NCBI GenBank assembly: GCA_017882685.1
Contig: JADGPA010000106.1
Location: 1-37,127 of the forward strand
DNA from: Propionibacteriaceae bacterium
GTDB taxonomy: Bacteria; Actinomycetota; Actinomycetes; Propionibacteriales; Propionibacteriaceae
DNA: 37,127 bases
Reading direction: 5' to 3'
The notes beneath the pieces are model-generated. The model was given only the letters and a program-made list of their open reading frames with translations, ran no database searches and was not told the origin of the DNA. Position numbers and translations under genes: made by a program. Shown one piece after another: positions 1 through 37,127 of this stretch (position 1 is its first letter; every line of letters starts with the position of its first letter).

Positions 1-888
1 CCGAAGCGGGACGAGTTCCCCTACGCGATCCGCCAGGTGTCCGAGGCTCTCGGCTCCAACGGCTCCACGTCGATGGGTTCGGTGTGCGCATCGACCCTTG
101 CCCTGCTGAACTCGGGTGTGCCGCTGAAGTCGCCGGTTGCCGGTATCGCCATGGGCCTGATGAGCGAAGAGATCGACGGACAGACCAAGTACGTCGCCCT
201 GACCGACATCCTTGGCGCTGAGGACGCCCTCGGCGACATGGACTTCAAGGTCGCCGGGACGAAGGACTTCGTGACCGCCCTTCAGCTGGACACCAAGCTC
301 ACCGGCATTCCCGCCGAGGTGCTGGCCGGTGCACTGCTCCAGGCCCGTGACGCGCGGCACACCATCCTCGAGGTGATGGCCGAGGCCATCGACATCCCCG
401 ACGAGATGAGCCCGTACGCCCCGCGGATCATCACGGTCCGCATCCCTGTCGACAAGATCGGCGAGATCATCGGCCCGAAGGGCAAGATGATCAACCAGAT
501 CCAGGATGACACCGGCGCGAACATCTCCATCGAGGACGACGGCACCATCTATATCGGTGCCGACAACGGTGAAGCAGCCGAGGCCGCCCGGGCGATCATC
601 AACGCCATCGCCAACCCGACGATGCCGGAGAAGGGCGAGCGCTACCTGGGCACGGTCGTGAAGATCATGCCGTTCGGTGCGTTCATCTCCCTGTTGCCCG
701 GCAAGGACGGCCTGCTGCACATCTACAAGCTGCGTCCGCTCGCCGGCGGCGCCCGCGTGGAGAACGTGGAGGACGTCGTCAGCGTCGGCCAGAAGATCCA
801 GGTGGAGATCTCCGAGATCGACGAGAAGGGCAAGCTGTCCCTGATCCCGGTCGTCGAGGAGAAGGAAGCTGCTCCGGCCGAAGCCTGA
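1..888 (+). CDS. pnp: Polyribonucleotide nucleotidyltransferase (PNPase), 3' part
   Basis: The gene enters from the left edge in frame 1; about 295 C-terminal residues are visible. PNPase degrades RNA 3'-to-5' by phosphorolysis. The visible part covers the end of the second RNase PH-like domain ([15 protein letters not shown], then VAGIAMGL), a KH domain with the GxxG-type loop IIGPKGKMI near bases 466-490, and a C-terminal S1 domain ([27 protein letters not shown]). The S1 strand reads [11 protein letters not shown], where most family members have HIS at this point, so a Tyr replaces the usual Ser. The reading frame ends in a short acidic tail, [11 protein letters not shown] strong hairpin terminator follows 16 bases after the stop. 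Family assignment is secure; only the start is missing. Confidence 0.97.
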
Positions 889-903
889 GCCTGATTGCCG
901 AAG

Positions 904-938
904 AACCGGCGTCCCGCGTTGTGCGGGGCGCCGGTTTT
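904..938 (+). terminator. Rho-independent-type terminator of pnp
   Basis: A 14-bp stem (904-917 with 923-936, one G-U pair at 912/928) closes a five-base loop, GTTGT, and runs into TTTT at 935-938. It lies just after the pnp stop and before a separately controlled sigma factor gene. Confidence 0.85.
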
Positions 939-947
939 GCATCCGCG

Positions 948-966
948 GGTCGAGCCTATCGAGACC
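948..966. repeat. Dispersed intergenic repeat, copy 1
   Basis: The 19 bases GGTCGAGCCTATCGAGACC are, in reverse complement, identical at 18 of 19 positions to bases 23536-23554. CGGGTC at 946-951 can also pair with GACCCG at 963-968. Both copies are intergenic, one before the sigma factor and one before the amidohydrolase. Short repeats of this look are common in high-GC Actinobacteria; the function is unknown. Confidence 0.55.
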
Positions 967-1040
967 CGCTGGTTGAACCGTCGTTGATCCGAGCCAAGGA
1001 GATCCATGGAGCGCACACGACCCCGGCCTTCGGCACCCCG

Positions 1041-1074
1041 CAACCTTTCGTCGGCCCCCGTTCGTTCTAGAGGT
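1041..1074 (+). promoter_or_regulatory. Candidate ECF-type, possibly autoregulatory promoter of the sigma gene
   Basis: CAACC at 1041-1045, then 17 bases, then CGTTCT at 1063-1068, ends seven bases before ATG 1075. The AAC-type -35 and CGT-type -10 are the usual style of ECF sigma promoters. If it is used, transcription would begin at or next to the ATG and the mRNA would be leaderless. This is read by eye, not by a scored matrix. Confidence 0.45.
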
Positions 1075-1578
1075 ATGAGCACACCATCAGCGTCCGAGAT
1101 CGAATTCTCGGCGTTCGTCGACTCGGCCGGCGGCTCCCTGGTCAGGACGGCGACCATGCTCACAGGGAATCGGGACACAGCCCAGGACCTCCTGCAGGAG
1201 GCACTGGTGCGGGTGTACCTGAACTGGCACAAGATCGTGCCGGGCGCCGCGCGCGCCTACACCCGCCGGGTCATGGGCAATCTGGCCACGGACTGGTGGC
1301 GGCGCGGACGCTGGGAGGCGGTGGGCACCGTCCCCGAGAGACCGGGCGCATCGGCCACGGCAGCCGTGGACGACGACGACGAGTTCCTGCGTCATCTGGC
1401 AGGGCTCGCTCCGCGGGAACGCGCCGTTCTGGTGCTGCGCTTCCACGCCGACCTGACCGAGCGGGAGATCGCAGAGGAACTGCGACTCCCTCTGGGCACG
1501 GTCAAATCCCTCGCCTCACGCGCGCTGGCCAAGCTGCGCGCCAAGGACACCTCTTCAACCTCGTGGAGCAGGCCATGA
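1075..1578 (+). CDS. SigE-family ECF RNA polymerase sigma factor
   Basis: This 167-residue protein has sigma region 2 at about residues 10-75 (FSAFVDSAGGSLVRTATMLTGNRD, then QDLLQEALVRVYLNW and ARAYTRRVMGNLATDWWRR). Region 4 is at about residues 105-160 (LAGLAPRERAVLVLRFHADLTEREIAEELRLPLGTVKSLASRALAKL), a clear helix-turn-helix. The pattern matches the actinobacterial SigE-like family of about 165 residues. ATG 1075 is preferred because conservation starts right after it and an ECF-like promoter lies at 1041-1068. An in-frame ATG at 1006 has a good ribosome site (AAGGAG at 996-1001) and would add 23 unconserved residues. The stop overlaps the next ATG (ATGA), so the two genes are probably co-translated. 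The regulon is unknown. Confidence 0.92.
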   Translation: MSTPSASEIEFSAFVDSAGGSLVRTATMLTGNRDTAQDLLQEALVRVYLNWHKIVPGAARAYTRRVMGNLATDWWRRGRWEAVGTVPERPGASATAAVDDDDEFLRHLAGLAPRERAVLVLRFHADLTEREIAEELRLPLGTVKSLASRALAKLRAKDTSSTSWSRP

Positions 1579-2792
1579 ACACTTCCTTCGAAGAATCCGT
1601 GCGTGCTCGCATGGAGAGCCTCACGGCGTCCCCGCCCCCGGCGGGCCTCGCTTCCCGTGCGGTCCGGGTCGCCCAGCGTCGCCGGTGGCTTCGGGCCCTT
1701 GCGCTGGTCGCCGGTCTTGCGGTCGTGGCGGTGTGGGTGCTGCTCACCTGGCGGCCGCCGGCCCTGTCTGCGGTACCCGAGGTCGGCGTTGACCCCATGG
1801 GTACGCCAGTGGCGGCCACGGTGATCGATGTCAGCGCCTGGCCGACGGCTGACTTCGCTGATCCCACCGGTGGCGCCCAATGCTCGATGTCGGCCGATGG
1901 TGTGAGGTGCCAGCCGTTCACGACCGTCGCCCTTCCGCCCAAGAATGCGTGCTCCGGGCTGATGGTCGTCCCCGTTCTCGGAAAGGAGGCCTCGTCCTGG
2001 TCGTGCGCCATGGAGATGGTCGCCCTTCCCACCCCGGACAGCCCGACGATCGACTGGGCGAAGGGCCGCGGTTACCCCGTCGTGCCGACCCCGGAGGGCG
2101 GCGACTACCGGTGGCAGACGCTGCCGGTCGGGGTCACGCTCATCAGGGGATCGCTGTCATGTCACACCGACGGCCGCGGCATCGCCTGCGTGCGCGGTGA
2201 TCGGAGCCTGGCCCTCACGTCGTCGGCGACCACCTTCACCGGACCGCATCCGGAGATGCCCACAGGGGCGGTGCACGACCCCACGGTGAGCATCACCGGC
2301 GTCGGCGCCCTGACCGTCGGCATGATGGCGCAACAGGCGAAGGACGCAGGCCTGATGCTCGCCAACCCGACCTACGGTCGTGAGAGCCGACAGATGAGCG
2401 ATGCCTTCCTTCAGGGCTACGACGGGGTCAACGTGGATTGGGCGAACGGCCCCACCCTGCGCGGGATCGTGATCAAGAATCGGACCGAGTACGTCACCGC
2501 AGAGCGGGCGCGCATCGGGACGACTCTGGCCAAGCTGCGGGAGCAGTACGGCAACCTTCTGGTCGAACTGCCCCGGACCACAGCCAACTTCGACGACCTC
2601 ACGCTCGAGTCGGCACTGGGTGTCGGCTACGGCGACTCTGTACCCGTCCTGCGGGAGGGGAATCGCTACCTCGCCTTCCCGATCCTTCGCGACGCGACCG
2701 ACCGGGAGCCTGGCACCAGGACCGGAGTGGTGAGCGAGATCCTGATCGGCACGATCAACGCCAAGGGACAGTTGGTGGTCCCCACCGGCTGA
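1575..2792 (+). CDS. One-pass membrane protein, probable sensor or anti-sigma partner
   Basis: The 405-residue protein has a short basic cytoplasmic part (residues 1-39), one membrane helix (about 40-58) and a large outside domain. There is no His-x3-Cys-x2-Cys zinc motif typical of classical anti-sigma factors. Six cysteines lie in the outside domain, in two similar blocks (CSMSADGVRC and CHTDGRGIAC) plus two singles, which suggests disulfides. The first block resembles the C-x(8)-C segments of small secreted actinobacterial proteins of the DUF6636 kind; this is a weak, by-eye resemblance. The start overlaps the sigma stop by four bases, so co-expression is strongly implied. Holding the sigma factor at the membrane is inferred from this coupling. 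No family is recognised with confidence. Confidence 0.8.
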   Translation: MNTSFEESVRARMESLTASPPPAGLASRAVRVAQRRRWLRALALVAGLAVVAVWVLLTWRPPALSAVPEVGVDPMGTPVAATVIDVSAWPTADFADPTGGAQCSMSADGVRCQPFTTVALPPKNACSGLMVVPVLGKEASSWSCAMEMVALPTPDSPTIDWAKGRGYPVVPTPEGGDYRWQTLPVGVTLIRGSLSCHTDGRGIACVRGDRSLALTSSATTFTGPHPEMPTGAVHDPTVSITGVGALTVGMMAQQAKDAGLMLANPTYGRESRQMSDAFLQGYDGVNVDWANGPTLRGIVIKNRTEYVTAERARIGTTLAKLREQYGNLLVELPRTTANFDDLTLESALGVGYGDSVPVLREGNRYLAFPILRDATDREPGTRTGVVSEILIGTINAKGQLVVPTG

Positions 2793-3593
<801 letters not shown>

Positions 3594-3595
3594 CG

Positions 3596-4288
3596 ATGCG
3601 CAGGGGGCTGGTCTGGACGCTCGTCGTCCTGCTCGTGCTGGCCACAGGCGGGTACTTCGGCGACAACCTGATACGCAGCTACGCCCAGGACCGGGCTGTC
3701 GAGGCGGTTGGCTCCTACGTCGGCGGCGGCAGGGTCACCGTCCAGCTCGGCGGCACGCCGTTCTTCCCTGCGTTGATCACCCGCTCCGTGCCGAACTCCC
3801 ACGTCGAGGTGGCGACACTGCCGCTGGAGATCACCGGGCACAAGGTGCACCTGACCGACGTCGTCGCGGACACCGGCACGGTAGCCCTCGGCGCCAGCGA
3901 GGTGAGCGTCGCAACAATGACCGCATCGGCCGTCCTCAGCTACGCCGACCTGTCGAAGATCGCCGACCTGCCGATCAGCTACGCCAAGGACGGCAGGCTG
4001 GAGTTGCGCTACACCCGGCAACTCTTCGGTCGTGACCTGAACCTCGCGGTCTCTGCGCTCCCCAAGCTCGATGCCGAGAAGCAGCTCATCCGGATCACAC
4101 AGCCCAGACTGGACCTGGCAGGCAACGAGTCCAGCGACATCGTCCTCACCCAGGACCAGCTGGATTCGATCGTCGAACCGATCAAGGTGCAGCTGGATCA
4201 CGGCCTGCGCCTGACCAGCATCAGCCCGGGGGAGGGTGGGATCGCTGTGGGCGTCGCAGGGGCGAACGTCAGGGTACCGATTCCCTGA
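3596..4288 (+). CDS. LmeA-like DUF2993 family protein, membrane-anchored or secreted
   Basis: The 230-residue protein begins with a basic stretch and a hydrophobic helix (about residues 4-20, VWTLVVLLVLATGGYF), a signal peptide or anchor. The rest looks like DUF2993: GGTPFFPALITRSVPNSHVEVATLPLEITG early, a central beta-rich part, and a final GIAVGVAGANVRVPIP. The mycobacterial member LmeA acts in lipomannan elongation outside the membrane, so a cell-envelope glycolipid role is possible. The ATG lies two bases after the dapB stop, so the two are almost surely co-transcribed. It converges on the reverse-strand acetyltransferase, which ends 14 bases away. Confidence 0.75.
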   Translation: MRRGLVWTLVVLLVLATGGYFGDNLIRSYAQDRAVEAVGSYVGGGRVTVQLGGTPFFPALITRSVPNSHVEVATLPLEITGHKVHLTDVVADTGTVALGASEVSVATMTASAVLSYADLSKIADLPISYAKDGRLELRYTRQLFGRDLNLAVSALPKLDAEKQLIRITQPRLDLAGNESSDIVLTQDQLDSIVEPIKVQLDHGLRLTSISPGEGGIAVGVAGANVRVPIP

Positions 4289-4302
4289 GGATGCGGCGAC
4301 GC

Positions 4303-4836
4303 TCAGCCGATCGCGGTGTGCAGTCGCACCAGCTTGAGGCTCGGACCGCCCTCGGTGGCTGCCACCTCGGTATGCGCGCCGTCGGCCGCCCATCCTGCCT
4401 CGGTGAGGAACCCCCGCAGCCCATCGTCGGTGGCGTGCACCCACCAGGTCGCCCGGACGAAGGCGTCCGCACGCAGGGTGTCAACGCAGGCGTTCAGCAG
4501 CCGCGAACCATGGCCCCGTCGCTGGGCCTGCGGGTCGACGACGAACTCGGCCACCACGCCGTCCTCGCCGGCTTCGGCGTCCGGGTCGTCGGACGGCCCA
4601 ACGGCCGCGAACCCCACCACGCGATCGTCACCGACGGCCACCAGCACGCGGAACTGCGCCAGCGGTGGACGCAGGATGGCCTGCTGCCAGCGCTCGGTCA
4701 TGGTCGCGAGGTCGACGCCGGCGAGCACCTCGTCGGCCACGTCGGGTGGCAGGGTCTGCGTCCAGCCCCGGCGTTGAATTGCCGAGATGCTCGCAGCTTC
4801 TGTCGGCAGGGCAAGGCGGACGGAATCGGCGATCAC
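4303..4836 (-). CDS. GNAT family N-acetyltransferase
   Basis: The 177-residue protein has the GNAT fold. VLVAVGDDRVVGFAAVGP gives the central strands, VVAEFVVDPQAQRRGHGSRLLNACVDTL is the acetyl-CoA site with the R/Q-x-x-G-x-G/A loop, and RGFLTEAGWAADG is the usual late motif. The substrate cannot be told. GTG 4836 is chosen over an upstream ATG at 4941 because conservation begins there (VIADSVRLALPTEAAS) and a TACAGT box ends six bases before it, typical of a leaderless actinobacterial mRNA. It faces away from rnj and converges on the LmeA-like gene. It is the only reverse-strand gene in the first 24 kb. Confidence 0.85.
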   Translation of the reverse strand: MIADSVRLALPTEAASISAIQRRGWTQTLPPDVADEVLAGVDLATMTERWQQAILRPPLAQFRVLVAVGDDRVVGFAAVGPSDDPDAEAGEDGVVAEFVVDPQAQRRGHGSRLLNACVDTLRADAFVRATWWVHATDDGLRGFLTEAGWAADGAHTEVAATEGGPSLKLVRLHTAIG

Positions 4837-4848
4837 CGCGCCACTGTA
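4837..4848 (-). promoter_or_regulatory. Leaderless promoter of the GNAT gene
   Basis: On the reverse strand, TACAGT (4848-4843) is followed by six bases and then GTG 4836. No ribosome site is visible, which fits a leaderless transcript. No clear -35 is seen. Confidence 0.45.
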
Positions 4849-4962
4849 CCCACCGGTGCGAAGGTCGCTGGAGTCCCGGAGTTCGAGCGCCTTCGCTAGT
4901 GCAGGCCCGGCGTCGTCTGTTCCTCGCGGTTCGTTCCTCACCGCTCGTCGAGAGGCCTCGGC

Positions 4963-4984
4963 TTGAACCGCTGACGCGGTTCAA
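4963..4984. repeat. Perfect 9-bp inverted repeat upstream of rnj
   Basis: TTGAACCGC (4963-4971) and GCGGTTCAA (4976-4984) are perfect complements around TGAC. The right arm ends 12 bases before the rnj -10 box, so it covers the place where a -35 would be. It could be an operator. It has no T-run, so a terminator is less likely. Confidence 0.6.
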
Positions 4985-4996
4985 GTCTTCGTCCTC

Positions 4997-5008
4997 TAGG
5001 TTGGGCCC
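4997..5008 (+). promoter_or_regulatory. Leaderless promoter of rnj
   Basis: TAGGTT at 4997-5002 ends six bases before GTG 5009, the usual distance from a -10 box to the first transcribed base. No ribosome site precedes the GTG. Confidence 0.5.
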
Positions 5009-6691
5009 GTGCGAGAAAGCCTGAAGACCCCGCCGGCTCTGGCCAGGGATACGCTGCGGATCACTCCGCTGGGCGGCCTTGGAGACGTCGGACGCAACAT
5101 GACCTCCTTCGAAATCAACAGCGACCTGCTCTTCGTCGACTGCGGGGTGCTGTTCCCCTCCGACGACCAGCCCGGGGTCGACCTGATCCTTCCCGGCCTT
5201 CACCTGGTGGAGGACCGGCTCTCAGAGGTGAAGGCGCTCGTGCTCACCCATGGCCACGAGGACCACATCGGTGCCGTGCCCTACCTCCTGCGCCGCCGCA
5301 GCAACATCCCGGTCTTCGGCTCCCGGCTGACGCTGGCCCTTGTGCGCGAGAAGCTGCGTGAGCACCGCATCCGCGACGTCGACTTTCGAGAGGTGGCCGA
5401 GGGCGACCGGCTCGCCATCGGCGAGTTCGACCTCGAGTTCCTTGCGGTCAACCACTCCATCCCCGATGCCCTCGCTGTCATCCTGCGCACGCCGGGGGGC
5501 ACCGTCCTGCACACCGGTGACTTCAAGATGGACCAGCTGCCCCTGGACGGCCGGCTCACCGACCTGCGCGGCTTCGCCCGGCTGGGCGATGAGGGCCTCG
5601 ACCTGTTCATGGCCGACTCCACCAACGCGGAGACCCCCGGCTTCACCGCCCATGAGCGCGACATCGAACCGGCCATGGAGAGGGTCTTCGCAAACGCGAA
5701 GCAGAAGCTGATCGTCGCGTGCTTCGCCTCGCACGTGCACCGCGTACAGCAGGTGATGGACGCCGCCGTCCGGCATCGCCGCAAGGTGGTCTACGTCGGA
5801 CGGTCCATGGTGCGGAACATGGGCGTGGCAAGGGAACTCGGTTACCTGCGCGTGCCCGAGAACACGCTGATCGACCTCAAGCAGATCGACAACTACCGCG
5901 ACGACGAGGTGGTGATCATCTCCACCGGGTCGCAGGGTGAGCCCCTGAGTGCGCTTTCGCGGATCTCCAACCACGAGCATCCGGTGGTCACCGCCGGCCC
6001 CGGCGACGTCGTGCTGCTGGCGTCCTCACTGATCCCCGGCAACGAGAACTCCGTCTACCGGGTGATCAACGGCCTGTCCCGCAACGGCGTCAACGTCGTG
6101 CACAAGGGCAACGCGCTGGTGCACGTCTCCGGGCACGCGAGCGCCGGGGAGCTGCTCTACTGCTACAACCTGCTGAAGCCCAAGAACGCCCTGCCCGTCC
6201 ATGGTGAGGTGCGCCACCTCATCGCCAACGCCAAGCTCGCGGTCGCCACCGGGGTGCCGGAGAAGCGGGCGCTGGTGGTCGAGGACGGCGCCGTGATCGA
6301 CCTGGCCAACGGCAAGGCCCGGGTGGTCGGCCAGCTCGAGTGCGGCTACATCTTTGTCGACGGGCTCACCGAGGGCGAGATCGGCGACACCGAGCTCACC
6401 GACCGCAAGATCCTCGGCGAGGAGGGCTTCATCTCCGTCGTCGCCGTGGTGAATCTGCACTCCGGCAAGCTGGTCAGCGGACCCGACATCCACGCGCGCG
6501 GCTTCGCCGACGACGACACTGTCTTCGACGTCATCCGGCCCGAGCTGGTGAACGTGATCGAGAAGGCGCTGGCCGACGGGGTGGAGGACACCTTCCAGCT
6601 GCAGCAGCAGGTGCGCCGCACGCTCGGACGCTGGGTGAACAACAACTTCCGTCGCCGTCCGATGATCCTGCCGATCGTTGTGGCCACCTGA
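5009..6691 (+). CDS. rnj: Ribonuclease J
   Basis: RNase J is a metallo-beta-lactamase nuclease with 5'-to-3' exo- and endonuclease activity on RNA. The 560-residue length is typical. The zinc motif HGHEDH is at residues 81-86 (LTHGHEDHIGAVPYLL). Further metal and beta-CASP motifs are HTGDFKMDQ, DSTNAETPGFT, STGSQGEP and the late PVHGEVRHL. The C-terminal part (LVSGPDIHARGFADDD and on) is the family C domain. The start is GTG 5009, directly preceded by a TAGGTT box. With pnp upstream and rnc downstream, the window carries three major actinobacterial RNases. Confidence 0.97.
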   Translation: MRESLKTPPALARDTLRITPLGGLGDVGRNMTSFEINSDLLFVDCGVLFPSDDQPGVDLILPGLHLVEDRLSEVKALVLTHGHEDHIGAVPYLLRRRSNIPVFGSRLTLALVREKLREHRIRDVDFREVAEGDRLAIGEFDLEFLAVNHSIPDALAVILRTPGGTVLHTGDFKMDQLPLDGRLTDLRGFARLGDEGLDLFMADSTNAETPGFTAHERDIEPAMERVFANAKQKLIVACFASHVHRVQQVMDAAVRHRRKVVYVGRSMVRNMGVARELGYLRVPENTLIDLKQIDNYRDDEVVIISTGSQGEPLSALSRISNHEHPVVTAGPGDVVLLASSLIPGNENSVYRVINGLSRNGVNVVHKGNALVHVSGHASAGELLYCYNLLKPKNALPVHGEVRHLIANAKLAVATGVPEKRALVVEDGAVIDLANGKARVVGQLECGYIFVDGLTEGEIGDTELTDRKILGEEGFISVVAVVNLHSGKLVSGPDIHARGFADDDTVFDVIRPELVNVIEKALADGVEDTFQLQQQVRRTLGRWVNNNFRRRPMILPIVVAT

Positions 6692-6719
6692 CGATTGGCG
6701 GGCGTGGCGCCGATTCAGG

Positions 6720-6757
6720 TATCGTAGGCAGGTCCCCGATCGGGGGCCGATACTTTT
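6720..6757 (+). promoter_or_regulatory. rpmB promoter region and leader hairpin, or rnj terminator
   Basis: A possible -10 box, TATCGT, is at 6720-6725. A 7-bp stem, GGTCCCC (6731-6737) with GGGGGCC (6742-6748, one G-U), has loop GATC and is followed by GATACTTTT. It lies 40 bases after the rnj stop, so it may terminate rnj. It would also be at the very 5' end of the rpmB mRNA if the -10 box is right. The two readings cannot be separated here. Confidence 0.4.
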
Positions 6758-6806
6758 CCGGGCGCTCTGATGTGCCTGATCTTGCGAGACAACAAGGAGT
6801 ACTCCG

Positions 6807-6992
6807 GTGGCTGCCGTCTGTGACATCTGCGCCAAGGGTCCGGGTTTCGGGCACAACGTGCCCTGGTCGAAGAAGAAGACCAACCGGCGCTGGAACCCGA
6901 ACATCCAGCGCGTCCGCGCCGTCGTCGAGGGCGCTCCCAAGCGCCTCAACGTATGCACCTCCTGCCTGAAGGCCGGCCGCGTCACGCGCTGA
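6807..6992 (+). CDS. rpmB: 50S ribosomal protein L28
   Basis: A complete 61-residue L28. It keeps two Cys pairs, CDIC (residues 5-8) and CTSC (50-53), so it is the zinc-binding form. Many Actinobacteria also have a Cys-less copy under zinc control elsewhere. The GTG start has AAGGAG at 6794-6799, a good ribosome site. It is followed by a terminator and appears to be a single-gene unit. Confidence 0.97.
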   Translation: MAAVCDICAKGPGFGHNVPWSKKKTNRRWNPNIQRVRAVVEGAPKRLNVCTSCLKAGRVTR

Positions 6993-7002
6993 CCTCCGTT
7001 GC

Positions 7003-7030
7003 AGAGACCCGCTCCTGAGCGGGTCTCTTT
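7003..7030 (+). terminator. Rho-independent-type terminator of rpmB
   Basis: An 11-bp perfect stem, AGAGACCCGCT (7003-7013) with AGCGGGTCTCT (7018-7028), has a four-base loop CCTG and ends in TTT. It lies 10 bases after the rpmB stop. Confidence 0.9.
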
Positions 7031-7063
7031 GCATGTCCGGGTGCGGTGATGTGCAAGCATCGT

Positions 7064-7355
7064 GTGGTGACCAGGCCCACAGCCGAAGACCCGGAGCCGG
7101 AGGGCTTTCCCGCCCTGGTTCGAGCTGCGGAGGACGGGCGGCGCAGAACCTGCCGGGCTGGTCTCGGGAGGCTCTCTCGGCGCTGTCGGCCTCCTCACGG
7201 CGTTGGTTGCACTGCTGCTGTTCGGCGTCTCGGGAGCCCTCGGATCCTGGCGAGCCGAAGCCCTCATCGCTGTTGTTCTCGCGGTGGTCTCCCTCACGGC
7301 CATGGTGGTGGGCTCCACCAGGTTCAGGCGCGAGGACCTTGGCGGGCGGTCGTGA
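7064..7355 (+). pseudogene. Frameshifted small two-helix membrane protein gene
   Basis: A start at GTG 7064 or 7067 opens frame 2 (VTRPTAEDPEPEGFPALVRAAEDGR). After about base 7140 the protein-like signal moves to frame 3 (AGLVSGGSLGAVGLLTALVALL and on) and ends at TGA 7353-7355. Removing one base near 7137-7146 gives a continuous product of about 95 residues with an acidic N-terminus, two membrane helices and a basic tail (STRFRREDLGGRS). Frame 3 alone has no ATG, GTG or TTG before the first helix. AAGCAT just upstream resembles the leaderless promoter boxes elsewhere here. It may be a real frameshift or a sequencing error. No family is recognised. Confidence 0.55.
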
Positions 7356-7434
7356 GGGATCGGGCAGCCTCCCCACGAGCGCGCGTCCGGTCACGGCGGA
7401 CCCGGCGTTGCCCCGCTCGTGCGAGCATGGGCTG

Positions 7435-7884
7435 GTGAGCCACAACCGGGACCAGGACGACTTCCTGGGCTGGGCGCCGGCGGAGCCACTGGAGTGGGAG
7501 CCGGAAGCCTCGAGCTGGGAGCCACGACGGAAGGCCCCGGTCGCCCCGCAGGCGCCGCAACCTGCGTCTGCTGAGCCGGTCGGGGCGCGGCCGCCTAGCG
7601 GATGGACGACACAGCCCCGGCAACAGACGACGGCGCCCCGTCCGCAGACCTACCGCGCACCTCAGCCCCCGCCTCCGGCCCGGGCCGGGACCCCAGCGCG
7701 ACGTCAGGCCGCGGGTCCGTTGTTAGGCATAACAGCCATCGCTGCCGGCTTCATGCTGCTCTTTACCGTCTCCACCCTGCTCAAGGAACTGTTCGGTGGC
7801 AGCGCCCTTGGCCCTGTGCCGGTCTTCACCGGAATCGGGACGCTGATGCTCGCGCGGGCTGCCTGGGCGATGCGCCCGCGCTAG
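7435..7884 (+). CDS. Hypothetical proline-rich membrane protein
   Basis: The 149-residue protein starts with an acidic, Trp-rich stretch (DDFLGWAPAEPLEWEPEASSWEP). A Pro/Ala/Gln-rich, probably disordered region follows to about residue 95, then two membrane helices (GPLLGITAIAAGFMLLFTVSTLL and VPVFTGIGTLMLARAAWAM). GTG 7435 is chosen because the sequence in front of it in the same frame is a low-quality translation of the neighbouring gene. GAGCAT at 7422-7427 lies seven bases before the GTG and may be a leaderless -10 box. No family is recognised. It sits next to another small two-helix membrane gene. Confidence 0.65.
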   Translation: MSHNRDQDDFLGWAPAEPLEWEPEASSWEPRRKAPVAPQAPQPASAEPVGARPPSGWTTQPRQQTTAPRPQTYRAPQPPPPARAGTPARRQAAGPLLGITAIAAGFMLLFTVSTLLKELFGGSALGPVPVFTGIGTLMLARAAWAMRPR

Positions 7885-7930
7885 GCCGCCAGCTGAACGT
7901 GTCGTGGCCCGGCCTGTCGGCGCCACCGCA

Positions 7931-7944
7931 TAGTCTGAGTCACC
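7931..7944 (+). promoter_or_regulatory. Leaderless or near-leaderless promoter of recG
   Basis: TAGTCT at 7931-7936 ends eight bases before GTG 7945. The same hexamer is used in front of rsmD. No ribosome site is seen. Confidence 0.45.
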
Positions 7945-10164
7945 GTGGAGATTGCACTGAGCGGCTGGCGGACCCGGCTGTATGCCGAGCTGGCCGCGCC
8001 CCTGAGCCAGGTGCTGGGGGACCGCACGGCCAAGGAGTTCTCCTCCCTGCGCATCCATACCGTCGGTGACCTGCTGCGGCACATCCCGCGGCGCTACCTG
8101 TCCGGCACCGAACTCACCGACCTGGGCACCCTCATCGAGGGAGAGCACGTCGCGGTCATCGCCAAGGTTGCCGAGATCAAGCGGTACGAGGGCAGGGCCC
8201 TGCCCGGACCCGGACGCAAGGAGCGGCCCGGCCGCCTTGAGGTGCAGCTCAGCGACGGCAGCGGACGGCTGACAGCCACGTTCTTCGGCCGCAGCCACCT
8301 CCTCTCGTGGTGGGAGAAGCAACTCCGCGAAGGCGTTGCAGGTGTGTTCATCGGCAAGGTCGGGAGCTTTCGGGACCAGCTGCAGATGAGCCATCCCGTG
8401 TTCGCGATGCTGGACGGCGCCGGACGCGTGGTGAGCACCTCCGAGGAGAAGGAACGCATCGCCGACCTTGCCACCGGCGGGCTGGTCGGCATGTACCCGG
8501 CGACGTCAAAGCTGCCCACCTGGAAGGTCGCAGAGTGCGCCCGGCTGGCCCTTGCCACCGTCGCCGGCGCCGATGACCCGTGGCCCGACTGGATACGCCA
8601 CGAGGCCGGCGTGCTCGAACTCACTGCAGCTTTCGCGGCGGTCCACCAGCCAGCAAGCCTTTCCGAGGCGGCAAGGGGCGCCGATCGGTTGCGGTTCGAC
8701 GAGGCGCTCGCCACCCAGCTGACCATGGCCTACCGGCGTGCGGACGCGGCCAGCCACACCGCCCAGCCCCGCCGCGCGCTCCCTGACGGGCTGCTGACGG
8801 CCTTCGACGCCCAGCTGCCGTTCCAGCTCACCGCCGGCCAGGCCGAGGTCAGCGCAGCCATCCTCGACGACCTGGCCCGTCCTCGGCCGATGCAGCGCCT
8901 GCTGCAGGGCGAGGTGGGCTCGGGCAAGACCGTCGTCGCGCTCCGTGCCATGCTCGCCGTCGCCGACGCCGGCGGCCAGGCGGCACTGCTGGCCCCCACC
9001 GAGGTGCTCGCACACCAGCACTTCCAGACCATCAAGGCCCTGCTCGGTGACCTCGGCGGCGGCCGCATGCTCGGCACGCCGGACGTGGCCACCGACGTGG
9101 TGCTGCTGACCGGCTCCCTGCCGGCCAACGCCAAGAAGTCGGCCCTTTTGCGGGCGGCCAGCGGCGAAGCGGGAATCGTGATCGGCACGCACGCGCTGCT
9201 CGCCGACCGGGTGCAGTTCGCCGACCTCGGCCTCATCGTCGTCGACGAGCAGCATCGTTTCGGCGTCGAACAGCGGGCAGTGCTCTCCGACAAGGCCAGC
9301 AGCCGCCCGCACGTGCTGGTGCTCACGGCCACCCCGATCCCGCGGTCGGTGGCGATGACGATCTTCGGCGACCTGGACGTCTCCACCCTCGCCGAGCTGC
9401 CCGCCGGACGCGCGGACGTGTCGACCGTCATCGTGGACGCGGCCAGCCGCCCCGCCTGGGTCGACCGGGCCTGGGACCGGGTGCGGGAGGAGGTTGCCAC
9501 CGGCCGTCAGGTCTTCGTTGTGTGCCCGCGGATCGGCGGCCACGGCGACGGCGGCGAGGGCAAGGGGGTTGTCGAACTCGCAGACGAGTTGCGCTCCGGG
9601 CCGCTGGCCGAGGTACGCCTCGGCGTCTTGCACGGCCAACTGCCCAGTGACACCAAGGACCGGGTGATGGCCGACTTCGCCGCCGGCGACCTCGACGTCC
9701 TGGTGGCCACAACAGTGATCGAGGTCGGCGTCGACGTGCCCAACGCCTCGATGATGGTGGTCTGGGACGCCGACCGGTTCGGCATCTCCCAGCTCCACCA
9801 GCTGCGCGGGCGGATCGGACGGGGTGTCCACCCCGGCGTCTGCCTGCTGATCAGCACCGTCCCCGCCGGCGAGCCCGCCCGTGACCGGCTCGACGCCGTT
9901 GCCTCAACGCGGGACGGCTTCCAGCTCGCCGAACTCGATCTCGAGCAGCGCAGGGAAGGCGATGTGCTCGGCGCGAGCCAGGCGGGCAGCCGGTCCAGCC
10001 TGCGCTTGCTGCGGGTGCTGGAGCACGCCGACCTGATCGCCCAGGCGAGGGAACTGGCCGCGACCTGCGTCGCCCGAGACCCCGGAATGACCACGCCCGG
10101 CTTAGCCGACGCCGTACGGGCCACCGAACTGCTCGCCTCCGGCGACTGGCTCGAACGCAACTGA
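7945..10164 (+). CDS. recG: ATP-dependent DNA helicase RecG
   Basis: RecG remodels stalled replication forks and Holliday junctions. The 739-residue protein has the N-terminal wedge/OB domain (HIPRRYLSGTELTDLGTLIEGEHVAVIAKV), then the helicase core. Walker A is GEVGSGKT at 322-329, the DEQH box is at 434-437 (VVDEQHRFGVEQR), motif III is LTATPIPRS, and later motifs are VATTVIEVGVDVPNA and LHQLRGRIGRG. The GTG start directly follows a TAGTCT box. rsmD starts 28 bases downstream of the stop with its own promoter box. Confidence 0.98.
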   Translation: MEIALSGWRTRLYAELAAPLSQVLGDRTAKEFSSLRIHTVGDLLRHIPRRYLSGTELTDLGTLIEGEHVAVIAKVAEIKRYEGRALPGPGRKERPGRLEVQLSDGSGRLTATFFGRSHLLSWWEKQLREGVAGVFIGKVGSFRDQLQMSHPVFAMLDGAGRVVSTSEEKERIADLATGGLVGMYPATSKLPTWKVAECARLALATVAGADDPWPDWIRHEAGVLELTAAFAAVHQPASLSEAARGADRLRFDEALATQLTMAYRRADAASHTAQPRRALPDGLLTAFDAQLPFQLTAGQAEVSAAILDDLARPRPMQRLLQGEVGSGKTVVALRAMLAVADAGGQAALLAPTEVLAHQHFQTIKALLGDLGGGRMLGTPDVATDVVLLTGSLPANAKKSALLRAASGEAGIVIGTHALLADRVQFADLGLIVVDEQHRFGVEQRAVLSDKASSRPHVLVLTATPIPRSVAMTIFGDLDVSTLAELPAGRADVSTVIVDAASRPAWVDRAWDRVREEVATGRQVFVVCPRIGGHGDGGEGKGVVELADELRSGPLAEVRLGVLHGQLPSDTKDRVMADFAAGDLDVLVATTVIEVGVDVPNASMMVVWDADRFGISQLHQLRGRIGRGVHPGVCLLISTVPAGEPARDRLDAVASTRDGFQLAELDLEQRREGDVLGASQAGSRSSLRLLRVLEHADLIAQARELAATCVARDPGMTTPGLADAVRATELLASGDWLERN

Positions 10165-10180
10165 ACCGGGCGTTCCTCGT

Positions 10181-10192
10181 TAGTCTGGCCCG
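10181..10192 (+). promoter_or_regulatory. Leaderless promoter of rsmD
   Basis: TAGTCT at 10181-10186 is followed by six bases and GTG 10193, so the first transcribed base is predicted to be the start codon. No ribosome site is visible. Confidence 0.5.
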
Positions 10193-10774
10193 GTGACCAG
10201 GATCATCGCCGGCTCCCGGAAGGGCCACCGCCTCCGCACGCCGGCGCACTCGGCCACCCGCCCCACCACTGACCGGGTGCGCGAGGCCACCTTCTCCCTC
10301 ATTGCAGACTGGGCAGGGACCGCCGGCGCCGGTGCAGAGAAAATGCTGGCCGGCCTCAGCTTCATCGACCTGTACGCCGGGTCCGGGGCTGTGGCCCTCG
10401 AGGCCGCCAGCCGCGGGGCAGCGCCCGTTGTCGCCGTCGAGAGCGACCAGGCCACGGCCCGGATCGCCCGCGGCAACGCCCAGGCGATCGGGCTCCCGGT
10501 CACGGTCCTCGCGTCCACTGTGGAGAAGGCCCTCGCCGGTGACCCGCAGGCCCGGTTCGATGTGGTCTGGGCCGACCCTCCCTACGCCCTGCCCGGGGAC
10601 CGACTCGCCCCCGTCCTCGCCGCCGTAGCGGAGCGTTGGGTGGCCGAGGACGGCCTGCTGGTCCTCGAGCGCGCATCCAGAGATGAGCCCCCCGTGTGGC
10701 CTGCGGGCGTGACCGACAGCTGGGAGCGGCGTTACGGTGAGACCACGCTGTACTTCGCCACGAAAGGGCGGTGA
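10193..10774 (+). CDS. rsmD: 16S rRNA (guanine(966)-N(2))-methyltransferase RsmD
   Basis: RsmD methylates G966 of 16S rRNA with S-adenosylmethionine. The 193-residue protein starts with the family signature TRIIAGSRKGHRLRTP, has the SAM-binding loop FIDLYAGSGAVALEAASRGA and the catalytic DPPY motif at residues 128-131. Its stop (10772-10774) is directly followed by the coaD ATG, so the two form an operon. Confidence 0.96.
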   Translation: MTRIIAGSRKGHRLRTPAHSATRPTTDRVREATFSLIADWAGTAGAGAEKMLAGLSFIDLYAGSGAVALEAASRGAAPVVAVESDQATARIARGNAQAIGLPVTVLASTVEKALAGDPQARFDVVWADPPYALPGDRLAPVLAAVAERWVAEDGLLVLERASRDEPPVWPAGVTDSWERRYGETTLYFATKGR

Positions 10775-11266
10775 ATGCTCGCCATTTGTCCGGGATCCTT
10801 CGATCCCGTAACGCACGGGCACCTCGACGTCATCGAGCGCGCCGCGGCACTGTTTGACGAGGTCATCGTCGCGGTCGGGCGCAACTCCGCCAAGAACTAC
10901 CTGTTCACCCTCGATGAGCGCCTCGACCTGATGCGCGAGGTGACCGGGGAGTGGCCCAACGTGAGCGTCGAGGCCCTCGACGGGCTGTTGGCGGACTTCG
11001 CACGCGCCAAGGGGGCCGGGGTGCTGGTCAAGGGCCTGCGGTTCGCCTCCGACTTCGATTTCGAGCTGCAGATGGCCCACATCAACGCCGTTGTGGGCTC
11101 GGTGGAGACGGTGATGTTGCCTGCGTCCTCACAATGGGCCACGCTGTCCTCGACCATGATTCGGGAAGTTGCCAGCTATGGCGGCGATGTCGCCGCCTTC
11201 GTACCGGACGTCGTCGCCCGGCAGATCCGCCGGAAGGCCAAGGGAATGGAGCACGCCGATGGTTGA
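10775..11266 (+). CDS. coaD: Phosphopantetheine adenylyltransferase
   Basis: CoaD transfers AMP from ATP to 4'-phosphopantetheine in coenzyme A synthesis. The 163-residue protein has the nucleotidyltransferase motif CPGSFDPVTHGHLDVIERA (with T/HxGH) at residues 5-23, KGLRFASDFDFELQMA in the middle, and LSSTMIREVASYGGDV late. It follows rsmD without a gap and overlaps the next gene by eight bases, so the three are translationally linked. Confidence 0.97.
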   Translation: MLAICPGSFDPVTHGHLDVIERAAALFDEVIVAVGRNSAKNYLFTLDERLDLMREVTGEWPNVSVEALDGLLADFARAKGAGVLVKGLRFASDFDFELQMAHINAVVGSVETVMLPASSQWATLSSTMIREVASYGGDVAAFVPDVVARQIRRKAKGMEHADG

Positions 11267-11756
11267 GCGCACGAACGAGGTGCTGAAGCAGCTCCACCGG
11301 CTCGTCGCCGGGGCGAAGGCCGTCCCCATGTCGGCATCCTGCATGGTCAACCGGGCCGAAGTGCTCGCCCTGATCGAACAGGCTGCCGACGCCCTGCAGG
11401 CCGATGTCGGCGAGGCCCAGCGGGTCACCGCCACCTCGCTGGAGACCCTGGAACGGGCACAGGCGGAGGCCGCGCAGATCATCGCCTCCGCGGAGGAGCG
11501 GGCCGGCTACCTCGCCAGCCAGACCCCGGTGATGGAGGCCGCACGCCGGAAGGCTGCCCAACTGGAGACCAAGGCCCTCGCCGATGTCGAGGCCCTGCGG
11601 CGCGAGGCGGACGCCTATGTCGACGCCCGGATCGCCTCGTTCGAGGCCGGCCTGCAGAAGACGATGTCGCAGGTGCGCACCATGCGCGACCGCCTGGCCA
11701 GCCGTTCCGCACTCGACGACACCTCGACCCAGGCACTGCCCCGCCTGCAGGCCTAG
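11259..11756 (+). CDS. SepIVA/DivIVA-like coiled-coil protein
   Basis: The 165-residue protein is mostly alpha-helical and rich in Ala, Glu and Arg, with a likely coiled coil from about residue 40 to 150 and no membrane segment. In mycobacteria the essential division protein SepIVA is encoded beside a DUF177 gene and rnc. Here the gene lies between coaD and DUF177-rpmF-rnc, so it is in the matching place. It is shorter than mycobacterial SepIVA (about 245 residues). The assignment rests on position and coiled-coil nature more than on sequence identity. ATG 11259 overlaps the coaD end by eight bases. A role in septum or envelope placement is inferred. Confidence 0.65.
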   Translation: MVERTNEVLKQLHRLVAGAKAVPMSASCMVNRAEVLALIEQAADALQADVGEAQRVTATSLETLERAQAEAAQIIASAEERAGYLASQTPVMEAARRKAAQLETKALADVEALRREADAYVDARIASFEAGLQKTMSQVRTMRDRLASRSALDDTSTQALPRLQA

Positions 11757-11791
11757 CAGCTGACGTTTTGCTGTGACGTCGCCGGTCACGG

Positions 11792-11839
11792 TAGAGTCCT
11801 GCGTTGGTTATGACGCTGTCGATTTGTGCGTTGAAGGGA
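11792..11839 (+). promoter_or_regulatory. Promoter and ribosome site of the DUF177-rpmF-rnc-mutM unit
   Basis: TTGCTG at 11768-11773, an 18-base spacer and TAGAGT at 11792-11797 predict a start near 11804. GAAGGGA at 11833-11839 lies six bases before GTG 11846 and decides the start of the DUF177 gene. Confidence 0.5.
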
Positions 11840-11845
11840 ACCGTC

Positions 11846-12406
11846 GTGCCTCCCCGCTTGCCAGACCACCGCTCAGGGCTCGTGCTTGAAACACACGAAG
11901 TCTCCCGGAGGGCTGGAGTGCTGAAGGAGGTCAGTCGGATCGCGGAAGCGCCAGAGGATCTCGGCATCGAAGTAATCGGGGTGCCACCCGGCTCACCCGT
12001 CGACCTCGACCTTCGGTTGGAGTCGGTGGTGGAGGGGGTCCTGGTCACCGGTACCGCTGTGGTCCGGCTGCAGGGAAACTGCGCACGCTGCCTTGACGAG
12101 ATCTCCTCATCGGAGGAGGTCGACATCCAGGAGCTGTTCTGTTACCCGGGCAAGGAAACAGACGATCCGGAGGCCTTGCGCATCGAGGACGAGCTGATCG
12201 ACCTCGAACCCGTCCTGCGGGACGCGGTGGTACTCGACCTGCCGTTCACGCCCCTGTGTCGTCCGGATTGCGCCGGGTTGTGCCCCGAATGTGGAGCCAA
12301 CCTGAACCTGAACCCGGACCACAGCCATGCTGAGCCCATCGATCCCCGATGGGCTGGCCTGGAGGAGTGGACGGGACCGATGAACGAACCGAAGAACAAG
12401 GAGTAA
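11846..12406 (+). CDS. DUF177 (YceD-like) protein linked to L32
   Basis: DUF177 proteins are nearly always encoded directly before rpmF and are linked to 23S rRNA or L32 accumulation. The 186-residue protein has [21 protein letters not shown] at the start, a first Cys pair GNCARCLD and a second cluster [18 protein letters not shown], followed by the family-typical [11 protein letters not shown] near the end. GTG 11846 is chosen for its ribosome site, GAAGGGA. Upstream in-frame TTG 11804 and ATG 11810 fall at or just after the predicted transcription start and lack one. The stop lies four bases before the rpmF start. Confidence 0.9.
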
Positions 12407-12410
12407 CGCC

Positions 12411-12602
12411 GTGGCCGTTCCCAAGCGGAAAATGTCCCGCAGCAACACGCGGGCCCGCCGTTCCCAGTGGAAGACCTCCGCGCCGACCCTGGTGACCTGC
12501 GCCAATGCGGCGTGCGGTGCGAAGCACCTTCCGCACACCGCCTGCCCCACGTGCGGCCAGTATGGTCCGCGCGCCGCTCGCCGGCAGATCCTCGAGCCCT
12601 GA
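12411..12602 (+). CDS. rpmF: 50S ribosomal protein L32
   Basis: A complete 63-residue L32 with the usual [20 protein letters not shown] start. It keeps the zinc ribbon (C30, C35, C45, C48 region: CANAAC and CPTCG). The GTG start is preceded by AAGGAG within the end of the DUF177 gene. The TGA at 12600-12602 overlaps a CTG that is the most likely rnc start. Confidence 0.97.
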
Positions 12603-13339
12603 GCCGGGCTCGGACCACGTCCGATACCGCTGCGGCGCCGAGCCGCGCCCTCGAGCTGATCGAACAGCTGGGGATCCAGATGGATCCCCAGCTGTATCGG
12701 CTTGCCATGACCCATCGTTCGTTCGCGTACGAGAACGGTGGGCTGCCGCACAACGAGCGGCTGGAATTCCTGGGTGACTCGGTGCTGGGCGTCGTCGTCA
12801 CCGAGTTCCTCTACCGCAGCTACCCCGACCTTCCCGAAGGCCGGCTGGCGAAGCTGCGGGCTGCTGTGGTGAACGCCCACAGCCTCGCCGACGTCGCGCG
12901 CTCGCTCGACCTGGGCAGCGTGATCCTGCTCGGCAAGGGCGAACTCACCACCGGTGGGCACGACAAGTCCTCGATTCTCGCGGACTCCCTCGAAGCGCTC
13001 CTTGGTGCGGTGCTGATCTGTGCCGGGAGGGACGGCGCTGACCTGCTCGTTCACCACCTGTTCGACCCGCTGGTGATCCAGGCTGCTGAGCTCGGCGCCG
13101 GCCTGGACTGGAAGACCAGCCTGCAGGAATACGCGGCCAACAACGACCTGGGCGCCCCCAGCTACCGGGTCACGGAAACCGGGCCCGACCACGAAAAGCG
13201 GTTCGCGGCAGTCGCCATCGTCGGCAACCGCGCCTATGAGCCGGGCGCCGGCACGTCGAAGAAGCAGGCGGAGCAGCGGGCGGCACAGAACGCGTTCACG
13301 GCGCTCGAAGAGGCCGCCGCCGATGCCGGAACTGCCTGA
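12599..13339 (+). CDS. rnc: Ribonuclease III
   Basis: RNase III cuts double-stranded RNA in rRNA and mRNA processing. The signature [13 protein letters not shown] is at residues 52-64 (catalytic Glu56 and Asp60), the second acidic pair is in [14 protein letters not shown], and the C-terminal double-stranded RNA-binding domain runs from [13 protein letters not shown] to AAQNAFTAL. The start is uncertain. The RNase III fold begins at about [16 protein letters not shown], yet no ATG, GTG or TTG lies between rpmF's stop and ATG 12680. CTG 12599, overlapping the rpmF TGA as CTGA, gives 246 residues and is chosen. GTG 12551 would overlap rpmF by 52 bases. ATG 12680 would lose the first helix. Confidence 0.93.
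12664..12695 (+). repeat. 15-bp perfect inverted repeat at the 5' end of rnc
   Basis: Bases 12664-12678 are the exact reverse complement of 12681-12695, with only GA between (core GGGGATCCA / TGGATCCCC). In RNA a hairpin of about 13 bp with a small loop would form. ATG 12680 lies at its tip. The encoded peptide is [12 protein letters not shown], part of the conserved fold. Confidence 0.8.
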
Positions 13340-14180
13340 AGTCGAGGTCGTCCGCTCCGGACTGGCCGCCGCACTGCCCGGGCGGACCATCGCCGCCGTC
13401 ACCGTTCACCACCCGCGTCCCGTCCGTCGGCACACCGGCGGTGCCGACGACTTCGCCACCCGCCTCGTCGGTCGCACGTTCACCGAGCCGAGACGCCGCG
13501 GCAAGTTCCTCTGGCTGCCGTTCACCGACGGGGACGCCTTGATGGCCCACCTCGGAATGAGCGGCCAGTTCCGCCTCGATGACCCGGGCACCCCGCCACC
13601 GCCGCAATGCCGCGTGGAATTCACCTTCACCGACGGGGGGCCGGAGCTCCGGTTCGCCGACCAGCGCATGTTCGGCGGTCTGTGGCTGAGCCCCGGCGGC
13701 GCCGAGCTGCCGGTGGAGGTTGCACACATTGCCAGGGACCTGTTCGACCCGCTGCTCGACACCGAAGCCCTCGTCGCCGACATCCGCCGCCGGCGTAGCG
13801 GCATCAAGCGTGTGCTGCTCAACCAGACCGTCGTCTCGGGCATCGGCAACATCTACGCCGACGAATCACTGTGGCAGGCGAGAGTGCACTACGAGACCCA
13901 GGCCGACCGGTTGAGCCGTCCGAGAGTGAGGGAGCTGCTCGCCGCAGCCCGCGAGGTGATGGCGGAGGCACTGGCTGCGGGAGGCACATCCTTCGACGCC
14001 CTGTACGTGAACGTCAACGGCTCCTCGGGCTACTTCGGGCGTTCGCTCGCTGCCTACGGCAGGGAGGACCAGCCCTGCCTGCGCTGCGCCACCCCGATCG
14101 TGCGGGAGGCGTTCATGAACCGCTCGTCCTACCTGTGCCCGTCCTGCCAGAAGCGTCCCCGGCGCGCCTCGGCACGCTGA
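13323..14180 (+). CDS. mutM: Formamidopyrimidine-DNA glycosylase (Fpg)
   Basis: Fpg removes 8-oxoguanine and other oxidised purines and nicks the abasic site. The 285-residue protein starts [13 protein letters not shown], giving the catalytic Pro2 and Glu3. Further marks are GRRGKFLWL with the conserved Lys, [17 protein letters not shown] and a C-terminal zinc finger (CLRCATPIV, then SSYLCPSCQ). ATG 13323 is fixed by the need for Pro2; it overlaps the rnc end by 17 bases, so the genes are coupled. Confidence 0.97.
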
Positions 14181-14210
14181 GCCTTGCCGCCTTGGGCGCC
14201 GCTTTCCCGG

Positions 14211-14224
14211 TAACCTAAACCCTT
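14211..14224 (+). promoter_or_regulatory. Leaderless or near-leaderless promoter of gtrA-like gene and smc
   Basis: TAACCT at 14211-14216 lies eight bases before GTG 14225. No ribosome site is present. smc follows five bases after the gtrA-like stop and is probably read from here. Confidence 0.45.
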
Positions 14225-14776
14225 GTGACCCAAGCCACCCTCTACACCCGCTACCGACACGTCCTGCGGCAGTTCGTGAAGTTCGGCCTGGTCGGCGGCG
14301 CAGGCGTCGTGGTGAACATGCTGGTGGCCATCGCCATGAACAAGCTCAACGGCGGGACGATCAACGCCCAGAACATCCTGTTCGCGATCCCGTCCACACC
14401 GTTCAACTTCCGGTTCACCTCGCTGGTGTGGATCGTCGCCTTCCTTGTCGCGAACCTGTTCAACTTCCAGCTGAACCGTTCCTGGACCTTCCGTGGTACC
14501 CGGCACGCGCCGTGGTTCACCGAGTTCTGGCCCTTCCTCGCCGTCGGCAGCGCCGCCGCGGTGATCGGCCTGTTCATCAAGATCGCCCTCACCAACCCCA
14601 ACTCCCCGGTGTACCTGCCCGAGCCCTGGTTCCACGAGAACGCAGGGCTGCAGTCGCGGGAGTACTGGGCGCAGCTGATCACGATCGTCGTCACGATGCC
14701 GGTCAACTTCATCGTCAACAAGCTCTGGACCTTCCGCCACGTCCGCAACAAGCACTTCAGTTCGGCGGACGGCTAG
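14225..14776 (+). CDS. GtrA-like membrane protein
   Basis: The 183-residue protein has four predicted membrane helices: FVKFGLVGGAGVVVNMLVAIAM, LVWIVAFLVANLFNF, PFLAVGSAAAVIGLFI and LITIVVTMPVNFIVN. The paired motifs FNFQLNRSWTFRG and VNFIVNKLWTFRH are typical of the GtrA family, whose members act in polyprenyl-linked sugar transfer across the membrane. The loop between helices 1 and 2 and the one before helix 4 are longer than in the shortest members. The sugar is unknown. The gene is in one unit with smc. Confidence 0.88.
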   Translation: MTQATLYTRYRHVLRQFVKFGLVGGAGVVVNMLVAIAMNKLNGGTINAQNILFAIPSTPFNFRFTSLVWIVAFLVANLFNFQLNRSWTFRGTRHAPWFTEFWPFLAVGSAAAVIGLFIKIALTNPNSPVYLPEPWFHENAGLQSREYWAQLITIVVTMPVNFIVNKLWTFRHVRNKHFSSADG

Positions 14777-14781
14777 GCGCC

Positions 14782-17700
14782 ATGTACCTCAAGAGCCTCA
14801 CCCTGCGCGGCTTCAAGTCGTTCGCTTCCACCACCACCCTCGTCTTCGAGCCCGGGATCACCTGTGTGGTCGGTCCCAACGGTTCGGGCAAGTCGAACGT
14901 CGTGGACGCGCTGGCCTGGGTGATGGGGGAGCAGGGTGCCAAGACCCTGCGCGGCGGCAAGATGGAGGACGTCATCTTCGCCGGCACGTCCGGCCGCTCC
15001 CCGCTGGGACGCGCAGAGGTCATACTCACCATCGACAACTCCGACGGTGCGCTGCCGATCGACTACACGGAGGTGACGATCAGTCGCACCATGTTCCGCA
15101 GCGGCGGCTCCGAGTACGCCATCAATGGAACACCGGCCCGCCTGCTCGACGTGCAGGACCTGCTCAGCGACTCGGGCATCGGCCGGGAGATGCACGTCAT
15201 CGTCGGCCAGGGCCAGCTCGACTCGATCCTGCAGGCCACCCCGGAGATCCGTCGCGGCTTCATCGAGGAGGCAGCGGGCGTCCTCAAGCACCGCAAGCGC
15301 AAGGAGAAGGCCGAGAGGAAGCTGGACGCAACCGCGGCCAACCTCAACCGGCTCAACGACCTGCTCGGCGAGATCCGCCGCCAGCTGAAGCCCCTCGGCC
15401 GCCAGGCAGAGGTGGCTCGCAAGGCCGTGACCATCCAGGCAGAACTCCGGGACGCCAAGGCGCGCCTGCTGGCAGACGAACTGGTGGTCGCCAGCGGGGC
15501 CCTGGAGTCCGACCTTGCTGCAGAGGCGGAGCTCAAGCAGCGCCGGCTGCGCCTGGAGGAAGAACTCACCCAGGCCCGGCAGGCCGAGCAGCTGGCAGAG
15601 GCGGCGGCCCGGGACTCCCTGCCGCAGCTGACCGCTGCGCAGGAGACCTGGTACGCCCTTGCCGGGCTGGCGGAACGGGTGGCCAGCACTGCGTCCATCG
15701 CGGGCGAGCGCCTGCGCAACGCCTCCAGCGTCGGAACAGAGGACCGTCCCGGCCGCGACCCCGAGGCCATCGAGCGCGAGGCCGCCGACGTCCGCCGGGC
15801 GGAAACCGAGCTGCAGGCCGAGGTGGCCGAACGGACCGCAGCCCTCGCCGCCGCAACGGACGCCCGCGACGCTGCAGAACTCGCCCACGCGGAGGCGGAC
15901 AAGCAGTACTCGGCCCAGCAGCGGGCCATCGCGGACCGCCGCGAGGGTCTCGCGCGCCTGTCCGGTGAGGTGAACACCCTGCGCAGTCGTTCGGAGGCCG
16001 CCGGTTCAGAGATCGAACGGCTCACGGCCGCCAAGGCCGAGGCAGAGGAGCGCGCAGAGGCTGCCCGACGCCGGTTCGCAGCGCTGGAGACAAGGCTCTC
16101 GGGGCTGGGTGCCGGCGAATCGGGCCTCGACGACGCCTACGAGCATGCAGAGGCCGAGGTGGCCGCTGCCCAGGCCACCCTGGCAGACCTGCAGGCTGCC
16201 GAACGGGCCGCAGCAGCGGAACGCGGCGCCGCCGCAGCCCGCGCAGAGGCCCTCGCGCTCGGCCTGGAACGCCGCGACGGGTCGGCGGCACTGCTGGCCG
16301 CCGGCGACCGCCTCGACGGGCTCCTGGGGTCCGTCGCGGCGCTGATCAGCGTGCGTTCCGGCTCGGAGGTGGCCATCGCCGCAGCGCTCGGCGCCGCAGC
16401 CGACGCCGTCGCCGTGACCGGCCTTGATGCCGCCGTCAACGCCTTCGGCCACCTGAAGGCCGAGGACCTCGGCAGGGCCGGGCTTCTGCTGGGCGGCGTC
16501 GCCGGTCCGGACACCTCCGGCTGGCCACTGCTGCCCGCCGGTGCCACCTACGCCGGTGAGCTGGTGGAATGCGCGCCCAACCTGCGTCCGGCGATCGAAC
16601 GGTTGCTGTTCAAGGTCGCCGTCGTCGAGGACCTGCCCCACGGGCGTGAGTTGGTCGCCAAGCTTCCCGACATCACAGCGGTCACGGCTGACGGGGACGT
16701 GTTGAGCGCCTGGTTCGCTGCCGGCGGTTCCTCGTCCAAGCCGTCCTTGCTGGAAGTGCAGGCAGCCCTCGATGAGGCCAACGCCCGGTTGGGTTCCGCA
16801 CAGGCGGAGACCGAACGGCTGCGGTTCGCCCTCGCCGAGGCTGAGCAGGTGCTGGCCGCAACCCGGGAACGCTCGGACGCCGCGCTCGCCAGACTGCATG
16901 AGTCCGACGCCGCCCACGCCGCCCTGGCCGAGGAGGCCGGTGAGCTCAACCAGACCGTCCGTTCCGCGCAGGCAGAGGCCGGACGGCTCGCCACAGCTGC
17001 ACAGACCGCCGCAGCGTCCCGCGACCAGGCACTCGCCAGCCTCGGCGAGCTGGAGGCACGCCTCGAGCTGGCCTCAGCCCAGACCGAGGTCAGCGAGGCC
17101 GACCCCACCGAGAGGGACCACTCCGGCGACCTAGCCCGGGCGGCCCGTTCGGCCGAGATGGACGCACGGCTGGCCCTGCGCACCGTCGAGGAACGCGCCC
17201 GTGCGCTCGCCGGACGGGCGGAGAGCCTCACCAGGGCGGCGGAGGCAGAGCGGGCAGCCCGTGCCAAGGCTGCGGCACGCCGCGAGCAGCTGCGCAGGGA
17301 GGCGGAGGTGGCCGCAGCCGTCCAGGTCGCCGCCGGCTGGCTGGCCGACCGCGTCGCAGCGTCCCGGGCACTTGCCGAGGAGGAACGCACCAAGGCGCAG
17401 CTGCTCCGCAACGAGGCCGAGGCAGAACTCACCGCCGTCCGCCAGCGGGGACGCGAGCTCGCGCGGGCCTTCGAAGGGCTCGTGGACACCGTCCACAAGG
17501 ACGAGCTGGCCCGCGCCCAGCAGCAGATGAAGATCGACGCCCTCGCGGAGAAGGCGCTCACCGAACTCGGCCTCGACACCGATTCCCTCGCAGCCGAGTA
17601 CGGCCCGCAGTGCCTGGTTCCGGTGTTGCTCACCCCCGACGGCCGTCCCGTGACAGACGACGACCCGACTCCCGACCCCGTGCCCTACGTGCGGGCAGAG

Positions 17701-18342
17701 CAGGAGAAACGGCTCCGGCAGGCCGAACGAGACCTGGCCGTCCTGGGCAAGGTGAACCCGCTTGCGCTGGAGGAGTTCGACGCGCTCAGCGAGCGGCACA
17801 CCTTCCTCGCCGAGCAGCTGGCCGACCTGCGCAAGACCCGCGACGACCTTAAGGACATCATCGCCGACGTCGACACCCGGGTGCAGGAGGTCTTCGCTGC
17901 GGCCTACGCCGATGTCGAGAAGGCGTTCCAGGAGTCCTTCGCCCGGCTGTTCCCTGGCGGCGAGGGCCGCCTCGTGCTCACCGATCCGGGGGAGTGGCTC
18001 ACTACCGGCGTCGAGGTGGAGGCACGCCCGGCCGGCAAGAAGGTCAAACGGCTATCGCTGCTGTCCGGTGGCGAGCGGTCACTGGTTGCCGTCGCCTTTC
18101 TTGTCGCACTGTTCAAGGCCCGTCCCAGCCCGTTCTACATCCTCGATGAGGTCGAGGCAGCGCTGGACGACACCAACCTGGGTCGGCTGCTGGAGATCTA
18201 CGAAGAACTGCGCGCCAACAGCCAGCTGCTGGTGATCACCCACCAGAAGCGCACCATGGAGATCGCCGACGCCCTTTACGGCGTGACCATGCGCTCCGAC
18301 GGTGTGTCCGCCGTGATCAGCCAGCGCCTGCGCGAGGCCTGA
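14782..18342 (+). CDS. smc: Chromosome segregation protein SMC
   Basis: SMC is the ATPase of the bacterial condensin, which compacts and separates chromosomes. The 1186-residue length is typical. Walker A GPNGSGKSN is at residues 31-39, the signature LSGGERS at 1094-1100 and Walker B FYILDE at 1118-1123. Between them are two long Ala/Glu/Arg-rich coiled coils around a hinge at about residues 505-660. ATG 14782 (MYLKSLTLRGFKSF) is the family-standard start; in-frame sequence upstream belongs to the overlapping gtrA-like gene. scpA and scpB are not in the window. Confidence 0.98.
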   Translation: MYLKSLTLRGFKSFASTTTLVFEPGITCVVGPNGSGKSNVVDALAWVMGEQGAKTLRGGKMEDVIFAGTSGRSPLGRAEVILTIDNSDGALPIDYTEVTISRTMFRSGGSEYAINGTPARLLDVQDLLSDSGIGREMHVIVGQGQLDSILQATPEIRRGFIEEAAGVLKHRKRKEKAERKLDATAANLNRLNDLLGEIRRQLKPLGRQAEVARKAVTIQAELRDAKARLLADELVVASGALESDLAAEAELKQRRLRLEEELTQARQAEQLAEAAARDSLPQLTAAQETWYALAGLAERVASTASIAGERLRNASSVGTEDRPGRDPEAIEREAADVRRAETELQAEVAERTAALAAATDARDAAELAHAEADKQYSAQQRAIADRREGLARLSGEVNTLRSRSEAAGSEIERLTAAKAEAEERAEAARRRFAALETRLSGLGAGESGLDDAYEHAEAEVAAAQATLADLQAAERAAAAERGAAAARAEALALGLERRDGSAALLAAGDRLDGLLGSVAALISVRSGSEVAIAAALGAAADAVAVTGLDAAVNAFGHLKAEDLGRAGLLLGGVAGPDTSGWPLLPAGATYAGELVECAPNLRPAIERLLFKVAVVEDLPHGRELVAKLPDITAVTADGDVLSAWFAAGGSSSKPSLLEVQAALDEANARLGSAQAETERLRFALAEAEQVLAATRERSDAALARLHESDAAHAALAEEAGELNQTVRSAQAEAGRLATAAQTAAASRDQALASLGELEARLELASAQTEVSEADPTERDHSGDLARAARSAEMDARLALRTVEERARALAGRAESLTRAAEAERAARAKAAARREQLRREAEVAAAVQVAAGWLADRVAASRALAEEERTKAQLLRNEAEAELTAVRQRGRELARAFEGLVDTVHKDELARAQQQMKIDALAEKALTELGLDTDSLAAEYGPQCLVPVLLTPDGRPVTDDDPTPDPVPYVRAEQEKRLRQAERDLAVLGKVNPLALEEFDALSERHTFLAEQLADLRKTRDDLKDIIADVDTRVQEVFAAAYADVEKAFQESFARLFPGGEGRLVLTDPGEWLTTGVEVEARPAGKKVKRLSLLSGGERSLVAVAFLVALFKARPSPFYILDEVEAALDDTNLGRLLEIYEELRANSQLLVITHQKRTMEIADALYGVTMRSDGVSAVISQRLREA

Positions 18343-18377
18343 GGAGTCGACCGTCCATAGGCCTGTGGCTCGTACGG

Positions 18378-18405
18378 CATAATGGAGTGCGACCTTGGCG
18401 GAAGG
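18378..18405 (+). promoter_or_regulatory. Promoter and ribosome site of the small membrane protein gene
   Basis: CATAAT at 18378-18383 is a good -10 box, predicting a start near 18390. GGAAGG ends at 18405, eight bases before GTG 18414. No clear -35 is seen. Confidence 0.45.
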
Positions 18406-18413
18406 CTTGAGCG

Positions 18414-18659
18414 GTGACGTACTGGATCATCACGATTGCGATCGTTGCGATTGCGCTCTGCGTGATCGCCATCGTCGCCGTCGGCATGAAGGGAAGCCTG
18501 TCAGACAAGGCTCCCGATTTTGCCAACATGATGGCCAACACCGCCCGCCACCTCAACGGTGACGCCGACCCGCCGCAGGGCCTGGTCGACTTCTTTGAGG
18601 AGATCCCGGACATCCGGCCGAAGTCCGCCGACTCGGCCGCGGACGCGCCCAAGCGCTGA
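18414..18659 (+). CDS. Small one-pass membrane protein of unknown function
   Basis: The 81-residue protein has one N-terminal membrane helix (about residues 3-24, YWIITIAIVAIALCVIAIVAVG) and a soluble tail with FANMMANTARHLNGDADPPQGLVDFFEEIPDI. The start GTG has a good ribosome site, and codon use matches the neighbours, so the gene looks real. It lies between smc and ftsY. No family is recognised. Confidence 0.75.
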   Translation: MTYWIITIAIVAIALCVIAIVAVGMKGSLSDKAPDFANMMANTARHLNGDADPPQGLVDFFEEIPDIRPKSADSAADAPKR

Positions 18660-18690
18660 GCCCGGCTCGCCCACCAGTACCGGCGTTGCC

Positions 18691-18702
18691 TAAAGTGACC
18701 GC
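18691..18702 (+). promoter_or_regulatory. Leaderless promoter of ftsY
   Basis: TAAAGT at 18691-18696 is followed by six bases and GTG 18703. No ribosome site is seen. Confidence 0.5.
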
Positions 18703-19839
18703 GTGGACATCTTCTGGATCATCATGGCCGCTGTCGGGCTCGTACTGGTGGTGGCCGCCGTCACCATCGTCGTCGGACGCCGTCGCGCGCTGCCCCCGGC
18801 CCCGCCCGCAGCCGAATTGCTGGCCGAGCCGTCGACGGAGGTCAGCGAGCCGGTCGTGGAGTCGGTGCCCGAGGCGTCAGCTGAGCCGGCAGTCGTCCCG
18901 CTGGAGTCGCCGGAAGCGCCCGCCTCACGGCTGAGCCGCCTGCGCCGCCGCCTTTCTGCGAGCAACAACCCGTTCGCCCGTGGCCTGCTGGGCCTGCTGG
19001 CCGCCGACCGGCTGGACGCCGAAGCGTGGGAGGACCTGGAGGCGACCCTGATCACCTCCGACCTGGGCGTCGGGCCCACCGATGAGCTGATCACCGCGCT
19101 GCGTCGCGAGACAGCCATCGACGGCGTCGGCGACCCTGCCAAGGCCCGCGACGTGCTACGCAACGAACTGCTGAAACTGATCGGCACCGATTCCGACCGC
19201 TCGCTGCGGGTCACCGGCGCCGACGGGAAGCCTGGCGTCGTCCTCGTCGTCGGTGTGAACGGCACCGGCAAGACCACCACCATCGGCAAGCTGTCCCGGG
19301 TGCTCGTGGCCGACGGCCACACCGTGCTGTTGGCGGCAGCCGACACCTTCCGGGCCGCCGCGGCCGACCAGCTCCAGACCTGGGGTTCGCGCGTCGGCGT
19401 CCGCGTCATCCGCGGGCCCGAGGGTGGCGACCCGGCCTCTGTCGCCCACGACGCCGTCGCTGCCGGCATCGCGGAAGGCGTCGACGTCGTTGTTGTCGAC
19501 ACCGCCGGCCGGCTGCACACAAAGACCGGCCTGATGGACGAGCTGGGCAAGATCAAGCGGGTCATCGACCGTCTCGCCCCGGTCACGGAGGTGCTGCTGG
19601 TGATCGACGCGACCACCGGCCAGAACGGGCTGGCCCAGGCGCGGGTGTTCGCCGAGGTCGTCGACGTCACCGGCATCGTGTTGTCAAAGCTGGACGGCTC
19701 GGCCAAGGGCGGCATCGTCGTGCCCGTTCAGCGCGAACTCGGCGTCCCGGTGAAGCTGATCGGGCTCGGCGAGGGCGCGGACGACCTGGCACCCTTCGAT
19801 GCGGAGGGCTTCGTCGACGCCCTCCTCGGCGAGTCCTGA
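18703..19839 (+). CDS. ftsY: Signal recognition particle receptor FtsY
   Basis: FtsY is the membrane receptor for SRP-ribosome complexes. The 378-residue protein has an N-terminal membrane helix (about 4-24), an acidic Pro/Glu/Val linker (about 28-75) and the NG GTPase domain. Its G motifs are GVNGTGKT (184-191), AADTFRAAAADQL, DTAGRLHTKTGLMDEL and SKLDGSAKGG. A true membrane anchor plus acidic linker is the usual actinobacterial form. The stop overlaps the next ATG by one base. Confidence 0.97.
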   Translation: MDIFWIIMAAVGLVLVVAAVTIVVGRRRALPPAPPAAELLAEPSTEVSEPVVESVPEASAEPAVVPLESPEAPASRLSRLRRRLSASNNPFARGLLGLLAADRLDAEAWEDLEATLITSDLGVGPTDELITALRRETAIDGVGDPAKARDVLRNELLKLIGTDSDRSLRVTGADGKPGVVLVVGVNGTGKTTTIGKLSRVLVADGHTVLLAAADTFRAAAADQLQTWGSRVGVRVIRGPEGGDPASVAHDAVAAGIAEGVDVVVVDTAGRLHTKTGLMDELGKIKRVIDRLAPVTEVLLVIDATTGQNGLAQARVFAEVVDVTGIVLSKLDGSAKGGIVVPVQRELGVPVKLIGLGEGADDLAPFDAEGFVDALLGES

Positions 19840-20327
19840 TGCGCATCCGTCCGGCCCATCCGGCCGACCTGCCGGCGCTGCTGGAGATCTACAACGACGC
19901 GGTCGTGCACACCACGGCCAGCTGGGACCTGCTGCCGTGGACGCCGGTCGAGCACGCCGAGTGGTACGCCACCAAGGCAGAGCACCGGCACCCGATCCTG
20001 GTCGCGGAGGCCGAAGGGGAGATCCTCGGCTACGCCGGTTACGGGCCGTTCCGGGCGAAGGCGGGCTACGCCGCCACGATGGAGCACAGCGTGTACGTGC
20101 GCCCGTCGAGCCAGGGCAAGGGAGTCGGGCGCAGCCTGCTGGTTGCGATCATCGAGGCTGCCCGGGCCAACGGGGTCCACGCCCTGATCGGTGGTCTCAG
20201 CGCAGACAACGACGTCTCGATGGCCCTGCACAGCTCCCTCGGCTTCGTCGAGGTCGGGCGGCTGCCGGAGGTCGGGCGGAAGTTCGACCGCTGGCTCGAT
20301 CTCGTGCTGCTCCAACTCATCCTCTGA
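19839..20327 (+). CDS. GNAT acetyltransferase, phosphinothricin N-acetyltransferase (Pat/MnaT) type
   Basis: The 162-residue protein matches the Pat/YncA/MnaT branch of GNAT enzymes, which acetylate small amino compounds such as methionine sulfone or phosphinothricin. It opens MRIRPAHPADLPALLEIYNDAVVHTTASWD. The acetyl-CoA loop is EHSVYVRPSSQGKGVGRSLL, and HSSLGFVEVGRLPEVGRKFDRWLDLVLLQ is the typical end. The ATG shares its A with the ftsY stop. The real substrate cannot be told from sequence. Confidence 0.88.
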   Translation: MRIRPAHPADLPALLEIYNDAVVHTTASWDLLPWTPVEHAEWYATKAEHRHPILVAEAEGEILGYAGYGPFRAKAGYAATMEHSVYVRPSSQGKGVGRSLLVAIIEAARANGVHALIGGLSADNDVSMALHSSLGFVEVGRLPEVGRKFDRWLDLVLLQLIL

Positions 20328-20352
20328 CCTCGAACTGCGACAGGAGATCGAA

Positions 20353-21933
20353 GTGGCAACTGCGAACGTCATCGTCGACCGAAGCCAGGGCGTTGCGCCG
20401 GTGCAGCGCCGCGTGTTCGGCTCCTTCGTCGAGCACCTGGGACGCTGCGTGTACACCGGCATCTACGAGCCCGGCCACCCGACGGTGGACGAGCACGGGT
20501 TCCGTGGCGACGTCCTCGCCCTTGTCCGCGAGCTGGGCGTCAGCACGATCCGTTACCCGGGCGGGAACTTCGTCTCCGGTTACCGCTGGGAGGACGGCGT
20601 CGGCCCCTTGGCCCAGCGTCCGCGCCGGCTCGACCTGGCCTGGCACAGCCTCGAGACCAACGAGGTGGGGCTCGACGAGTTCGCCGGCTGGTGCAGGCTC
20701 GCCGGTTGCGAACCGATGCTGGCGGTCAACCTCGGCACCCGCGGCGTCCAGGAGGCCCTGGACGTGCTGGAGTACGCCAACCATCCCGGCGGGACGGCAC
20801 TGTCCGACCAGCGGGTGGCGAACGGGTCGACCGAGCCGCACGACATCCGGATGTGGTGCCTCGGCAACGAGATGGACGGTCCGTGGCAGGTGGGGCACCT
20901 CTCGGCGGGGGAGTACGGCGCGCTGGCGGCCAAGACCGCGGCGGCCATGAAGATGGTCGACCCCACACTGGAGCTCGTGGCCTGCGGTTCATCCGGGTCG
21001 CAGATGCCGACCTTCGGCGAATGGGAACGGGTGGTGCTCGAGGCCGCCTACGACCACGTCGACTACATCTCCGCTCACGCCTACTACCAGGAACACGACG
21101 GCGACCTGGACAGCTTCCTGGCTTCCAGCCTCGACATGGAGTACTTCATCGAGACCGTCGTCGCCACTGCCGACCACGTGCGGTACAAGCTGCGCAAGGA
21201 GCGCGCCATCGCGATCTCCTTCGACGAGTGGAACGTCTGGTACCAGAGCAGGTTCGAGAAGTCCGGCACAATCGCCGAGGGCTGGCCGGTGGCCCCGCGA
21301 CTGCTGGAAGACGTCTACTCCGTGGCCGACGCCGTTGTGGTCGGCAGCCTGCTCATCACGCTGCTGAAGCACAGCGACCGGGTGCGCAGCGCTTCCCTTG
21401 CCCAGCTGGTGAACGTGATCGGCCCGATCATGACCGAGCCCGGTGGGCCGGCGTGGCGCCAGACCACGTTCTTCCCCTTCGCCACGACTGCCCGTCTCGC
21501 CGTGGGTCAGGTGCTCAAGCCGCGCGTGGAGACCGGCACCTACGCCACCGCCCGTCACGGGGACGCGCCAATGGTGGACGCCGTCGCCACCCACGATGCC
21601 GCTACCGGATCTGCTGCGGTCTTCCTCGTCAACCGTTCGCGCGAGGCCGCAGGAGTCCGCATCGACGTCAGCGACCTCGGAGTCGGGGGAGTGAGCGAGG
21701 CCTTGACCCTTGCCGACGCCGATCCGTACGCCACCAACACCCGTGAGCAGCCCGACCGCGTCCAGTTGCGGGCCACGACAGCCGTCCTCACCGACGGCCT
21801 TGTGAGCGTCGAACTGCCGCCGGTCTCCTGGACGGCCCTCGCCCTCGCCCCTAGTGCCGAGTTGTCGCCAATCTCAGCCGCCCATAGCCGGGTGAGATTG
21901 GCGACAACTCGGTGGTGGGGCAGCCGTGGGTAG
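20353..21933 (+). CDS. GH51 alpha-L-arabinofuranosidase
   Basis: GH51 enzymes release L-arabinofuranose from arabino-oligosaccharides, usually in the cytoplasm. The 526-residue protein has no signal peptide. It opens with FGSFVEHLGRCVYTGIYEPGH and IRYPGGNFVSGYRWEDGVGP. The acid/base Glu is E173 (LGNEMDGPWQ) and the nucleophile is E292 (ISFDEWNVWY). GTG 20353 is chosen because AGGAG lies six bases upstream at 20342-20346. The natural end would be near SWTALALA; the last 27 or so residues are encoded by a palindromic repeat and are probably not original. There is no sugar transporter or regulator nearby, so it stands alone between ftsY and ffh. Confidence 0.93.
   Translation: MATANVIVDRSQGVAPVQRRVFGSFVEHLGRCVYTGIYEPGHPTVDEHGFRGDVLALVRELGVSTIRYPGGNFVSGYRWEDGVGPLAQRPRRLDLAWHSLETNEVGLDEFAGWCRLAGCEPMLAVNLGTRGVQEALDVLEYANHPGGTALSDQRVANGSTEPHDIRMWCLGNEMDGPWQVGHLSAGEYGALAAKTAAAMKMVDPTLELVACGSSGSQMPTFGEWERVVLEAAYDHVDYISAHAYYQEHDGDLDSFLASSLDMEYFIETVVATADHVRYKLRKERAIAISFDEWNVWYQSRFEKSGTIAEGWPVAPRLLEDVYSVADAVVVGSLLITLLKHSDRVRSASLAQLVNVIGPIMTEPGGPAWRQTTFFPFATTARLAVGQVLKPRVETGTYATARHGDAPMVDAVATHDAATGSAAVFLVNRSREAAGVRIDVSDLGVGGVSEALTLADADPYATNTREQPDRVQLRATTAVLTDGLVSVELPPVSWTALALAPSAELSPISAAHSRVRLATTRWWGSRG
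21855..21914. repeat. Long hairpin element, copy A
   Basis: A perfect 20-bp stem, CCGAGTTGTCGCCAATCTCA (21857-21876) with its complement at 21893-21912, plus two wobble pairs outside, closes a 16-base loop with core CCATAGC. It shares this loop core and arm pattern (TTGTC, CTCA) with copy B at 24715-24782. It lies inside the 3' end of the arabinofuranosidase frame and before ffh. There is no T-run. Confidence 0.85.
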
Positions 21934-21958
21934 GATGGCGCGCGTTCCCGAGCGTGAG
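21931..21958 (+). promoter_or_regulatory. Promoter and ribosome site of ffh
   Basis: TAGGAT at 21931-21936 overlaps the arabinofuranosidase stop and predicts a start near 21943. GAGG at 21955-21958 lies eight bases before TTG 21967. The place for a -35 falls in the 3' arm of hairpin copy A. Confidence 0.4.
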
Positions 21959-21966
21959 GTATCCCG

Positions 21967-23529
21967 TTGTTCGACACCCTGTCCGATCGCCTGTCCGGCG
22001 CATTCCGCACCCTGCGCGGCAAGACCCGGCTGACCGACGCCGACATCGACGCCACCGCGCGCGAGATCCGGCTGGCCCTGCTCGAGGCCGACGTCAACCT
22101 GGCCGTCGTCAAGGACTTCATCGCAGCGGTGAAGGAGCGCGCCCACGGCGCGGAACTCGCCGGCGCGCTCAATCCCGGCCAGCAGATCGTCAAGATCGTC
22201 AACGATGAACTGGTCACGATCCTCGGTGGGCAGGCGCGGCCGCTGCGCTTCGCCAAGCGCCCGCCGACCGTGATCATGCTGGCCGGCCTCCAGGGCTCAG
22301 GCAAGACGACGCTGGCCGGCAAGCTCGGCAAGTGGCTGAAGGACCAGGGCCACTCGCCGCTGCTGGTCGCCGCCGACCTGCAGCGCCCCAATGCCGTCAC
22401 CCAGCTGCAGGTTGTGGGTGAGCGCGCCGGCGTCCACGTGTTCGCCCCTGAGCCGGGCAACGGCACCGGCGACCCGGTGCAGGTGGCCCGCCAGTCGATC
22501 CTGCACGCGATGAGCAAGCTCTATGACGTGGTGATCGTCGACACCGCCGGCCGCCTCGGCGTGGACGCAGAGCTCATGCAACAGGCCGCGGACATCCGCG
22601 ACGCGGTGAAGCCAACGGAGATCCTGTTCGTCGTCGACGCGATGATCGGCCAGGACGCGGTCAATACGGCCCGAGCGTTCGCCGACGGCGTCGGTTTCGA
22701 CGGCGTGGTGCTGTCCAAGCTGGACGGCGATGCCCGCGGCGGCGCTGCACTCTCCATCGCCCGGGTCACTGGCAAGCCGATCATGTTCGCCTCCAACGGC
22801 GAGGGCTTGGGCGACTTCGACGCGTTCTACCCCGACCGGATGGCCAGCCGCATCCTCGGCATGGGCGACATCCTCACCCTGATCGAGCAGGCGGAGAAGA
22901 CCTTCGACGCCGAGGAGTCCGCGAAGGCCACCCAGAAGCTGCTGTCCGGCAAGGGTGGCGAGTTCGGCCTTGACGACTTCCTGCAGCAGATGCAGGCCGT
23001 GCGCCGCATGGGCCCGCTGTCGAAGATCCTGGGAATGATGCCCGGCATGGGCCAGATGAAGGACCAGATCGCCGGCATCGATGAGCGCGAGATCGACCGC
23101 ATCGAGGCGATCATCTACTCGATGACCCCCGCCGAGCGCACCAACCCGAAGATGCTGGACGGCTCCCGCCGCGCCCGGATCGCGAAGGGTTCGGGAACGC
23201 AGGTTTCCGACGTGAACTCCCTGGTGAACCGCTTCTTCGAGGCCCGCAAGATGATGCAGAGCCTCGCCGGTGGCGGCATGCCGGGCATGCCGGGCGTGCG
23301 CCGTCCCGCTGTGAAGCAGGCGCCCAAGAAGAAGGGCAACAAGGTCTCGGGCAACCCGGCCAAGCGCACCGGCGCGCCGGCGGCAAAGGCTGTCGAGCCG
23401 GCCGCCCCCGCGTCCGCTTCCGGACGTCCGCAGCCGAGCGAGGCCGACCTGGCCAAGGCGGTCGGGGACTTCCAGCTGCCCGCGGAGTTGCAGCAGTTGT
23501 TCAACCCGAAGTCCAACGGTCCGCGCTGA
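21967..23529 (+). CDS. ffh: Signal recognition particle protein Ffh
   Basis: Ffh binds signal peptides and 4.5S RNA and pairs with FtsY. The 520-residue protein has an N domain (FDTLSDRLSGAFRTLRGKTRL), then G motifs GSGKTT (110-115), ADLQRPNAVTQL, DTAGRLGVDAELM and SKLDGDARGG. The Met-rich M domain has LQQMQAVRRMGPLSKILGMMPGMG and SRRARIAKGSGTQVSDVNSLVNRFFEARKMM. The Lys/Pro/Ala tail after about residue 435 is variable in this family. The start is TTG 21967, fixed by the N domain. FtsY is 2.1 kb upstream. Confidence 0.98.
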   Translation: MFDTLSDRLSGAFRTLRGKTRLTDADIDATAREIRLALLEADVNLAVVKDFIAAVKERAHGAELAGALNPGQQIVKIVNDELVTILGGQARPLRFAKRPPTVIMLAGLQGSGKTTLAGKLGKWLKDQGHSPLLVAADLQRPNAVTQLQVVGERAGVHVFAPEPGNGTGDPVQVARQSILHAMSKLYDVVIVDTAGRLGVDAELMQQAADIRDAVKPTEILFVVDAMIGQDAVNTARAFADGVGFDGVVLSKLDGDARGGAALSIARVTGKPIMFASNGEGLGDFDAFYPDRMASRILGMGDILTLIEQAEKTFDAEESAKATQKLLSGKGGEFGLDDFLQQMQAVRRMGPLSKILGMMPGMGQMKDQIAGIDEREIDRIEAIIYSMTPAERTNPKMLDGSRRARIAKGSGTQVSDVNSLVNRFFEARKMMQSLAGGGMPGMPGVRRPAVKQAPKKKGNKVSGNPAKRTGAPAAKAVEPAAPASASGRPQPSEADLAKAVGDFQLPAELQQLFNPKSNGPR

Positions 23530-23535
23530 GGCGCC

Positions 23536-23554
23536 GGTCTCGACAGGCTCGACC
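23536..23554. repeat. Dispersed intergenic repeat, copy 2
   Basis: GGTCTCGACAGGCTCGACC is the inverted partner of bases 948-966, with one mismatch in 19. It fills most of the 29-base gap between ffh and the amidohydrolase start. Confidence 0.55.
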
Positions 23555-23558
23555 AACG

Positions 23559-24725
23559 ATGACCGAACATGCGCCGCCCGGGCTGGGTGAGGCGTCCTTC
23601 TTCGCGCACGGCCATGGCACGACAGCGCCCGCCGGCGACCCCGAGCGCCAGCGGCTGCACCTGAACGGGGTGCTGCTGCCTGGGGGCGAGGTCACGGACC
23701 TGTGGGTGGTGGACGGAGTGGTGCGCACCGAACCGGTCGCCGAAGCTGTGACGGTCTGCACGGGTGCCTGGATCATGCCGGGCCTCGTCGACGCCCACTG
23801 CCACGTCGGACTCGGGCTGCACGGCGCTGTGCCAACGGACGTGGCCGAGTCGCAGGCGCTGGCCGACCGGGGCGCCGGCACCCTGCTGATCCGGGACGCC
23901 GGCTCGCCGGTCGACACGCACTGGATCGACGAGCGGGCCGACCTGCCACGCATCATCCGGGCCGGACGCCACGTCGCCCGGCCGTTCCGCTACATCCGCA
24001 ACTACGCAGAAGAGGTCGAGCCCGAGGCCCTTGTGGACGAGGTCGCCCGCCAGGCCGTGCGTGGTGACGGTTGGGTGAAGCTGGTCGGCGACTGGATCGA
24101 CAGGGACGCCGGCGACCTCGCCCCGCTATGGCCGGCAGACGTGGCTGCAGCAGCCATCGCACGTGCCCACGAGCTCGGGGCCCGGGTCACCGCGCACTGC
24201 TTCGGCGAGGAGTCGGTGCACGAACTCGTGCGGGCCGGCATCGACGGCATCGAGCACGGCACCGGCCTGGACGCCGCGACGATCGCACTGATGGCAGAGC
24301 GCGGCGTCGCCCTCGTCCCGACCCTGATCAACCTTGAGAACTTCCCCGGCTTCGCCGACGCAGGGGAGGCCAGGTTCCCCGCCTACGCCCGGCACATGCG
24401 CGGCCTGCACGCCCGGCGCTTCACCACCATCACCGCAGCCATCGAGGCCGGGGTGCCGGTGTACGCGGGCACTGACGCCGGCGGCACCATCAGCCACGGT
24501 CTGGTCGGCATAGAGATCGGGCTGCTGGCGAGGCTCGGTGGTGCGGACTTCGCGCTCGGTGCTGCGTCCTGGCGTGCCCGCGAATGGCTGGGCACGCCGC
24601 CCGTCGCGGACGGCGCATGGGCCGACCTGGTCGTCTACGACGGCGACCCGCGACTCGACCCGGGCGTCACCCGCACCCCGCGCCTGGTGATCCTGCGCGG
24701 CCGCGTCGTCACCTCCCACCCCTGA
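23559..24725 (+). CDS. Metal-dependent amidohydrolase (imidazolonepropionase/prolidase-like)
   Basis: The 388-residue protein has all amidohydrolase metal motifs: DAHCHVG (His80, His82), a Lys in WVKLVGDW, His in VTAHCFGEES, His in IDGIEHGTGLD and Asp in YAGTDAGGT. The N- and C-terminal parts form the small composite beta domain (LHLNGVLLPGGEVTDLWVVDG, and WADLVVYDGDPRLDPG). The substrate is unknown. ATG 23559 has no clear ribosome site, so the exact start is open; the first 30 residues are not conserved-looking. The stop lies inside the arm of hairpin copy B. Confidence 0.88.
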   Translation: MTEHAPPGLGEASFFAHGHGTTAPAGDPERQRLHLNGVLLPGGEVTDLWVVDGVVRTEPVAEAVTVCTGAWIMPGLVDAHCHVGLGLHGAVPTDVAESQALADRGAGTLLIRDAGSPVDTHWIDERADLPRIIRAGRHVARPFRYIRNYAEEVEPEALVDEVARQAVRGDGWVKLVGDWIDRDAGDLAPLWPADVAAAAIARAHELGARVTAHCFGEESVHELVRAGIDGIEHGTGLDAATIALMAERGVALVPTLINLENFPGFADAGEARFPAYARHMRGLHARRFTTITAAIEAGVPVYAGTDAGGTISHGLVGIEIGLLARLGGADFALGAASWRAREWLGTPPVADGAWADLVVYDGDPRLDPGVTRTPRLVILRGRVVTSHP

Positions 24726-24782
24726 CTTGTCAGAACCTCACGCCGCCATAGCGACGTGAGGTTCTGACAAGTCAGGGGTGGG
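24715..24782. repeat. Long hairpin element, copy B, between convergent genes
   Basis: A perfect 28-bp stem (24715-24742 with 24755-24782) closes a 12-base loop, CCGCCATAGCGA. The left arm includes the amidohydrolase stop TGA (24723-24725) and the right arm ends seven bases before the protease stop on the other strand. It could stop transcription from both sides, though no T-run is present. The loop core and arm pattern match copy A. Confidence 0.9.
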
Positions 24783-24788
24783 GTGGGG

Positions 24789-25708
24789 TCAGCCGCTCAG
24801 CTCGCGCGGGACGGCGATCACATCGACGAGTGCTCCGTTGCGCCACACGGTGATCTCCACCGGACGTCCGATCGCCTCCTCGACCATCCAGCGCTGCAGG
24901 CTGGTTGCCGATCCCATCGGTTCCCCGGCGACGGCAACCACGATGTCCCCTGGACGGGGGCAGCCACCGCAGCCGGACTTCCGGGCACCACCTGAGCGAC
25001 CCGAAGGCCGCTGCGCCGGCTCAGCTTGGCGGCCAGTTGCGGCGGCAGGGGCGACTGCCGGGCCGCGATTCCCAGCCAGGCCCGTCGCACCTTCCCGGTG
25101 GTCATCAGGGCGCCGATGATCCGCTGGGTGCTGGCGTTGATCGGCACTGCCAGGCCGACGCCGACTCCCGCGACGGCGGTGTTCACCCCGACCATGCGTC
25201 CGCGGCTGTCGGCGAGCACCCCGCCGCTGTTCCCCGGGTTGAGCGCAGCGTCGGTCTGGATCACCTCGTCGACAACCCGGCCGCCGCTGGTGGGTAGCGA
25301 GCGACCCAGCCCCGAGACGATGCCGGCGGTCACCGTCCCTGCGAGGCCCAGGGGGTTGCCGAGCGCCACGACCAGTTGGCCGACCTGCAGCATCGCCGCG
25401 TCCCCGAGGGTGACCGGTGGTGGCAGATCGCCGCGGGCGCGCAGCACGGCAAGGTCCGACAGCGGGTCCCTGCCCGTGACGTCTGCGACGGTCTCCGTGC
25501 CGTCGGTGAAGGCAGCCGTCGCCTCCCTCGCTCCCGCAACGACATGTGCGCTGGTGAGCAGGTAGCCGTCGGCGGTGAGCACGCTGGCACTACCCGCACC
25601 CTCGCCACGTTCACCGCGGACGTGGAGGCTGGCAACGCTTGGCAGCACCTGCTGGGCGACCCGCACCACCGCCTCCGAGTAGGCGTCCAGGGCTTCTTCG
25701 TCCTCCAT
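24789..25708 (-). CDS. S1C (HtrA/DegP-type) serine protease with a frameshift in the PDZ domain
   Basis: The trypsin-like core is intact: His in YLLTSAHVVAGA, Asp in DPLSDLAVLRA and Ser in ALNPGNSGGVL. There is no signal peptide or membrane helix. In the PDZ domain the frame breaks after VVPGSPAAVAAP, at a run of five G (24956-24960 on the + strand). As read, it ends out of frame at 24818 with a low-quality tail. Adding one base restores RPGDIVVAVAGEPMGSATSLQRWM and a normal end at 24789, giving 306 residues. ATG 25708 (MEDEEALDAYSEAVV) is preferred to TTG 25756, which adds 16 unconserved residues. It may be a real mutation or a sequencing error. Confidence 0.8.
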
Positions 25709-25778
25709 ACCCGACAAACGCCGGCGACGGTCGCTGCTGTTCCGCTGTTCGCCCAAGGCTCAGCAACACAGGGCTCAG

Positions 25779-27038
25779 CTACCCGGTGAAGCCCACCCAG
25801 AGCACGATGACGTTCAGGCACACGATGAGGGCAACCACCACCCAGTTCAGGACCTGCTGCCCGCGCTTGTCCGCGTGCTCGCCCATCAGTCTCGGGTCGG
25901 CCGTGACGACGGCCAGCGGTGCCGCGGCGAGGGCAACGCCGAAGCTCAGCACCACCTGGCTCCAGATCAGGACCTCTGTGGCGGAGACACCGGTGAGCAC
26001 GAGCAGGACGGCGGGGCCGATCGTGATCAGGCGGCGCAGCGTGGGGGAGACCTGCCAGACGTGCAGGTCCTTGAGGATGCGGGAACCGGCGTGGGTGCCG
26101 ACGACGGCCGACCCGATGCCGGAGGCCAGCAGGCCGATCGCGAAGATCACGGCGGCGAGCGGGCCGAGTTCGACACCGAAGGTGGCATGGGCCGTCTGGA
26201 TGGTGTCCCCGCCGCGTCCCTGCAGGGCAACGGCGCCCAGCAGCAGCATGCCGATGTTCACCGATCCCGACAGCAACAGGGCCAAGGCGACGTCGAGCCG
26301 CTGGACCTTCAGCAGGCTGCTGATCGGGCCGGTCAGTTCGCCGTCGGGACGGTGCCGGTCGATCGCCAGCGCCGAGTGCAGATAGATGGCGTGCGGCATC
26401 ACCGTCGCGCCGAGCATCGCCGCGATCAGCATCCAGGCCCCAGTCGGCGGGATCGACGGCACCAGTCCCGCTGCGGTCGCCGCCCAGTCGGGCGGACGGA
26501 AGAGCAGCGCCCCGATGAAGCCGAGGGCCACCACGAGGAGCAGCGCACCGATGCCGGCCTCGAAGACCCGCTCGCCGCGGGCCCGCAGCACCCACAGCAG
26601 CACGATGGCGACGACGCCGACGACGACGCTGCCCGCCCACAGGGGCAGGCCGAACAACAGGGAGAGCCCCAGCGCGCCGCCGACGACCTCTGCGAGGTCG
26701 GTGGCGATGGCGATCACGAAGGCCTGCAGGCCGTAGGCGACGGTGAGCGCCTGCCGGTTGCCGCGGCGGGCGAACCGGACGGCCATCGCCTGCGGCAGGG
26801 TCTGCCCGGTGACCAGGCCGAGCTTCGCCGACTGGTACTGGATCACCATCGCCATCAGCGATGCCGTGGCCAGCACCCACACCAGCGTGTAGCCGTAAGT
26901 GGCGCCCGCGCTGAGGTTCGCAGCGACGTTCCCCGGGTCGACGTAGGCGACGCTGGCGACGAAGGCGGGTCCGAGCATGGCCATCGTGCCGGCGGTCACC
27001 GCTTTGGTGCGGCCGGTCCTGCTGCCCGCTGCGTCCAC
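25779..27038 (-). CDS. mntH: Nramp family divalent metal transporter (MntH-like)
   Basis: Nramp proteins import Mn2+ or Fe2+ with protons. The 419-residue protein has about 11 membrane helices. The two metal-site motifs are DPGN (residues 34-37, YVDPGNVAAN) and MPH in ATVMPHAIYLHSAL. GTG 27038 is chosen because the next residues lead straight into helix 1, and a TAGCCT box (27054-27049) lies just upstream. An in-frame start at 27194 would add 52 unrelated residues. No MntR-type regulator or binding site was recognised in the 209 bases shared with rpsP. The gene name is by family; iron versus manganese is not decided. Confidence 0.93.
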   Translation of the reverse strand: MDAAGSRTGRTKAVTAGTMAMLGPAFVASVAYVDPGNVAANLSAGATYGYTLVWVLATASLMAMVIQYQSAKLGLVTGQTLPQAMAVRFARRGNRQALTVAYGLQAFVIAIATDLAEVVGGALGLSLLFGLPLWAGSVVVGVVAIVLLWVLRARGERVFEAGIGALLLVVALGFIGALLFRPPDWAATAAGLVPSIPPTGAWMLIAAMLGATVMPHAIYLHSALAIDRHRPDGELTGPISSLLKVQRLDVALALLLSGSVNIGMLLLGAVALQGRGGDTIQTAHATFGVELGPLAAVIFAIGLLASGIGSAVVGTHAGSRILKDLHVWQVSPTLRRLITIGPAVLLVLTGVSATEVLIWSQVVLSFGVALAAAPLAVVTADPRLMGEHADKRGQQVLNWVVVALIVCLNVIVLWVGFTG

Positions 27039-27089
27039 GATGGCAGGCAGGCTACACGGCCCGGTTCGCCGTCCGGGGTGCTGGTCTGG

Positions 27090-27237
27090 CAGAATGTGTC
27101 CCGCATCTGTGCCCGCCGGCGCCCTCTGAACCCGGTTGACGCGGATCCACCCGAACCAGGCGGGCGTTGCCCCACATCGATCGCCTCGGCTCACCCATCC
27201 GGTCCGGTGGCGTCACCGGTCCAAGTTCCAACAGGAG
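27090..27237 (+). promoter_or_regulatory. rpsP promoter and leader
   Basis: CAGAAT at 27090-27095 with TG one base upstream (27087-27088) is an extended -10 box, predicting a start near 27102 and a leader of about 146 bases. A hairpin at 27201-27222 (CCGGTG with CACCGG, loop GCGT, plus two outer G-C pairs) lies just before AGGAG at 27233-27237. The stem could control S16 operon translation. The reverse-strand mntH promoter is in the same gap. Confidence 0.45.
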
Positions 27238-27247
27238 AACCACACAC

Positions 27248-27685
27248 GTGGCTGTCAAGATTCGACTCAAGCGGCTCGGCAAGATCCGCTCACCGCACTA
27301 CCGCATCGTCGTCATGGACGCCCGCACCAAGCGGGACGGCCGGGCCATCGAGGAAATCGGCCTCTACCACCCGAAGAACGATCCTTCGGTGATCCGGGTC
27401 AACTCTGAGCGCGCGCAGTACTGGCTCTCCGTGGGTGCACAGCCCACCGAGGCCGTCGTTGCGATCTTCAAGCGCACCGGTGACTGGCAGGCCTTCAGCG
27501 GCGACACCAGCCCGTCTGGTGTCGACCCGCAGCCGGCCCCCCGCGACAAGGTGGCGCTGTTCAACGCCGCCCTCGCCGAGGCCGACAGCGAGCCCGCCAC
27601 CTCCGCGATCTCCAAGCCGAAGAAGAAGGCTGCCGAGGTCGAGGTGGACGCCGAGTCCGCGCCGGCCGAGGTCGAAGAGGCCTGA
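27248..27685 (+). CDS. rpsP: 30S ribosomal protein S16
   Basis: The 145-residue protein has the S16 core [42 protein letters not shown] and [16 protein letters not shown] in the first 90 residues. The tail of about 55 residues is Ala/Glu/Lys-rich, which is longer than in E. coli but common in Actinobacteria. GTG 27248 is fixed by the conserved N-terminus. The khpA gene starts two bases after the stop. Confidence 0.97.
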
Positions 27686-27687
27686 GC

Positions 27688-27942
27688 ATGCTCGCCGACG
27701 CGTTGGAACACCTGGTCCGTGGCCTGGTTCCGAACCCGGACGACGTCCGGGTGCGCGAGGCCGACCGTGGCCGCACACGCACCCTTGAGGTTCGGGTTCA
27801 CCCGGAGGACATCGGCAAGGTCATCGGACGCCAGGGACGCACCGCTGGTGCCCTGCGCACGGTGATCGCAGCACTGGCCGGCCGGGAGCAGGTGCGCGTC
27901 GACTTCGTCGACGTGGACCGCCGGCCGCGCCGCCGTAACTGA
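27688..27942 (+). CDS. khpA: KH-domain RNA-binding protein KhpA
   Basis: The 84-residue protein is a single KH domain with the GxxG loop in IGKVIGRQGRTAGALRTVI and a basic tail (RRPRRRN). KhpA is an RNA chaperone commonly encoded between rpsP and rimM, as here. The ATG follows the rpsP stop after two bases, so they are co-translated. Confidence 0.95.
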   Translation: MLADALEHLVRGLVPNPDDVRVREADRGRTRTLEVRVHPEDIGKVIGRQGRTAGALRTVIAALAGREQVRVDFVDVDRRPRRRN

Positions 27943-27956
27943 ACGCAACTCACATC

Positions 27957-27990
27957 CGTCCGCCCCGTCGCAGCAGCGGCGGGGCGGATG
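27957..27990 (+). promoter_or_regulatory. Hairpin between khpA and rimM
   Basis: A 14-bp stem (27957-27970 with 27977-27990, two wobble pairs) has loop CAGCAG. It starts 15 bases after the khpA stop and ends seven bases before the rimM ribosome site GGAG (27998-28001). There is no T-run. It may be a weak terminator, a processing site or a translation control. Confidence 0.55.
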
Positions 27991-28005
27991 GCGTTCTGGA
28001 GACAA

Positions 28006-28518
28006 GTGTCTGAACAATTGATCGTCGGCACCATCGGCCGCGCCCACGGGCTCCGCGGCCAGGTGACCGTCCGTCCGCGCACCGACAGCATCGAGGAGCG
28101 CTTCGCTCCCGGAGCTGTCCTCCAGGCGGCCGGCCGGCCGCTCACAGTCGCAAGCTTCAACCTGCAGCAGGGCCGGCTGGTGGTCGCCTTTGCCGAGGTC
28201 ACCGGCCGATCGGCGGCCGAGGAATTGCGCGGCGTCGACCTGTGGGCAGAGGGGGTGCCCGATGCCATCGGCGAGGACGAGTACCACGACACCGAACTGA
28301 TCGGCCTTGTTGCCGTCGACCCCGAGGGTGCCCGTCTTGGCGAGGTCACCGCCGTGCACCACCACCCGTCCCAGGACCTGCTGGTGCTGCGCACGGACGC
28401 GGGGGAGCGCATGGTGCCCTTCGTCATGGAGCTGGTGCCAGAGGTCGACGTGCCGGGCGGCCGCCTCGTGGTCAACCCGATCCCCGGCCTGCTGACGGAG
28501 GTGCCCGATGAGGATTGA
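28006..28518 (+). CDS. rimM: 16S rRNA processing protein RimM
   Basis: RimM helps mature the 30S head and binds S19. The 170-residue protein opens with [23 protein letters not shown] and ends in a PRC-barrel domain ([31 protein letters not shown], then [28 protein letters not shown]). GTG 28006 is chosen because GGAG lies four bases upstream. The in-frame ATG 27988 would be inside the upstream hairpin. It overlaps trmD by 11 bases. Confidence 0.95.
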
Positions 28519-29212
28519 CCTGGTCAGCATCTTCCCCGACTACTTCGCCCCGCTGAGCCTCTCGCTGGTGGGGAAGGCCATCGACACCGGCATCCTCGCC
28601 CTCGGCGTCCACGACCTGCGGGACTGGACGCACGACCGGCATCGCACTGTCGACGACACCCCCTACGGCGGTGGCGCAGGCATGGTGATGAAGCCCGAAC
28701 CGTGGGGTGAGGCGCTGGACGCCCTCGTGCCCGACGACGGGCCGCCGCCGCTGCTGGTGGTGCCGACCCCTGCCGGGGTGCCGTTCACCCAGGCGCTGGC
28801 CCAGGAGCTGGCCGCCCGTAGCTGGTTGCTCTTCGCCTGCGGACGCTACGAGGGCATCGACGCCAGGGTGGTCGAGCACGCCGCGTCCCGCATGGACGTC
28901 CTCGAGGTGAGCCTCGGCGACTACGTCCTCAACGGGGGCGAAGTTGCCGCCCTCGCGATCACCGAGGCTGTGGTGCGACTGCTGCCCGGTGTGCTGGGCA
29001 ACCCGGAGTCGCTGGTCGAGGAATCCCACGGCGCTGAACTCGACGGCCTGCTGGAGTACCCGGTGTACACCAAGCCGGCGACCTGGCGGGGTCTTGAGGT
29101 GCCCCCCGTACTGCTGTCGGGGCACCATGGACAGGTGGCGGCCTGGCGGCTGGCGCAAGCCCGCGAGCGCACAGTGGAGCGCCGTCCGGATCTCCTCGAA
29201 GGGTTGAATTAG
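28508..29212 (+). CDS. trmD: tRNA (guanine(37)-N(1))-methyltransferase TrmD
   Basis: TrmD methylates G37 of tRNAs reading CNN codons, using SAM bound in a trefoil knot. The 234-residue protein has the start [13 protein letters not shown], the motif [17 protein letters not shown] and the knot [12 protein letters not shown] with [28 protein letters not shown] is the usual late substrate motif. It overlaps rimM and closes the rpsP operon. The gap to sdhC (29213-29342) has no gene. Confidence 0.97.
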
Positions 29213-29330
29213 GCAACGCCGATATTGCCGAAAGGACCGTTTGAGGCGGTTCGTCCAGCCCTTGTCCGCACTCTGAGATACGCCCCGCCCGGAAACCCCC
29301 TGACTGCGCGAAACAGTCGGCATTTCTCGT

Positions 29331-29342
29331 TAGTGTGGCCCC
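29331..29342 (+). promoter_or_regulatory. Leaderless promoter of sdhCAB
   Basis: TAGTGT at 29331-29336 is followed by six bases and GTG 29343. No ribosome site is present and the upstream gene ends 130 bases away, so this is the likely operon promoter. Confidence 0.5.
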
Positions 29343-30047
29343 GTGGCGACAACGACTCTTACACCTCATCAGAGAGCTGTCCGATCAACCGTTGCGATGA
29401 AGGTCTTGATGGCCATCACCGGGTTGATCCTGATCGGCTTCCTCCTGATGCACATGTACGGCAACCTCAAGATGTTCCTCGGTGCCGAATCCTTCGATCA
29501 CTACGCAGAGTGGCTGAAGGGGGACATCCTCTACCCGCTGATCCCCAAGGGCTGGTTCATCTGGCTCTTCCGGGCGTTCATGGTCGCGGCCATCGTGCTG
29601 CACATCTACTCGGCCGTGACGCTGTGGAGCCGCGCGGTCGCTGCCAACCCGACCGCGTATGCGGCCAAGAAGAAGCTGGCCCAGACCTACTCGGCGCGCA
29701 CCATGCGCTGGGGTGGCGTCATCCTTGCCGGCCTGCTGATTTTCCATCTCGCGCAGTTCACCGTGAAGGCAGCCCTCGTCAACGGGCCGGCCTCGGCATC
29801 GTCCTATGACATGGTGATCGGCGAGTTCAGCGTGTGGTGGATGGTCCTGGTCTACGCCCTGTGGATCGTGACGGTGTGCATGCACGTGCGACACGGCCTG
29901 TGGAGCGCCTTCGCGACCCTGGGCGCCAACACCAGCGCCAAGGCCCGCGCCGTGCTCAACGGCTGCGCCTGGGCGATCGCCCTCCTGCTCTACATCGGCT
30001 TCATGATCATGCCGGTGGCTGTTCTCTTCGGATGGATTCGCTCATGA
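29343..30047 (+). CDS. sdhC: Succinate dehydrogenase cytochrome b subunit
   Basis: This is the b558-type single-subunit anchor that binds haem and quinone. The 234-residue protein has five predicted membrane helices. Candidate haem His residues lie in [26 protein letters not shown] and [10 protein letters not shown]. The presence of one anchor gene rather than sdhC plus sdhD fits the Bacillus or fumarate-reductase-like class. The stop overlaps the sdhA ATG (ATGA). Confidence 0.94.
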
Positions 30048-32074
30048 CCACGACGACGCCCGCCGCCCCCAAGACGGCGAAGACCCAGAGCACCGAGTAC
30101 TTCGAGGTCGGCGCCGAGATCAAGGACGCCAAGGCGCCGGGCGGTGCGATCGAGCAGAAATGGTCGAAGCGCAAGTTCGAGGCCAAGCTCGTCAACCCGT
30201 CCAACCGGCGCAAGATGACCGTGATCATCGTCGGCACCGGCCTCGCCGGTGGCGCAGCGGCGGCTTCGTTGGGTGAAGCTGGCTACAACGTCCAGAACTT
30301 CTGTTACCAGGACAGCCCGCGGCGCGCTCACTCGATCGCAGCCCAGGGCGGCATCAACGCAGCCAAGAACTACCGCAACGACAACGACTCGACGTTCCGG
30401 CTGTTCTACGACACGGTCAAGGGTGGCGACTACCGCTCTCGCGAGACCAACGTCTACCGCCTGGCGGAGGTCAGCTCGAACATCATCGACCAGTGCGTCG
30501 CCCAGGGCGTCCCGTTCGCCCGCGAGTACGGCGGCCTCCTGGACAACCGTTCGTTCGGCGGCGTCCAGGTACAGCGCACCTTCTACGCCCGCGGCCAGAC
30601 CGGCCAGCAGCTGCTGATCGGTGCCTACCAGGCGCTGGAACGCCAGGTGGCTGCAGGCACTGTGACGATGCACACCCGGCACGAGATGCTCGAAATCATC
30701 ATCGTGGGGGGCCGCGCCCGCGGCATCATCACCCGCGACATGGTGACCGGCGAAGTCGAAAGCCACTTCGCCGACGTGGTCGTGCTGGCAACCGGTGGGT
30801 ACGGGAACGTGTTCTTCCTTTCCACGAACGCAATGGGCTGCAACGTGACCGCCAACTGGCGGGCACACCGCAAGGGCGCCTACTTCGGCAACCCCTGCTA
30901 CACGCAGATCCACCCCACCTGCATCCCGGTGCATGGCGAGACCCAGTCCAAGCTCACCCTGATGAGTGAGTCGCTGCGTAACGACGGCCGGATCTGGGTG
31001 CCCAAGCGGGCCGAGGATTGCGAGAAGGACCCACGCCAGATCGCAGAGGGGGACCGCGACTACTACCTGGAGCGGATCTACCCGGCGTTCGGCAACCTTG
31101 TGCCGCGTGACATCGCGTCCCGGCAGGCCAAGAACATGTGCGACGAGGGTCGCGGCGTCGGCCCGGCCGTCAAGGAGTTCGACGCGGAAGGCAACGAGAG
31201 GTTCGTCCGTCGCGGCGTCTACCTCGACTTCGCAGAGGCGATCGGCCGGATCGGCAAGGACGGAGTGGCTGCCCGCTACGGCAACCTCTTCGACATGTAC
31301 GCCCAGATCACCGGCGAGGACCCGTACGAGACTGGGATGCGGATCTATCCCGCGGTGCACTACACCATGGGTGGCCTGTGGGTGGATTACGACCTGTCCT
31401 CCAACGTGCCCGGCCTCTACGTGACCGGCGAGGCGAACTTCTCCGATCACGGCGCAAACCGGCTCGGTGCGTCGGCCCTGATGCAGGGCCTGGCCGACGG
31501 CTACTTCGTGCTCCCGAACACCATCAACGACTACCTGGCTGGTTCCTCGAAGTTCGAGAAGGTGGACGAGACGCACCCGGCAGCGGTCGAGGCGTTGGAG
31601 TCGGTCACGGATCGGATCGCCAAACTGCTGGCCGTCAACGGCACCCGCACGGTCGACTCCTTCCACAAGGAGCTCGGCAACATCATGTGGGAATACTGCG
31701 GCATGTACCGCACCGAGGCCGGCCTGATCAAGGCCATCGGCCTCATCCGGAAGCTCCGCGAGAGCTTCTGGAAGGACGTGAAGGTCTCCGGCGTGAACGA
31801 GGACTTCAACCAGACCCTGGAGCGGGCCGGACGCGTGGTGGACTTCATGGAACTCGGCGAACTGATGTGCGTCGACGCCCTGCACCGCCGCGAATCCTGC
31901 GGTGGACACTTCCGGGCAGAAAGCCAGACAGAGGACGGCGAGGCGCTGCGTCACGACGACGAGTACGCCTACGTCGCCGCCTGGGAGTACACCGGCACCG
32001 CGCAGACCCCGATCCTGCACAAGGAGCCGCTGGAGTATGAGTTCATCGAGCTGAAGCAACGGAGTTACAAGTGA
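30044..32074 (+). CDS. sdhA: Succinate dehydrogenase flavoprotein subunit
   Basis: SdhA oxidises succinate to fumarate with covalent FAD. The 676-residue protein has the nucleotide-binding motif [22 protein letters not shown], the FAD-linking His96 in [18 protein letters not shown], the second FAD motif [13 protein letters not shown], and active-site stretches HPTCIPV and [12 protein letters not shown]. About 45 residues precede the Rossmann strand. ATG 30044 overlaps the sdhC stop; an ATG at 30032 would add four residues. A four-base overlap links it to sdhB. Confidence 0.97.
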
Positions 32075-32832
32075 ACATCACGCTGCGCATATGGCGCCAA
32101 GCAAACGCCTCTGCCGAGGGCCGCATGGTCACCTACCAGGTGCAGGACGTCTCCGCGGACATGTCGTTCCTGGAGATGCTCGACCTGCTCAACGAGGACC
32201 TCACGCTCAAGGGCGAGGAGCCGGTGGCCTTCGACCACGACTGTCGTGAAGGCATCTGTGGCATGTGTGGTGTCGTCATCAACGGCACCGCCCATGGCCG
32301 GGGCGAGTCCCCGGTTCCGACCACCACGTGCCAGTTGCACATGCGGTCCTTCGAAGATGGCGCGACCATCGACGTCGAGCCGTGGCGGGCGGGCCCGTTC
32401 CCTGTGATCAAGGACCTGGCCGTCGACCGGTCGGCGTTCGACCGGATCATCCAGGCTGGTGGCTTCATCTCCGCCAACACGGGTGCAGCACCGGAGGCCC
32501 ACGCCGCGCCGGTGGGCAAGTTGCAGGCCGACCGTGCCTTCGACGCCGCCACCTGCATCGGTTGTGGCGCGTGTGTCGCGGCATGCCCGAACTCCTCGGC
32601 GATGCTGTTCACCGCTGCGAAGATCACCCACCTGGCCATGCTCCCGCAGGGCCAGCCGGAGCGGTACAGCCGGATCAAGACGATGATCGCTGTGCACGAC
32701 GAAGAGGGCTTCGGCGGCTGCACGAACATCGGCGAGTGCGCGGAGGTCTGCCCCAAGCAGATCCCGTTCGACACGATCAGCCAGCTCAACCGCGACCTGA
32801 TCGCCTCGCTGTTCAAGAAGGACGGCAAGTAA
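32071..32832 (+). CDS. sdhB: Succinate dehydrogenase iron-sulfur subunit
   Basis: SdhB passes electrons from FAD to quinone through three clusters. The 253-residue protein has the 2Fe-2S ferredoxin part [17 protein letters not shown] (with the later Cys in TTTCQLHM), then [17 protein letters not shown] and [18 protein letters not shown] for the 4Fe-4S and 3Fe-4S clusters. The GTG start overlaps the sdhA stop by four bases. A strong hairpin closes the operon. Confidence 0.97.
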
Positions 32833-32847
32833 GAAGCAACCCGACGG

Positions 32848-32875
32848 CGGCCCCCGGAGAACGCTCCGGGGGCCG
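32848..32875 (+). terminator. Hairpin terminator of sdhCAB
   Basis: A perfect 12-bp stem, CGGCCCCCGGAG (32848-32859) with CTCCGGGGGCCG (32864-32875), has loop AACG, 15 bases after the sdhB stop. No T-run follows. The rest of the gap to 33010 has only a 6-bp hairpin at 32932-32949 and no gene. Confidence 0.75.
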
Positions 32876-33010
32876 TCGCGCGTCCCGATCCCGTCCGGTT
32901 TGCTCCCGAATCACGCCCCCGCTCCCGGAATTTCGGGAGGAAGGGCGCGTTTCGGTGGCGGAAGTGCCGCGATCTGGCAAAGGATCCGGGGCGGCGGGGT
33001 CGTCCTGAGA

Positions 33011-34027
33011 TCACCGACCCGTTGGGGGACCGCCGATGGTCGCCAGTAGCCGAGCCTCAGCTGCTGCGTCCATCCCGACCGCAGCCCGTTCCGGATGAGC
33101 CGGCGCGGGGAGACCCTCGGCCTGCAACCATGCCCAGGTGTCGGCCACGGTCTCAGCCACCGGTCGACAGGTGAGGCCGGCGGCACATGCAGCGGAGACG
33201 TCCCCGTCATGCAGGCCGGCGAATTCCCCCGCCGGAGGGAGCCAGATGGGCAGCTCCGTCCACGGGGCAACCCCGGCGGCGGCGACGGCTTCCGGGCTCA
33301 CCCAGGCAAGCTCCGCGTCGGAGCTGGTCGCCGTTCGGCACCGCTCCAACAACTCCCCCATCGTGGTGTGCCCAGGACGGCTCACCGAGTTGAACGCCCC
33401 CGAAACGACGCGCGCCCCGGCGTCCAGCACCCAGCCGGCGAGGTCGCGCCCGTCGACGTACTGCAACGGCCGGTCCGGCGGCCCCGGACAGGGCACCCGC
33501 CCGCCCTTGTCAATCCGACGAAGCCAGAAGGGCAGCCGTCCAACCCTTTCGTAGGGCCCCAGGACAAGGCCGGCACGCGCCAGGAGTACCGGACCGTCGA
33601 ACCCCTCCAGGGCGGCCAACTCCCCACCCCGTTTGGCGGCGGCATAGTCGGAGGCATCCTCGCTTGCCGGGTCTCCGGCCACCACTGGCGCTGATTCGTC
33701 GGCGGCGACCGGGATCGGCCACACGTAGACGGAACGGGAAGAGATATCGGTGTAGTGACGGGCCCGACCTGCAAGCAGCCGGGCGCAGTCCAGCACAGCG
33801 CGGGGGGCCAGTGACCAGGTGTCGACGACCGCATCCCACTCGTCGTCGCCCAAGGCGGCGGCCACCGCAGCTGGGTCCATGCGATCGGCGTAGCGTGCGG
33901 ACGCCCCGTGCGCGGGTGGCCCGCTCACGCCGCGGGTGAAGGTGGTGACCTCGTCGCCGCGAGCCAGCGCGCTCTCGACGACGGCGCGGCCGACATGGTG
34001 CGTTCCGCCTAGCACCAGGATTCGCAT
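33011..34027 (-). CDS. Extended SDR / NAD-dependent epimerase-dehydratase-like protein
   Basis: The 338-residue protein opens MRILVLGGTHHVGRAVVESALARGDEVTTFTRG, a Rossmann motif of the atypical extended SDR type. The Ser-Tyr-Lys set can be seen as ISSRSVYVW and SDYAAAKRGGE (YxxxK). LARAGLVLGPYERVGRLPFWLRRI and LQYVDGRDLAGWVLDA are typical of NAD-dependent epimerases of the plant CSP41-like group. The substrate is unknown. The ATG lies six bases after CAGAGT (34039-34034), suggesting a leaderless mRNA. It is transcribed toward sdhB. Confidence 0.87.
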   Translation of the reverse strand: MRILVLGGTHHVGRAVVESALARGDEVTTFTRGVSGPPAHGASARYADRMDPAAVAAALGDDEWDAVVDTWSLAPRAVLDCARLLAGRARHYTDISSRSVYVWPIPVAADESAPVVAGDPASEDASDYAAAKRGGELAALEGFDGPVLLARAGLVLGPYERVGRLPFWLRRIDKGGRVPCPGPPDRPLQYVDGRDLAGWVLDAGARVVSGAFNSVSRPGHTTMGELLERCRTATSSDAELAWVSPEAVAAAGVAPWTELPIWLPPAGEFAGLHDGDVSAACAAGLTCRPVAETVADTWAWLQAEGLPAPAHPERAAVGMDAAAEARLLATIGGPPTGR

Positions 34028-34106
34028 CCGCCGACTCTGCCCCTCGACACCCGGCCCGGCAAGCTCGACGCGATGCTGACGCTGCGGGCCTCCAGACGTG
34101 TGGGGA

Positions 34107-34174
34107 CGAATCTGCAGCCAGATGGCGCTGAGTTCGCCAAGGATGAGCCGGGAGCCGGACCAGCTGCAGATTCT
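34107..34174. repeat. Spaced inverted repeat with internal hairpins
   Basis: GAATCTGCAGC (34108-34118) pairs perfectly with GCTGCAGATTC (34163-34173). Inside are TGGCG/CGCCA (34123-34127 with 34135-34139) and a CCGG-GAG-CCGG hairpin. Together they could form a three-way junction in RNA from either strand. The element sits in the 214-base divergent gap between the epimerase and the next gene, which holds no coding gene. Confidence 0.5.
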
Positions 34175-34211
34175 TCTCAGGGGAGGGGATCCTGCCTTTC
34201 GGGGGGCGGTT

Positions 34212-34234
34212 TGTGAGAATGTTCCCGATGGAGG
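34212..34234 (+). promoter_or_regulatory. Promoter and ribosome site of the 34242 gene
   Basis: TG at 34212-34213 followed by GAGAAT at 34215-34220 is an extended -10 box, predicting a start near 34227. GGAGG at 34230-34234 lies seven bases before ATG 34242. Confidence 0.4.
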
Positions 34235-34241
34235 TGGTGGG

Positions 34242-34964
34242 ATGGCCTACGAGAAGCTCGAGGCGGACGCCGTACTGGCGACCGCGCAACGCCTGCGGGC
34301 GCGGATCGAGGCCAGGTTCCCCGAACGCAACCTGGGCCGGGTCGCTGAAAGGCTGATCGCGGTCGCCTCGGACGTGGAGCGCGCTGCTGCCCGATCGTTG
34401 CCGATCCGGGTCCTTCGCGTGGCCGGCCTTGTCGTGATCGGCCTTCTGGTGGCGGTGTCGGCGATTTCGCTGGTGGCGGTCGTCATCGAGCTCGTCAGGA
34501 CCAGCGGGTCGGCGCTGGCTTGGCTCTCGGCCATGGAGACGATCATCAACGATGTGGTGTACGTCGGGATCGCCGTGATCTTCCTCTGGTTGTTGCCCGG
34601 CCACCTCGAGCGGCGCCGGATCCTCGGCGAGCTGCACCGGCTGCGCTCGCTGGCCCACGTGATCGACATGCACCAGCTCACCAAGGACCCCGAAAGGTTC
34701 GCCGCAGCGTTCCGCCCGACCGCGGAGACCGTCGAGGTGGGTTTGAGCCCGATCGAGATGGCCAACTACCTCGACTACTGTTCGGAGTTGCTCTCCCTTG
34801 TGGCCAAGACCGCTGCCGTGTACGCAGAACGCAGTACCGATCCTGCGGTACTTGCCACCATCTCCGACGTCGAGAACCTCACCACCGGCATGGGGCGCAA
34901 GATCTGGCAGAAGCTGGGTCTCGTGCCCGGTGTCGGCAGCCGCCCGGCCAACCCGGCCGATTGA
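34242..34964 (+). CDS. Two-helix membrane protein of unknown function
   Basis: The 240-residue protein has an amphipathic, charged N-terminus (about 1-50, LRARIEARFPERNLGRVAERL), then two membrane helices (about 58-85, VAGLVVIGLLVAVSAISLVAVVIELV, and about 103-122, VVYVGIAVIFLWLLPGHL). A soluble C-terminal half of about 115 residues follows, with LHRLRSLAHVIDMHQLTKDP, MANYLDYCSELLSLVAKTAAVYAE and VLATISDVENLTTGMGRKIWQKL. Codon use is normal and the start has a good ribosome site. The C-terminal half looks helical and well ordered. No family is recognised. An in-frame ATG at 34098 is rejected because it lies in the structured intergenic repeat. Confidence 0.75.
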   Translation: MAYEKLEADAVLATAQRLRARIEARFPERNLGRVAERLIAVASDVERAAARSLPIRVLRVAGLVVIGLLVAVSAISLVAVVIELVRTSGSALAWLSAMETIINDVVYVGIAVIFLWLLPGHLERRRILGELHRLRSLAHVIDMHQLTKDPERFAAAFRPTAETVEVGLSPIEMANYLDYCSELLSLVAKTAAVYAERSTDPAVLATISDVENLTTGMGRKIWQKLGLVPGVGSRPANPAD

Positions 34965-35000
34965 TCCCGGGTCGCCCGATTCGCTGCTCCGCTGCCGTTA

Positions 35001-35107
35001 TGGCAAACTTGGGGATCGTTGTGCCGAGGGCGCTCCTGCCACAGGGGGAAGGCGCCGTCGGACCACCTGAAACGACTATACGAAGTGTCCTGTGGCACTG
35101 GCGAGGA
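35001..35107 (+). promoter_or_regulatory. rplS promoter and structured leader
   Basis: TGGCAAACT at 35001-35009 is an extended -10 box much like that of rpsP, predicting a start near 35016. In the leader, TGCCACAGG (35037-35045) pairs perfectly with CCTGTGGCA (35089-35097). GTGCC (35021-35025) can instead pair with GGCAC (35094-35098). The two pairings exclude each other, and the ribosome site AGGAA lies just after them. Confidence 0.45.
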
Positions 35108-35111
35108 ACCC

Positions 35112-35462
35112 ATGAATCAGCTGGTAGAGCAGATCGGCAACGCAGCATTGCGCTCCGACCTTCCCGACTTCCGCCCCGGCGACCAGGTCAAGGTGCATGT
35201 TCGGGTCATCGAAGGTAACCGCTCCCGTATTCAGGTCTTCGCCGGCGCCGTGATCTCCCGCGCAGGTTCGGGGATCGGTGCGGCATTCACTGTCCGCAAG
35301 GTCAGCTTCGGCACCGGTGTCGAGCGCACCTTCCCGCTGCACAGCCCGATCATCGAGAAGATCGAGATCGAGCGCTTCGGCGACGTGCGACGCGCCAAGC
35401 TGTACTACCTTCGCGGTCTGCGCGGCAAGGCTGCCAAGATCAAGGAGAAGCGCGACCGCTGA
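35112..35462 (+). CDS. rplS: 50S ribosomal protein L19
   Basis: A complete 116-residue L19 with [34 protein letters not shown] and the usual end [23 protein letters not shown] 35112 is fixed by homology (MNQLVEQI). It opens the rplS-lepB-rnhB-DUF2469 block, which is conserved in Actinobacteria. Confidence 0.97.
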
Positions 35463-35512
35463 GCACCGGAAGCAATGCCGGACTGCAGGTGAGCGACGGA
35501 GGAGGGGAAGCT

Positions 35513-36289
35513 GTGAGCGATCCCACCGCTGGCAGCGGAGGTCAGGAGGACTCCGGTCTTCGGATGGCGGGTGGCTGGCTGCGCGAGATCGCGATCGTCG
35601 TGATTGGTGCGTTGATCGCGTCCACCTTGCTTCGCCTGTTCGTCGTGCAGATGTTCGTGATCCCCTCGGGGTCGATGGAGAACACCCTGCAGGTGCGCGA
35701 CCGGGTTGCGGTGCAGAAGCTCGTCCCGTTCCAGCGCGGCGACATCGTCGTCTTCCGGGACTCGCAGGGCTGGCTCGCTCCCGCCAAGGTTGAGGACGAC
35801 CCGGTCAAGAAGGCCCTCATCTTCGTCGGCCTTGCCCCGGACGAGAGCTCCAACCACCTGATCAAGCGCGTCATCGGCCTCGCGGGCGATCACCTCACCT
35901 GCTGTGACGCCAGGGGCCGGATCGCGGTCAACGGGACGGCGCTCAATGAGGCCGCCTACCTGTACATCGATGGGTCCACCGGCAAGCAGGTGGACCCATC
36001 GGCTGCCGCCTTTGATCTGGTGGTTCCCGCGGGTACCGTCTTCGTGATGGGCGACCACCGCAACGACTCCCAGGATTCCCGCTGCCACCTCGCCGACGAC
36101 ACCGACGGCGGGCCGGCCGGCAGCAAGGCATTCATCCCCACCGGCAATATCGTCGGCACGGCCGTGGCCGTCGTCTATCCGTTCAACCGGTTCCGGGGCC
36201 TCAGCCGTCCCCTGACGTTCGAGAACCTCCCCGCCGGCCAGACCCCGCCCGCCGTCCCTGTGCTGAACGGCCCAGAAGTCGTCTGTTAG
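35513..36289 (+). CDS. lepB: Type I signal peptidase
   Basis: LepB cuts signal peptides from secreted proteins on the outer face of the membrane. The 258-residue protein has one N-terminal membrane helix (about 25-45, EIAIVVIGALIASTLLRLFVV). The catalytic Ser54 is in VIPSGSMENTL and Lys118 in HLIKRVIGLAGD. VFVMGDHRNDSQDSR is the conserved later box. GTG 35513 is chosen because GGAGGAGGGG lies just upstream; GTG 35489 would add eight residues without a ribosome site. It ends in an unusual C-terminal Cys. A perfect 13-bp inverted repeat lies in its coding sequence. Confidence 0.96.
   Translation: MSDPTAGSGGQEDSGLRMAGGWLREIAIVVIGALIASTLLRLFVVQMFVIPSGSMENTLQVRDRVAVQKLVPFQRGDIVVFRDSQGWLAPAKVEDDPVKKALIFVGLAPDESSNHLIKRVIGLAGDHLTCCDARGRIAVNGTALNEAAYLYIDGSTGKQVDPSAAAFDLVVPAGTVFVMGDHRNDSQDSRCHLADDTDGGPAGSKAFIPTGNIVGTAVAVVYPFNRFRGLSRPLTFENLPAGQTPPAVPVLNGPEVVC
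35968..36001 (+). repeat. 13-bp perfect inverted repeat inside lepB
   Basis: CGATGGGTCCACC (35968-35980) and GGTGGACCCATCG (35989-36001) are exact complements around GGCAAGCA. It encodes YIDGSTGKQVDPSA, in a variable part of the protein before the MGDHR box, so codon freedom was probably available. Confidence 0.75.
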
Positions 36290-36291
36290 GC

Positions 36292-37008
36292 GTGGGAGTG
36301 GCGATCGTCGTCCGCCGGGAAGCCGGCATCTACGCCTACGAGGCCTCGCTGCGCCGTGGGGGCTTCGACCTGATCGGCGGCGCCGACGAGGCCGGACGCG
36401 GAGCCTGCGCGGGTCCGCTTGTTGCCGGGGCGGTGATCCTGCGCCCGGGCAAGTCGGGCGAGATCCCTGGCCTCGCCGACTCCAAGCTGCTCACCCCACT
36501 GGCTCGCGACAGGGTGTACGACCAGATCCTGAAGCGGGCCGTTGCGTGGTCGGTGGTCAGCGTCGACCCGGGCGAGTGCGACACCCTCGGCATGCATCAG
36601 GCCAATCTCGCCGCGCTGCGCCGGGCACTGCTGCGGCTGCAGCCCACTCCCGCGTTCGCCCTCACCGACGGCTTCGGCGTGGACGGGCTGGGCATGCCGA
36701 ACCTGGCCATCTGGAAGGGCGATCGGGTGGCCGCCTGCGTTGCTGCGGCGTCCGTTATTGCGAAGGTGACCCGCGACCGCCTGATGGGCGGTTGGCACGA
36801 GGCGTTGCCCGACTACGCGTTCGACATCCACAAGGGCTACTGCACGCCGCTGCACCAGGAGCGCCTCGAGGTGCACGGCCCAAGCCACATCCACCGCTGG
36901 TGCTTCGAGAACGTCCGCCGCACGGCACGTCCACAAGGTTGGGCCGGTGTTCGGTGGGTCGGCGGCACGCCCAACCCTGAGTCGTCGGCTAGGCTGCTTC
37001 CGTCATGA
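36292..37008 (+). CDS. rnhB: Ribonuclease HII
   Basis: RNase HII cuts RNA-DNA hybrids and single ribonucleotides in DNA. The 238-residue protein has the catalytic pair Asp32-Glu33 in GADEAGRGACAGPLVAGAV, the third acid in GLADSKLL and a fourth in ALTDGFGVD. SVIAKVTRDRLM is the other family motif. GTG 36292 starts two bases after the lepB stop; GTG 36298 is also possible. The stop overlaps the next ATG (ATGA). Confidence 0.96.
   Translation: MGVAIVVRREAGIYAYEASLRRGGFDLIGGADEAGRGACAGPLVAGAVILRPGKSGEIPGLADSKLLTPLARDRVYDQILKRAVAWSVVSVDPGECDTLGMHQANLAALRRALLRLQPTPAFALTDGFGVDGLGMPNLAIWKGDRVAACVAAASVIAKVTRDRLMGGWHEALPDYAFDIHKGYCTPLHQERLEVHGPSHIHRWCFENVRRTARPQGWAGVRWVGGTPNPESSARLLPS
36990..37004 (+). 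promoter_or_regulatory. Internal near-leaderless promoter of the DUF2469 gene
   Basis: TAGGCT at 36990-36995, inside the end of rnhB, lies nine bases before ATG 37005. This would give a leader of about two bases, so the gene may be read both from the operon and from its own promoter. Confidence 0.35.
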
Positions 37009-37127
37009 GCGCCGAAGACCTTGAACAGTACGAGTCCGAACTCGAACTGCAGTTGTACAAGGAGTACAAGGACGTCGTCGGCATCTTCACGTACGCGGTG
37101 GAGACCGAGCGGCGCTTCTACCTGTGC
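37005..37127 (+). CDS. DUF2469 family protein, 5' part
   Basis: The first 41 codons are in the window: an acidic start MSAEDLEQYESELELQLYKEY, then KDVVGIFTYAVETERRFYLC. This is the opening of the DUF2469 family, which is almost restricted to Actinobacteria and usually follows rnhB. Its function is not established. The gene runs off the right edge. Confidence 0.93.
   Translation, partial: MSAEDLEQYESELELQLYKEYKDVVGIFTYAVETERRFYLC

Follow-up and report, generated by a model that had tools for sequence, protein, structure and literature searches.

Introduction

Bacterial genomes commonly carry short palindromes in dispersed copies. In the portions of the literature consulted, the RAYT transposase is the only partner enzyme named for such sequences (PMC3116915, PMC3733652), and the CGTC super-family of REPs is said there to be without a dedicated transposase (PMC3733652). 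Our literature search, which left most subscription journals outside its reach, returned nothing on the repeats described below, nor on any DUF559/AbiEi protein as a partner of palindromic repeats. Here we analyze two hairpins, A and B, found in a stretch of DNA of 37,127 nt (the window), along with the repeat family to which they belong and a gene that is boxed by members of this family in several genomes. Our results suggest that these sequences are probably palindromes of a REPIN-like kind, with a nuclease in place of a RAYT to maintain them; the association between repeat and gene is observed, and the action of the protein is inferred.

Results

Hairpins A and B

The two hairpins (Table 1) are the top two inverted repeats listed for the window. 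In hairpin A, 23 of 24 positions are paired (arms 21857-21880 and 21889-21912), and in hairpin B 31 of 32 (arms 24715-24746 and 24751-24782). The z-scores of their RNA folds are -8.2 and -9.9, respectively, with equally good folds in 0 of 200 shuffles, and the segment 24705-24795 around hairpin B folds at -70.9 kcal/mol. The hairpins reported in the first-pass annotation are real, and the design it had described, with a CTCA/TGAG frame, 16 intervening bases, CCATAGC at equal offset, and compensated arm differences, can be seen in full in the sequence. The statement that both lie across the 3' end of a gene is correct for B, which overlaps a stop codon, and not for A, which is contained within the last codons of its ORF.

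Table 1. Hairpin elements and neighboring genes in the window.
Feature	Position	Strand	Description
ORF, alpha-L-arabinofuranosidase C-terminal domain	20191..21933	+	last codons contain element A
Element A	21857..21912	.	56-bp variant; outer arms CCGAGTTGTCGCC/GGCGACAACTCGG; loop core CCATAGC; inverted repeat I2
ffh (SRP54)	21967..23529	+	next gene downstream of element A
Amidohydrolase gene	23559..24725	+	stop codon 24723-24725 within element B
Full hairpin B	24715..24782	.	adds C-rich/G-rich stem extension beyond the 54-bp unit
Element B	24722..24775	.	regular 54-bp copy; outer arms CTGACTTGTCAG/CTGACAAGTCAG; inverted repeat I1
Trypsin-like protease ORF	24818..25756	-	converges on element B

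The family model matched element A at G000:C16:21854-21915 with 58.9 bits, and element B at 24719-24778 with 79.6 bits. Element A carries GTCGCC instead of GTCAG, and is the sole 56-bp copy of that kind among the loci fetched. Rfam gave only sub-threshold matches on the hairpins, mostly of miRNA type, which we take as artefacts of long hairpins. Using ffh as an anchor, the orthologous locus of element A was sought in 30 genomes, and in G027 the sequence aligned to the position of the element reads CTCGGCTGA and is element-free.

A dispersed family with paired inner arms

A search for further copies, named beforehand as the test able to overturn the proposal of one family of dispersed elements, found 37 distinct copies in the same genome (G000; model search, 74 strand hits). 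The arm 12-mer CTGACAASTCGG occurs there 36+33 times, versus 1+0 for the reversed control pattern, and both counts are beyond what chance would give. With few exceptions the unit measures 54 bp (125 of 134), and is made of the outer arms CCGASTTGTCAG/CTGACAASTCGG and of 30 inner bases that are variable yet self-complementary. In the 134 loci fetched, 147 arm pairs span 54 bp and 9 span 51-58 bp, while two exact arms stand alone; longer variants of the element (C57, C93) were also seen.

Over 169 copies, inner positions 13-23 are paired in 62-97% of cases, compared to 30-81% upon shuffling (z 9-15), and this paired change persists among 62 representatives less than 80% alike, one per cluster (z 4.5-10). 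One family is supported, and compensation in the arms extends to the further copies as a whole, with exceptions at outer-arm position 5, where 52 of the 169 copies show a G.G or C.C mismatch. Among the readings offered earlier, that of small mobile palindromes, copied in a way that keeps the arms symmetric, fits best.

Tandem clusters of the element occur as well, and interiors might be hypermutable there. In two such arrays, differences in interiors versus spacers were 0.139 versus 0.025 (L242) and 0.111 versus 0.04 (L258); in a third (L183), the interiors were identical, and the downstream flanks, compared ungapped with insertions unhandled, differed at 55 and 105 of 150 positions.

Patchy distribution and inner arms without site memory

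The exact arm pair was found in 17 of 391 genomes of the order, with the reversed control at 0 in all of them. Copies number in the tens in a few genomes and are absent from most relatives, including close ones. Over genome contigs, the two-arm pattern was present in at least 114 stretches, with outer arms recurring across orders. Viral contigs contained neither the element pattern nor the partner protein described below, plasmids gave 0 matches, and phages a single match, at 31%. Both occupied and empty versions of one site were found, with empty sites in G027, G011, G015, and G026; those examined were not clean, and showed no visible target duplication. In 18 orthologous element pairs with a mean flank identity of 84%, identity of the inner arms was 0.602 to the ortholog and 0.598 to non-orthologs (p 0.83), and higher within the same genome (0.687; p 0.004, 18 shared sites). 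The inner arms are therefore homogenised within genomes, and keep no memory of the site.

A gene boxed by the elements

In 13 units from 12 genomes, two elements enclose the gene of a predicted DNA-binding nuclease of approximately 320 residues, with one part resembling AbiEi DNA binders and the other DUF559 nucleases. Our own genome is among the 12, and there the gene sits outside the window. Strong hits to the partner profile were defined as E<=1e-57, a cut-off chosen after the scores were seen, and 12 of 13 distinct ones are flanked by the element on both sides, with G011 added besides. Because the profile was built from G000 and G011, 11 of these 12 boxed strong hits are independent of it. 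The sole unboxed strong hit, G074, has a single arm inside the ORF. Among weaker profile rows, none of the 16 with a fetched locus was boxed, and 8 more had no locus.

In genomes at least 90% complete, the boxed gene was present in 6 of 6 tested with at least five exact copies, and in 0 of 8 with none (Fisher p 0.0003). A strong hit was absent from G027 (45 copies, 80% complete) and from two more carriers, G024 (72% complete) and G017, which is 100% complete and has decayed copies; for these genomes incompleteness or gene loss could be an excuse. By mean similarity, the elements of 6 of 9 units are closest to the copies dispersed in their own genome; this does not hold for the units of Mspel_a and G076, and the unit elements of G298 do not match the copies sampled from that genome. 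Microlunatus speluncae has two genes with two inner-arm types, which are followed by 26 and 4 of its 33 dispersed copies. Proteins and elements co-vary (Mantel r 0.49, p 0.003), with r falling to 0.28 (p 0.11) without G000 and G011. The gene neighbourhood of the unit is common to several genomes, which argues for a unit that is mostly inherited rather than jumping. In our genome, the neighbors are an isocitrate/isopropylmalate dehydrogenase-type gene and a glycosyltransferase gene, with no toxin. The same boxed layout, with the variant repeat CCGAGTTGTCACGTACG, recurs in two genomes of another family (G340 and G342).

For domain analysis, 12 proteins were aligned (A3; 11 boxed proteins and that of G074), with G298 and G163 excluded due to broken frames. 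AbiEi profiles match the N-terminal half in all 12 (best 8e-20), and PADLOC AbiEi models also match the partner protein. At E<=0.1, the DUF559 profile (best 1e-5) matches the C-terminal half in 8 of 12, and MTES_1575 does so in three; in the members shown, DUF559 and AbiEi_4 score under the Pfam cut-off. An acidic/His motif, LD..W..G..ExDGxxH..W..D..R, is invariant in the aligned proteins. The protein tree leaves the boxed proteins incompletely separated from the unflanked ones, and G074, which carries the boxed label in it, groups with an unflanked paralog. A PDB sequence search returned a chance-level match only (E 1.1), and the AlphaFold model of a single protein, from G011, had a mean pLDDT of 39.5, too poor for use.

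Discussion

Hairpins A and B are best explained as non-autonomous copies of a dispersed actinobacterial palindromic element, within the nuclease-maintained, REPIN-like reading that we favor. The predicted partner nuclease may drive their spread. Given that AbiEi proteins bind inverted repeats, the partner would bind the outer arms and would then cut the element, probably while it is folded into a hairpin or cruciform; another copy could in turn serve as the source for repair or replication, so that the element spreads or its interior is overwritten. Like a RAYT gene, the partner gene would stay at a fixed locus in single or few copies while the palindromes multiply, and the latter would persist mostly near gene ends, where they do the least harm. 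There is about an even chance that this amounts to a new actinobacterial class of repeat system, selfish or domesticated, in which a dedicated AbiEi-like/REase-like nuclease, rather than a transposase, copies or overwrites palindromes genome-wide and each nuclease lineage drives its own inner-arm subfamily, with at least two versions (the 54-bp CCGASTTGTCAG and CCGAGTTGTCACGTACG).

The first-pass annotation had also proposed terminators or RNA-end protectors, in which case the elements would be shared intrinsic bidirectional terminators or mRNA 3'-end protectors, with the hairpin under selection and no mobility. Their location would agree with this, as a predicted gene boundary overlaps or lies within 20 bp of about 29 of the 37 copies in our genome (as read off the table), and convergent genes surround 12 of 37, versus 37 of the 226 junctions at these loci; so would their very stable folds, and stems whose paired change continues beyond the unit (z 6.3, 4.5, 2.7, and 4.2 at flank positions 1, 2, 3, and 5, respectively). 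However, there are no terminator-like T-run sites in the window between 21700 and 25000, TTTT follows within 14 nt of the unit in just 2 of 169 copies, and 4 of 37 copies lie between divergent genes. Plain terminators are an unlikely main account because they predict neither a fixed 54-bp length, nor outer arms recurring across orders, nor the patchy presence among close relatives, the empty orthologous sites, and the boxed gene; inner arms devoid of site memory also speak against them. Termination may be a side effect of the elements, and a secondary role as bidirectional terminators would be possible.

Rather improbable, in our opinion, is a role of the AbiEi-REase protein in regulation or as an anti-phage nuclease, for which the boxing palindromes would act as operators or self-marks and the dispersed copies would have been recruited for binding, without being mobile DNA. 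AbiEi antitoxins are described, in the part of the source consulted, as binding inverted repeats of their own promoter (PMC7319586), and in 11 units the 5' element precedes the start codon (picked by alignment) by 54-141 bp, and in 10 the 3' element overlaps or abuts the stop codon; the PADLOC matches point the same way. A duplex operator, however, needs neither a self-complementary interior nor inner arms homogenised within a genome, and only the four copies mentioned above, of 37, are between divergent genes.

We regard as very improbable an ordinary MITE, whose 12-bp terminal inverted repeats would be acted upon by a DDE transposase. Short conserved ends, a variable interior, and the longer variants are what such an element might show, but in the 134 loci the ends are never further apart than reported above, the pairing of the interior is kept, and no target duplication was seen. 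Moreover, 30 bp between the ends is too short for looping duplex DNA. An autonomous long transposon with these ends was also looked for, and none was present in the loci examined.

Least probable of all are classical REP/REPIN elements moved by a RAYT (Y1 HUH transposase), a partner that appeared strong at first, given palindromes that are dispersed, mostly extragenic and near gene ends, found in tens of copies and tandem clusters with two conserved inverted ends and a variable middle, and a Y1_Tnp gene in 14 of 30 genus genomes (including G000, G011, G024, G027, G017, G015, and G021), and that we rejected because 15 of 16 further carrier genomes tested lack Y1_Tnp, Microlunatus speluncae among them, and, of 21 Y1 hits, the 20 whose loci were examined all lack our element, with another repeat (GGGGACGGTTCC/GGAACCGTCCCC or GGGGACnGTCCCC) on both sides of the gene in 16.

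If the reading of a nuclease-maintained palindrome is true, the way of life of REPIN-RAYT systems would also have arisen around an enzyme of quite another kind, whose gene is inherited at one locus while the palindromes multiply and homogenise, and a set of DUF559/AbiEi-type proteins so far without an assigned function would acquire a role.

Among nucleases, EDxHD is the motif of Vsr-like homing endonucleases. These would resemble our partner by description, in the portion of the source consulted, as small nucleases that promote the copying of DNA via break repair (PMC6083498); our protein, however, is not intron- or intein-borne, and its target would be a dispersed palindrome. With the AbiEi antitoxins of type IV toxin-antitoxin systems, as partially covered here (PMC7319586), the partner shares the AbiEi-like N-terminal domain, in 12 of 12 proteins, and AbiEi itself binds inverted repeats; the C-terminal half is nuclease-like, though, and the neighbors in our genome are not a toxin. 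Like the GTAG and CGTC super-families of REPs, our elements are short dispersed palindromes located mostly downstream of genes, but the unit is longer and has a dedicated partner gene, and Actinobacteria are not among the phyla named in the portion consulted (PMC3733652). Our elements also lack the tags of these super-families: GTAG within 12 nt of the ends was found in 5 of our 169 copies (shuffled mean 23.1), and CGTC in 27 (shuffled 22.7). A close parallel in layout is REPIN-RAYT, as far as the consulted part of its description goes (PMC3116915): conserved inverted ends with a variable spacer, hairpin formation, extragenic location, tandem clusters, and many dispersed copies, with repeats that flank a single-copy and seemingly immobile gene. 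The system described here differs in that its unit is fixed at 54 bp, its conserved ends are 12-mers instead of 16-mers, the pairing of its interior is kept, and its partner is a DNA-binder/nuclease fusion rather than a Y1 HUH transposase.

Results

The two hairpins that the first-pass annotation had reported lie at the positions it gave and are the top two inverted repeats listed in the 37-kb window; against shuffled sequence their folds have z values of -8.2 and -9.9, with none of 200 shuffles as good. Their common frame and compensated arm changes, which it had also described, are readable directly in the sequence, and the further copies that it anticipated do exist: a covariance model made from 22 copies returned 74 rows, corresponding to both strands of 37 distinct sites in the window's own genome (G000). 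The sequence GGTCTCGACAGGCTCGACCAACGA at 23536-23559 of the window, between ffh and the amidohydrolase gene, resembles a further quasi-palindromic short repeat.

Location of elements A and B in the window and of the partner gene on another contig (C181) of the same genome
Feature	Position	Size	Setting
Element A	window 21857-21912	56 bp	within the final codons of an arabinofuranosidase-domain ORF, ffh downstream
Element B	window 24722-24775	54 bp	overlies the stop codon of the amidohydrolase gene; a trypsin-like protease ORF converges on it
Partner ORF	G000:C181:949-1914	321 residues	elements at 823-876 and 1877-1930

The unit consists of an outer arm, CCGASTTGTCAG, 30 inner bases, and CTGACAASTCGG. 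Among the matches listed, 125 of the 134 elements in collection stretches are exactly 54 bp long, a length not imposed by the search, which accepted 44-66 bp. Pairing was assessed in 169 copies of 54 bp with exact outer arms, after removal of duplicates, of other lengths and of copies close to a contig end; because the search pattern imposes the outer arms in this set, these are no evidence alone, and it is the length and the inner pairing that count. Compensation of arm changes extends across the family at inner positions 13-23, paired in 62-97% of copies vs 30-81% with shuffled partners (z 9-15, a value inflated, like all those at n=169, by kinship of the copies), but has exceptions at position 5, in the outer arm, where 52 of the 169 carry a G.G or C.C mismatch and 69% are paired vs 51% when shuffled (z 5). 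Centre positions 24-27 pair little or not at all (z -1.9 to 2.4), and flank positions 1, 2, 3 and 5 pair above shuffled (z 6.3, 4.5, 2.7 and 4.2). With one copy per cluster, positions 13-23 have z values of 4.5-10 (inner arms <80% alike, n=62) or, more strictly, 1.5-4.7 (<60% alike, n=20). Neither a GTAG or CGTC tag nor a T-run accompanies the unit.

Variants were also seen. Long forms of ~133-140 bp with a common extra insert between the arms occur at G000:C57 near 1557 (L072) and G000:C93 near 2809 (L071), and elements of 55-57 bp at L186, L210, L218, L219, L222 and L290 (Nocardioidaceae and Propionibacteriales bins; L290 is untitled) have exact outer arms and a poorly paired interior, several of them carrying GTGTCCACTG or its complement.

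When the two-arm pattern was run over 391 genomes of the order, the exact arm pair was present in 17, while the reversed control gave zero in all. Copies numbered 57 in G011, 46 in G277, 45 in G027, 30 in G000, 23 in G350 and 17 in G298, and at most 8 in each of the other 11. The pattern matched at least 114 stretches of the named genome collection and nothing in the viral contigs. Among the matches listed, 79 of the 80 titled stretches are from Actinomycetota (Microlunatus, Propionicimonas, other Propionibacteriaceae and Propionibacteriales, Nocardioidaceae, Actinopolymorpha, Isoptericola, Cellulomonas, Glaciihabitans, and one bin each of Frankiaceae and Geodermatophilaceae), the remaining one being a 51-bp match in a Bacteroidaceae bin.

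Of the 37 own copies, 12 sit between convergent genes, 4 between divergent genes and 21 between tandem genes, one of these 21 within an ORF, vs 37, 37 and 152 for all junctions of the same loci, element-bearing ones included; these counts come from a simple codon-usage gene caller that missed the arabinofuranosidase ORF at element A. Judged by ffh, the closest relative is G027 (95% identical), which has no element A and retains only the right half at the B site, where the right arm CTGACAAGTCGG stands alone between C-rich and G-rich flanks (L103); comparable solo arms were noted at G000:C20 (L160) and G000:C148 (L161). Element B is absent from the ffh locus of G011, G015 and G026, and G011 has a separate copy right behind ffh. 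Element loci L175 (G053) and L264 also match ffh of other genomes, with the element in a different position, which may be coincidence.

At sites shared by two genomes the inner arms are often entirely different yet still paired. In 18 site pairs between G000 and G027, G011 or G024, whose flanks are on average 84% identical (34 of the 37 own copies fit the frame used), inner-arm identity was 0.602 for orthologs vs 0.598 for non-orthologs (p 0.83), and copies sharing a genome reached 0.687 (p 0.004). These p values are rough because some copies count in two pairs. Inner arms being no nearer to the ortholog than to non-orthologs, the interior holds no memory of its site, and the copies of one genome, judged from their sequences, evolve together. 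Microlunatus speluncae has arrays of element plus spacer (L242, period 107 bp; L258, 104 bp; L183); inner arms vary more than spacers in two of them and are identical in L183.

A RAYT, the Y1 transposase partner of REP palindromes, was rejected as the driver, since the Y1_Tnp loci of the genus lack the family element (0 of 20 examined, from 21 matches in all) and 15 of 16 further carrier genomes lack Y1_Tnp, Actinopolymorpha alba alone having it. Within the genus, 14 of 30 genomes have the gene, and 16 of the 20 loci (L140-L159) are flanked on both sides by other repeats, of GGGGACGGTTCC/GGAACCGTCCCC type or GGGGACnGTCCCC, which constitute a distinct REP-type system. A repeat of this kind occupies the element A site in G015 (L106).

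A different gene is boxed by two elements. The ORF of G000 has an ortholog in G011, 68% identical and likewise boxed, and a profile from both proteins was searched in 30 chosen genomes. With strong matches defined as E<=1e-57, a threshold set after the scores were seen, 13 distinct rows remained (G071, a repeat of G350, was discounted), and 12 of them have an element on both sides (arm mismatches <=2): G000, G277, Microlunatus speluncae (two), G350, G076, G298 (match over 271 of 321 positions), G070, G360, G067, G163 (reading frame broken) and Isoptericola, G074 being the sole exception. Excluding the profile builders G000 and G011 leaves 11 of 12; including G011 gives 13 boxed units in 12 genomes. 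A locus was fetched for 16 weaker rows, in some cases cut short by a contig end, and none of the 16 is boxed; 8 others had no locus. In three weaker rows a decayed element stands on one side; two of these rows are parts of a single Cellulomonas gene, and the third comes from G075. In 11 units the start codon follows the 5' element at a distance of 54-141 bp, and the 3' element touches or overlaps the stop codon in 10. Several units have common gene neighbourhoods, one group spanning genera, and therefore the partner gene is mostly inherited in place, as RAYT is. In G340 and G342, probably Nocardioidaceae, another family of the order, a related 17-mer, CCGAGTTGTCACGTACG, forms inverted arrays about a single 320-residue gene.

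AbiEi profiles match the N-terminal half of all 12 aligned proteins (best 8e-20), a set with 11 boxed members, as well as the G340 and G342 partners (1e-11 and 1e-12). In the C-terminal half, 8 of the 12 match DUF559 and 3 match REase MTES_1575 (E<=0.1), and the motif LD..W..G..ExDGxxH..W..D..R is invariant. Searching PDB sequences gave nothing better than a chance-level match (E 1.1). A tree sets the main group apart from the G340 and G342 partners and intersperses unflanked paralogs among boxed proteins, its details being unsure because of long branches. A phage record from human faeces (MT837139.1:3670-4521, 7.6 kb) encodes a relative of the partner that is 31% identical to it.

Among genomes at least 90% complete, the boxed gene was found in 6 of 6 tested with at least 5 exact copies (G011, G277, G298, G350, G076, G360) and in none of the 8 tested that lack an exact pair (G007, G008, G014, G028, G092, G154, G001, G026; Fisher p 0.0003); G340 and G342, with 5 and 6 variant-repeat pairs and a boxed gene of their own, lay outside this profile search. 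Counting against the link, G027 (80% complete), G024 (72%), G017, G021, G015 and G365 carry elements with no strong gene match, copies being few or decayed in the last four. By mean similarity, the two elements of a unit are closest to dispersed copies from the genome that carries them in 6 of 9 units; G076 ranks second best and G298 shows no fit. In Microlunatus speluncae each of the two genes has its own inner-arm type; among the 33 dispersed copies sampled, 26 are of one type, 4 of the other and 3 of neither. Across 10 units, protein and inner-arm similarity correlate (Mantel r 0.49, p 0.003), less so without G011 (r 0.32, p 0.04) or without G011 and G000 (r 0.28, p 0.11).

Discussion

Inverted repeats are bound by AbiEi proteins (PMC7319586). 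We propose that the partner protein grips the outer arms, which would explain their sequence conservation, and cuts the element as a hairpin or cruciform, which would explain the uniform length and persistent pairing. The interior would then be overwritten by repair or copying off a different element, which would occasionally also seed new sites. Transcription termination by the elements may be a by-product. Literature searches, which covered few subscription journals, returned no account of this repeat and partner. Set against REPIN-RAYT (PMC3116915), the family works alike, yet it differs in the defining feature, the RAYT itself; to REPs, as portrayed in PMC3733652, it is similar in location and size.
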